From Caenorhabditis elegans (taxonomy: Eukaryota > Nematoda > Chromadorea > Rhabditida > Rhabditidae), in NCBI RefSeq assembly GCF_000002985.6, contig NC_003284.9, forward strand, positions 372,001-436,000: DNA of 64,000 nt, given 5' to 3'. A program made the translations under genes and the position numbers. The notes under the pieces are model-generated. The model was not told the origin of the DNA and did not search any database. It saw only the letters and a list, made by a program, of their open reading frames with translations. Positions 1 to 64,000 of this stretch are shown here, piece after piece (position 1 is the stretch's first letter; every line of letters starts with the position of its first letter).

Positions 1-253
1 TTATCTTGCGCAAGAGACACATCTCACCCTCTCTCTTTCAAATGCCTTTGAATTTAGTTGGTGTTGCCTTTCATTCCTTTGCTGTGCGACTGTGCTGACG
101 CTGTTTTTCTATTGATCTCTATTCTAAAATATAATTAACTAAATTATAAATACACAAACTATTCTTCTATTTTTTCTCGCTCTCTTTTTTCAGTTTCTTA
201 CATAAAATTTTCAAGTTCATAAAATTTCTTTCAGGTAATTTGCACAACTAATC

Positions 254-3200
254 ATGGATCTCCTAGACAAAGTAATGGGTGAGATGGGCTCTAAGCCAGG
301 CTCAACTGCCAAAAAACCAGCCACATCTGCGTCATCCACACCACGTACAAATGTTTGGGGCACTGCAAAAAAGCCATCCAGCCAACAGCAGCCACCGAAG
401 CCACTTTTCACTACTCCGGGCTCACAGCAAGGATCTCTTGGAGGTCGGATTCCAAAAAGAGAGCATACCGATCGCACAGGTCCCGATCCAAAACGAAAGC
501 CACTGGGAGGATGTGGGTTTTTTAGCAAGCGAAATTTGCACATATAATTGATTTTTAGTGTCGGTGCCGGATTCATTCAATAATTTTGGTACGTTTCGGG
601 TACAAATGAATGCTTGGAATTTAGATATTTCTAAAATGGACGAGAGAATTAGCAGAATAATGTTTCGTGCCACATTGGTTCACACGGATGGACGTCGCTT
701 TGAACTTTCTCTTGGCGTTTCGGCATTCTCCGGAGAGTAAGTGTATTTCTTTTTCATATTATATACAATTAAATGAATATTTTAGCGTCAACCGTCAACA
801 AAGACGTCAAGCTCAATGCCTGCTCTTCCGGGCATGGTTCAAACGAAATCCTGAGCTGTTCAAAGGTATGACTGATCCGGCAATCGCTGCATACGACGCT
901 GCGGAAACTATCTATGTGGGATGTAGCTTCTTTGACGTCGAGTTGACCGAGCACGTATGCCATCTGACAGAAGCTGACTTTTCGCCACAAGAATGGAAAA
1001 TCGTTTCTCTCATCTCACGTCGGAGTGGGTCGACATTTGAAATTCGCATCAAGACAAATCCACCAGTGAGTTTCTTGAGCCGTCTATATCTTATCGACGC
1101 TGAAAATTTGAAACAGGAATTTTGACTTCAAAAGTTCACAAAAAGTTACCAATGAAGACGACTGTAAAAACATAAGTCCTGAAAGCACGGTATGACAACG
1201 TTTTCAGATTCTTAACTCATCTTTTAGCGTCTTTTCCTTTTGTATTTTGGCTGTCCCCGAGAACTTAAAGTGAAATGTTTGGGCGCTCTGATTTGAGCAA
1301 ATTTCATGTTGCAGTTTTTATTTTTATTTAAACGGCTTCTTTTCAAACTACTACACAAACCTATATAAAAAACATGTCATTCTCCTTTTTATTTTTTCAA
1401 AAAAAAATTACAGATCTACACGCGTGGACCAAACGCTTTGACATTGGAGAACCGTTCTGAGCTAACACGTATCATTGAAGCTATAACAGACCAATGTCTT
1501 CACAATGAGAAGTTTTTGCTCTATTCGTCGGGAACTTTCCCCACGAAGGGGGGCGATATTGCCAGTCCCGACGAGGTTACTCTGATTAAGTCAGGATTCG
1601 TGAAGACTACAAAAATTGTGGATCGGGACGGTGTACCAGATGCAATTATGACCGTTGACACAACAAAATCGCCATTCTACAAAGATACGTCTCTCCTCAA
1701 ATTTTTCACTGCCAAAATGGATCAACTTACAAATAGTGGTGGAGGACCCAGAGGCCACAATGGTGGCAGAGAGCGTCGCGATGGCGGCGGGAACAGTAGA
1801 AAATACGATGATAGACGCTCACCGCGTGATGGTGAAATTGATTATGACGAGAGAACTGTCTCACATTATCAAAGACAGTTTCAAGACGAACGCATTTCGG
1901 ATGGTATGCTGAACACTCTCAAGCAGTCTCTCAAAGGATTGGATTGTCAGCCGATTCATCTTAAAGACTCGAAAGCCAATCGTTCAATCATGATAGACGA
2001 AATTCACACCGGAACAGCAGATAGGTCAGTTTCTCCAAAAACACTTTTATGCGTATATAATACTAACAAATTTCAGTGTCACATTTGAACAAAAACTTCC
2101 CGACGGAGAGATGAAGCTCACTTCCATCACAGAGTATTATTTACAACGGTACAACTATCGTCTCAAATTCCCACATCTTCCGTTGGTGACTTCAAAACGG
2201 GCGAAATGTTACGATTTCTATCCTATGGAACTCATGTCCATTCTTCCTGGCCAGAGAATCAAACAGTCACATATGACTGTTGATATTGTGCGTTACTTTT
2301 TAGTTTAAAAATAATATCGTTCGAGGAAATCTTGAATCTGGGCCAACTGTCGGCTTTTTCTTTGCATCATCATGTCTTACCTTGCAGATTGGTATAATGA
2401 CCACGGTCGTTGTCAAGCCAAAAACATTAGTCAATTATTTCATTTTGTTATTTCAATTTATTCATTTTCATTTTCAATCAATATATTTATTTCAGCAATC
2501 TTATATGACTGGAAAAATGAGCAGCCTGCCTGATCAGCACATCAAACAGTCGAAATTGGTTTTGACGGAATATTTAAAACTTGGTGACCAGCCTGCAAAT
2601 CGCCAAATGGATGCTTTCCGTGTGTCGCTCAAAAGCATCCAGCCAATTGTCACGAATGCCCATTGGCTCTCCCCACCAGACATGAAGTTCGCAAACAATC
2701 AGCTGTACAGTCTAAATCCAACCCGTGGTGTGCGTTTCCAGACTAATGGCAAGTTTGTCATGCCAGCCAGAGTAAAGTCGGTGACGATTATCAACTACGA
2801 CAAGGAATTTAATAGAAACGTCGAGTAAGAATTTTCTTTTCGAAGAAATACTTCAATGATTATTTTTACAGTATGTTTGCCGAAGGGCTTGCCAAGCATT
2901 GCTCCGAACAAGGAATGAAGTTTGATAGCCGCCCGAACAGCTGGAAAAAAGTTAATCTCGGCTCATCAGACCGACGAGGTACAAAAGTGGAGATAGAAGA
3001 AGCCATTCGAAACGGCGTTACGATTGTGTTTGGAATTATTGCCGAAAAACGACCAGATATGCATGGTGAGTTTTTTTTTGTTGGATGAATTTATCCTACC
3101 AAATTGGGAGAGTGAATGAGGATGGCCACTAGGGCTGGTATCATTTGGGTCGCAATGCGATCTAGGTCGCCAGATCGCAAGTAGCATTGCGACCTAACAC

Positions 3201-4651
3201 CTTATGTTGCAGGTCTACTTAGGTAGAGCACCACTTTACTAGCCACAAGCATTAAAGGTTAGTTGTGTGCGAGGACGCAAGGCATTAATTGTTACATTCG
3301 AAACTAAATACAAGAGTGTGCATGGAAAATTCTGAAATTTCTTATGTCAAAAACCGCATCACATTCTGATTCTGAAATTGCTTTTTCAGACATTCTCAAA
3401 TACTTTGAGGAGAAGCTTGGACAGCAAACCATTCAAATTTCTTCTGAAACCGCGGACAAATTCATGCGTGACCATGGTGGAAAACAAACCATTGACAATG
3501 TCATCAGAAAATTGAACCCCAAGTGTGGAGGAACTAACTTCCTAATTGACGTGCCCGAGTCGGTTGGCCATCGAGTCGTTTGCAACAATTCTGCTGAAAT
3601 GAGAGCAAAACTGTACGCAAAGACGCAATTTATCGGATTCGAGATGTCGCATACAGGCGCTAGGACCAGATTCGACATTCAGAAAGTTATGTTTGACGGA
3701 GATCCAACTGTCGTCGGAGTTGCGTACTCTCTCAAACACAGTGCTCAGCTTGGAGGGTTTTCATATTTCCAGGAAAGTCGTTTGCACAAGCTCACGTAAG
3801 TTTGAATTTTTCCGTGTTCTTAATCTATTTGATAGTTTTAGAAATCTTCAAGAGAAGATGCAAATTTGCTTGAATGCTTACGAGCAATCGAGCTCGTATC
3901 TTCCTGAGACAGTTGTTGTCTATCGTGTCGGAAGTGGTGAAGGAGATTATCCGCAAATTGTCAACGAGGTTAACGAGATGAAGCTGGCTGCAAGAAAGAA
4001 GAAGCATGGTTACAATCCCAAGTTTCTCGTTATTTGCACACAACGCAACTCTCACATCCGAGTATTCCCTGAACACATTAATGAACGTGGAAAGTCCATG
4101 GAGCAAAATGTAAAATCCGGCACTTGCGTCGATGTGCCAGGAGCCTCTCACGGATACGAGGAGTTCATTCTTTGTTGCCAAACACCTCTGATTGTGAGTT
4201 GATTTTAGCAAGGGATGTTGAGCACAAATGTTTTATGATCAATATTCAGGGAACAGTAAAACCAACAAAGTATACTATCATTGTCAACGATTGTCGTTGG
4301 AGCAAGAATGAGATCATGAATGTCACCTACCACTTGGCGTTTGCCCACCAGGTCTCTTATGCACCACCAGCTATCCCCAACGTGAGCTATGCTGCTCAAA
4401 ATCTTGCTAAACGTGGTCACAACAACTACAAAACACACACGTGAGTTTGACCTGCTTCCAAGACAGTTTTAATTAATCGGTATCACAGAAAGCTTGTGGA
4501 CATGAACGACTACTCTTATCGAATCAAGGAAAAACATGAGGAAATCATTTCGTCAGAGGAAGTTGACGATATTCTGATGCGCGATTTCATTGAGACAGTT
4601 TCCAACGATCTAAATGCAATGACCATCAACGGACGCAACTTTTGGGCATAA
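254..4651 (+). CDS. nrde-3: Nuclear WAGO-class Argonaute NRDE-3 (11 exons)
   Basis: Eleven exons join in phase: 254-512, 559-736, 786-1065, 1414-2024, 2077-2287, 2496-2824, 2872-3065, 3390-3795, 3842-4193, 4250-4440, 4489-4651, giving about 1,057 aa. The N-terminus is basic and holds a two-part nuclear signal, KR at residues 68-69 and KRK at 80-82. PAZ and PIWI regions follow, with PIWI at about 650-1020. The first catalytic Asp is Glu (GFEMSHTG, about 772), the second acidic position is Val (YRVGSGEG, about 852) and the His is Ala (SYAAQ, about 989), so no slicing is expected. In C. elegans, NRDE-3 carries secondary 22G siRNAs into the nucleus for transcriptional silencing. A splice acceptor at 226-235 just before the ATG is a likely trans-splice site. 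I recognise the protein; the exon model is mine. Confidence 0.92.
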
Positions 4652-4877
4652 TTGCCGTTTTTCCATTATCATTTTGCAATCTGTACTCTTTTGCCACCTC
4701 ATCCTGTTTTTTTTTTCAAATCTCTATCAACTGCTCACTTTGCCTTACAATTCTTGATATCAAACTCTCATCCCCTTATACTTTAAGAAGTGTCAATGTT
4801 GTTTTTTTACTATTTATTCATTATGTATTCCTTATTTCTAACACTATGAACTTCAATATTAATTTTTTTAACCAACC

Positions 4878-4883
4878 AATAAA
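4878..4883 (+). promoter_or_regulatory. Poly(A) signal of nrde-3
   Basis: An AATAAA hexamer lies about 230 bases after the nrde-3 stop codon, with AT-rich sequence and no competing hexamer between. Confidence 0.55.
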
Positions 4884-5389
4884 TTCATGGTTTACCAGGG
4901 ATTTCACTTGATGACTTGAGGGCGAGACATATAACGATCGGGGAGCACACTTTCAATGTTCAAATTTGAAAAAAAAATGGCAGAGGAGCACCTTGCACTG
5001 AAAAATATTGACCTGAAAATGTTTCAGTGCATTTTTACAGCACTTTAGAAAGTCTGATTTTACATTTGTTTAGGATTAGGCAAACTATCTGGGAGCTTCT
5101 TGGAAAATTTTATTTAAAAAAAATCTTTTATTCTAATATATAATTTCACTTTAGTTAACAAATGATTATTTGATTAATTAATTGTTGTTTATTCGGATCT
5201 AGATAAGATAGAACATTTAAAAAATGAGCATCGGGGTGAATCGAATAACACACAAAGTAAGAAAGAAGCATCAGAGTACATCCTATGTAAGAAAAGTAAA
5301 ATATAATTCCCTTTGGTAAAATAAACCTTTGGATTTATACTATTTTATTTTAGTTCTCGAGATATTTTCTTAATACATCACTGCGGGTT

Positions 5390-8300
5390 TCACTGGTTTT
5401 TTCCTCGTTTTTTCGGTGGTGCTGATGTGCACGGCTGGGAGCATTCTGGAAAAAAACAAATTATTTAAAAGAACACAATTAACTAACAACCTCTTTCTGA
5501 ACTGGTATCTTCGTTATTTTGCCGTTTTAGTTCATTCTCTACTAGCAAAAGTTCTTCACGTTCCGCATTATTTGAATCAATTTTTTCATCGTCCGAATCG
5601 TCGTCCGAATTTTCGGAATCATCAATGGATGTTAGTGTAGTTGGAGGCTCTGCAATGTTTAGAAAATTATTTTGAAATTTTGTGAAATATAATTTTCTGC
5701 TCCTTAAATTATCAATGTCGTGTGTTTGATTAGAAACATAAATTAATAGGTTTTATTTTACTGTTATTGGATCATTTTCTTTATTTTGGACAACTTTGGT
5801 TAAAAAATGATATAATAAAAATCAGTTGAAAATCGATGTATTTGCTGTTGAAAAACATGTTATATATTTCAGCTTTTTTAAAAATTTACTCATAGTAAAC
5901 CTTTACCTTTTTTTTTATTATGCAATTTAATTTTTGGTTTTTGTTTCCTTATATTGTTTTCTTTAGAATAATTATAACAGTTTCTGACATTTAGTTGGAT
6001 TATGCTGAAGAAGGATTAAAGGATTGAAGGATTAAAAGACGACCCGTTCTTCAAGTGCTATGCACTGCGGATCTGGGATTCAGTTACACTGCCTGGTGGT
6101 GACCGCAAAGGTGACCGCTAAATATTTAAATATTTGAATTTTTTTGAGATTTTTAACTGATTTTTGGGGTTATTTAACTAGAGAGCCCCGTCAACTTATG
6201 GTGGCCAATTTGCAGGGGCTCCCTAGTAAGATAAGTCGAAAACCCGAAGAACCAGCAGGCCTGATAAAACCTCTAAAAACTAACGATATTTAAAAGTCAA
6301 AAGTTCCCTTCCGTTTGATAGTTGCCGTGTTGTTTCTTTGGGTAATAATCCAAAAGTTTTATAATGTTTTGTATAGTTTCGCTCATCAAGACAAACTGAA
6401 AAAAGTATAAAATCATGGTAACAAATTAAGAAAAATTACCAAATAAATTCATACATTCCGATTTTGTCCATTTCAAAGAGACAAGCTGGTTCATCCAATC
6501 GTTATCTATCTCAAAAAGAAAGCATTGGTTTAGTTTTAGGCAAAATCATGAAGACCGAGAGAACCTGCACAAAACATGCCCGCTTTGTAAATCTGAAATT
6601 AGAACCAAAAAGAGAGCCATATTTTTCAGCGCACAATTAACATTGCAAGGTTTTTTTTTTCAAAAGTGAGACTCAATTTTAACAGTAGAAAATTGATGTT
6701 GGAAAGTTGCTTTTTTTGTTATAACTTGTATTGAACTGTCAATCAAACATATCAATACAATTAGTTGCTTTTTATTCTAGTTTGTATTTGCTCACGTGGT
6801 GTCAGGTTTTCCCATTTTTGTTTGATCTACGTAGATCTACGTTAAGAACGTGCTGACGCCACATATTTTTTGGGAAAAGCCCATTTCCCCCATTTTTTGT
6901 AGATCTAACTCTAATGGGACAGCCTGATACCACTTGTTTGCTTATTTTTGATTTTTTTTTTCTCTAATTTGATTCTTGTCATTACATACTAATAATAGAC
7001 TTATAGAAACCAACTAATTCCAGACGTTTTCAGACCACAACATCTAGAAAACTTGTTTTGTTCGGTTTGTTTGTTTTGCACTATTATATGTCTCTAAGTT
7101 ATCATCTCCAAAATTTCAAAATCTACACATTTGTATTTTTCCTAAATTTGATGTTCATTTTAATATTATCTCGGAGGAAAGTTAACATATAAATAACTGT
7201 ATTTTATACGTATTTCTTCTGTTACCGTACGTTGTTCGTGCATAGAAAACCCAACTCACAAAGTGAAAAAAGTAAGTCGTTTCTTCTGTATATGAAGTCA
7301 TGGTTATTTCCTTGACGTTGTTTTCACAAACAAAACGGTTGGTATTCGAAGGATCAATAACAAACATTAGTGAACTAAAATTATACGATACTTCAACAAA
7401 TAAAAACTTGGCCTTACTCCGAAAAACACTGGAAGGTTTTCTGTTTATTTTTAAGCAAACTTTCCCACTTTTTCACATTCACCGGAACTTTCTCAATGAT
7501 TTTTTGAATGCCTTGAGCAGACAGACGGAGTATAAGAGATGTAGGTAGACTACAGCAAAGTTGAGGGCTTGAGTACTGCAAAAATTGTTGTTATACAACA
7601 AAAAAAAATGATCCGGCACACTTCGGCACCTCGAATTTTAAAAGTTTTCCGAAGAATTGTGTAAGTACATATCAGGGCTGTGCGGCAATCGAGATTTTCG
7701 GCAACCGGCAATTGCCGAAGTTGCGAACCCAAAAAATTTTGGCAACCGGTAACTTTTGGTCGCCGAAACTTCAACAACTTTTCGGCAACCGGCAAACTTG
7801 GGTTGCCGGTTGCCGCACAGCCCTGGTACACATCTTATATTGCAGTCAAACACGGTCAACCCCGCTTTGTTGCTACTCATAATTTTATAATAGAAATCAA
7901 CAGTCAATCCAACTTTTTAAAAAAATTCTGAAAATTTTCAAATTTTCCATGAGAATGTGGTTTGTGCAAAAAGTTATTTCATTCAAACATTTCCGACCGT
8001 TTCAGAAAAAAAAATCACAATAAATTTTGACTGAAAATTTATGACGCTTTTTAAAATGACAGATGCCACAGTTTTTACTCACCAGTACTTGAGACACATC
8101 AACGGCAGAGAGATTAATTGAAACACTGTTCTGTTTGTCGAGACTTGGTACCGGGAATTCAAATGCTACTTCACGGGTGTTTCCAGTCTGAATTTATCTG
8201 TATCCTAAATCATTTTCATTTTCAGAGTTTTTAGGTAACTGCAAAATTGTGGAAAAATTCTCAAATTGAATACTTTGCAAAAATTGATTATCATATACCG

Positions 8301-8568
8301 TATTTCCTCTATTAATATTGCAGCCGACTACTTAACTTTGAAACGTTAGGTACTTTATAAATTTCTTTTTCAGTTGGACAACAAAAAAACAAACATTTCT
8401 AACGGAAATTCGAAGAGATCTTATTTCCTTTTTCTTGTAGTTAAATTTGAGATCACCCCACCATGCTTGGCAAATTGAATACTGCAAAAAAAATTTGGAC
8501 AAATTTTCGACGAAAAATCCAACCGTAAACTCCATTTCTTCCAAGCGTTTCATTCGGTTCTCATCCAT
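5390..8568 (-). CDS. Orphan nuclear-type protein, 218 aa, acidic/basic tail
   Basis: Eight exons on the minus strand join in phase: 8524-8568, 8395-8481, 8083-8187, 6565-6592, 6440-6505, 6285-6395, 5491-5649, 5390-5445. The ATG at 8568 opens a 15-residue exon; the first intron is only 42 bp. The N-terminal part looks like a beta-rich globular domain (WWGDLKFNY, then a Thr/Ser/Leu-rich stretch). Residues about 146-200 form an acidic region (DDSENSDDDSDDEK) running into a charged helix, and the C-terminus is basic (PPKKRGK), which suggests nuclear location. I do not recognise the family. The exon 4/5 junction uses a weak acceptor (GATAG) and is the least sure. The 1.5-kb intron 3 carries a CGGCAA repeat. 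It may correspond to R04A9.3, but that is only by position. Confidence 0.62.
6791..6965. repeat. Dispersed GTGGTGTCA-end repeat, copy 1
   Basis: One end reads CACGTGGTGTCAGG, then GATCTACGTAGATCTACG, then AACGTGCTGACGCCACA. Related copies are at 35348-35450 and 46856-47010. The internal palindrome suggests a non-autonomous foldback element. This copy sits in the 5' flank of the 5390-8568 gene body (its intron 3). Confidence 0.6.
7677..7827. repeat. CGGCAA/TTGCCG hairpin repeat, copy 1
   Basis: Short words CGGCAACCGGCAA and their complements recur, and the two ends are complementary (GGGCTGTGCGGCAA against TTGCCGCACAGCCC), so the unit folds on itself. It lies in intron 3 of the 5390-8568 gene. 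Confidence 0.75.
8294..8350. repeat. Solo end of the TATTTCCTCTATT element
   Basis: ACCGTATTTCCTCTATT, then GCAGCCGACTACTTAACTTTGAAACGTTA, matches the left 55 bases of the element at 57600-57841. In intron 2 of the 5390-8568 gene. Confidence 0.6.
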
Positions 8569-8896
8569 TTCCCCATTTAATTACAATTCAGGACAGATGA
8601 ATAAGCTGTAAAATTTGTAATTAAACAAGCTTAACGCAGAATTTTTGCTTAAAAAGTTTTCCACCATTTGTATGTTTAAACGTTGTCTTTTTTAAATTCA
8701 ATAAAAGTTTTTAAAGAAATGCTGTTTGGTTTCAACACTGGATAATGCTAAGAAAATTGAAAAATTCTGTGGTTCATTATTTAAGAAATGTTTGTTTTCC
8801 ATTAGACAATTTTAAAATCTTGTCTAATTAATTTTCAAGCTAATTAAAACCAAATTAAAATTAAATGTTTTCCATTGAACACTTAGAACTTTGAAT

Positions 8897-9018
8897 ATTT
8901 TCCGAGGGGTAGGTTTTCACGGCGGCAGACAATTTCCGAGTTTGGCCACTGATTATAAGAGTGGCCTAACTCGGAAATTGTCAGCCGCCGTTCACGGTAT
9001 CCTACCCTTTGGAAAATT
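8897..9018. repeat. Near-perfect 55-bp hairpin
   Basis: Arms 8897-8952 and 8961-9018 are inverted copies (left AATTTCCGAGTTTGGCCACT, right AGTGGCCTAACTCGGAAATT) around an 8-base loop. It is followed by a second short palindrome around GTATCCGGTCCGGACG. No coding capacity is seen. Confidence 0.75.
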
Positions 9019-9526
9019 TCGAAAATCCTACACACCGGACGCAATGAATGTATCCGGTCCGGACGCTATACTTCAAAATTTGTCTTGAAAACCCAATAGA
9101 CTTTTTGTGCTACGTATCCATGTGAGGGTGAGAAAAATCGCCATATCTTACGCGCAAAAAGCACCTGTGTCTCTTTTCTCGAACGCTGTCTAACGTCTAG
9201 GCAAAACGCCTATCGCGAGAGAGCGTGTGGAGCGTGTGGAGAAGAGAGACGCGGGCGTCCGCAGTTCTCATCAAATCATGGACACGTTATAAGTCAGTTT
9301 GTAGTTTTTGAAAAAAAAAATCCAGAAAACTAAGTGATGATAATACACTCTTTTTTTATTCAGTTGAAGGAAAACACAGATATAAAACATTCGTTCATTT
9401 CCGCAAGCCAACCAAATAAAAACATTTCAACAAGTGAAGAACATGTTAAAATACGACGTGAATACGCATTAGGATTTAAAAAAAAACAAGATATATGTTA
9501 ATAAAAATAACGCATCAAAAAGAAAT

Positions 9527-10703
9527 TTAAGTGGCTGGTGTGGCAGGAGTCTCGGTTGAGACTGGAACTGGGGCTTTCTCCTCGCGTGGCTCCACCGCGT
9601 AAATGGCGTGCTTCGCTTTGACTCCTGAGCTCGTCTTCTTCTGGCAACTCTCATGATCCTCATAACGGAGAACGTCGTAGAGTGGTCTCTGATGGATCAT
9701 GCTTGCATTGTTGAGCACTTGCTTCAAGACGCCTCTGCAAAATTGAAAGTTTCACTTTAGTTACTCTACAGTTGCCTGTCAATTTTACATGTACCGCTGC
9801 TTTAACATAATTTTGGAATTTCGCTGACCATTAAGCAATCAAATTCTGTGGTACATATGAAAGATGCGCTAGACTGGTTTCATAACCAATAACGTTATGT
9901 GTTGCAAACGGTTAGCAGTGGAAAATTGTTTTTGAACGGATGAATTGCGTCTTGTAACACCCAGAAGTTGTCTGTGGCTCAATCAAATGTAATGATCAAC
10001 TAGACTAGTTTCATAACCAATAACGTTATTTCTACAACCTCATTAGTTTTTAGACTATAAAAACCTACCCAATTCTCAGATTTGCCCCGTCATCAGCACT
10101 GTTTGTAGTCCAAACTGAGATTTTTGAGCCCTTTCCACGGACGTTGCAGACAATTCCGCACAGACTTTCGATATCGTCGGAAAACTGCTCTCCGATCATC
10201 GCCATAAGAATTTCGGTCCAGATAGTGTCCATGATTTCCGGAGTGCGTCCTTTCTCGATAGTGATAAGCCATCTTCCTCCATTCTGATTTTGTGGCACCT
10301 GAAAACACATTGGAATGTGTTTATGAAAATATTTATACCACGTGTGCATCAGCGCAAAAATCAAAAAAAAAATTCACCTCCCACATTGGCTCAATTCCAT
10401 CTCTGAAAACATTATAATCTGATGGTGGATTGAGCCCACTTGGCGGCTTAATAGAGTCGTGAAGTGCCCAGAACTCTCCGACGCTGCTAAAGGTTTTCAC
10501 GTTCTTGAGACGCTCCTCCCACGATTTGTTGCGCTCGTCGTTCAGATACCTACAAATTCGTTTATTCCTTATGTTCAAAAATTTATTCAAAATCTTGATG
10601 CCTAGGGAAAAGTGTCAATAGCTTACCACCAGGTCCAGTTGCGTTTCAGTTTGTAAACTGGGTGGGAGATGGTTCCAGGAGCTGCGACTGGTTCTTCGGA
10701 CAT
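9527..10703 (-). CDS. ife-2: eIF4E family cap-binding protein IFE-2
   Basis: Four exons (10627-10703, 10378-10549, 10069-10298, 9527-9734) join in phase to 228 aa, the expected length of IFE-2. The ATG at 10703 follows an acceptor (TTTTCTTTTCAG) that looks like a trans-splice site. The eIF4E core is clear: NWTWWYL at 22-28, cap-stacking Trp in NKSW (about 36) and in MWE (about 82-83, with the Glu that reads the guanine), Trp in EFW (about 53) for eIF4G contact, and a basic GSKISVWT segment for cap phosphates. IFE-2 is one of five worm eIF4E paralogues, is mainly somatic and accepts both mono- and trimethylated caps; its loss extends lifespan. These biological points are from prior knowledge, not from this sequence. 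Confidence 0.93.
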
Positions 10704-10719
10704 TACTTGCTGAAAAGAA

Positions 10720-12500
10720 AACAATATGTGTGGCAAAATATCAGGCAGTAGTTTAATGTCGAAAAATTGAAATAGTCAAGTGCTAAATTAGGTAAAAACA
10801 AATGTGATATTGAAACAGAGACACGCAAAAACCGATATTTCCCAAAATAAGTCTGCAAACACCGTGACGGAACAATGCAGACGCGCGAGCGGTTTCTCTG
10901 TGTGATGCGGCGAGTGGCTGCAGCACCGGTGACAAATAAAAAAGAGGTACGCGCAGAGAAAACTATAAACAGAGAAGAAATAGTGTTGGAGTGTGGTGAA
11001 TCAATATATATATCAATATATATTTCTGAGTTGCAAAACGGATAGAAATGAGAAGCCGGTGAAGTGAAACATTTCAATTTTTGAATTTTTAGAGGATTGA
11101 GAGATAATTACTTAAATGTCAAAAAGTTCCAAATTAATCATTTTGCTGTAAATACTGAACCTGGAGATTTTTTAACCGTCAAAATTGTTCGACTTTTTGC
11201 CCGGCAATGGATGCAAACAGGTATACACCGTTCTGAAACATATTAAATATTTGCATTCTTTGTTTTACAGTCGGATGGTGATACAAACAGGGGTGAGCGG
11301 CAGTCGGAAATTTCCTGCAAATGGCAATTTCAGCAATAGCCGAAATTGCCGGACATTTTCGGCGATTTTCAAACCTAATTTTATTTCGGAAATTGAAAAA
11401 AAATTTACCTTGTATTTTAGTGTTCAATAAGTCATTTTCTAGAACGAAACTGTCAATCCTCAAAAGATCATTTACTATATTTAAAGGGCTATGCCCTTCC
11501 GTTTCTATGTAGTTTGAACTTTGATCAGAGCAACGAAATTTTGGGAAACCTTATGCTAAATGCGCAGTAGGCATCGATTGAGGTCCGCGATACGCACCGT
11601 ATATCCTATGTCTTTTCTAAAAAAAAGTAAGGGGGCCGCGCCGTATGTGCGGTCCACGGTTGGTTAAATTACATTGCGCTTGAAAAAAGAACATTATTCA
11701 CTATTAGTAACATGCATGTTTAGGCTCTTAAATCTACAAAAAGTGTCAAATTTGTATTTCCTGTAATTCTGATTTCCGGCAATCGGCAGTTTCCACAATT
11801 GCGGGTTTTGGACATTGCCGAAAATTCGATTGGCAAAACGCAATTGCCGCGCACCCCCAATACAAATCATGAGTTCTTATAGCAACTTCTAAGTATTTTG
11901 AGATTTTCTCAAACTCGACGTTTTATATTCTATTTTTTCGTATGTTTGAAAATTGCTTACATTAGATCTTTTTACATCGCTGCTGTGCAAAAAATAAAAG
12001 TTTTCCGCGAAATGAGCGCATCAACCTTAAATTAAAGATGGTAGTTCATAACAGAAATTACACAATATCAGAAAAAGCGGTATGTAACCAAAAAAATTGT
12101 TGAATTTTGACCCGTAACTATTTTCCCCTCCTTACATATTTGAACATTCCTATCAAACGGTGGCCGATTCTGATCACGAGCAACCATTTTACATAGTTTT
12201 TATAAGAAGCTGAACTAGCTTTTGGAAAGCTTCTGGCTCTTTATTTGTATAGCATCTAACAATTGACCGTGATATTTTAATACAATTTGGTACGACTACT
12301 GGTGAGTCCGGTCAAGAAAATACACAACTGTAATAGAAATTTAATATTTTTTAAGATTACCTATTAATTATCCTAAAACAGACAAAGTTTCAATGTTTAT
12401 TTCAAACTCAAAAAATTACTTGTACCCTTAAAATTTAGGAAAAGGAAATCATTCAAAATTAAAAAAATTGTTGAAAGAAAAACAACTATTCAATTATAAA
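10720..12500. other. Gene-free spacer upstream of ife-2
   Basis: Apart from the CGGCAA fragments I see no conserved coding segment on either strand. The first few hundred bases are the ife-2 promoter; short open frames here lack splice context. Confidence 0.5.
11293..11855. repeat. CGGCAA-family fragments, copy 2
   Basis: Two fragments (11293-11362 and 11775-11855) carry GCGGCAGTCGGAAATTTCC and GGCAATCGGCAGTTTCC words ending in a GCGGCAATTGCG-like motif. They bracket about 400 bases that include a GGGGGCCGCGCC block near 11631 similar to one at 15501-15525. Confidence 0.55.
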
Positions 12501-12521
12501 AAAGTCACGACTGACATTTAT

Positions 12522-15500
12522 TCACTTTGCCTTGCCAGCATATATCGACTTTTGCCAGTCGATGAAGCTGCAAAGGGTGATGTGGGAAACTCCAAGACGA
12601 TTTGCAATCTGAAAATTAATTAGAAATTGTTAAATCATTACACAAAAAATGTATTCGGCAAATTTGCCATGCTGAAAAAACTGGAGACAAAATCAATAGT
12701 TAGAAATTGTATTGCCGTGCTCGGGAAATTAGGCGAACGGCAAACTCGGCGAGTTTGCTGCTCTCCCCCGGCAAATCGGCAAACCGGCATCTTGCCGATT
12801 TGCCGAATTTGCCGGAAAAACGGCATCCTATGAATCTTCCTACGTCTATTTTGAAAAGTAAGCAAATTCTAAGAAAATATGTAGAAAAAACGGGAAAATT
12901 CAAAAAGACAGTGCTTCCGTCTTATAAAAAATCTCTCTAAGCATTTCCGGCAAATCTGATATCCGGCAAACGGCAAATCGGCAATTTGCCAAAAATGAAA
13001 ATGTTCGGCGAATCGACAAACTGACAATTTGCCGATTTGTCGAACGGCAATTGTCGCTCATCCCCGTTTAGATGTACCTTATTTAATAAAAAAAAAAGTG
13101 TGATAAACAATTGAAATATGCGACAAAAAAACATAATTGAAAAAGTTGAACTTCTAACAGCTGTGACCCGAAAAAAAAGACATTTGAAATTTTAGCTAAG
13201 ATAAGCTTAATTTGCTTAAAATTTCAAACATAAACGCGAAACCAATACAAATATTCTAGTAAAAATTTAAACAAATCTTACTTGAATATATTCATCATTC
13301 GGTTTTCTTCGTTCCTCAGCAATTTTCATCATTTCATCAACTGTTTGCTTAGAGAGAGTTAAAAAGTCCTTCGGCGCATCTTTCCAAACTTTCAGTTTTC
13401 TTTCGGTAATCCGCTTCTTATTGAAATAGTTTCTGACTTGACGTTCACTGAGCCCTAGTTTCTTTGCGATTTTTTCTCGTTGTCTCACACCAGGCTTGTT
13501 GTTTTTTGCAAAGTATTTGTTCAACCCTTCAATATTCAGTTTTGGCAGTCTCCTACGACAAGATGCAAAGATTCTCAAAATGTTGTGTTTTTGCTGCTGC
13601 TCGGTAGAGTTTGATCCCGATGTTGCTTCAGTTTTCTTAGCAATCCAATTTTCAATTTCTTTTTCATTAATCTCCAATTGAGTTGAAAGAGCCTTGATAT
13701 CTTTTGGTCGTAGCGTTTTATCCTCGCGGTTATTTGTTCTTTGCAGGAATGCTTCTTCGAGTTGTTTTGAAACTTCAGCTGACAATACACTGTTTTCTGA
13801 AAAAAAGTCTATATTATCAACCGTCAAGTTCCTGATGTATTAACACATTATTCTCACAGAAAACTTGTGAGTGTTGTTGCCTTCAACTTTAGTTTTATCT
13901 TATTCAAAATTAAGACAAAGTTTAAAAATAATTTGTTTCAGAAACAATTTGACTAATGATAAAATGTGTAGTAGTTAAAAATAACAATAAAAAACAGTTA
14001 GATTTTTGAAAAATTTCAGGCAAAACTTTGAAAAATTGTCACTTTTACGAATAAGTGTGTGTTTTTTGATTAAATGAACGGGCGGCAATTGTCGTTCGGC
14101 AAATTTTTTGTCAACAAACTCGGCAAATCGGCAAATTGTCGGTTTGCCGAAAACTTTCAATTTTGGAAAATTGCCAATTTGCCGTTTGAAGGATATCAGA
14201 TTTACCGGAAACATTTAGAAGGATTTTTATAAGACAGAAACACTTAAAACTGTACTTTTTTGAAGTTTTTTCCCGTTTTCTTTAGATATTTTCAAAGAAT
14301 TCGCTCACTTTTCAAAATACATGAACATTCATAGGATGAGTACAATTTTGCCGATTGAAATTGAAACTCTGAAATTTCGAAAAAACAGTTGCCAAACCAC
14401 AATTTGCCAAAAATTTTCGGCAATTGCCGGTTTGCCGATTTTCCGGGAATTTCAATTTCTGCAATGTGCCGGATTGCCAAATAAACTTTGATTGTTGTTC
14501 GCTAGTTAAAGGAGGAGTTTAGGTTCTAGGTTTTTTTATGTAACTCAAAATGTGCTATTTTGTAGTGAGAATTTTCAATTTTTTTCAAAAACGTCTTATA
14601 GCGGTTCAAAAAAATTTTAAAGGTTTTAAATTAACTTTAATTAATTAAATAGCATAAATAACGTAAATATTTCCGCTTTTTACAAAACTCTCTCCTTTTA
14701 AGATATTTCCTTACCTGCTTCACTATCCCCGATTTTCCACGATCCACGATCCTTTGTCGAAAGCTTCCTTCTCCAGTTTTCATATTGTGCACGAATGTAG
14801 GAAGGTGCTAAGTCAGTTTTCTCCATTATCTGAAAACAAAATTTTTTGTTCAAATGCTTTATTCATCATATTTGATTTATTTTACCACATGAACATATCC
14901 AAGAGTGAACCTTTTCCGTGAGAGAAGGTGAAGTTCAATCTCGTCCTCCAATACAGTTTGCACTTCGTTCGTAATTTCTATGTAGGAAGTAGTATCCGTT
15001 TCACGAGACAAAAACTCCCGAATTCGACAACACGCGTCATTTGTCTCACATTCAATTTTTCCGTCTTTTCTAATTGTCTCAAAATTGTCAAAAATTGTCT
15101 TGTATCGTATTCCACACCGTTCGGATAGTTTCTGCATTCCAATCGCTGTTGGGTGGCAGTTTCTTGCAAAACTAGCGTTCAACTCTCGTCTCACTTGGCT
15201 TTCAGACATGATCCTTTTGTTGGATGGAATACTTCCCACTGAAATTTTGATATTAGATACATTTTGTCTGCACAGCGATCGACATTTCCGGGGCTGCCTT
15301 TTAATTACTTTGGCGTGTGTATAAATTGCATCATACATCAAAAAATCAAACTTTTTTTCTACAAACTATCTAGAAATATCAGACGATTGATTAAAAGTTA
15401 TTCATTATCAAGTTATTATTTATTCATTATAAAGTTATACTTATCATTATCAATTTAGTATAAATTAGATGATATGATTTATAGCTGAACCAGCCGTGGA

Positions 15501-16791
15501 CCGCACCTTCGGCGCGGCCCCCGACTTCTGTGGCTGAAAATTAATTTTTTTATAAAACTACCGTAACCCTACAGTATTCCTACCGTACCACTATTGTACC
15601 ACTACAGTACCCCGACTATATCCCTACACTAACCCCAACTCACTATCCCTCCAGAAGCCAAAACTTCACAGACTACAAAGACTACATTGACCACAAACTA
15701 TGGACACACAGAATAAGCGCTTTATATATAGTAGCTGAATAGTATTTTATTTGTAGCGCAATTCAGTTACCTTTCTTTGGGAATCCTGGACAGATCTTTT
15801 TAATTGGCAAAGACGAATCCGGGCGATCAAACAGCACAGAACTTCCCAGTGACATTTCGCAATCAAAATCAGTTGTATCATCTTTGAGAAGATCAGAAAT
15901 GCACTGAAACTTTGGTTTCCAACTCGGAGTTTGAATCTGGAATAGAAACTGAGTTGAGCATGGGAGTTAAGTAAAGTTATCATTAAAGTTATGAGTTGTC
16001 AAAAAAAGCACTTCTTTCATTTGCGTGATTCTGAAAAAAGAAATACACAAAAAACAAAGACTTCCAGTCTTCATTACCTAGTACCTGACTAATTTTCGAA
16101 TGTGCTACATTTTGAAAAAAAAATACTTCGTTTGGTGACGTTAAGAACTGAAAGGTTGAGCAGTTTTTCATAGTTTCAGTTTGATCATCTGTCAGTGAGA
16201 AATAACAAAAATTCCACAGCTAGTGTGACAGGAAACCAATGAAGAAATATTAGGGCTACAAGTAATCTTACAAATTATTGCAAAGTTCTATTCTACTATT
16301 TCTATTCTAAAATCTATTATTGAAAATTGTTAGTTTTGCATTTGACGTTCACTGTGGTAGATATTAGGATCGGTTTGTATATCTTATTATTTTCTCTTAA
16401 AAACTTACGACGTTCACATGTGTAGCTTCTTCAATAGGTTCTGTTTTTATGTCGTCAGATAGCAAATGAGTAGGTTTTTGTTCATCATCATGCAAACGAA
16501 CTCCCACCTTTTCCAGAGCCGATCGTGGAATTTTAATCACTTTTCGAACAGTTGAGCAAATCTGTGTAAACAAACTAATCTAGTAGGTAAAGTCTAATAT
16601 TTCTACCTTATCGGGAAGTTCTTCTTTGATATATCCTTTTGTAAATTTTTCCGGTTCAGTTTCTTCAAATAAATTTACATCTTGAATCTGAAAAACATGG
16701 AAAAATTGTAAGAAAAAAACATTAAAAAACTTGCATTCTCAGGCTCCTCCAATTTTGGAATCTTCCACTCAAATTCGTTTGATCTGTTCAT
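12522..16791 (-). CDS. ceh-93: Multi-homeodomain-like protein (CEH-93-like)
   Basis: Eight exons join in phase to 508 aa: 16735-16791, 16607-16687, 16409-16561, 15771-15936, 14886-15238, 14715-14829, 13282-13796, 12522-12608. Intron 1 has a GC donor (AAT|GCAAGT); only this keeps frame. The N-terminal 150 residues are acidic and contain IKTEP and IKEE, both fitting the sumoylation consensus. The rest is a string of helix-turn-helix units resembling divergent homeodomains: about 160-215, 225-300, 315-370, 385-440 and 455-508. Unit 4 ends VRNYFNKKR and unit 3 IENWIAKKT, both lacking the usual Asn51; unit 2 ends AQYENWRRK and keeps it. The name rests on memory that R04A9.5 (ceh-93) is a divergent homeobox gene close to ife-2; the protein reading is independent of the name. 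Confidence 0.78.
12652..13066. repeat. CGGCAA-family repeat, copy 3 (pair of inverted arms)
   Basis: A dense set of GGCAAATCGGCAAA and TTGCCGATTTGCCG words occupies 12652-12830 and 12948-13066, within the last intron of the homeobox gene. Arms are mutually complementary. Confidence 0.75.
14078..14475. repeat. CGGCAA-family repeat, copy 4
   Basis: Same words as copy 3 in the opposite order (14090-14205 and 14345-14475), in intron 6 of the homeobox gene. Flanks of copies 3 and 4 share similar AT-rich text, so they look like two insertions of one element about 500 bases long. Confidence 0.72.
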
Positions 16792-17154
16792 TGCATTCTG
16801 AAATTAGCTTGTTTTCGTTCGATGGAAAAGCAAAAGAAAATAGAGTAAAATAATGGAGTAAAACTGAATCGTTTCAGAATCGATGATTGGTGGGGTACGC
16901 GGGAGACAATTCGAAGAGAGTGTGTGTGAAGAATTAGAGACGCAGTGTTATGTTTGTGTTGGAGCGCGGTTGCATTCTGAAACGACAAGAGCAAAAAATA
17001 TAACAATTTTTTCTGTCAAAAGAACGGTTTAAATTTTTAATTCGAAAAAAAAAACAATAATTTTCGCTTTGAAACTTGCACATAAAAAGTTCTCACTCGA
17101 AACAACTTTTTTTATTTTTGACGCTAATCGCTGCTTTTCAATACTTCTCGTGTT

Positions 17155-17220
17155 GAATTCGTTTGCCGAATTTGCAGTTTGCCGAGCTCAGCAAATTTGC
17201 TGAATTTGCCGAACACGCCA
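17155..17220. repeat. CGGCAA-family fragment, copy 5
   Basis: A short truncated unit (TTTGCCGAATTTGC and similar) between the homeobox gene and the small gene at 17571-18488. Confidence 0.5.
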
Positions 17221-17570
17221 CTAATTGGATTATAAAAAATTTGACCGAAACTATTGATTAATTTAAAAAGTTACAGTAAAATATTATAAAATTGAGTTAT
17301 TTTAAATGCTATGTAGGCCGACATAAACTAATGTTTTTTTTAATTACACTTGTGCTTAGAAGTCAGTAATTTTGGTGCTCTTAGAAATATCAACAAATTT
17401 TCTTGACTTTCGTAGTTTGTCCAGCATGGCAAATTGATCGAATTTGCCGTTCTTGAAATCTTGAAGCAAAATTCTGAAGATGAGGTAATATTAATCAAAT
17501 TTGTTGATAACAGAATAATGAATAAATTTTTATACACGGTTTCTAAGTGAACTTTTGTTAGTAAATATGA

Positions 17571-18488
17571 TTAAAATAAAATTTTGGGGAAAAATCGTTC
17601 CAGGAGGTGCTCCGATTGTGCAATGATTTTTGTGAAGTCTTCGCCCAAAATAATGGTTCTAATTAATGCATCTTCAACGATTCGAATTCTCCTGATCAAA
17701 AAATCGCATTTCGCTTTGTCCGTCTGGAAGAAAACGTGATGTGTTCTTGTAATGAAAGGCTTTTTTTTCCAAATTTATGAAAAAATCATGCCCACGTTTT
17801 TAAAAATCTTCATGAAATAATTAGTTTCAGAACTTACCTTATTGTACTCCTGTCTTCCAATTGATAAAAGATACATAAACCCTTTTTGCACAAATTCTAT
17901 ATAGTCAACGTTTTCATCCAGTTTGCGATATTTCTGTAAAAATCACGTTTTATCATACAACTATCCGTTGAAATAAGTTCTGGGTCAAAAATCATAACTT
18001 TTTTCGTGGGCTTTCGATTTTTCTGACAATTTGAGAATGTATGTTGTTAACTATCAGTTTTTGCTTGACGGAATTTTTGAAAAGTTTTGACCGTCTTAGG
18101 TATCGTCCTAGGTATAGTTCGAAGCACTTTTTTCATTTTAACAACATATTATAACACATTTCAAAATGTGTTTTGACAAATTGCTAAAAAGCAAAAAAAA
18201 AAAACCTTCACCTTATTCGATAAAAGTCGATGTAATGCCAGCACTTTACCGTTGTATTTTTTCTGAAAGCAATGAACAAATTTTTTATGAAGGCTAACAA
18301 ATTAGTTGTAATTTTCCAAAAAGAAACAAAACAAATCGACCTACAATTTCCTCCTCTGTCAAAACCATATCACTTTTTACATTTAGATTGGGCATCACCT
18401 TGCTTTGGTTTTTGTTTTTATTTAAAATCTGAAAAAAAAATTCCGTATTTTGTAGTTTTAAAATCAGATGACTAGATTACCCTACCAT
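17571..18488 (-). CDS. Orphan 128-aa helical protein
   Basis: Exons 18486-18488 (ATG only), 18345-18428, 18212-18262, 17838-17933 and 17571-17723 join in phase. If the ATG-only first exon is wrong, the next in-frame ATG is at 18395. The product is rich in Lys, Ile and Leu and predicted helical throughout, with no signal peptide. Segments such as EEIKKYNGKVLALHRLLSNK and YIEFVQKGFMYLLSIG have amphipathic spacing. The stop at 17571 ends it; an open stretch downstream at 17342-17486 could code but has no legal donor before the stop, so I leave it out. I do not recognise the family. It lies head-to-tail with the homeobox gene on the same strand, about 800 bases upstream. Confidence 0.5.
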
Positions 18489-18489
18489 T

Positions 18490-20230
18490 TTCTTCTGGAC
18501 TCATCGAGAAAAACAATAAAAAGAGTTCCAAAACGTGTGTATATGTAGTCTGAAAAAAAATGTGTTGGGGAGGAAAAAAAACAGAACAAATTTCATTGAA
18601 CATACGAAAACTTTACTAACAATTAAGTTTCACTTTTTTCAATCTTGAAGACAGATTGATAAGAATAGAAAGTCTGATTTGATATTGATTCCAAGAAAAA
18701 AGAGAAGATGGAAAGTTTGATTTTTTTCTACGTTAGATTCGTCAAGTTTACCACTCTAATGAAAACACTTTTATATTCAAAAAAAAACACCTATAAAATC
18801 TATCAAAACATATTTGAGTTGGTTGTAATTAAGTAACATAAAAAAACTAATTATCAGTTAACTGAGTAAATATTTAAAAATCGAAAAAAAAATCCACATG
18901 AGGTTCTAATTTAAAAGTTTGAGTTTTTTTTGAGTTGATACTGCATAGGTAGAAGACAACCTTTTTCTCAAAAATCGATAAAATAACAAAGAAATAGGTT
19001 TTCGTCCATAGGAAGATGGTTAGGTAATTATAGATGACAGAGCACACAAATGGAGTACGCAACAAAAGACAATGTGGTACTGTATTCTACAACAATATGG
19101 CCCACTTTTGCAGAATGATGTATCAGGCTGGTCAGATACAGTTAGAGCTTCGATTGAGGCGTTGTAAAAGCGCCTCGGGCGTCCTCACGACGCGACCCGT
19201 GCCCTAGCTATTGTGCGGCACGCAACCAGAAAGTGTCGACCGCTACAAAACAACTATCGCACTGAATGTACAAACACCAAGCCTTTGATTCCGCACCAAG
19301 TTGCGGAAAAGCGGCGTAAGGCGCCCCGCGCCATATTATCATGGTCCTAAAAGACAAAATACTAATGTTTTATTTTTTTCCGGTAATTGTAGAACTCATA
19401 TGGACTGTACTCAAGAACCAGGGGACATTTGTAAAAATAAAATGATTTTCAAATAATCGTTCAATTTTTCATTCATAAACTTTGAACTTTTCATTAGATT
19501 TGTTAAGAATAAGATATTATTTGAAAACAATAATTGGCAAAAAAATTATTACAATTTTTGAAAAATGCATGGAAATTGGAAAATGGCATAAAATGAGAGA
19601 AACCCGAAAACAAGAAAAGTTGCAGAGCTTGAGAATTAGGCACATTGAAGTTGGGGAGCGGTAACTACGTTATTGGTGGTAGTCAATCTGGAAGAGAAGG
19701 TTTTCTTTGTTTTGAATAGTTTCTAACTGATAAAAAAATTTAGAATTTAACCCGAAAACATTATTTTCATAAAATTGCAAATATGATCTCATTAAAAATG
19801 AAACAAAGTTTGCAATACCATTAAAGTAGTTTTTCAAAAAAAACTCTTAGATATTAAAGATACCAAAAATAATAATACTTGAAATGTTGTGAATATGAAA
19901 TGTTTAAATAGGTATCTTTCGTTATTATTTAAAAGTGTAGTAGAGTCATTTCCAAAAGTTGATTCAAATGATAAAAAATGGGCCGTAATGACCGAATATA
20001 ACTGGAAAAATTAAAATATTATGATAAATGTTCAATGATTTTTGTTTTCAATTTTTCGAAAATGAATAATGCAATACCGGAATTCAACCTTCAAATAAAA
20101 ATTATTTTTATTGTACACAATTAGGAAAAATGTCATAATTTTTTAACAACTATATCAGGACATTGTGGTTTAGTTTATGTCATATGAAACAAAAAAAAAC
20201 ATTTTTTGACTCTACTCCAACTTCAGTTTT
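18490..20230. other. Gene-free spacer with a GC-rich insertion
   Basis: AT-rich sequence without coding signals, apart from a distinct GC-rich block at about 19146-19335 (see findings). Confidence 0.5.
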
Positions 20231-20238
20231 TTTAATAT

Positions 20239-22782
20239 CTAGAAGTTGCTGAGTTTTTGCGTGAACTTTGATTTTTGGTGGAAAAATCCACGCAAAAATT
20301 CAAAAATCTGGTCGTATGCGGTTTTGTCGGCAGGCGTTATATAAAACCGTATACAAAATTTAAAAGTACCTCTTCGCCATAAGTGTAGACAAAATAATCT
20401 GAAAATTGGTCCCAAAACGTACTTTCTTGCGGCACTTGTCGTTTTTCTTGTTTCTTTAGTTTTTGACGTTCGATTGAAATTGAACCCATTGAAGAGATAA
20501 TTCCTTTCCTCATTTTCAGTTACAATCGCTTTACAAGGAGACTCTTCCGGTGCGATGCTTGTAAAACTTTCATCAAAGTGAGAGACATCCTCTAGATTTG
20601 CGAGAGTAGGTTTGAATGGTGGCTCAAAATCATGAGCCATCAGCTTATCCCAATCGATTTCTTCAAAGAACTCGTGTTCTTTGATATCAGGAATTGTAAT
20701 TCGAAGCGTCGGGTCTCGCTTGATAATTCTTTTGATAAGGTCTTTCCCACTCGCCGAAAGTTTTGGGGGGAGTCTCACTTTTCCTTTCAAAATGCTTTTA
20801 TCCTTATCCGCAGGTGTTTCTCCAGTAAACGGTGGTCCTCCCATGAACATATCATACATGAGGATGCCGAGTGCCCAGACATCAACAGCATGATCATGCC
20901 CGACTTTTCGAATCATTTCCGGTGCCATATATTCATGTGTTCCACAAAATGTCAACGTCTTCTCGCCTTTCTTAAGTTTATACTTGCATAGTCCGAAATC
21001 TGTGAGCACCACGTGTCCGGCTAGATTCAGCATCACATTGTCTGGCTTCAGATCTCGATAGACGATATCATGGCCGTGAAGGTGCTCAATAGCGAGAATT
21101 ATCTCACTGAGATAAAATCTTGCATACTCTTCGGGCCAATCAGATTTTCTTTCCAGAAGAGTGTATAGTTCTCCTCCGTGCAAGAACTCAAGCACAAGGT
21201 ACAACTTTTCATTTGTTTGAAATGCATAGTGCAGGTCGCACAAGAACGGCGAATTTATTGTTTCCAAGATTTTTCTTTCGTCTCTGGCATGCCTCAAGTC
21301 TTTCTCAGTTCCAGTTACTTTTCTTTTTGTGATTACTTTCATTGCGTAAATTGTTCCTTTGTCCTCGCCAGTTTGTTTTCGCACTTGGAATACCTAAAAT
21401 GGAATTTTTAAAAATATAATTTTGACTAGCCAAAACGACTAGTGCAAAAATTATTATTTGCTCTATTAGTCTTGCATGCAAGACTAATTCTCAATTGGTC
21501 AGTAGGGGTACAAGACAGGGCTGAGCGGCAACCGAGATTTTCGGCACGCGGCAATTGCCGAAGTTGTCAAACGCTGAAAACTCCGGCTACCGACAACCAG
21601 GTTTCAAAGCCCATTTTTTGTGGAAACATTTTTTGAGCGTTTTGGAAAAAAGCGTGGTCGTTTTTTGTTTACCGTGAAACGTTAGCTTTTTCAGGCTCTC
21701 TGAATGTTTTTTCAAAGCTACAAACTGTTTGACATTGATATCGGCAATTGCTGAAATTGCTGAACACAAAAACTTCGGCAACCGGCAACCTGGTTGCTAA
21801 TTTTCGAAAGCTCCATAACTTTGGAAAAGTTACTATTTTTGTTAAAAACTTAGCTTGGTGCAGTTTAAAGCATGAAAATACACTCTTTCCAATATCATCA
21901 GATATTTAAGTTTAATTTAATTTAATTACTTTTAAGTTTAATTCAACCGAAAAATTACAAATCTGTAAAGTTTTCTGGACTAAATGACTAATAGGGGTGG
22001 AAGCCTAATAGAGGCTGCAAGAATAATAGAAGAAATACGGTAAACTCGTTCATAAGGTGCCAAAATGACCAATAGAAATTCTTGAGTTAAAAAATCTAAA
22101 GCAGCGATGCACGTTCGAGCCCTTACAATTTTGAAGTTTGACGATTCCAAACATAAAAAGAACATAAAACTTTAAGTATAAATGTTTCTTTTGATTAATA
22201 TTTACAAAAAATGGTAAAAACTTAGTTTTCCCCGCTTTTTGACTCAAAACAAAAAAATCCTTCCTAAATTTTTAAAAAAGTTGTTTCATGATATTTTGTG
22301 ATTATTGCACCATAGCAGGTATTTTCAAATGTTCAATTTTTAATCAAGAACTTGGTTTTCATAAACTGGATAATAATACATCTTCTGAGTTAAATGAGGT
22401 GCTTGCTCACAATGCGATAAAGTATCTTACCTTCCCGTAACCTCCTTCTCCGACGAGCTTCAACCTTTCAAAGTCCTTTGGTGCTACGTCATCCGGGTAA
22501 AATAATTTTTCAAATTTTTGCATTGAAACTTGCTTCATCATTTTTTCTAATTGATCACAATTGTCTACCACATTTGCATGGGTTCTGTAATTAGCGAAAC
22601 GTTTTTGCATAGACTCTTTTAGAATTTAAAAAAATATATAAATGTCGCGTCTGCAATAAATTCTATTGGCTTTAATTTACAATCTAATTCAAAATTTTAG
22701 AAACTTGGTTATGGAAAGTTGTAGCAACAAATTTTTGCATAAAAACTTACAGTTTACTGTTTTCGGTTACTTTGCCGCTCAT
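20239..22782 (-). CDS. AGC-family Ser/Thr kinase, S6K-like (R04A9.7-type)
   Basis: Exons 22758-22782, 22431-22615 and 20239-21393 give about 454 aa. The junction GEGGYGK|VFQV restores the glycine loop (64-70) exactly as in p70 S6 kinase. Also present: AMK Lys89, YRDLKPDN with Asp184, DFG 202-204, activation-loop TFCGT (Thr218), YMAPE, an AGC tail with EPPFKPTL and a turn-motif-like APEESP. The hydrophobic motif reads FNGFNF, with Asn where S6K has its regulatory Thr. After it comes a 75-residue extension rich in Phe and Arg that may partly be unspliced intron (a donor AAG|GTACGT lies inside). The first exon is uncertain because the acceptor before residue 10 is AAAAG. The worm's main S6K is rsks-1, elsewhere; this is a divergent relative. 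All core catalytic residues are intact, so activity is likely. Confidence 0.8.
21520..21795. repeat. CGGCAA-family repeat, copy 6 (foldback ends)
   Basis: The ends GCGGCAACCGAGATTTTCGGC and CTTCGGCAACCGGCAACCTGG are related to copy 1, around a core with complementary text. It sits in intron 2 of the kinase gene. Confidence 0.65.
22029..22045. repeat. Solo end of the TATTTCCTCTATT element
   Basis: AATAGAAGAAATACGGT matches the right end of the complete TIR element at 57600-57841. It lies in the kinase intron 2. Confidence 0.45.
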
Positions 22783-23246
22783 TATTCAAAGAGAAATCAA
22801 CAGAAATAGTACTTTAAAAATCAAATCTAAGAAGAATGTATATGGCAATCGAGTATTGTGCAATGTCTGTAAGATCTGACATAAGATGCACACAAGAAAT
22901 AGTGTACGGTTAAGAGAGGGCAGACATCAGAAGTGCATACCATTGGCAGGTGTTCTTGTCGTCGTTGTTGTCGTCGTTGGCAGAGAGCCAAGAATTAGAT
23001 GGCTGCATGGTAGATAAAAAAAGAGACAGTCCAGTAATTACTGACATGTTCCGCGTCTTGAAAACAAATGATTTACACTTTCAAATCGATAGTAAATATA
23101 CAAATAATTTTATCATTCACACTTTTTTCATGGAAACGTAACGTTTCCTTCTTAAATTGTAGACATTTTGAAAGACGCTACCCAAAAATGAACCTGCAAG
23201 ACGTCGATTGCTTCATATCCGCTTATTATTGTGATGGAATACATTA

Positions 23247-23762
23247 AAGGTGGAGTAGCGAAATCTGATAAATATTTTTAAATCACTCCAAATTTTCTTC
23301 TGATTCCGAATATCGATGTGAAAAAATTCAAAAAAATTTCCAAAAAAACCGATAAAATACGACAAAATGTATGAAAATAGTTGAAAAACTGAAAGAAGTA
23401 AAAATATATGGAGAAAATTAAATGAGGCTACCGCGCTTCAGGAAGAATTTATTTGGGGGCGCATTTAAAAATGCGCCCGGGGACGCAAATGAAATTTGCG
23501 ATTTCAAGCTCAAATAAGGCAAATGTAGGCCTCACTCCATTCTCTCTTTTCTGTATTATTCCACATTATTCAATATAATTTTTATTTTTCCTTATATTTC
23601 CCCATTTTTACGTTCAAATAAACGTATTAAATAATAATAATAATAATAAAAAAATAAAATCAAGGAATTTTTTGAATTTTTTCACATAGATATTCGGAAT
23701 CAGGGGAAAATTTGGAGTAATTTAAAAATATTTCCCAAATATATTTTGCTACTCCATCCTTA
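23247..23762. repeat. 516-bp foldback element
   Basis: The first about 100 bases (GGTGGAGTAGCGAAATC onward) reappear inverted at 23660-23762 (ending ATTTTGCTACTCCATCC) with roughly 90% identity, including ACTCCAAATTTTC and GATTCCGAATATC. The loop holds a GC block (GGGGGCGCATTTAAAAATGCGCCC, itself a palindrome) and no transposase. Confidence 0.8.
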
Positions 23763-24875
23763 ACCACAATAAACAAATGAACAAACTTGTGAACAATATG
23801 TTATCGGTAATATTTTTTTTGCTAAAGATTCTGGTTTAAGAGTTATAACTCTTCAAAAAACATGTAATATTACTGAAAACACTATTTGGGTCCGACTGTC
23901 CAAAATGGGAATTAAAAAAAAGAGTCAAATGTGTTGTTTATTTACGTGAGCATCATACCTACATAGTTTCCTAAGTTTTTATTCTAAAATTTTGTCCAAA
24001 ATCGCTTCTCCAATCTGTGCTTCTCTCAATGCAGCCTTTGTCTCATTTCCGTATCTGTTTGCATCAACGTATCAATATTTAATGGTGAAGAAAACTAGAT
24101 GAAGAAGAAAAACGGACGAGTGAACTTAAAGAGAAAAAAAGCAGCGGAAAATAGATAGGTTTAGAGAAAGAGGAAATTGTGAAAATGGCTATCATTATCA
24201 CAGCTCATGTGCGATTTTTGTTGGTTATATTTTTATTTTCTTGTGTCCTTTTATTTATACTATTTGAATTTACTTTTATAATAGCAAAAACATTAAGTTA
24301 TGTTTTCAAACAATTTTTGGAATTATTATCAGAAATCGTATTATATTTTTTAAAGTTTGATTCATTTTTTTTGACTGCTCAAATTTTTATAGAAATTTGC
24401 CGCATTCTTTACTGTCTTTCAATTTCTATGATAACTTTTAAGATGATTTTTTGAGGAATTTTTGTAATGTGCTTTTACATTTAAAACCAAACTAGAAACA
24501 TTATCTGTATTCTCGCTCGGAAAGCCAGTTTTCAGTTTTTCCAAAACACTATCATTTTTTATTATATAAAAATCAACACACATTTATTATATTAAAATCA
24601 ACACACATAATCCGAAAATAATTTGTTTCCCAACCTTATCATTATAATACTGTAAAATTTAGTCGATTTTCGTCAAAAGTTTTATTTTTGAAATACTCTG
24701 CAAAAATTCGAAACACTTGAATTTTCCAAAAGTTTCAAAAAATGTAGCAGTGGACAATTTTTAAGAACTGGGGAAAAAAACTATAGAAACATTGAAATTC
24801 TCATAGATTCCAGATTAAAAATCCACACATTTCAAAAAATCCCGAAGCTTCGAATATCAAAAATTCAAAACAAAG

Positions 24876-24908
<33 letters not shown>

Positions 24909-25560
24909 CGATGTTGGTAGGAAACGTACAAAAAATGTGAGCAATTTAGAAGTTATCATTAGTTTCAAGTTGTTCAACATTTGAAATTCGAGCCTTGCAA
25001 ACTTTTTTAAATTTGAGATTTTTGACAATTGCCGTCTGCCATTATTGTTTTAATTTGTTTTGTGTTGATTCCTAATAGTTTATTAAAACATTTTCTAAAT
25101 ATAATTATGACTCACATGAAAGCCTGGCTATTCCCTTGTTAATTCACATACTACTCTGCATTCTCTTGACTTTCACTTTTTGTGTTTACAGGTAAAAAGC
25201 GTATGTACTTGTTTTGTTTGAAATGACAAAGTGATACCATAAAAAATTTAATTTGAAAAAAATTCAAATTTCAGTTTTACAAAAAGTTTTAAATTCCGCC
25301 ATTTTGTGATTTTCTTAATTTTTATCATTTTATTTATATTACCTGTTTTTTTGAATTTCTGAATAAACAAAACATCGTAGTGTACTCATGAACTCTAGCA
25401 GCTATTAAAATTTATTTTGGCTAGAAACTAAGCTGAATTTTTCGAGAAACTAGAATTTTAGATTTTCTACGAGTTGTGTTTGGCAAATTTAAGCCACTTG
25501 GTGTGTTGTTATATCATTGAATTGTATTTTATTCAACAAAAAAAATCAAATAAGTTTTTT
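23763..25560. other. Gene-free spacer, AT microsatellite at 24877-24905
   Basis: AT-rich with a TA dinucleotide run of about 28 bases. The frame at 24179-24454 on the plus strand is low-complexity hydrophobic, without splice context or codon signal, so I do not call it. Confidence 0.5.
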
Positions 25561-25566
25561 TCAGAT

Positions 25567-28395
25567 ATGCCTGATCAGGCGAGCTTCCGAACCCCCAAAC
25601 GAAAAACGTCTCACAATTATGAACTGGAAATCAGGAAAATCGTAGAATCTGTGGCCGTGCCGAGCTCGTCAGTGAGTTCGTCTCCTACTGGGACAGAAAT
25701 AACAAGTTATAAGCAGTTATTTGATGATTTTAATGAGCATTTCAGAGTTGAGGTAAGAATTTGAGAATAAATTTCGCAATTTTCATCTACTTAATCATTA
25801 CTAGATGGAGAGTAAACAAGTTTTTCTTGGTGGCCAGCAAATTTCAATGCGGACCAATTGCGATCATACCATGTTTTTCATAATCAACACGGAATCAAAA
25901 GTGGTTTTGACATTTGGGCGTCACTACGTCAGCCTTCCCTTTGCTGAAATAGTTAAATTCACTGTAAGCTAACTTTGTTTTCTGGTTGATTATCTGAGAA
26001 AAATGCCATATTCAGATATACAGATCAACACGATTCGGATTTCGACACGCCATGCTTCTTCATTTGACTAGTCGTGGTAGTGAAATTGTCATTGAGGTTT
26101 CAATCTTTCAAAAAATGTTTTCAGTTTTTCCAAAATGAATATTCCAGAAGTTCCAATCTTTGAAATATCGTCTTTTAAAGTATCATGACGATGGCGTCGG
26201 TCCAGATTATATTGATCTGCAAAAAAAGTGAGTTTTAAAAAAAGACGAGATCAGATCCTAACAAGGGGCTTTTGTGCCAAAAATTAGTGTGCCATATCAA
26301 AAACCGCTGTGAATTCACAGCAAACCCTCTTGAGCCCCTAGTTTTTTCTATGCCGTAATCTCTAAGCCATAAGTATTTAATCATATGTTAAGTCTAACTT
26401 TAATACTGAACCTAAGCTCAATCCTTAATTAAATATTTCAGAACGCTGATTGTGTCCTTAGCGGAAAGAAACGTCTTTGCAAGTACCCCTGTGGCAGTGC
26501 TTCGAAGCTTATCGGAAAATGGTAAAGCTTTTCAAGTGAACGAAGGAAATTGGATCCGTATTTTCCAAATGATCAAAATTAAGCTGAGGCGCAATAATAA
26601 CTTAGAATTGAATTTAGGTTACGTTTTATTTCTCTTGTAAAATGTCTTAATGTTTCTTTTTTATTAGAGCAATTTGATGAATACGAGATGGAAGAAACAA
26701 TGAACACTCTTGGACTGAGTTGGTTGAAAACTGACAATATTTTTGAAATGAAAGACAGAAATCATTTGTTGAATATGATTCCGACAATGTTTATGGAGAG
26801 CACTTTGCAGTAAGTTGATTGGTACAAAATTCTGTTTTTGCGTAGAATGCGGTGATTGAAGATCACACAGTATGTTTCTAACGTTCAAGGGTGTCGATTT
26901 TTCGACTTTTTGAAAATTGAAAAATCGAAAAATTTCGGTTTTTCGTTTTTTCGAGTTTCCGATTTTCGATTTTCCGATTTTTCGAAAAAATTTTCGGTTT
27001 TTCAAAAATTAGCTTGATATTTTGGCCATTATTCTTCATTTTAGAAGAAATTTTATTGTTTTTCTTATCAATATAAACAAAATTAGATAAAAATCATATT
27101 TTATGGTTAATTTTCTGAAAATTTTTTTTCGATTTTTCGTTTTTCCAGAGATTCGAAAAATCGAAAAATGCCACCCTTGGTCGGGATCAGAGATCATCAT
27201 TGGCACATGCCGAACAAGTCGGCACTTTTTGCCGATTTTTTTCGGTTTTTCAAAAATTAGCTTGATATTTTGGCCATTATTCTTCATTTTAGAAGAAGTT
27301 TTATTGTTTTTCTTAACAATATAAACAAAGTTAGATAAAAAATCACATTTTCTGGTTAATTTTCTGAACATTTTTTTTTTCGGCACTTCGGCACATTTGC
27401 AATGATACTGAATGACTTCTCAAACAAATAACATTCGATTTAGTATTGAAGCTAGTGTACTATACAATTAAAAGTAAACTATACAATTAAATGGCAAATT
27501 CCGTACATATTAATCAATTTTTGAAGTTTCTTTGGATTTTTAAAATTTAAAAATAAATTTTGGTGAATATGCCGAAAAGTGTCGAATGTGCCGAAATGTG
27601 CTGAAAAAAAGGTCGGCATATGCCGCACATCTCTGGTCGAGATCGTGATAGGCCTTCCCCTAGGGCACTAATCTCGCCCGCGCGCACCACACCGCGCCCT
27701 ACGCTCTCACCGCCTTCGCACAATCGCCCTTTCCTGTTGCACACAGCTATAGTGGCGCGAGGTCCCGCGCAGCGTCGGCCGCAGTATACAGAATGCGATC
27801 GTGCGGGCAGACGCCGTGCGCCTTTTTCGAGCCGATCATTCGTCGAACGCTAAGTTCGTGACTTCGACCCCAAATAGTTTGCCGGTCGGTTCATCACGAC
27901 ATCACACTCCAATTTCACAGTAAAGATCTTAGAACTTCTAATTTCTATAAAGCTACTGAAAGCTATTTTATGAAATGTAAATTTTGAAAGATTCACGTTT
28001 ATTATGTGCATAGTCATACAAAACAGAAGTTCAGTGCTATCAATATGAAAAAAAAATTTCAGTGGAGTCTGCGAACTAACGCGTCCCGATCACTTGATGC
28101 GTCCTTTAGCAAGAAAGCGAATGGTAAAATTTGCTTGATTCATAAAAAGTGTTCGTAATACTTTTTCCAGTTGATTTTCACCGACGATCTAGAGATGCGG
28201 TCAAGCAATCCAAAACAGACCTACGCAGTGAAGAATTCAAGTGAACATCCCCGAAATAAAAATGAAGAAGGACCCTCGCAAGATTTCAGCAAAACGCCCA
28301 ACTTGGAAGAGTCGTTCAGAGGCTCAATTGGATACAGTCTCCTAGCATCTCTAATAAGTGATGACTCCGCTTCCACTCATTTGTCACCAAATTAA
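25567..28395 (+). CDS. Orphan 369-aa protein
   Basis: Eight exons join in phase: 25567-25752, 25805-25963, 26016-26096, 26148-26227, 26442-26617, 26668-26809, 28063-28123, 28171-28395. The ATG follows directly after TTTTTTTCAG, a probable trans-splice acceptor with a two-base leader. The N-terminus has a basic TPKRK motif and a Ser-rich stretch. Residues about 63-220 alternate short hydrophobic strands and charged turns (VFLGGQQISM, VVLTFGRHYVSL), suggesting a beta domain. A second, mostly helical part follows (about 220-300) with a basic RPLARKRM end. The tail is polar and Ser/Asn-rich. No signal peptide or membrane segment is visible. I do not recognise the family. Intron 6 is 1.25 kb and filled with repeats. 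An AATAAA lies at 28695-28700. Confidence 0.68.
26885..27640. repeat. Direct duplication inside intron 6
   Basis: About 145 bases at 26993-27130 (starting TTTTTCAAAAATTAGCTTGA) are repeated at 27235-27380 with about 93% identity. Both copies are followed by TCGGCA/TTTCGA low-complexity text made of CGAAAAATCGAAAAA words. Confidence 0.75.
27640..27900. repeat. GC-rich block in intron 6
   Basis: About 250 bases at well over 55% GC (CGCCCGCGCGCACCACACCG and on) in a neighbourhood near 30% GC. Frames on both strands are open for 60-75 residues, but their composition is repetitive Arg/Pro. Probably an inserted repeat fragment. Confidence 0.5.
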
Positions 28396-28984
28396 CCAGA
28401 AAGTGTTTGGCCCCAAGGCTATGCAACATCTTTCAGCAAAAACTTTTTTTTTTAAGTTGTTCGTTTAAAAAGACATTCTTTAAAATGCAATTTCTATAGA
28501 TATCGAAACAGACTGTGTAAAAATTATATTGTGATTGTTACCTCAGACACGGGAATTATCCTCTAATGGCCCCATTTTGTTCCCTTTCACTTCTCCTAAT
28601 TCTTCAACTTCCATCTTGTCGTAGTGGTTTCTCTTTTCATATTCCCCATAATGAGTTGTTACGGAGTAAATGCTAACTGTATGAAAACTTTGGTAATAAA
28701 CTTTTGACATGCATAACTTATAATATTTTACATATGTTAGAACAGTATTTTAGAAGATTAAATTTATTGAAATAGGATATCAAATATATTTTCCAACATA
28801 GTAACATTTTAACCAAAACTGAAACATAAAAGTGAAAGTGATTCAACACATAAATTCAACAAAAATTTTTGAGCGTGCAATAATAGCTAAAAATTAGGTT
28901 TTTTTTTCGAAATATTAAACCGTCTTAACAAATTTTTAATTAATTAAAAAAACAATTGATTCATTTAAGCACAGTCTATATTGG

Positions 28985-29130
28985 GGATGGGCGGCAATTG
29001 CCGTTCGGCAAACTGCTTTTCGACCAATCCTGCAAATGGAAAAACTGCCGGTTTGCCGATTTGCCGGAAATTTGTACTTTCTGCAATTTTCCGATTAGTC
29101 GTTCGCCGGGTATCAGATTTGCCGGAAATG
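28985..29130. repeat. CGGCAA-family repeat, copy 7
   Basis: GGGGATGGGCGGCAATTGCCG opens a unit of GCCGGTTTGCCGATTTGCCGG words, matching one arm of copies 3 and 4. Confidence 0.7.
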
Positions 29131-29324
29131 TTCAGAAGGAATATTTTATAACACGGATCCATTACTCAAAACTTTGCTTTTTAAAAATTTTCTCGTTTTC
29201 TTCAGATATTTTCATAGAATTTGCTGTTTCAAAATACATGCAGAAAGATTCATAGGTACAATTTTGTCAATTAAAATTTTAAATTCTGAAATTTTCAAAA
29301 AAAAAAGCGCAAACTCATAATTTG

Positions 29325-29495
29325 CTGAGAGTTTTCGGCAATTGCCGTTTTTTCGGCAAATTCGGCAAATCGGTAATTTGCCGGTTCACCGATTTGCCGG
29401 ATATTTCAACTCCGGCAATTTACCAATTAGCCGATTTTCCGAAACCTTCAGTTCCGGCAATTTGCCGATTTGCCGATTTGCCGGAAAAATTGTTT
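29325..29495. repeat. CGGCAA-family repeat, copy 8
   Basis: TTGCCGATTTGCCGGA is repeated five times at slightly irregular spacing. With copy 7 it makes one element of about 510 bases whose ends are the repeat blocks. Confidence 0.7.
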
Positions 29496-29734
29496 GCTGC
29501 CCACCTACATATACGTTCAAAATTGTTCGAACCGTTAGTCGTCCTTTAAGAGACTGTTTCCCCGTTTTCGTTTTTGTCAAAATATCTTCATCTTCGATAT
29601 GCGATAAAAGGTATGCCCAGAGTCCCAATGTTTACTTTAGACTTGGTGCCTTTTTTGACTCAACGACGCCTTTTTTTTTTCGCCGACCGTTTCATTTTGT
29701 GAGTTATGATATTTGAATAATTTCCTGACAATAA

Positions 29735-31734
29735 ATGGATAATCAGGGAAACATTTCTAATTTGGACACGCTAAACGTCTCAGGTCGATGTGAGTTGATT
29801 TGTTTGAAGCATGGAGTAATGTATATATTTATAACTTTGGGTGACCTATTGTATTTTGAAAAAAAAAACTATTTTTAGTCTACCTGCTTAGCTGGGCTTT
29901 GCCTCCATTAGCTCATCAATGATTATATGATTAATCAATTTTAGAAAATCAAAGATGTTTTTTCTTGGTTATTTGCGGTAGAAGCGAAAATGAATAAGTT
30001 ATGACAAGTTTTAAAAGACATATTATTCCCAAATTTCAGTGATTTGGTACCAGTACCAAGAGGAATATTTTCATTTCTTTGAACACCACAGCTGCGAAAC
30101 TGCCGATTTTGGAGGTAAGTATGTATCTCCAGAGGATTTTTTATCTGCCAATTTTGGTAGAAAGTCTGAGAATGTTTATCTTCAGAAATGAAAACCTCAG
30201 TTGGCAATTTCATTCGTGAAAAGTTTGAGTCAATGTCAGCGTACCCAAGTTTCTTCGATCCTCAAGCCAGGACATTTTTCATGTATGCCTTGGAAAACTA
30301 CTCTACAAACTTGGAACTTCTTATGGACATTTATCTTCTGGACAGTATGTGGAACTGGGGTTCACATATTGAAGCAGGACGTGTGGAATGGTATCTTATG
30401 TACAAGTATGCACTTTATTGATATACTATTAATGCTGACCTGCAGCAATCATTTGTTTTAAGTTCAAACTATGTCACCTGTTTGTTTCACCTGTTTACAA
30501 ACTTTGAATAATAAGAAAACAATATAAATGAGTACTTGCAATTCGAAAAAAAAACTCCAAAAGTTCAACGAAAATATATGTCTTACTAAGCGCGAAATTT
30601 TGGAAATTTGATTTTCGGTTGCTGAAATTACCGCACCTCAGAAAATTGAGACCACACAGGTCGCAAAACAAAAATGTCTGTGGTTTAGACGGAGGCTTGC
30701 GTGGTCTGCACGCAACGTGGGTTAGCATTCCGAGCTGATAACTGCTCTTGATATTTATTCGTTTTTTATGCTCTTAGAACCTAATTGTAAGAGATATATT
30801 GAACTACTCATTTATTAAACAATTTCAAAGTTTTCAAAAAAAGTACAAAAATAATTGAATTCAAAAAATACTCTTTTTGAACAAGTGTCCGGTTGTAGTT
30901 TTCGCAAGTCTCTGCAAAAAGTTTACAATTTTTAAGGCTTTTCTAGAAAAATCAAAAAAAAACTGGTGTTTTTATCGGTCGGGATTAAAACTTTTTAAGT
31001 TTTCTTGAGGAAATTAAGCAGTTTTGTAAAAGTAGAACAAAAAATATGCATAATATGCATATCATTTTTATTTTAAAATGTTTTTTTTCAAAATTTGTTA
31101 ATTTTTTCTGAAGATGGTGCACGGCCAAATCAAAGGGATCAAATCCCTCCTCGCGCGAAATAAATGGGCAATAAGTACAATATGGAATTTTTCTAACAGA
31201 AACGCAGACATTGACGGTGAAACGTTGTGAGGTATGAAACGATGGAATTCCATAAAAAACGACACGTTGCCACTGGATACGCACGCTTATTTAAAAACTC
31301 TTTTCTTTTTGTGATGTTCAAAATTCAAACAAAAAAGATGGGGATAGAATACTGCCATATGACACTTGATATAGAAAATTTCGATGGAATTTTGTAATGA
31401 TTATATTGCATTGGGGTGAACGATAATGATTTTCGTACTCTCTAATTTTTTTTTTCTCTTTTTATTTATTCTCATTTTTTTCCCAATAATGTTTTTGTGT
31501 TTGCATACATAGTATTGTAGTAAATGAGAGATACAAAACTTTCAAACTTGGCATTTAGTGCCTAAAAGCAGGTATTTGCCTGATGAAATCACTATTACCT
31601 GTCTGTATACTGTTCCATTTTCTCGTCTTCGTCAGCCAAGATTAAACTCAATTTTTAGTATAACTGAACTTACTAAGAAATTCAAAGATCACCCTTACAT
31701 CGCAGCTGTTCGTTTTACCACTTTCAAAAGTTGA
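29735..31734 (+). CDS. Orphan 141-aa protein
   Basis: Exons 29735-29789, 30040-30114, 30186-30405 and 31659-31734 join in phase. The first donor is CGAT|GTGAGT and the last acceptor AATTTTTAG. The protein is rich in aromatic residues (IWYQYQEEYFHFFEHH, FFMYALENY, MWNWGSH) and probably an all-helical small domain of about 120 residues. It ends ITELTKKFKDHPYIAAVRF. There is no signal peptide. Helix spacing is reminiscent of RGS-like bundles but I see no RGS signature, so no function is given. The last exon is followed immediately by a decayed mariner transposase, so the 3' end is the least certain part. Confidence 0.52.
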
Positions 31735-31914
31735 AGAAGTCGTGATTCAAAACCCACTGAAGCATTAAATGCTGTGCGGAACAAATAAAAAACCGGGAAC
31801 TTCTTGAAGTCTCGAACATCAAATTCGCTTGGATTGAAGAAAGAAGGGTTTCGACCGGTTTCAGTGGAGAACGAAAAGAAAGTGTTGAAAAACGTTTTGA
31901 AAAAATGAAAAATA

Positions 31915-32140
31915 AATTATATGTATTGTATTCTTCTGACATTGCTCCAAGTGATTATTTAATTTTCTCCTATCTGACTCAAACCGTTCAAGGAAGAACC
32001 CTCAAAATAAGAAAAAATCTCAAAGTGGAATTGAATCTATACTTTTAATCCCGGTCTGCTGGGTTCTACAGTCAGGGGATCCACAAGTTACCCCGACGTT
32101 GGTAGAACTTTGTCGATCATGATGGAGCATATTACTGACT
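31915..32140 (+). pseudogene. Degenerate mariner transposase C-terminus
   Basis: Read on the plus strand with stops ignored, the text gives SSDIAPSDYLIF and, further on, FYSQGIHKLPRRW followed by a stop and NFVDHDGAYY. This order matches the end of mariner-family transposases (the APSDY block with the third catalytic Asp, then GI-KLP-RW). In-frame stops and the lack of the N-terminal part make it non-functional. No clear inverted terminal repeats were found. Confidence 0.72.
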
Positions 32141-32180
32141 TCTTGTTTGAGAACCCGCCAAGATTCCAGTCATAATTACC

Positions 32181-32287
32181 ATAACTGAGACATAACTGAG
32201 ACATAACTGAGACATGACTGGGACATAACTGAGACATAACTGAGACATAACTGAGACATAACTGAGACATAACTGAGACATAACTGG
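32181..32287. repeat. 11-bp minisatellite (ATAACTGAGAC)n
   Basis: Nine full copies of ATAACTGAGAC plus a partial one; only the fourth differs (ATGACTGGGAC). The minus strand is open through the array as an artefact of the 33-base period. Confidence 0.9.
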
Positions 32288-32289
32288 CC

Positions 32290-32985
32290 CAAGCAGTTAC
32301 CGATTGAGCCAGGGAGGATGAGGAAATCCTAGGTCCTCGGTGACTGCGACAAAAATGTTTGTTTGTTTTATCTGGACCTTTTTTTTTCCTTTTTTTGGGA
32401 TGAAAAAATTCGCAAAAAATTTTCTCGTGGTGGAGAGTTGAACGCTCGGTTGAAATCTCGCCGACTCTGTTCAAATGTGCGTTCACACTACCGTCCACAG
32501 CCTACCCATTTTGGGGAATGTATTGGACTTTGTTTCTATAAATAATCCGGATCTTTATAATTTTATTACTATTATCTCCCCGTCAGGGTTGTACGGATAT
32601 TTTTTTTAATAACTTTATTGAATCAATATATCAATAATTCTGAAAAAAAATATTTCATGTCATTTTCAAAATTTTCACAATTTCCATTTTTTAAATGATT
32701 TTTATTTGTTTTGATTTTCAAAATGTCATGACACCTGGAATTATTCATCCGTTTTCCCCAAAACCTTGTTTTGCTTTATTTCCAGAGCTTTCTCCCGAAC
32801 TTTATTTCAAAATTTTCAATTTTTTATGATTCACCGCCTTTACTCTCAGCTCTCTCACTCAATCTTCTTGAATTCTCATGACTTCTCCAGAGAAAAATGA
32901 AGCTGACGGAACCGCCTTCTTTCCTTCTTTTTAAGCCATTTGCCAGCCATTGGTTGGTGAAGTTCAGTCACCTAATTTACGCGGA
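32290..32985. other. Spacer and promoter of the small secreted peptide gene
   Basis: No gene is seen. The last about 150 bases before 32987 probably hold the promoter of the downstream peptide gene. Confidence 0.4.
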
Positions 32986-32986
32986 A

Positions 32987-33357
32987 ATGCTTTTCAGGAT
33001 TTTGCTGGTAAGTCACTCTATTTTTTATCTATATGACCTTGTAGTTTTTCACTTTAATAATTAATGAAAAATGCGCCTGGCCGCCTTCAATGCAGTAAGT
33101 TGCCTGATCAAATTCAATTGAATATCTAATTATTAAACCAAATTATTTTTTTCCAGATTGTGACCATTATCGTCACCAACTCAAATGCCTGGGTAACCGT
33201 CCCATCAGAGACCAAAGTATCCATCTACGACTTCTGTAGCTTCAAGGTACCATGCGCGCCGGGACATTTGTGCCACGAAGGTTTTTGCATTCAGCAGCAG
33301 TCCTTTTCATCTTTTCCACGATCAATGTATTTTCGTTCTCTTTTCCGCCGGCGCTGA
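32987..33357 (+). CDS. Small secreted four-cysteine peptide, two possible first exons
   Basis: The main exon 33157-33357 can be joined in phase either to 32987-33007 (MLFRILL) or to 33071-33094 (MRLAAFNA); both have GTAAG donors. Either gives about 73-74 aa starting with a hydrophobic signal sequence (IVTIIVTNSNA) and no other membrane segment. The mature part has Cys at spacings C-x5-C-x5-C-x4-C (CSFKVPCAPGHLCHEGFC), then a Ser/Phe/Arg tail ending in RRR. This fits a short secreted peptide with two disulfides, perhaps antimicrobial or signalling; I do not recognise the family. The terminal RRR could be a processing site or a charged tail. AATAAA follows at 33372-33377. Confidence 0.6.
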
Positions 33358-33379
33358 GTGCATCTTTTTCAAATAAATA

Positions 33380-34485
33380 ATTTTACAACCTTCATTTTTT
33401 ACACTGGGACGAGCATAACAAACAAATTTGGATATCCATACGTCTTGGTTGTACGGACAGGGAAAATTATCAAAACTCATGCTTGTGGTGCTGAAAAGCC
33501 ATGTATTATAATAAATCTTTTCAAAAATGTTATATTCAAAAAAGTAATTTTTTGCTAGTGCCAAAATTTAGCAATCGATCCTCAAAAGGCGTTTTTCGGC
33601 AGAGAAGAACGGGGATGTGAGCTTTTTTGCTGATTCTTTTTGCTTTTAGCATTTGAAATATTCATCTATGTTCCATTTATAAAGCTTTAAATGAACATTG
33701 TAGGGGTTCAAATAAGCAACAGTATTTGAGATGATTCCAAAAGTGATGCAAACTCAGTTCCCACAATTTTTGGCTCAAAATAAAACATTTTCCAAAACTT
33801 TTTGAAAATTTTTATTATGGTGGTTAGGCAATGTGATCATGGGAATGAGAATTCATTTTTTCACACTGGCCGAACTCCACTTTTACTGTGATAATTTAGG
33901 AGCATCAAATAATTTCCATGTCGGTTGCAATTTTTAAAAAAGGGTGCGAAGCAACATCCTACATAATTCCTCACGAAAAACTAATTTTCCTGCAAGTATT
34001 CAGCTTTGAATCGTGTGAACCAGAATGGATAATCTTTTTTCATTGACTTCATCAAAATTCAGACACCAAACATTTAGTGGGAGACTTATTTGCATTCGTT
34101 GGGACTGATGTGGCATTATTAACAAAATTGTATGGACAAGAATCATGAATATCGAGGTTTTTAGGAAGGCATACATTTATAACTTACAAGGTAACAAGTT
34201 GAAAGTAAATATAATTCAGATTACATTGTTTAAATTTGGAAAAACTTCGCGGGCAGTTCACTATTTCGTACATCTTCTCAAAAACCGTTTTTTTAAAATT
34301 TTTTTGGACAAGGACTCAAAAAGTTTTTTGAAATTTCAAAAAAAATTTTTGTGAAAAACGAGTCAGTCACAAGTAACAATACGAATTGTCAGCTAGTATT
34401 ATATTATAAACATCTGATAAAACTGTTTTAAATTCTTACATTTTTTTGTAATTTCAATCATAATGCCAACTTTATTGCAAAAAAC
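33380..34485. other. Gene-free spacer
   Basis: AT-rich; short frames on either strand show no splice sites or composition typical of genes. It contains the 3' flanks of the peptide gene and of the large convergent gene. Confidence 0.5.
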
Positions 34486-34489
34486 GCAT

Positions 34490-37400
34490 TCAGCAAATAG
34501 GGATTGAACCACAAAGAAGAGAAATTATTTGAGAAATAGTGCTTGTGAGCTCGTTTTGGTCGTTCACTTGGGTGCTACACTTTGCGATTGCATTTAGTTG
34601 TGTCATATTTGCACTTGTTCCGAGACCAATTGCGAACGTTTCCAGACCAAGCTGAAATGAAATCAAACCAAACTTTCAAGTACCACTAAAATGTTCTAGC
34701 ACAAAACAATACAATTTTTGTTTGGCTTTAAAGGTGGAACAGAACCCTGGCCAGGGCGCCAGGATTTTGTTTTAAAATGTATAATGATTCAAAACGACCA
34801 AACATCATAATAAAAGGCTCCAAAAAAATCCAATTTTTCCTAATTCTGGTCAAAGTGGCAAACTGCCAAAGTTTTGAAAAATGTGAGCATTAGAGAAAAT
34901 CCAAAGCAATGTCGCATGTTCCGATCCCTACAATGTTTTAATACAAATAATTAAAACAAAATTATAGTACAATTTTTGAAAAAGTAGGATAAAATAATTT
35001 TTGGTCTGCTTCCAAAATCATGAGTGGCAAAAACTGATTAATTGTTTTTGACCTTTTGACATTAAATTTTAAAAAATTCAAAAGTTTTTTGAAATGTTTG
35101 ATTATGATATTCGGTTATTTTTGCACCATTGGAGTAGTTCTTACACTTTTCCCACTGAGCGTAACCCTCTAATGATTTCAGACTCCAAACCGCCTATCTG
35201 CGTAAGACGTTTAACATTTTAGATCATATGTAGTAAAAATTTTTAATTTTTTCGAAGGCCAATATTTGGTGTAACTAACAAAAATGGTCCGACATTTGCT
35301 AAATTTTAAATTGGTTTAATATTGCAGTACACATTTTTGATTTTCTTAGGCCACGTGGTGTCAGAGTGTCTCACTTCGGTTTTATCTACGTATCTACAAA
35401 AATGCGGATTAAACCGTAATGGGGCAGCCTGGCACCACGTGTTAGGCATGATTATACAAAATTGTCGAAACATCAACATTGTAAATGGACATATGGAAGT
35501 TCCGAACTCCACTTTTTAAAAATAAGAAAACCACAACCAACCTTGTGAAGATTCCTAGCTGCGGGCGCTGGATCAGAGAAACCATTCTCTTTTCCCTCTG
35601 AAACATTCCCTTTGTCCCATCCCTGAGAACTTAGCAACATTAAAAACTTTCTCACAGGCGCTGGTCTGAATGGAGCGGAGTTGTTCTGCAAGACGATGTA
35701 GTCCATGACCCTTAAAATTTCCAAGTTTAGTTTCAATTATTGGTAAATCGGTATAAACTTCTTACGATTGAATGTTGTTCCCGTTGATTCCGGTGTATCC
35801 CAAACTGAATAAATCAGCAAGTTTGTTCTGATAAGCTTCAAACGTGTCGAGTGTGTTGAGATCTCCAGAAAAATGAGAAATAGCATCGTATGTACCCAAA
35901 AGAATGCGAGAGTGGTCATGTCCAATAGAAATTGCGTTCCCAATAGTATTCACTGCACCGACAGTCTGAAAAAAAACGAAAAAGTGGTTCACTTATTTTT
36001 AAGAAATGTCCTACTGCATAATACATCTCATCCGAAATGCTGCCTGAAGAGTCAAAGGCAATTATAACATCGAGCATCGCAGTGCTTGGGTCACATGTTT
36101 TGACTGTTGTGGCAGTTGTGAATTCTAGTGTTGGAGAAGCTGCTGATGGTGTAGCTAAAAACTAGAGTACGATAAAGCTTGATTAGTGGCAGTTCTTGTA
36201 GTCATATTTGTTTATGGCGCGGTTTTGTCCCACCAATGCTTAATAGTAAAGGTAAAGGTTGCCCATTGGGGTCAAAAGTGAGTCGACAAAGCTTGCTGCG
36301 GACAAGAGATTTACCAGAGAGTTACTTGCGGCATTTATATCTCTTCTAGTCTGAATTCAAGCTGTAGGGGTTTACGTAGGCTAAAGCCGTCATAGACTAG
36401 CGGTATGACCGCTTTACTTTTCGTGAACCAAATGTCACGACAACCGCCGGAAACCCTATCGCGGCGGCTGCCGTGAAGTCTATTAACAGCCTCCTCTGGG
36501 TTTTGTCGTTCTTTATTATAAAAAGGTTTTCTTTTATACACATCAAAATGGGCGGGAAATGGATTGGAATGCACTTAAAGTTGTGGGTGGATACATTCAA
36601 TTAAAAGATAAGGGGATTGATAAAATGAAAGTACAAAAAATATAAAATCTTATCCTCTTTGTTGCAAAGGATTAGACACCAAATTCACTAAACTTGTTTC
36701 CGAGCCGGCTGGGTGAGCCTTTGGGGCGAGGTGGGATGGAACTTGCAACATCTTGTGGGACAGTGGTACACCACTACCACTTAGCTGCCCGTGCCCCCAG
36801 CTTTTTAAATGAACAGTGGCAGTTTTTGGTTATGGCGCGGTGTTGCGCCACCTTTGTCTTACAATAAAACACATTATGCAACTTATTATTAAGCACAGAC
36901 CGTAAAACCTTACAATCTAGCCTTCTTCTTGGTACTAACTGGAAAATCAGAAAGGGTGTGTGCTCACAGTTCATGTCGCTAGAATTGTGTAAAAACGTTT
37001 AAGACGTTCGATTTAAATCAAATTTCTGCTAGCATTTTTCAAGCCTTAGACCTTGTGAGCAAACCTCTACGCGGTCTCTGGAAGCTTCAGGACACTTGCG
37101 GCCAAGAAAAATATGTCTATAAAACACCTACGTTGTGGGCGGATCTCCCCATCACAATGAACCGTGAATGTCCTTCTGAACGGGTGCCCCTCAAAATCAA
37201 GTCCATCAAGGGCTACCACAAATTGATTGCGATAACACTGGAATGTGTACTCCGAAATGAATGGATAGGCACATCCATCACGCTTGATAAGAGGGCTTGC
37301 CCAAGCGATTCTTGTCTCGTCCAAATCGAATATCTGAGCATAAGTGAGTGTACCTCCTTCTGAGATATCTGCTACTATTGCGTTCTCAAAATCTCCGCCT

Positions 37401-40400
37401 CGGGGAAACAAAACGGCTCCTCCATCGTGATAGCCTTGATCAGATGCAACGTCTTGTGTGAATCCAAGATCGACTTCTAGTTTTGATTGAGTTCGGATAT
37501 TGAGCTGCAATTTTTTAGATTTTCGGGATATAAATATAACTTAAATCTACCAGACAGACACGCCTGTTTTCCAAATTATGAAATAACATACCGTGCAAGG
37601 GCCACTGTTGCTCATCCCATAGTCGACATCAATTGTCCAAACTCCTGGCTGCTCTCCGGTTTGCTTGAAAACCCTAACTGTGTTGGTTTTTGATTTCACA
37701 ATTGAGAATGAATCAACTTGTTTGTCTGAATTTAAGTATATGAAGATTTTTTGATTTTGGTCATTGTGGTATCATATAAATTTGATTTAAATCGAACGCC
37801 TTAAACGTTTTTACACAACAGAACAACTTACTGTCAACATCATAAATTCCAATTTCTGGTGCGGTTTGCGCAAAAATATCAATGATTGCTTCGGTTCCAT
37901 TAGCATCAAGCTGAATGTAGTCTTGATAATTCGAACAGTTGCTAGAAAAAATAAATGTTAAATTTAAAGGAGCATAGATTTTTCCTAAACCAAATTTTTT
38001 CGCTGCGAGACCAATAGCCTACATATTTTCTTATTCGTCTCTTTTTCCCTCTACAATTGAGGACACCGTTTCTCATGCGACTCTCATTCTCAAAGGTGTA
38101 AAACGAATCTCTCATCATCACACACTGGCAGAAAGGGCGGGTGAACGAATCTCTCGTCGTCGCGAGTGTGTTCTTTCAATACCAGGGAGAACCAGTGCCT
38201 GCGTCACTAATAGGTCTCTCTGTAGCGCTCGCCACTGTGGAGTATACATCTTTCCCCGCTCTGCCTACTATCGTTTCTCTGGTCCCTCTCTGTCTCATTG
38301 TTCATCAAGCGCACCCTTGTTTCTGCAGCCTCTCAAAAAGCGGAAAATGTATTGGAATGTCTACGTCCGGCTGAGTGAGGGAGAGCGTGGGGTTCCATGG
38401 TGTAGCGGTTAGCACTCAGGACTTTGAATCCTGCGACCCGAGTTCAAATCTCGGTGGAACCTATCGCTTTTGCAATGATTTTGAGGGAATTTCGAGTTGT
38501 TAATAGGCCCGTCTGCATAACATTTTTTTGTCAAAAACCTACTTCAACTGATGCGTAACGACATAATATGACTGGTGTAGACTTGCAAGTACAGAAAGCC
38601 AAGTTGTTTGAAGATCATCAGCAGAAGTCAACTGATAAGCAGCTCCACCAGTGATGTGAGCAGCTTCAAACATTGACCGCACAGTAGGATCATCGTAAGT
38701 TACAGCATCCCCCGGTGGCTTAGTATCCCCAATAAAAAGGAAATTGACAGATGAATGGGAGAGAGCTAGCGCTGAAATAACCGTCGGACGATCTAATGTG
38801 TCTTCTGCATTTCCGGCGGTGATAACAAACACTTTTGAGTTGAGCACTACGTTCTGGTTCACAATGGCTTTTACAATTCCAGTGAAGATATCTCGCTTCT
38901 GTTGACCTGCTGTGTAAGGGTTATTCTTGACTTCAGTTGCTAACATTGATGCGAATTCGCTGGAATTAGTTGTGGTGAATACTTTGGAAGTTGATGGAAT
39001 TGGAGGATTTGCTTTTGCAGATTCAGCATCTCTGAAGACCACGCCAACAAAATTTGTGAACCATGCGGGGTCTTGGCTCTGGAAATTTGGTTTTTATTGT
39101 TTTCTTTTTCATTTTTCGAAAGCTGTAGGTCATAGATTAAGTTACCTGAATAGCTGTCAATACTCCATTAATTGTCTTTTCAATATTATCGTTGACAGAT
39201 TTCATTATGTCATTGTTAGAACCGTCAAGCACGACAATAAATGTACGATGCACATCTCCAATAGCTGGCACATCAAGTTGGTTTCGATCGCAAATTGCTG
39301 AATCGACATAATTATATCCGAAATGAGCACAGAGGTCAACTTTTAAAAGCAAAAGTTGCTCCGAGTGCAGTTTTTAAGCTGTTTCAAACAAGCTCAATGT
39401 TTTGGAGCATTCTCATCACCTTTGAATACATATAGTCCTGCTAATTACCCTCAAGGTATGTAGAAACTGTTTCAGAAACAGTGTTTAGCAGACTCTTAAA
39501 GGTTGATTAGCGCCTGTAGGAATTTTGTCTCAATACACTTAAAATGATTTTAAAAAACGAAATATCATAAAACGGAACTCCAAAAATTTTAATTTTTTTT
39601 AAAACTTAACAGTGAAAGTTTTGACAAATTACCAATTTTTTGAAAATCTAGGCTTTTGAGAAAATAAATGTCACATTTTCCGACCCCTAGAATGCCTTAA
39701 CACGGATAATTTTGAAGAATTAATATTTAAAAATTGTAGAAAAATTTTGTTTTGGTTGACTTCCTAAACTATTATGGGTGGCAAAAACTGAGAAATTGTC
39801 CCTTTTTGACAGTGAATAAAAAAATTCAAAAAAAAATTTTTTTTCAAAGTTTTAATAAGATATTTGCCCATTTTGGCCCTACTGGAATAGTTTTAAATAT
39901 TTTTCCCACTAGCGCTATTCCTTTTTTTTTCAAAATTTATTAAAAGCTATATACATTCTGCGAGCTTTTTGAAAATTTCTTGTTTGTTTTAAAAATGTTC
40001 GCCTAATCCTAACATTTTCGAATTCAAAAAGAAGGGCTTAGTAAATTTCAAATGTTAATAACAAAACAATTGTTTTTTAAAATGAACTTACGCATTTCAC
40101 AAAACTGTCCACCGAAATTAGATGGGCATGTGCATTTATTAAGGTTAGCCGACAAATACCCTCCATTCTGGCAATACGCATAATCACAAGCATCTCCGTA
40201 GAAATTTGGCGCGCAAATGCATGTTCCCTTGTAGTAGACTCCTCCGTTCGCACATGAGTTTTCATTGACACCGCCAATGCATGCTGCTGGAACTATGCGC
40301 TGGTAAAGGTAACCTGAGTCATCGATTCCTGAAATTAGTTGTCTTTAGCGGAAATTTTTTTCTGTTCATTTTTTAATTCCAACAATTTCAATAACATTTT

Positions 40401-43400
40401 CATTATATTCTTATGTTTTTCCATTTCAAACAATTACCGGTGATGAGCATTTGATAATAGAAATTCGGACAGGAAAACGGCGTCGAGATGAAACTAAACA
40501 TGCAATTGTCACGATAGGTTAACGATTGAGCTTGGAGCATTGTGAAGTTGTCATAGTAGAAATGAGCATACTCGGCACCGTTTTTGTTTTCTACACCGTA
40601 TGTGAATATAACAAGACGATTCATATCTGAAAATCGGAATTTGAGCTTTTGCAGTAAAAAAGAGGTACATTTTTATTTGACAAGAAACTTTGGTTTTTGA
40701 GATGCTGCTTCTGAATATGTTATTTACAAAGAATTCAGGGGTCTGATCGCACATTCCTGCTTCAAAGACAAAGTTGCGCCAGTAGGAAAATTGCTTTAAA
40801 ACATGCCTATGACACCACAATGATCAAATAGCATAGTTAAAAATCCAATAAAAATGCTTATTAAAAAAGATATCCCCTTGAATTCCATAGTTTACATGAT
40901 TCAAATGTTTATATTCAAACCGGCAAATTGGCAAACCGGCAAATTGTGGATTTGCCGAATTTGCCGGGAAAACGGCGATTGCTGAAGTTTTTCGGCAAAT
41001 TGTGGTTTTGCACATTTTCATAATTTCAATTTCAATCGGCAAAACTGTTATTAAAAAGGTACAGTGCTTTCGTTTTATAAAAAAACCAGTCTAATCATTT
41101 CCGGCAAATGTGATCCGGCAAACGGCAAATCAAAGGCAAGTTGCCCAAAATAAAAATTTCTGGCAAATCGGCAAGCCTGCAAACTTCCGAAAATAAAATT
41201 TTCGAACCTTCGGTAAATGCACTTTTTTCATAACCAATAAAAAATTTTTAATATTTTTGTGTTTAATATTTTTTTACTGTGATCTTAGATTATTTTCGCG
41301 CCATAGGTAGTGGTTTTTGACAAAAAATTTGGTGACAATAAAATTAGTTGAAAAGCTGCTAATGTTGGCGGATAAGTTGCGAATGGGTAAAGTTGGCGCT
41401 TAAATTGCTAAAGGTGGATAAGTTACGGCGAAATGCCGAGCACCTTCAAATCTCACCAGTATTTTTATTTGGTTCTTCTTTCCCAACGTCATCGTGGATG
41501 TTTGTAGTAAATCTAGTAGCGACTTGCACAGTCGATTGTGACCTAATAGATATACTGCATTGGCCATTAGCGCGAACACGAATTTTCCAGATACCACGGG
41601 AAAGATGATCTGAACAAAAGTTGCCTGCTATGAAAAATCGGAAAAAACTCACTTATTTCAGGATCAGAAGGTGAATAGTCTGCGCTGTCTGAAAAATTGC
41701 ATTTCACGTCAAATAATAATCAAATAATCATTAAAAAAAAATAACCAAAGAACTCGTTCGGAAAAAGAGTTTCTTTGTTATTTCCCCAGAGTTTCACAGT
41801 TGCTGCTCAGTGCTCAGTGCTCAGACAATTTAGTCAATGCGACAAGATAAACTCTACAAAATTGCTTTACTTAGTGAATTTTTTGTCTTGATTTATCATT
41901 TGTATGATTTCTTATTGCACTCTCTGGCAGAACAGCAAATCGCAACAAAAAAAAATTTATGGATATCAGTTTCATATCAAATTTTTTTAAATATGAAATC
42001 ACCTGATTTTAAAATTGTAAGTTAATTAAAAATTACGATTAAAAACAGACCCGCCGAATATCAGCTTCTGTAACGTTTTCCGGGAAAGATTTATAAAACT
42101 TTGACTACGTCAGAAATGTAGAAAAAATAATCACCACAATTTTGTTGAAAAGAAACATTTTGCTAATTATCACATGATTTTAGCTATACGAGTTTGAAAA
42201 ATACAAAATTATTTTTCTTTCTCTCGTTCTTGTCGGACTCGTAAGGGTCTCGACCTTTTTTTCTTTGTTTTGATTTAACTGATTGAAACTATACATACAA
42301 ATACAAAAACTTTTTCAAATCACCGTAATAATTAAAGCGAGTATAATATTAATCGACACTGTATATTAGGAATGCTTCCATAATTTTCATGACCGACACT
42401 GTTTCAACTTGCAATCAAATACTCACATGCATGCTTCTGGCAAACAAAATAGTATTTTTTAGTGCAATCCTCAGTCATCCAGCCTCTGTAAGATTTGTCG
42501 CCCTTGTTTGAGTCCACGACACAGCTGAAAAACAAATTTACAGGGTTCTATTCAATAACTGTAAAATTTAAATAATTGTCAATTTTCCGACAGTTTCAAA
42601 AATATTTCAATTGTAGTAGCTGGGCTAAAAAAACCTATTTTTTCAATATTTTTGGGAAAATTTGCAATAACCTTTTCTTGGCGTCCAAAACTGGCTGCCC
42701 TGGCATCCAATTTGTGTATTGAGTGTCTTGAAGTGTCAGATTCAACTTATCGTTTAACGTGTCCCACTCCCATTGTCCTGGGTTCAACACATCACTTAAC
42801 CCAATCCAAAATTGAGCTCCATCAGAGGAATCTGAAATATAAATTTTTATTTCGAGAACCTGGTTCCAAATTTATACAATGCAATCCATCCTGCTCAGCT
42901 TGGTTGAAAATTCCAGTCAGCACTGATTTTTCGCTATGGCAGTCAGCCAAGGCTGCATACCAAGATTTCTCTTCGAATGAGAATTTGAAACAATGAATGC
43001 CATCTGCAGTCCATCCGTCATCACACACACGAGCGACATGATCGATCCTTGCGTTTGTTCCAAGATCGTTGAATACATTTGTGACAGTCGAAAGTGAGTC
43101 TATAACAACAAGATATGAATTTCAGCTATTTGAAGCATACGGATTCGCTATACTTTAAGTCCACTTATTTGTTTTCAAATCATCTTTAAGAAATCATTGC
43201 CTAAACAGGACCGCCAAATATCGGCCGCTACAGCAGACGTATTAACTTTTATCAACAAAAAATGCACACATGTGGAATGACTACAGTGCGCCCAACTGCT
43301 ATAGGACCCTCTCTATTTGAGCGGTTTAGGGCATTCACGAACTTTTTTCATAAGAAACTAACACCGGAATCAGATTCAGCATTTCAAAAACTTTTGTATA

Positions 43401-46400
43401 CATCCTACTGCTCCACTTTGAAAGAGTATAGCTCGGTTTATTTTTAATTACAAAACTATTGAAAAATAATTGAAATTTATTTCTGCAATTTACTTCATAA
43501 TTTTCTCATAAAGCAACAAAAACCGAAATTTGCGCAGCCAAAATTGAGCAGAATGCATCTGAAATAGAAACATGTTTGTACGATAACTTCAATTATTTCA
43601 AAAATTTTGGAAAATGGTTGGCTTCAAATCTACATTAACTATAGTCCATTTTGCATTACAATGTAGGGCTCCCATGAGGTCACCCGAACGACGCCTGCGC
43701 CGGCCTCACGCCGTGACCCACGCTGCATGTATCCAAATCTATAGTGCTGCGCTCATCAAAATAATCCGGCATATAACTTATACTTTCCAACATCAAAATC
43801 CGGAACATACCAGTTGGGGAAGTATACTGCACATCAGTATTCAAAAATCCTTGAACATAGGTTGTAAAAGATTGTGTGCCCACATCAATTGGAACGTAGA
43901 AGGTGGTATCAGTGCAGTCTTGAGCAATATTCTCGTATATCAAATTTGACATATAATTTGTGGGAACTTGATTGAAAACGTTTCCAGCATTCGGCGTGGT
44001 TGCAGTAATGAACGATCCGCCCGAGAATTGAGTCAACGAGATAAGACCGTCAAGGCTGATATCTTGGCCGCAAGGGTTTAAACTTGATTGGACAACGTTG
44101 ATTTGTATTTTGTTAACCTCAATTCTCTGCAGAATCTTCTCATAAGAATCGAGGTCTTGAGCAGGTTGACCGTAAAGAAAAACGTAGATCATTCCACCCC
44201 ATTGCACGCTTAAATTTGTACATTATTTTCAATAAAAACTACAAAACCTACTTGTCATGAGAAATAGCTTCAAGTAAAGTGGAATAAAAGTTGAGGCCAA
44301 GGCACGAGTATCCTGCGTGGTTACGGTTTTGGTCGTACAAATTGAAAATTCCAGTCACCAAATCTTGACCGCTCTCGCTATCAACAATCAGAGTATGAGT
44401 TGTGCTATTGAATTCGATGAGCTGATAATTTGATATCCATTTAGGATGCTGGTACAGGATATCATTGATAACTCGCGGAGCAGCGTCATTTAGCGTTCTG
44501 AGCGTCGATCTTGTAGTCAAAGAGTCATGAATCATTATCGTCAGACTTCTATGATTGAATCCCCAGAAACCATAGGAATTATATTCGAAACATCGGGTGA
44601 CCTCACAAAACTGCCCGGAAAATCCGGAAGGGCATTGGCATGTTCCAAAAAGTGCATTTCCTCCGTTTTCACAAATAATCTAAAGAAAAACTATATACAG
44701 TGTATGTACCATCAGCTTCACCTGTTGGCACTTATCCCCACTAAAATGTGTTGGACACTGGCATGTACTGTTGTAGTATACACCGCCGTTCAAACAATTA
44801 CTATCGACCGGATTTGGAATAGTAGCCGAGCAGTATGAAGTGGCGGTTCTCAGTACTACTTGACCGTAGCCGTCATTAGTATAGATCTGTAATTATTAAA
44901 TATAAATTTCCTCACTGATGGAGTTACATCTGTTAATAATTTTGAAATTATTACCCCCCCCCCCTTTATGTCCACATTAGGTTTAGAAAGAGTTCTTCTA
45001 ACCTTATATATGCCAATCAACTTTACGTATATATATATATATATATACATGTATTTAATGCATTTAACGATGTTTACTTTGTTGTTGCTCGAATTCCGAT
45101 TAAAAAAAATTGTCAAAAATAGACTAGAGATGTCGGATGCTATATCTACTTCAATTGTTCTGAAACATTGAAAAATGTTTAACTATGGAGACAGCATTCA
45201 AAGCTAAATTCTGTTGCCGACTTTTCTTGTCAAAATTTTTGGTTTTAGAGTTAAACTCATTTTAAAATATTGAAAAACAGTGAAATCACACTGTATATAC
45301 ACAAAATGTCTCAAACTACGCGTGCAAAATTATTTTGGAAATTTTAATTTTGTTTTCAAAATTTCAAAATTTATATTTCTGCGTCATTTTCAAGCAATGA
45401 AAAAACTCCAAAGTTCTTACGTTAATATACAATGGAAGATATGGCTGAGGACAGGAAAACATTCCAAAATACATCTCATATTCACACTGATCTCTCCATG
45501 CACCCGATGACGCGTAGAGCACTTGTCGCTGACTTGTTTGAGGGTCTGTGAAATTGTATTGCAATATATTTGTTTCTACATTTTGGAAAAAAAGTATGCA
45601 TATTTACAATCTTACCATTGAACCAAACAACAGCTTCAAGAGTTGTGTCGAGCGGATCGTCAAGGTAGAGAGAATCCATTCTTGCTACCAAATGAGATGT
45701 GGTTTCTGTATTAACTATGTTATCTTTCAAATGTTCGGTTTAAACCTACGATAGACGGGGGCATGATAGGTGTCGTCCGTGCCAATGTTATCGGTGACAG
45801 ATGTATAGAGCCGGTAGGTGGATCTTCCCATTAAACGATATTGGCAAAATGAGTTGTGAGAACTGTTTGTGTTGATGTTTAACTGAAATAAAGCGAGTTT
45901 AATCAGGTATCCCTAAAAAATTATTTATCAGATGCTATTGTTTGTCTCTGAAGCGAACAATTTAGTTAGGTGATTCCCAATAATGCAGGCTAATACCAAA
46001 TCTTAACATTGTTTGGGATATTGTCGAAATCGGAATCCCGACATCTCATAGGTCCCGCGTCCAAACAGTGCGGAGCGATGAAAACAAAGTAGAACGCGGC
46101 CGTGTGTAACGGCATTGTAACTCTGTGAGCCTCACTGAATAAAAAAATGTGCAACTTACGAAATATGCTCCAACTGGTGGTTTTTCGGTCCGCCACACAT
46201 AAAAATCACCATTTGAGTAGAAAAGTTGTGGAGATAATTGCGTATTATTAGGCAACGTTAGTATTGGGGAGAGATTTGCTGAAATCGTCCATTGTTTGAT
46301 AAATATTATGACTAAAATAAAAAGGTAAACAACTTGTTGTAAACTTCGTCCGACATCTCTCGGGTTCCGCCATTAGATTTGTTCATTTGTATGATAATAA

Positions 46401-49400
46401 CTTGGGAACTCAAAAAATGTTGGACAAACACAAAAATAACTTACATCCGGAAGCTCTGAGAGTCAAAAAGTCAATTGATTGATCCACAAAAAAAGGCTGA
46501 AACATTGGCGCTTTTCTGCAATCCTCCAAGTCATTCGTCAAAATTGTGTCGTATTGCCAAAGGTCCTGAGCAACGGAGAACGTGGCATCTGAGAGTTGCA
46601 TGAGACTTGTTTGAATCAAAAGTCCACGGGATAGTTGAGATAAAGATCGGAGTGATTCAAAGATGTTTGTGCTTACATCAACATTGCAGCTTCCGCTTGC
46701 AGATTCGGTTATCATGAACAAAATCTGAGCACGGGTGTTGACAATCTGCTCCATCAAAAAGCCAGCTGTAGTGAAATCGTCGTTTGCTGTCCCATCCGAG
46801 AAGACAAATACCGGCGAGTTCTGTAATTAAGTTCGATCGACAGACATCATAATGTCATGTGGTGTCAGGCTGTCCTATTTCGGTTTGATCTACCTAGATT
46901 TACTAGAAATGCTCAATTAATTTCGCATGGTTAAGAACGTGCTGACGTCACATTTTTTTGCGGACAAAATTCCCGCTTTTTTTCTAGATCACGTGTAATG
47001 CCACGTTTTAGTAGATATTAAAAAAAAATTTGAACCACCATTTGAATTTTTTTTTACCAGATGTCTTGTTTCGAAATTTTGCTAATCTTTCAACTTTCTT
47101 AAAGTCTAGTTTACTAACATTTGAGAACGCTTTGATTATGTCAACAACTCACTGGATATTTTTTGAATGCCGAGTTCTCCAATGTTTTCGATATTCCGGC
47201 TAATAATGCATCGTCACATTCTGTCTCAGTTGGGGGTGCAACTAAACTTCGAATCGAATTTGCGAAATCTTCTCCAATGTCATATTCGTGAGAGAAAGTG
47301 ATTGCTGAAAAATGGAAAAAAAAGGTGTTTTTTGTTGAATTTAATTTTGTGAAAATTGGCAAAAATAGGTTTTTGAGCAAAATTACAACGTTCGTTCAGA
47401 TATTTTATCACAAAATTAATGGAAAAAATTCACTTTTTAACCGTTTTTTAAGTTAAAATAGGTGAAAACGCCTGTCAGTTTTGTTGTGACAATGACACAA
47501 AAACTGCCTCGAAGTCACATTGTGTCAATCGGCACACTTACTTGGCACATTTTGATTTTTATGTAAGTTTTCGAGTAACTTTTAAGAAATTTCAATTACA
47601 ATTGAAATTTTCTTCGAAAAGTACAAATATTTCTCTACGTTTTTATATAAATGAAAAAAGGGGTTTTTGTCGATCTGCCACAAAACAAAATCACAAAATT
47701 AAAAAAAAAACTGCTACAACACTACGTACCATTATTCGAGACAACTGTGAGTATAAATTTTTGGAAAAATATTGGATAGTGAAGCTCATAATATTCAACA
47801 ATGTTTGTGGCTGCTTCTGCAATCTCATTCAACTGAGCTTTCATTGAACTTGAAGATCTGATCACAAAAGCGATTGCACTCTGAGCTTCATCAAAATTGT
47901 CGTCCGATTGTTGCAGACAAGAAATATGCTCACAATGAGCACCACTGTACCCAACATCACAAATGCAGCCTGCGTTGTCTGGAGTCGTGGTTCCGCCATT
48001 GAGACAAAGAGGAATCTCGCAGTTACCGCCGGTGAAAAATTCGCCACAATAACATCCCTGAAAAAATGTAGTGCTATTAGTAATCTCATACATATAAAGA
48101 TGACATTTTCCTACATATGTATAAAAATTGCAAAAAGTGAAACTTCAAATATCCATATTCTAAGACTTTTTTTCAATCTGCTCCAATTTCTCAAATCTGT
48201 TTAAATTTTTGACAAATGTTAATCAGTTTTCGGCTATTTTTGATGTCACTTGGTCTTAGAGCTTATATAGCTTAACAGTCAAAAAAGTTACGCACTTGGA
48301 ACAAAAAATGCTCTAAAATTTCCAGATAAGAATTGGAAAGGTTTTGATTTGTTCCTTTCATGAATTGTGGTTTTCAATTGTTTGTTTTAAAACTATTTTC
48401 AAAAATGCAGCTTGCGATCATTCATGTGTTGTTCGTAGTTTGTGACGTCAATTTTAAAATCTTCAAGAAATACTTGCATTTCTATAAAATTGATTTGAAA
48501 TTTTGAAGCCTAAATTACTGTCAAAAATTTTGATTCGAAGGTTTTCTAAAACAATGAGTGATTTCGGGCGTTATATCAAATATCCAAATATATAAAATTT
48601 CATAAAACTACTATAAACTATATGCTAGAAACTCGTATTTATACTAGAAATACTAGAAACTAGAAACTATAAAAACCTGGAACATCAAATAAATTTAATG
48701 TCAGACTACAACCCTTTAAACTACATACCAACGATTTATTAGTTTGAGCTTCAAGAATTTTATATTCTTAAGAGGGACGCACAAAAAATCACTCTTCACA
48801 CTATTTCTTTGTTGAATAGAGGTCAGCGGCTTTTAAAAATTATAATTTGAAAAAAAATTGGGACTTTTTCAAAAAAAAAGCTTCCAAACGTCCCTATTAG
48901 GAAATGTAAACTTATTCCCAAAAAATTAAAAATTCCAGAGAAAGTAGACAAATTTCAGAAAACTTACCGCGCTACATCTAATACTTTCTCATAGGTTTTT
49001 TTATTGGGAAACTGATGAAAATTATTTGAATTCATAATAAAATAAATTCGTATTTAGCATTTGAAAATTTGCACCAATGTATTATTTAATTTTTTTTTTC
49101 GAAAATTTAACGCATTTTCTCTCTAAAAACTCGAAATTTAGTGTGTTCTAAACAACAGTAAGCATACAATACCTTTGTTCAAAATTGACGTGCTTTCTGA
49201 ACCAATATGGTTAGTTTCAAAAATTTTTGTATTATAGGATAGAAATATTTGGAAATAAATTTTAAAACCAAACTTATGCCTTTCTCTTTTAGTATCCCAG
49301 CTAGGTAATATTTTAGTATTTGCCCAAATCCTTGAAGTAAGGAGTATATAATTTTTGAAAAACAATAAAACTCCAGATAATTCATAGTTTTTTCTCGAAA

Positions 49401-52400
49401 GAAAATTTTTGAGATTAGTTATTGAACTTCATTTTTGAACATTATTCGTTGAAAAACACTCGCTTTGTCTTTATTTTCAAAAAAATTCCGATTTCCCCAA
49501 CCAGAAAAAAAAACAGATAGAAGAAATTTCTCCTTAAATTTCATTGTCCATCTCTCTTGGAAACACATTATCTATCAAATGAAAAACGCATTTTTTTTCC
49601 TGGCAGAAAAATGAAATTGGTTAGATTACACTGGTTAGGTTTGAAGGTGTAACTTTCGCTTTCTCAGCAACTTTCAGTATAAAAGGAAACGGTCACCATT
49701 TAGAAAGACATCAGTTCATCAACATGGGCAAGCTCATTGTGGTTGGATCCTGCGGAGTACTTGTGTGCGTTCTTGCCTCGCTTTACACCATCGGAAACCT
49801 TCTCAATGAGATCGAGGAGCTTCAAGTTGAGTTCCAGGATGGTATGGTTGAATTTAGAGTAAGTTTTACATAAAGGAAGTTAGTGTTGTTATCAATTCAC
49901 TTTGTGTTCAGGCTATCACCCAAGACACCTGGGCTCGTATGGTGAGCAAGCACATCAACCCAACCGGACACACAAATGCTCCACCAACCTTTGAGACTCT
50001 CTTCGGAGCCCGTACCGCTCGTCAAGCTGGATTCGAGCAATGTAACTGCGGACCAAAATCCGAGGGTTGCCCAGCTGGACCACCAGGACCACCAGGAGAG
50101 GGTGGACAGAAGGGAAATCCAGGACACGATGGAGACGATGGAAAGCCAGGAGCTCCTGGAGTTATTGTTGCCATCACCCACGATATTCCAGGAGGATGCA
50201 TCAAGTGCCCACCAGGACGTCCAGGACCAAAAGGACCATCAGGACTTCCAGGATCTGCTGGACCAGCCGGAGGAAACGGAAGACGCGGACCACCAGGACC
50301 AGTTGGAGGACCAGGAGAGCAAGGACCACAGGGAGATGCAGGAAGACCAGGAGCCGCCGGACGTCCAGGACCAGCAGGACCACGTGGAGAACCAGGAACC
50401 GAGTACAAGCCAGGACAGCCAGGACGTCCAGGACCACAAGGACCACGCGGAGAAACCGGACCAGCCGGAAATCCAGGAGCACCAGGAAACGATGGAGAGG
50501 CTGGAAAGAACGGAAACGCCGGAAGACCAGGACCACCAGGGCATCCAGGAAAGAATGGAGTTCCAGGACAAAAGGGAGAGGATGCCGCACCAGGACCAGA
50601 TGCTGGATATTGTCCATGCCCATCTCGTGCAGCTTACAAGGCTTAATTCTGCCTTTCTCTGTCTTTTTTATAAATTTTCGAACATTCCAAATTGTGTTCT
50701 GTTTCTGCACTTTTTTTTAAATTGCAATTTCACATGCAAATCAAAATACTTCAGCTTTTCAAATCTGGCAAATTTCTTTTTTTTTTTAATTTGGAACACT
50801 TTTTAAAAACCAACTCTAAAAACCAACTACTAGAATTATTTACCAAAATAGAAAATTATACCAAGATTGTCCTTCGAAATATAGTCCAGTTAAAAAAATT
50901 TTTTTGCCGGGCAGCCCCAGTCCACCTGAAAATAAAGCCACCTACGTACCGTTTCATTATACAGAATTCCTCCATTTTCACAAAACCTTGCTGGCGTCGT
51001 CGAAACGTGCACGGAAGGTGTTGTGAATGTAATTTCACTTAGGTCACAGCTAAAGTCGTAGATTCTCTGGAACCTGTTTCCATCACTATCGTATCCTAGA
51101 AACCGACAATGAGAGAAGGGAGAAAATAGAAAGGAGAAATACCTCTGAACTTGGCATGATACAAGTTTTGAGACGTACAGTTATAAGATTGTTGAGTGAT
51201 ATGAGGGGTACTGCAGCCGTATCTGAAAAATGGTTTTTCTGCCAAAGCAATTATGTTCATGATTCATCTTTGTTAAATCTAAATGTTCAGGCTTTATTTT
51301 TGAATTAAAAAATGCTTCTGCAATATAAACATGTATTTTTTTCAACAGAAAAAAGTTTACTTTCCTTCAATTTTTTTGGATCATCCAAAATTGAATAATG
51401 TAGAAAAATTGATTCTATTGAATAATGTAGAAAAAAATTACTCAATTCCAAATTTTTATCACTCTCAAACATTCACCTCAAGTTCAAATCCATTTTCTGA
51501 TCGAATAGGCCGTTTACATAAAGATGCACCTCATCGGGATGAATTGGAAATTCTTCACTCTCGACTTTAAATGCTAAAAATGCTGCCTGATTTTCAAGTG
51601 GGAAACGGAATATTCCTTGATTTGCAGTGGAAAATATTACTTTCTGAACGTCATCGTCACGAACATCCTCTACAAACCCACCATCAACTGTCAGCTTTGT
51701 TGGAGCTCGGACTTCAAATATACACGGTCTGAATGATTTTATTTTTAAATGAGATAAGATTTCAAGAGTCTTTTTTTGATTTTTTTTTCACAATTTGGGT
51801 CATCTTGTTTTAATTGTGTGCTCACTTGTTCAAATCTGCAGAGAGCTGAACCGTATACGCTCCAGTTCCGTGAACATTCTTTCCGTTGCAGATAAGGTGA
51901 ATTGTTTGAGTGACGTCCGTGGTGATATCTTTGCATGTGGACACTTCGCCTCCAATCGGATTATAAACTGTTGCCCGCGGATTGAGGGCGTCGAGTGTAT
52001 TGATAATTACAAAGAACTCTTCGATAAAATTGTCGACGTAAAAAGTGAAAGTGTCGGAGCAAGTCGCACTGAAGATATGTGTATGTATTATGAAACATGT
52101 TATTAATCTGGTATTGGTTCTCGAATAACGTAATGAAAATCCAGATAGAGTTTTAGATTATTATTAAATCGCAAATAGAAACCGGAAAAATGAAAAATGG
52201 CAATTTTACTATCAACAACAAGTTTCACGTTTTTGACAATTTTCGAGTATTTTTTTTCGAGTACTTTAAAACACGCCTATGGTACCAAAATAACCGAATA
52301 TCATGATTAAAAAATTCAAAAAAAATTTCTAAATTTTATATGATTTTTTGAAAATTGAAAAAAATCTCAGTTTTTGCCTAATTCCGATTTGAATTTCCGC

Positions 52401-53625
52401 CTATTGAAGTTGTTCGATGGAGCGCACTTGCACGTTTTAATTTTAATTTATTGTTATTTTGAAAGAAAATGCATGCATTTAAACGATTTCGAACTTGAAT
52501 TTACAGATTTCACAGACTCACGCTTGTGAATTAGCTTTTTAATCAAAAATTAGCATTTATTTTGACTTTTTCGTCAAATTTCAGACAAAACTACATTGAA
52601 AACATGGAAAATTGGTGAAAAATATGACAAAATAACAATAAATTAAAATTAAAACGTGCAAGTGCGCTCCATCGAACAAATCCAATTGGCGTAAACTCAA
52701 ATCGGAATTAGGCAAAAACTGAGATTTTTTCAATTTTCAAATTTTAAAATTAGAAAAAATTTTTGCATTTTTTTATCATGATATTCGGTCATTTTGGTAC
52801 CATAGGCGTGTTTTAAAGAAATTTCCCCACTGGCGCCACTCCACCTTTAACTAGAATTAACATTTTCCAGATTCTATTCCTAAATTTTAATGAAAACACT
52901 GAGTGAAAATGTCCCACAGGCTCAATTTTTAGAACTGCTGGTTAGCAATCTCCGAGCACTCCACGATTTTCTACAATATTCCCTACTAAAAATGTATACC
53001 TGAAATCACTCTCCACTAAATCACCAAATTTTGCAGTACCGTCATGAGGCAGTATATCAATTGACTTATTGTAGCATGTCACTGGAGAGGTTTGATCCAA
53101 CAGTTTCGGTCTTGAAGAGAAGGTAGGTTGAACCCGTTGAGAAGGTTCCGATAGATTTAGTGCAACAAGTTGTTTGAGTTTCGAATTCACTGAAATTTAA
53201 TCCCTCTGGCTAAAACTGGTCAAAAAACGTTTTCTGTAAAGATTTGAAGAGGTTCTATTAAATGTGTTGGCTTGGCCTAGCCAGAAAGAGAATCCACTGG
53301 CGTTTCCACCAAATTCACTCTTGAAAAAATTGTTCTTAGTTGGTTATTTAATTCATCAAATAAAAATTCCCGCTAGAAGCACAAAAGTGAGCTCAATACC
53401 TTTCGTGTAGTTGTGACTCGGACCAGAACTTATGATGTAAACATTTTTAAGTAAGCCTGCTGTGTTTTTTCAATATGTCAAACTTTTGCCAATATTTTCA
53501 ATTTTACGTGTTTTTTACTTAAACTTACAGCTTTTCGTTAGTTCGCCGTGTTGACTTTTATTGGGAATACTTACTCCACTACAGACCCGCAGTAGTAGAA
53601 TACTTGTAATTACAAATTTGAGCAT
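34490..53625 (-). CDS. Large secreted EGF / VWA / C-type lectin protein (IRG-7-like), 33 exons
   Basis: Thirty-three exons join in phase to about 2,135 aa, from ATG 53625 (signal peptide [17 protein letters not shown]) to the stop at 34490. Exon ends (5'->3'): 53571-53625, 53400-53456, 53000-53189, 51826-52068, 51477-51728, 51143-51222, 50950-51095, 47730-48057, 47153-47304, 46445-46820, 46160-46278, 45750-45882, 45616-45705, 45421-45545, 44722-44886, 44252-44679, 43811-44208, 42878-43099, 42672-42831, 42427-42524, 41653-41688, 41457-41609, 40438-40626, 40092-40328, 39146-39297, 38543-39078, 37832-37941, 37592-37725, 37132-37504, 36015-36154, 35766-35965, 35542-35710, 34490-34651. Order: beta-rich N-terminal part, EGF (CENGG...GCYCG), VWA 1, beta-rich segment, EGF pair, VWA 2, C-type lectin (FWIGLSD, WEW, FVCQK), EGF pair, VWA 3, VWA 4 with intact MIDAS DSSGS. 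IRG-7 has this mix and acts in gut pathogen response; that role here is inference. Exon 2 start is the weakest point. Confidence 0.85.
34728..35170. repeat. Foldback-family fragment (GGTGGA...GGCAAAAACTGA), copy A
   Basis: AAAGGTGGAACAG, AACATCATAATAAAAGGCTCC, GAGTGGCAAAAACTGA and the end ATATTCGGTTATTTTTGCACCAT occur in the same order as in the copies at 39498-39920, 52255-52850 and 63875-64000. It lies in the last intron of the large gene. Confidence 0.6.
35348..35450. repeat. Dispersed GTGGTGTCA-end repeat, copy 2
   Basis: GCCACGTGGTGTCAGAGTG to GGCAGCCTGGCACCACGTG: the two ends are inverted copies, so this is a short complete palindromic element. It is in the last intron of the large gene. 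Confidence 0.7.
36987..37025. repeat. Left arm of an exon-flanking inverted repeat
   Basis: The 39 bases starting GTGTAAAAACGTTTAAGACG are the reverse complement, with a single mismatch, of 37778-37816. This arm lies in the intron after exon 29. Confidence 0.85.
37778..37816. repeat. Right arm of an exon-flanking inverted repeat
   Basis: Pairs with 36987-37025. It lies in the short (106-base) intron before exon 28 of the large minus-strand gene, so exons 28 and 29 sit exactly between the arms. Confidence 0.85.
38391..38462 (+). tRNA. tRNA-Gln (anticodon TTG)
   Basis: The 72 bases fold as a full cloverleaf: acceptor GGTTCCA/TGGAACC, D-arm with the box A text TGTAGCGGTTAGC, anticodon stem CAGGA/TCCTG with loop CTTTGAA (anticodon TTG, reads CAA), and T-arm CGAG/CTCG with box B GAGTTCAAATC. 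A TTTT run starts 4 bases after, a Pol III stop. No intron. The gene is on the strand opposite to the host gene, in the intron between exons 26 and 27. Confidence 0.95.
39498..39920. repeat. Foldback-family fragment, copy B
   Basis: Shares CATAAAACGGAACTCC, GGGTGGCAAAAACTGA and TATTTGCCCATTTTGGCC blocks with copy A at 34728-35170, in the same order. In the intron between exons 24 and 25. Confidence 0.55.
40915..41165. repeat. CGGCAA-family repeat, copy 9
   Basis: CCGGCAAATTGGCAAACCGGC and later ATCCGGCAAACGGCAAATC with intervening text like copy 3, in the intron between exons 22 and 23. Confidence 0.7.
44954..44964. repeat. C11 mononucleotide run
   Basis: Eleven consecutive C in an intron of the large gene; a TA dinucleotide run follows at 45029-45048. 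Confidence 0.9.
46856..47010. repeat. Dispersed GTGGTGTCA-end repeat, copy 3
   Basis: ATGTGGTGTCAGGCTGTCC, GTTTGATCTACCTAGAT and AACGTGCTGACGTCACA match copy 1 in order. In the intron between exons 9 and 10. Confidence 0.65.
48060..49670. promoter_or_regulatory. col-19 upstream region inside the host intron
   Basis: No coding segment on either strand. The stretch just before 49678 is expected to hold the col-19 promoter; in the literature col-19 is switched on at the adult moult through LIN-29. I do not assign individual sites. Confidence 0.45.
49678..49685 (+). promoter_or_regulatory. TATA box of col-19
   Basis: TATAAAAG lies 46 bases before the ATG, the usual place for worm collagen genes, which are seldom trans-spliced at a distance. 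Confidence 0.75.
49724..50646 (+). CDS. col-19: Adult cuticle collagen COL-19
   Basis: Two exons (49724-49858, 49912-50646) give 289 aa. Residues 2-32 are a hydrophobic signal/anchor segment, followed by an acidic helix and a non-collagen part with an Arg-rich ARTAR site where subtilisin-type cleavage is expected. The Gly-X-Y regions start at [10 protein letters not shown], are broken by [16 protein letters not shown] and run to [10 protein letters not shown]. Cys pairs CNC before, CIKC between and CPC after the helices are the usual cross-link sites. Codons are strongly biased to CCA and GGA, as in highly expressed worm genes. The length, text and company of dve-1 identify it as col-19 (ZK1193.1), which is adult-specific. 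It is entirely inside the 2.9-kb intron 7 of the minus-strand EGF/VWA gene. Confidence 0.93.
52255..52850. repeat. Long foldback element
   Basis: Left arm 52260-52475 and right arm 52600-52820 are inverted copies: AACACGCCTATGGTACC against GGTACCATAGGCGTGTT at the tips and CGATGGAGCGCACTTGCACG against CGTGCAAGTGCGCTCCATCG inside. Loop about 120 bases. In the intron between exons 3 and 4. Confidence 0.85.
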
Positions 53626-53639
53626 TTTACTGAAAAATC

Positions 53640-55680
53640 GTCTTTATTTAGAAGATATTTCTTAATGTAATAATTAAATAAAACTAAATAAAATTGTTAT
53701 CAGGTTTTTTTTGTTTGAAAAAGTTAGTTTATCCAATTGAGGCTCTTAAATTAGTTGTCACTGATAATGCGATTATACTCTTCCATTGGCAAGTTGTTCT
53801 CATCTAGAATTCGAATAGAGCAGAGGTTGATGTGTTGTGAAAATTCAGTTTAAAATGTTTACATTTCAGGAACTTCTGGAAAAGACAGTGGGAAACAGAA
53901 ATAAAAATGGTTAAGCGTTCCACTTTGCTTCCAGCTGTTGTTTTTACAGTCGAGAACTTGCAGGTTTTTTGTTACTTACAAGTTTTTTTATTAATCAAAC
54001 AATTTTTCATGTGATTTATTCAAGTGAGTTATGTTTTAACAGTTGTATTACACTGGCAACGTTCTATAAAGCTTTATAAATTTTTTAAACCACCAATGAA
54101 ACTTTGTTTTCACTTTAAAAAATGTTTATTTATGCTATTTATAGGATTATTGCAAAGTTTCCGCAAAAGTATAAATAAAACTGCTTTAAAAAGATTTTGA
54201 GGCAATTGTTAAGACGTTTTAGGCTGAACAAAAATTCTGAAATATTTAAAAAAAAAAATTTATTAAATTGTTTTGCCTATTTTTAGACTTTATTAAAAGC
54301 ATTACAAAATTGCAAACTTCCTCATTTGTAATAGTTGCAAACGTTACAAAAGCAGTGAAAACGTGCTCGGAGAATATCAAATCGACTTCTTTATATTCCA
54401 TTGTTATTTTTTGATGAAAACCCGCTTTAAGTTCTTATAAATTCAATTTGAAAGTCTGAAAGTGAGTTAAATTACTTTCCTAGTGAGTATAACTGGACTG
54501 CATGTTGAAGTGGACGACCTCTTCCAAGGCAAACCTACAACGTGTACGTCCTTGCAAGATTTGACTGACAATCCAAGTTTATGGAAAACTTCTTTTCTTT
54601 TCAGTTCTGCAATATTTCGAAAATTCGAATAAATTATCCAGCTTTGAAATAATAATTGTTTTTTTTAGTCGAAACTTAGATTGCACCTGACAAGTTGTTA
54701 GCGGAAGGAAGTAACTTCAGTGCCAGATTTTAGAACGAGTTTTCACCAACCAAGTTTTTTGTCGCTCTAGATAGTGTTCTGAATATTTTTTTACAAAAAA
54801 TTTGAAAAGGAAAACTCAACTCGTACCCCTGACATTTTTCTCAGACATTTTTTTTGGTGCACGCGTGAAATGGCTCAAAACTTTATTGTTAAAATAGGGA
54901 GCTTTTTTCTCCAAAAATAGCTTTTTAAAAGTTATAATTTCTTGAAAAGTCTGAAAATTTTCTCCTACAATCATGTCTGTTTTTATTTTTGTGTGCCAAT
55001 TTTTTAAATAAAAAATTGACCATTTTTTGTAAAATTTTTTTTCTGAAAAAAAAAACTTTATTTCTCAAAACATTCAAATAAAAAGAAATAAACGTGGTTG
55101 TATGTCAAAATTCTGAATAAAAGTTTTTGGCATATAAAGGGCTGAAGCACAACTGAAAAGCAGAGAAAAGTTTAAATTTGACAAAAAAAATTGAGAAAAC
55201 GGTGGGCAAGATTGATATTGGAAGTGGTAGACATAAAATTAAGATGAATAATATTGGAAAGTAGTGTGACGGTAAGAAGGGAAACATTGAAAAACCATTA
55301 AAACTATGTGATCTGTGGAACATTGAAAGAGACAAAGAAAGCGATGGGAAATTGTTGATTGAAAGAAAGAAGGAAATTAAAGCCGGCTTAATTTCCCATC
55401 AAGGTTAAACAAGACAAGAAGCGACTAGAAGTTTTGCAGAACGAAAGATGCGTCGAGATATACAGCTAGCGATTAGGTGTAGCTTACAGACAAAAATCAC
55501 AGCTGGAATGAAAAATGAAGTAGTGATTTTGCTCTTCGTTGAAGAGAAATTGTGGGGCACTGAAGATCAGGAATTCAAGGGGTACACCAGTATGACGGTT
55601 AAAGAAGGAACTATTGATGTGAAAAACTTAATGTTCTTTCGAAATTAAAGATAATAAGATTTTGAAAAAAGTTGGAAATT
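53640..55680. other. Gene-free interval between the large gene and dve-1
   Basis: Mostly AT-rich, with no convincing exons. A 66-codon plus-strand frame at 55448-55648 has balanced composition but no partner exon, and overlaps the expected dve-1 3' UTR on the other strand; I leave it as non-coding. Confidence 0.45.
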
Positions 55681-55686
55681 TTAATT

Positions 55687-58600
55687 TTATACGAAAACCT
55701 TCTGCTCAAGCTTTTCCTGCATTCCATTCAACAATCGCTTGCATTTTGCACGTCGATTTTTGAACCAGATCTGCAATTCGAATTCGATAACTAGTAATCA
55801 GTATTAATATAGAATATTACCTTCACATTGTGCTGACTAATATGCGGATAATTCTCTCGATAAGCGCAGTTGTTCAAGCATTGTGTGTACTGATCGATTT
55901 GCATCCATGTCGGGTGAGGATTCTCTTCGAACCATTTTTCGAGGACGGGTAGCTCGGTGAGTGGGTCGAACATCAGGCGTGAGCGAGCCGCTGAAAACAC
56001 TAAAACGGAGATTATTTGCTTTATCGTTGAATTTTTTCAAACGTTCCGCGTCAGTGATTTTATCGAAAAATAGAAGTAAAATTCCACCTTAAAGTTTTCT
56101 TGTCGAAAAGATAGAGAATTTTTATGCAGTCATTTTTCATATGCATAGCAAACGCAATCTAAGAGCGTTTTAGAGATAGCAACCAATATAGGTTTTCAGA
56201 CTGAGTATCATGAACATGGCCACCTTCTCGATAAGTTTGAGCCAGTACAAAATCCCTAGAATATTTCTCAAAATCAAGTTTGCAGTTGATTTTCTGTTTT
56301 ATTTCTGTAAACACAATACCTAGCCTCATTTTTTTTTCCTCAGATCTCAGTGATCGTAATGGTTGTCTGTGCGAAATTCGACGCCCCACATTTCTCCCTT
56401 TGTTATGTGTCTTCGCGCACTTTGTGTATGTCTATGTGTGTTTGTGTGTGTGTGCTCGCTTCTAATTTATGAGTTCTTGGTTCAACCCATCTCCCTCTCT
56501 TTTCCGTTAGCCTGTCTGTTTTAAAGCTCTTTGTTGTACCTGATGAGTTGGCGTTTTGCATGGAGTTGGTGGATGATGAGTGGGTGCTGAATGCTCCGAG
56601 GTCGAGCCCGCTGAGAAGCTTTGGGGAGGTCGAGGACAATGATTCGCGCATTGAGTTTGCCATATCCGGGGAGGATGCAATTGAATCCTGTAGGAAATGT
56701 TGCTTGTTTTGGGATGAATAATTTTTAAAGGTGGACCATAATTGTGTCGAAAAATATTTTTAATTGGCGCTCAGCCGACGCTGACAGTTTGGAATAAATT
56801 CAGATTTTCGGCCGTAGTGTTAGGTCTTTATAACCTTATCGGTAATATTTAGCAATTTGGGAGATGTTATCTTTAATGTGAATCAGAATCGAAATAGCCG
56901 AAAATCCGTTTTTAGCGTGATTTTTCAAAGCTTTTCAGCACGAGCAACGCTAATCAACCTAACTATGGCACAAACAGTCAAACGTAACTTACAATTTCCG
57001 GTTCTGGTTTAATATTGATGGAAAACAAAGTATCTTGAATAGTTTCATCTGAATTGCTATGAATCTCATCATCGGCTGGAGATGGCGAGTCGGAGCCGCC
57101 GACAATCTTGGTTTCATCCAGTTTGTCGTAAAAATCAAATTTTTGACGTTGTTCTCCAAACAGGGACTGGAGCAAGTTGAGTTGGAATCCCGGGAGCAGC
57201 TGCGCCGCTGTCTGAGCTGACGAGACCTGCACTAGGTCTACTGGAGCTAAGGTACGGGAACTCGAGCGTTTTTGTGTGAACCAATTGCAAATCTGGAAAT
57301 TCATTTGATTAATGGAGTAATATGTAGGCGCATTAAATTCACCTGTTGATAGCTGATCTTGGAATTGTTCTTTCTGAACGGACTCTGATTGAGCTGGCTT
57401 AAGTAATTGTTCATTTTTTGTTTAGATGGATTTGCATCGGATTTGAACCATTTATCAAGACGTGGAATTTCGTAAAGAGTGTTGAATCTTTGTACTTGTG
57501 TTGGGCTGAAATTAAATACATACATTATTATGTGTACTGAAAGTAATATGAAAGCAGGCGTTTATCTTTCTTGAGAGTGGAATGAAAAGAAAATCATGTA
57601 GCGTATTTCTTCTATTTGTATTGCACCCGACTACCTAACTTTGAAACGTTATATCTTAATTCATTTTAAAGAGTATAAATACACTTTAAAGATATACATA
57701 TATTTTTAACTACGAATCTATAGAAAAATAACTGAAAAAATATTTTGTTAGTTAACAACTTCGAATAGCACAAACGATAACTGAGATATAAACAGTTAAA
57801 GTTGAACAATGTGGTACAATACAAATAGAGGAAATACGGTGTAATTACTCGTATACAAGTTTTTTGTAAGGATAGTTTTTAATCATTTTTTACTGACACT
57901 TTTTCTCCAATCACGACTCCATTCTGATAGTTATACTGGGTCCCCTTCTTCTTGTTTTTGCGCCCCCCCCCCCCCCCCGGGTAACAGTTTGGATATATCA
58001 CTGTATGCACACAACGCATTCAATCTCCCTTTTTCTATTCTTTATTACTCTTTACAGAATGCGTCACCGCCGTCCTTTCCCATTTTGCCCTTTATTCTGC
58101 TGTTCCCATTCCCTCAGAGCAATATGTACATGTTTTGTATCCTCTCTTGTGTCTGTATGTCACAATAAGATTACTCACAACACAACTCAATTATTTGTAC
58201 AGTTGGAAATTCGAAAATTTGGATGTGCTTCGATGACTGGAAAACTTGATTTCAGCTTTTTCTTTTTCCTTTTTTCTTCTCGTTGGAAGAAGGAGTTTCA
58301 ATAAAGGAATATGTGGAAAACAACTGTCTCCATCACTTATAATTTGACTTCTTCCCTTTGTTGTCTCGGGAATGTAGATCAGCAGGCAGTGGCAGTTTCA
58401 GAGATGTTTTCACGGGTCAACAAGGGGCCAAAACCAGTCCTGATCTCTTAGCCTCCTTCTCTTGAGAAATTGAGAAAGACACAATGGCATGATGGAGGGC
58501 ACTTAGAGAACGACCGAATTTGATCGTTTTGTCTTTTGTCTCGTTTTTTTTTTGAAATTAGCTATCTTCATCTCAGTCTAATACTGCTCTCTTATCCGGG

Positions 58601-58915
58601 CATCAACCGTACTGTCAACCGGCTTAGTGGAATTTATAGTTGAGTTACGAAATAAAACTTGAGTTTTGGTAATTGTTAAATTCTGACAAGCCACATATTT
58701 GGTGAATCGTCTCCTAAAAATTTTAGATTTTCAAAAATTTTTGAACTCAACCATTTTAAGTTGGCAAATAATAGAAGGCGTACGGTGTTTTATTATTTTA
58801 GCACTAAGAACAAGGAAAATTTTTGGTACTTGTGGATTATTTCACCTCATTTTGAAAAAATAAATTTTAACATTTTAAAATAAAACCGTGTGTAGTTTTT
58901 TATTTTTAGGCTTAG

Positions 58916-58949
<34 letters not shown>

Positions 58950-61793
58950 GTTTTCTGCTACGCAAATGGGTAATAAAGTAAAAAAAATCAATTTTATATA
59001 ACGATTTTACAGTTTCAAACAATTTTTTATAGATTAAACTTGTCTTCAAAGCAATTCTTAGATACTTCGGTATAAACTAGTGTTTCTAACTTCATTCACG
59101 TATATCTTCATCACTTTGCCTTCCCCTTCCCATTGAACCCATCCCCTACTCTTTTCCAATCCCAAACAATCATCGTTTTCGCACATTGTGTGTGGGGGCT
59201 GTCACTAATAAGATGAATGGTGATGATGGGCACCAAAGAAAGAGCAAATGATACAATCTGCCGGCTTGTTAATCCCCGACGCCTATCCATTCTGATTGTT
59301 ACGACACTTGAAAACAAAAGGCGGGTTTTTGATGAAGACAACCTCAGGAAATTGAAATTCTGACGGGGGGGGGGGGGGAGCTCCAATGAATCCTTGCGGT
59401 GGAAATTAAACGAAACTAACTATTTAAGTTAAGTCCTCTCTTTTCAGATGTGAATAAGAATGCACAGACGTGGAAAAGTATATTGTTTATATGATATCCG
59501 ATAGGAATCGGTTTTACCTGATATCTAGAGACAGCAAAATTCCATCTCCTAAATTTCCCCAAAAATTTATAAACAAAATGGGTGCTCTCTCATAACTTTT
59601 CCTTCAACCACAATGTATACACAATCCTGCCTGCAGCTCAAAATTCCTAACCAATCCATAAAGTCTATTTCTACAAACAAGCCGAGAGGGGGCTTAACTC
59701 GAGCACCGAATAGCGGCTTAACTTGGCGCTACCCCCCGTGTCACTGCTCTCTGTCTTTTCTCTCAAACTCTGCCCCCCCCCCCCCTCTATTCACATCCAA
59801 CACGCACAGCGGGATTACGGTGGCTGGTTGGCTGACTGGCTCGCAACTCATTGCATGGGCGGCGCTATCTTACCTTCTACGATCCTCGTTCGTTTCCAGC
59901 GTATCAAGCCATTCGTTGACTGCACCAATTTGTTCGGAATTCAAGAGTGTTTCATCTCCGGCAATGATTGTGTTGATGACATCCTGCAATTATCAGAATT
60001 GAAATTGAATTATTGAGAAAATAGCAGCTACCCACCTTAACCTGCTGATTATCCACATTTGTTAAAACATTGGGATTTTTGTTTACTGCAGCTTTCAGGA
60101 GTTTATTCTTCACCTCACTTATACATTGCACAGAATTTGAATCCGTAGATCTGAAAGAAAATCATGATGATGGTCATAAAATTGTGTGTGTGTATAGGCA
60201 TATGTGTGCCCAGGGATAGGGCTATAAAAATCGAATTCGGTCCGTGAATGGTTTGTGCTTTCATTGGTCTCATAAAAATTGCGTCGCAGGACAAAGCGCT
60301 AAAGCTTTTGCGGTATTTGTGAGTGCCATGTTTGATAGCAAACTAAATGCCAAATATCAATAGAATATGAACGATATAAAGAAATGAAGGAAGCGACAAT
60401 AATCCGCAAACAGATAGGATAAGTCATACGGGGATCTAGGTAAATAATTTTGTTGGTCCCCGGACCCTCCCGCTCCTTTGACTTTTGATGACTAGAAATG
60501 CGCCCCAAAATGTATCTTTTTTCAGCCACCGCCAATTTCAATGAGTTTTCCCCCTTTTTTCCTTCCATCACTTTTTCTCTCCTGTACACATGTCTGAATG
60601 TGTTTATATATATGTGTGTGTGTGCGAGGCGCGCATTGTACATACCTATGTTTGCCATTTTCTTTGAGTAGTTCTAAAGAGGATGTATAGGGGTTGTGAG
60701 GCGCGATTTTGCTCACCTTTACAGAATGAGCCCCCCGGAGCACACAAACCTCCCGATCGACAGTCGTCTGGTTGGAGCGGGATTGGATGGGATAGATGAG
60801 GTTATAGTGCGGAGTGAAACAAGAATACTTCAGGAAACACTTACGGTTTTGACAATATTTTTAGCACTACATGTGATGATATATCTTTGAAGAGGTTTTC
60901 CACAGTGTCATCTAAATTTTCAGTAATTTGATCGAATGGCAAGGGTTTCCAGTTGTTTACTTGTATGAGGCCTGAAATTTCTGAATTATCGATTTTCGGA
61001 CAACAAATGCAAAATATTTTTTTAAAAAACCCTATGCAATTCCCTTCGTTTTCTTTCCGATTTCCCTTTCACATGATTGCATAATCTTTGGGAAAGTAGA
61101 TACCAAGGAGGCAAAGCCGCCGAGAAAAGAACAGGTTCGACAGTCTGTTTCACTTTCTACTAAGGTGGAAGAAAACGTGAAAGTGAGAAAATGGGAGGAG
61201 GGCGCTGAAATCGCAGAAATACCGTTGATCTGGCAAGAGGCGCAGAACAAAACACATGAGTGGGTAGGGTCGTCTTAGCCAAAAAAAAGTGGGTGATCTC
61301 GGGGTAGGAGGAAGATGTATATCTTCTTACAGCATAGCGAAGTTGCGCAACCACGTTATGCTTCAATGAGATTGAATTGAAACTGAAAGTAGTTGTCAAG
61401 AAAAGGAGATCCCACTCAATACTCAATTACTTACTCGCCTAGAGTAGGGTAAATCTGTCAATCACAAGATAGATCTGTTATCCGTTTTTGGCGAATGAAA
61501 AAAAGGAACAAAAATGAAAGAAAAGAAGATAAGGAATGTGTACTACTAATACCAAAATAGTTTAGCTAGTCACGAGGTCTATGGCAATTTTCAAAATGTT
61601 TTCTCAACTAACCTCGAGCACTTGTCGACATGCTCGAATGTCCAAGAGCTGCTAGTACAGTTTCGACGAGTTGATTTAATGTAGTGGTCCCTGCGACAAT
61701 TGCATAAGTGTCTGTGATCATGTGTCCTTCGTTTGAGCATGTCAAGCAATGTTGAGAGCGAACTGTTTCCACGATTACCCTCATTGGGAACAT
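55687..61793 (-). CDS. dve-1: SATB-type homeodomain protein DVE-1
   Basis: Nine exons join in phase to about 465 aa: 61613-61793, 60845-60971, 60036-60150, 59874-59983, 57343-57505, 56993-57292, 56540-56687, 55821-55990, 55687-55770. The ATG at 61793 is six bases after an acceptor (TTTCATTCAG), a likely trans-splice site; isoforms may start further upstream. Residues 1-100 match the SATB ubiquitin-like domain ([13 protein letters not shown], then [12 protein letters not shown]). A helical CUT-like part follows, then homeodomain 1 (RLDKWF to ICNWFTQKR) and, after a Ser-rich linker, homeodomain 2 (VLEKWFEEN to [12 protein letters not shown]). Both have extra residues between helices 1 and 2, typical of this class. 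IKPEP before the linker fits the sumoylation consensus. In C. elegans, DVE-1 works with UBL-5 in the mitochondrial unfolded protein response. Confidence 0.92.
57600..57841. repeat. 242-bp TIR element
   Basis: CGTATTTCTTCTATTTGTATTG at the left and CAATACAAATAGAGGAAATACG at the right are inverted copies with one difference; inner text (TTTGAAACGTTATATCTTAA and TGAGATATAAACAGTTAAAG) is also partly complementary. It is in the dve-1 intron 57506-59873. Related ends: 8296-8350 and 22029-22045. Confidence 0.75.
57963..57978. repeat. C16 mononucleotide run
   Basis: Sixteen C followed by GGG, in a dve-1 intron. Confidence 0.95.
58916..58948. repeat. A33 mononucleotide run
   Basis: Thirty-three A in the same dve-1 intron as the C16 and G14 runs. 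Confidence 0.95.
59365..59378. repeat. G14 mononucleotide run
   Basis: Fourteen G in a dve-1 intron. Confidence 0.95.
59773..59785. repeat. C13 mononucleotide run
   Basis: Thirteen C, 89 bases downstream (on the minus strand) of dve-1 exon 4. Confidence 0.95.
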
Positions 61794-61799
61794 ATCTAG

Positions 61800-63870
61800 C
61801 TGAATGAAACTTTATATTTGAAATTTTTAAAATAAAAATGAGAAATCGAGATAAACTAATAGCAGAAGAATCGAAAGAAGAGCCAGAAGATAGTTGGATA
61901 GATTTAGCTCTGCGCTCCGATTGGTGTGCGGACTTCCCGCCCACTTTTCATAGATATGGAGGAGGCGGGGCTTTCTATGATGCGGGGAAGATAGATAGAA
62001 AAAGAGCGAGTAAGAGAGAGAGAGAGAGCAAGAGCAAAAGAGATATGGTAGTTGTGGCTAGTTGGAGCAAATAAGGTGGAAAAGAAAGCGCGCACCTATT
62101 CAACCGTAATTGCGATGGAATAGAGCGGAGAGCAACAAAAATGGAAGAAAGGGAGATAGTGGGATTTGTTAAGGCGATTAATGAAAAAAGAACGGGAGAC
62201 ACCAAGTTTGGATAACAGATTTGCAGTCTGTCCAAGAGGGGGTTAGAAATCTTAAGACACAAATAAAAACAACGAATCAGGCGACATGTACTCATTCTTC
62301 TTACTTCTTACTCGCTACTGAAGACAAGTTGAAGATGAGAATGGATGGAAACGAAAACGAAAACAAGATTTGATATGGAAAATCTGAAAGAAGGCGACCA
62401 CGTCGTCGCCAAGAAGAGATTGAAGACGACGAATGGAGCGAAAGTAGTAAGGAGGGGTTGAGGGGGGGGGAGGTCGGGATCGAGATGGCATAATGTAGGA
62501 ACCGGATGGAAGAGTCTAAAAGAGGCAGAGAATGCGGAAGATGAGGAGAAATAGGTAGGTGAGGTAGAAAACAGTGGAAAAAAGAAAGATGGGGCTGGTT
62601 GCCAACCCTCCCCCATCTGTAGAAACGATCATGTACTACTAGTTCGAGAAAAGCCTCGGGTCGTTGTGGTATGGCATCGTCTTAGTCTTCGTCGTTGAGG
62701 GAGGAAAAAAGAAGAATCGAACAAAGACAATCCACTTGTTCAAGATTTTCTCTCTCTCTTCACTCTTCTACCCTATAACCCCGCCTTTCTCTTTTCCTCA
62801 CCGTCAAATCGAAAATAACGACGCTACACATCGCATAAGGGGCGCATCAGAATTAGAATTGTCCCGATGTGTCAGCAGAGATAAAGGTTAAGTTACTTAT
62901 AGAAATTTTAAGGATGCGCGTTTCGGGAGAGGAGGGGGTCTGCCAGTTATAGATAAGACAGTGGTTGGAATGCAAGTCACTATTTACTTAGGAGCTCCGA
63001 GTGGGTTTGGGATTATTGTCGATAAGATAATGTGTACACTTTTGATACTTCGCCACACCAAAACTCAAATCCGTTTCTAGAAATTTATCTAACAAGGTTT
63101 ATTGTTAAAATTACTATGAGTCAAAAATCAACAATTGGTATAAAACGTGGTTTTGGAAATATCTAATTTTTCAGAATTTTTGCAAAACTCTGTGAGACTC
63201 ATTGATTAATCATTGTATTCTACACTTGTATTATCTTGCTCCATCTCCACATAATCAGTTCTAACAAACGAATGTTTGTGCCCCTAAGCCTAGAGGATTT
63301 AGTTTAGGTGTCATCGTAGCGGCTAATTGAAACAATTGCAATCTGGAGCAATACTGAAGCAAGGAGAGGGGGTTCGAATAAGCCGGAAAGAGTAATCCCG
63401 GTTGCTTGAAGACACCAACCCCGCGGATGGGATTATACAAGAAGCATGAAGTAGAAGTATAGGGTAAATGAGACCCTTCTTACAAATTTGAAAGTCGAGA
63501 AGTTCTAGACTTCAAGGGGCAATGCAAAAAATCTCAGTTTTACATATATTACGTATCGTACGGTAACGCAAAAGAGAAGATTAAAGAGGAGGGGGGGGGG
63601 GGGGAAGTCAATTGAAATTCAGCGGCCTTATCATACGATATACATTATATGTTTACCAACTCAATGGACCGGACCGAATGGAGAAAGAGATGGTAGGGAA
63701 TGGAATAATGTGATGGGTTATGGTGGGTGCTTGCCCCTTGTTATATGATATTCAGTATTTTTGAAAGAGGAATTATAAATATTCTGATTTCAGTATGATT
63801 CTTCAAATTTGTTTTATTATATGATTCTTACATACAAAAACTGTAGGACATTCAAAAATTGAGTAAGAAA
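61800..63870. promoter_or_regulatory. dve-1 5' region
   Basis: No exon rec­ognised. The stretch is richer in GC than most spacers here, with an AGAGAG run near 62014 and GATA-type sites AGATAAGA (about 62951) and GATAAGATAA (63021-63030). Alternative upstream first exons of dve-1 could lie here or past the window. Confidence 0.4.
63591..63604. repeat. G14 mononucleotide run
   Basis: Fourteen G upstream of dve-1; a G9 run is at 62462-62470. Confidence 0.95.
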
Positions 63871-63874
63871 ATCC

Positions 63875-64000
63875 TAAAGGTGGAGTGGTTGTCCCAAAAT
63901 GACGGAATATCATAATAAAACTTTCAAAAATTTTTTTTGAATTTTTTCTATTTACAATCAAAAAGTGGCAATTACTCTGTTTTTGCCACTCATAATTTTG
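63875..64000. repeat. Foldback-family element, cut by the window end
   Basis: AAAGGTGGAGTGG, CCAAAATGACGGAATATCAT and TTTTTGCCACTCATAATTTTG match copies A and B in order. Confidence 0.6.

Follow-up and report, generated by a model that had tools for sequence, protein, structure and literature searches.

A 41-nt inverted repeat flanking two exons of an irg-7-like gene in Caenorhabditis elegans: a candidate site of exon circularisation or exon skipping

The gene and the exons enclosed by the repeat

A 64-kb stretch of the C. elegans X chromosome (positions 372,001–436,000), referred to as the window, was analysed. It contains a minus-strand gene whose product, as judged from its domain matches, is an irg-7-like protein. 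By eye, the stop codon of the gene locates at 34492–34490. A published deletion end, X:405,058, lies inside R04A9.1 (PMC7252304); if the assembly version of that paper matches, this position corresponds to approximately 33,058 of the window, approximately 1.4 kb past the stop codon. Since R04A9.1 is thereby placed beyond the end of the gene, the gene is probably its right-hand neighbor. The segment under study is composed as follows, in the exon numbering of an earlier note on this DNA.

37832–37941, minus strand: exon 27; start set by eye (37910 in the draft gene model); the donor exon if skipping occurs
37726–37831, minus strand: intron 27, 106 nt; its borders are also in the draft gene model
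37592–37725, minus strand: exon 28, 134 nt
37505–37591, minus strand: intron 28, 87 nt
37132–37504, minus strand: exon 29, 373 nt
36155–37131, minus strand: intron 29, 977 nt
36015–36154, minus strand: exon 30, which begins the last VWA domain (DSSGS motif, by eye); far end placed by the draft model alone

The draft gene model, which is independent of the earlier note, recovered six of the six borders of introns 27, 28 and 29, and added a doubtful exon (36573–36418) inside intron 29. GT and AG are present at each border. In our draft scoring, exons 28 and 29 reach 4.8–6.5 at their donors and acceptors, and both enclosed exons carry intact splice sites, as expected of exons flanked by reverse complementary matches (RCMs). 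The donor of intron 27 scores 5.1, the listed exons ranging from 1.2 to 7.1. For comparisons along the gene we used a trimmed draft of 30 exons, hand-picked from the 49 exons of the draft model from 53189 leftwards; we left out 19 small or doubtful exons and shifted the start of exon 27. The 29 introns of this trimmed draft have a median length of 147 nt, beside 106 nt for intron 27 and 977 nt for intron 29. A known RNA family as the content of intron 29 is not supported: Rfam gave no match in 36155–37131 at E values up to 1, and the one gene that ARAGORN places in the window falls elsewhere.

The lengths of exons 28 and 29 sum to 507 nt (134 + 373), in agreement with the earlier note, and the exon borders give phase 1 at both outer junctions. 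As that note had claimed, a circle of the two exons would have a continuous frame, in which no stop occurs, and skipping both would keep the downstream frame, as a cassette needs. Frame neutrality carries little weight here, because 14 of the 29 neighboring exon pairs in the trimmed draft share it (single exons are multiples of three in 8 of 30 cases), and we set it aside as evidence for a cassette. The endless frame of the circle was likewise set aside as evidence for translation, since any coding exons with matching phases give one.

At the protein level, the Pfam family Ig_Irg-7 matches wholly inside exon 29 (5e-20, 72 bits, cut-off 27). A GBD_IRG7_N-like match, which at 19.3 bits stays below its cut-off of 27, spans exons 27–29, with its first part in exon 27 and most of the remainder in exon 28. 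Further upstream in the gene the order of strength is reversed, GBD_IRG7_N scoring 44.5 bits (above cut-off) and Ig_Irg-7 18.2 bits (below). The earlier note had put exons 28 and 29 between the third and fourth VWA domains. VWA-type matches do lie on either side, a VWA_4 match upstream (25.6 bits, slightly under the cut-off of 27) and a VWA match downstream (27.8 bits, over the cut-off of 23.8, in a stretch partly assembled by eye). The ordinal numbers of exons and VWA domains are not confirmed, because the draft gene model is too rough for counting. The skip junction would fall after residue 36 of the GBD_IRG7_N-like match (residues 6–87), itself below the Pfam cut-off, leaving 31 of its 82 residues if this weak match holds. 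On these matches, skipping would delete the Ig-like domain and probably cut the domain before it, so that the two exons would probably be no clean cassette.

The inverted repeat, its predicted folding and its origin

A 39-base repeat with one mismatch (36987–37816) had been noticed in this region before. A repeat search of the window recovers it as part of a slightly longer inverted repeat, whose two arms are 41 nt in length, 98% complementary and spaced 752 nt apart.

37778–37818, minus strand: upstream arm, within intron 27, starting at intron base 14 and ending 52 nt short of the 3' splice site
36985–37025, minus strand: downstream arm, within intron 29, starting at intron base 107

All 41 positions of the arms pair, since the sole mismatch places a G opposite a U on the transcript strand and is a G-U wobble in the RNA. 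The duplex, 41 pairs without interruption including the one G-U, has an energy of −55.3 kcal/mol. When introns of the trimmed draft lying up to four apart were compared (+1 per match, −3 per mismatch), the intron 27/29 pair ranked first among 106 pairs with a score of 37, the runner-up scoring 16, and 200 dinucleotide-shuffled versions of this pair reached a maximum of 12 (mean 8.8). Complementarity above chance is therefore present in both introns that flank exons 28 and 29. The arm pairing is real, strong and correctly located: the exon borders assign the arms to introns 27 and 29, on either side of the two enclosed exons, just as the earlier note had done.

In folding calculations, which leave out proteins and co-transcriptional kinetics, all 41 pairs occur in the minimum-energy fold when 1991, 1091 or 847 nt of the pre-mRNA are folded. 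The predicted mean pair probability is 0.984, 0.984 and 0.971, and the lowest probability of a single pair is 0.56, 0.56 and 0.50, respectively. With the downstream arm shuffled, ten times per fold, the mean energy rose by approximately 35, 42 and 39 kcal/mol in the same three folds.

We notice that the window holds 12 inverted repeats with a score of at least 18 within 4 kb, and three of them outscore the pair around exons 28 and 29, with loops of 166, 332 and 437 nt. Two of these three share a single draft-model intron (52999–52069), and the third is at 23270–23733. Approximately 25% of expressed worm genes have an inverted repeat in an intron longer than 1 kb (PMC4282642). Inverted repeats in introns are common, which counts against the circle or skip proposed below.

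The arm sequence was found at two places of the genome. For a 111-nt stretch around the downstream arm, the best-scored candidates of a genome search were the stretch itself and the other arm only. A 23-nt core, allowing up to three mismatches, gave two genome sites only, both of them the arms, and the reversed control pattern gave one match. The genome search scores the best candidates only and skips very common words; a hidden further copy is unlikely. With only two places found among the candidates scored, the arms more likely stem from a local inverted duplication than from a repeat family, and we reject, on present evidence, their derivation from a transposon or repeat. The simplest origin, as the sequence reads, is likely to be a single local inverted copying event. 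One difference over 41 sites suggests that the copy is young, or else that the pairing has been maintained. A direct repeat, CTAGC, borders the downstream arm on both sides. Five or more matching border bases arise in 9.7% of 20,000 random placements; since chance gives such a border in approximately 10% of placements, CTAGC cannot tell which arm is the copy, and it was set aside as an insertion signature.

Predicted products and alternative explanations

The earlier note had stated that complementary flanking introns drive circularisation in C. elegans, and published deletions of RCMs bear this out. Cao 2021 deleted one RCM in each of six chosen genes, and in six of six the circle became undetectable or extremely low; the linear RNA was also altered in some of these genes (PMC8330042). 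In three reported genes, zip-2, Y20F4.4 and arl-13, the deletion lowered the skipped transcript as well, and either product of back-splicing and skipping is possible without the other, with at least one read for the corresponding skip found for 330 of 1154 circles (PMC8330042). In Cortes-Lopez 2018, which covers 1166 circles in total, worm circles were enriched in complementary matches, and two exons are the commonest circle content (PMC5753478). Because such matches drive both back-splicing and skipping in C. elegans, both products are plausible for exons 28 and 29, and the loss of circles (six of six) and reduction of skips (three genes) upon RCM deletion make the prediction reasonable.

Our proposed explanation is as follows. 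A short intron stretch would have been copied within the gene, in inverted orientation and at a distance of approximately 0.8 kb. This event, perhaps a fairly recent one, would account for the 41 complementary bases shared by introns 27 and 29. With both arms in one pre-mRNA, the calculated pairing would bring the acceptor of exon 28 and the donor of exon 29 to within approximately 160 nt of one another outside the helix, and would place the donor site of intron 27 directly beside the helix. By analogy with the published C. elegans cases, a minority of transcripts may then yield a two-exon circle of 507 nt and/or an exon 27–exon 30 join. Both would probably be low-level by-products without selected function. 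We regard it as an even prospect that a circle or skip can be detected at low level. The anatomy fits, with two weaknesses, the shortness of intron 27 and the location of the site near the 3' end of the gene.

These weaknesses lead to an alternative that we consider possible, though short of an even chance, in which the repeat is a bystander: a recent inverted duplication without measurable effect on splicing. Such an outcome would follow if intron 27 is gone before the arm in intron 29 exists, or if editing or RNA-binding proteins melt the helix. Intron 27 has only 106 nt and a fair donor, scoring 5.1, so it may go early; the downstream arm ends 741 nt beyond the 3' splice site of intron 27, and this intron may well be spliced out before that arm is transcribed, so that nothing is left to pair. 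Circle-flanking introns are described as ‘much longer than average’ (PMC8330042), and worm circles are biased towards the 5' ends of genes (PMC5753478); neither feature favors this locus. The lack of a further genomic arm copy among the best-scored candidates is also what a one-off event would leave. Against the bystander explanation, zip-2 works with far shorter matches, and the helix is predicted to dominate the local structure. Whether pairing or early splicing of intron 27 wins would depend on kinetics.

A main role of the helix as double-stranded RNA, through ADR-1/ADR-2 binding, A-to-I editing or nuclear control of double-stranded RNA, with splicing secondary, is unlikely. The uninterrupted run of 41 pairs is consistent with such a role, and in one C. 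elegans study more than 98% of edited regions had at least two inverted repeats and/or overlap with a transposon (PMC4282642). Since this role is compatible with circle formation or skipping, it is not an exclusive alternative to our proposed explanation.

A selected switch, whose product would be a functional circle or a functional secreted isoform that lacks 169 residues ahead of the last VWA domain, is very improbable: the frame is kept, an in-frame loss of 221 residues from IRG-7 is a gain-of-function allele (PMC5308781), and the single difference between the arms preserves pairing as G-U, but 14 of the 29 neighboring exon pairs are frame-neutral anyway, one wobble could easily arise by chance, the skipped product would likely misfold because its GBD match (if right) would be truncated and its whole Ig domain removed, and circle-deficient strains had no obvious phenotype in several assays, the data not being shown there (PMC8330042). 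We also consider unlikely the stronger proposal that a young inverted duplication gave rise at once to a circle of two exons and to a shorter secreted isoform of an irg-7-like protein, possibly variable among wild worms.

Our proposed explanation, a low-level circle and/or skip, has consequences in either case. If the products exist, the locus offers a clean natural test of the minimum for circle formation, in that one 41-base copy, no repeat family and a very short upstream intron would suffice. A comparison between worms that have the second arm and worms that lack it would reveal directly whether circles are by-products of chance pairing between introns. If the products do not exist, the locus would still be useful as a negative case, in which strong pairing fails, possibly because one intron is short.

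Comparison with known systems

If the products form, the locus joins the already known RCM-flanked circRNA exons of C. elegans. At zip-2, glr-2, gpa-1, unc-75, arl-13, iglr-3 and Y20F4.4, complementary introns likewise flank the exons (PMC8330042). These loci are experimentally shown, whereas the exon 28–29 locus is a prediction. At zip-2, a 7-nt and a 13-nt match suffice, and their loss cuts both the circle and the skipped transcript; the 41-nt pair described here, with its one wobble, is longer than both. The 13-nt RCM of zip-2 is conserved in five nematodes. Introns flanking circles tend to be long (PMC8330042), although length is not required; the upstream intron at the exon 28–29 locus is just 106 nt.

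The circ-crh-1 locus likewise has intronic RCMs on either side of the circularised sequence, and differs in having one exon and long flanking introns (PMC8844124). ADR-1 reduces the level of this circle, and worms without the circle have a longer mean lifespan (PMC8844124).

On the protein side, the closest comparison is with irg-7 (F40F4.6). IRG-7 has VWA domains (PMC5308781), as does the present gene product, and the gene matches two Pfam families named after IRG-7, GBD_IRG7_N and Ig_Irg-7. In the zc6 allele of irg-7, the in-frame loss of 221 residues includes an EGF domain and results in a gain of function; zc6 is a genomic deletion and no splicing event (PMC5308781), whereas the loss of 169 residues considered here would arise by splicing.

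Repeats and a tRNA gene in the introns around exons 27–29

Within intron 29 of the irg-7-like gene, which also holds the downstream arm of the 41-nt inverted repeat, we observed a 44-nt direct repeat (window 36207–36250 and 36825–36868), the copies of which share 75% identity and lie 618 nt apart, with a second matched stretch of 19 nt (84%) adjoining it. Between the two copies, a stretch at approximately 36710–36800 appears tRNA-like by eye, although neither Rfam nor ARAGORN returned a match there. The direct repeats and the stretch that they bracket are perhaps an old mobile element. The intron immediately 5' of exon 27 carries, antisense to the irg-7-like gene, a tRNA-Gln gene with the anticodon ttg (window 38390–38463, plus strand), which is matched by the Rfam tRNA model at 38391–38462 with 67.2 bits.

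Regions flanking the irg-7-like gene

Upstream, a separate gene locates at approximately 55700–57500 on the minus strand. Its draft translation, examined by eye, contains two homeodomain-like stretches, and it looks like a homeobox gene.

Beyond the 3' end by approximately 2 kb, we notice a tandem run of short, nearly identical units of approximately 'gttatgtctca' (window 32180–32300, minus strand, by eye). A published deletion of the leftmost 405 kb of the X chromosome, identical in two strains from separate screen rounds, stops at X:405,058 (PMC7252304); if the assembly coordinates of that study match, this end falls at window position ~33058, approximately 1.4 kb past the stop codon of the irg-7-like gene.

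Open frames and nested inverted repeats

At window 49900–50800, several long open frames of up to 286 aa overlap on the plus and minus strands, and the draft gene model gives a leucine/valine-rich translation, which together suggest that repetitive coding sequence is being read in the wrong frame there. Another single intron of the irg-7-like gene contains two inverted repeats, one nested in the other (window 52264–52818 and 52359–52730; 59 nt with 3 mismatches and 103 nt with 5 mismatches), an arrangement like that of a foldback element.
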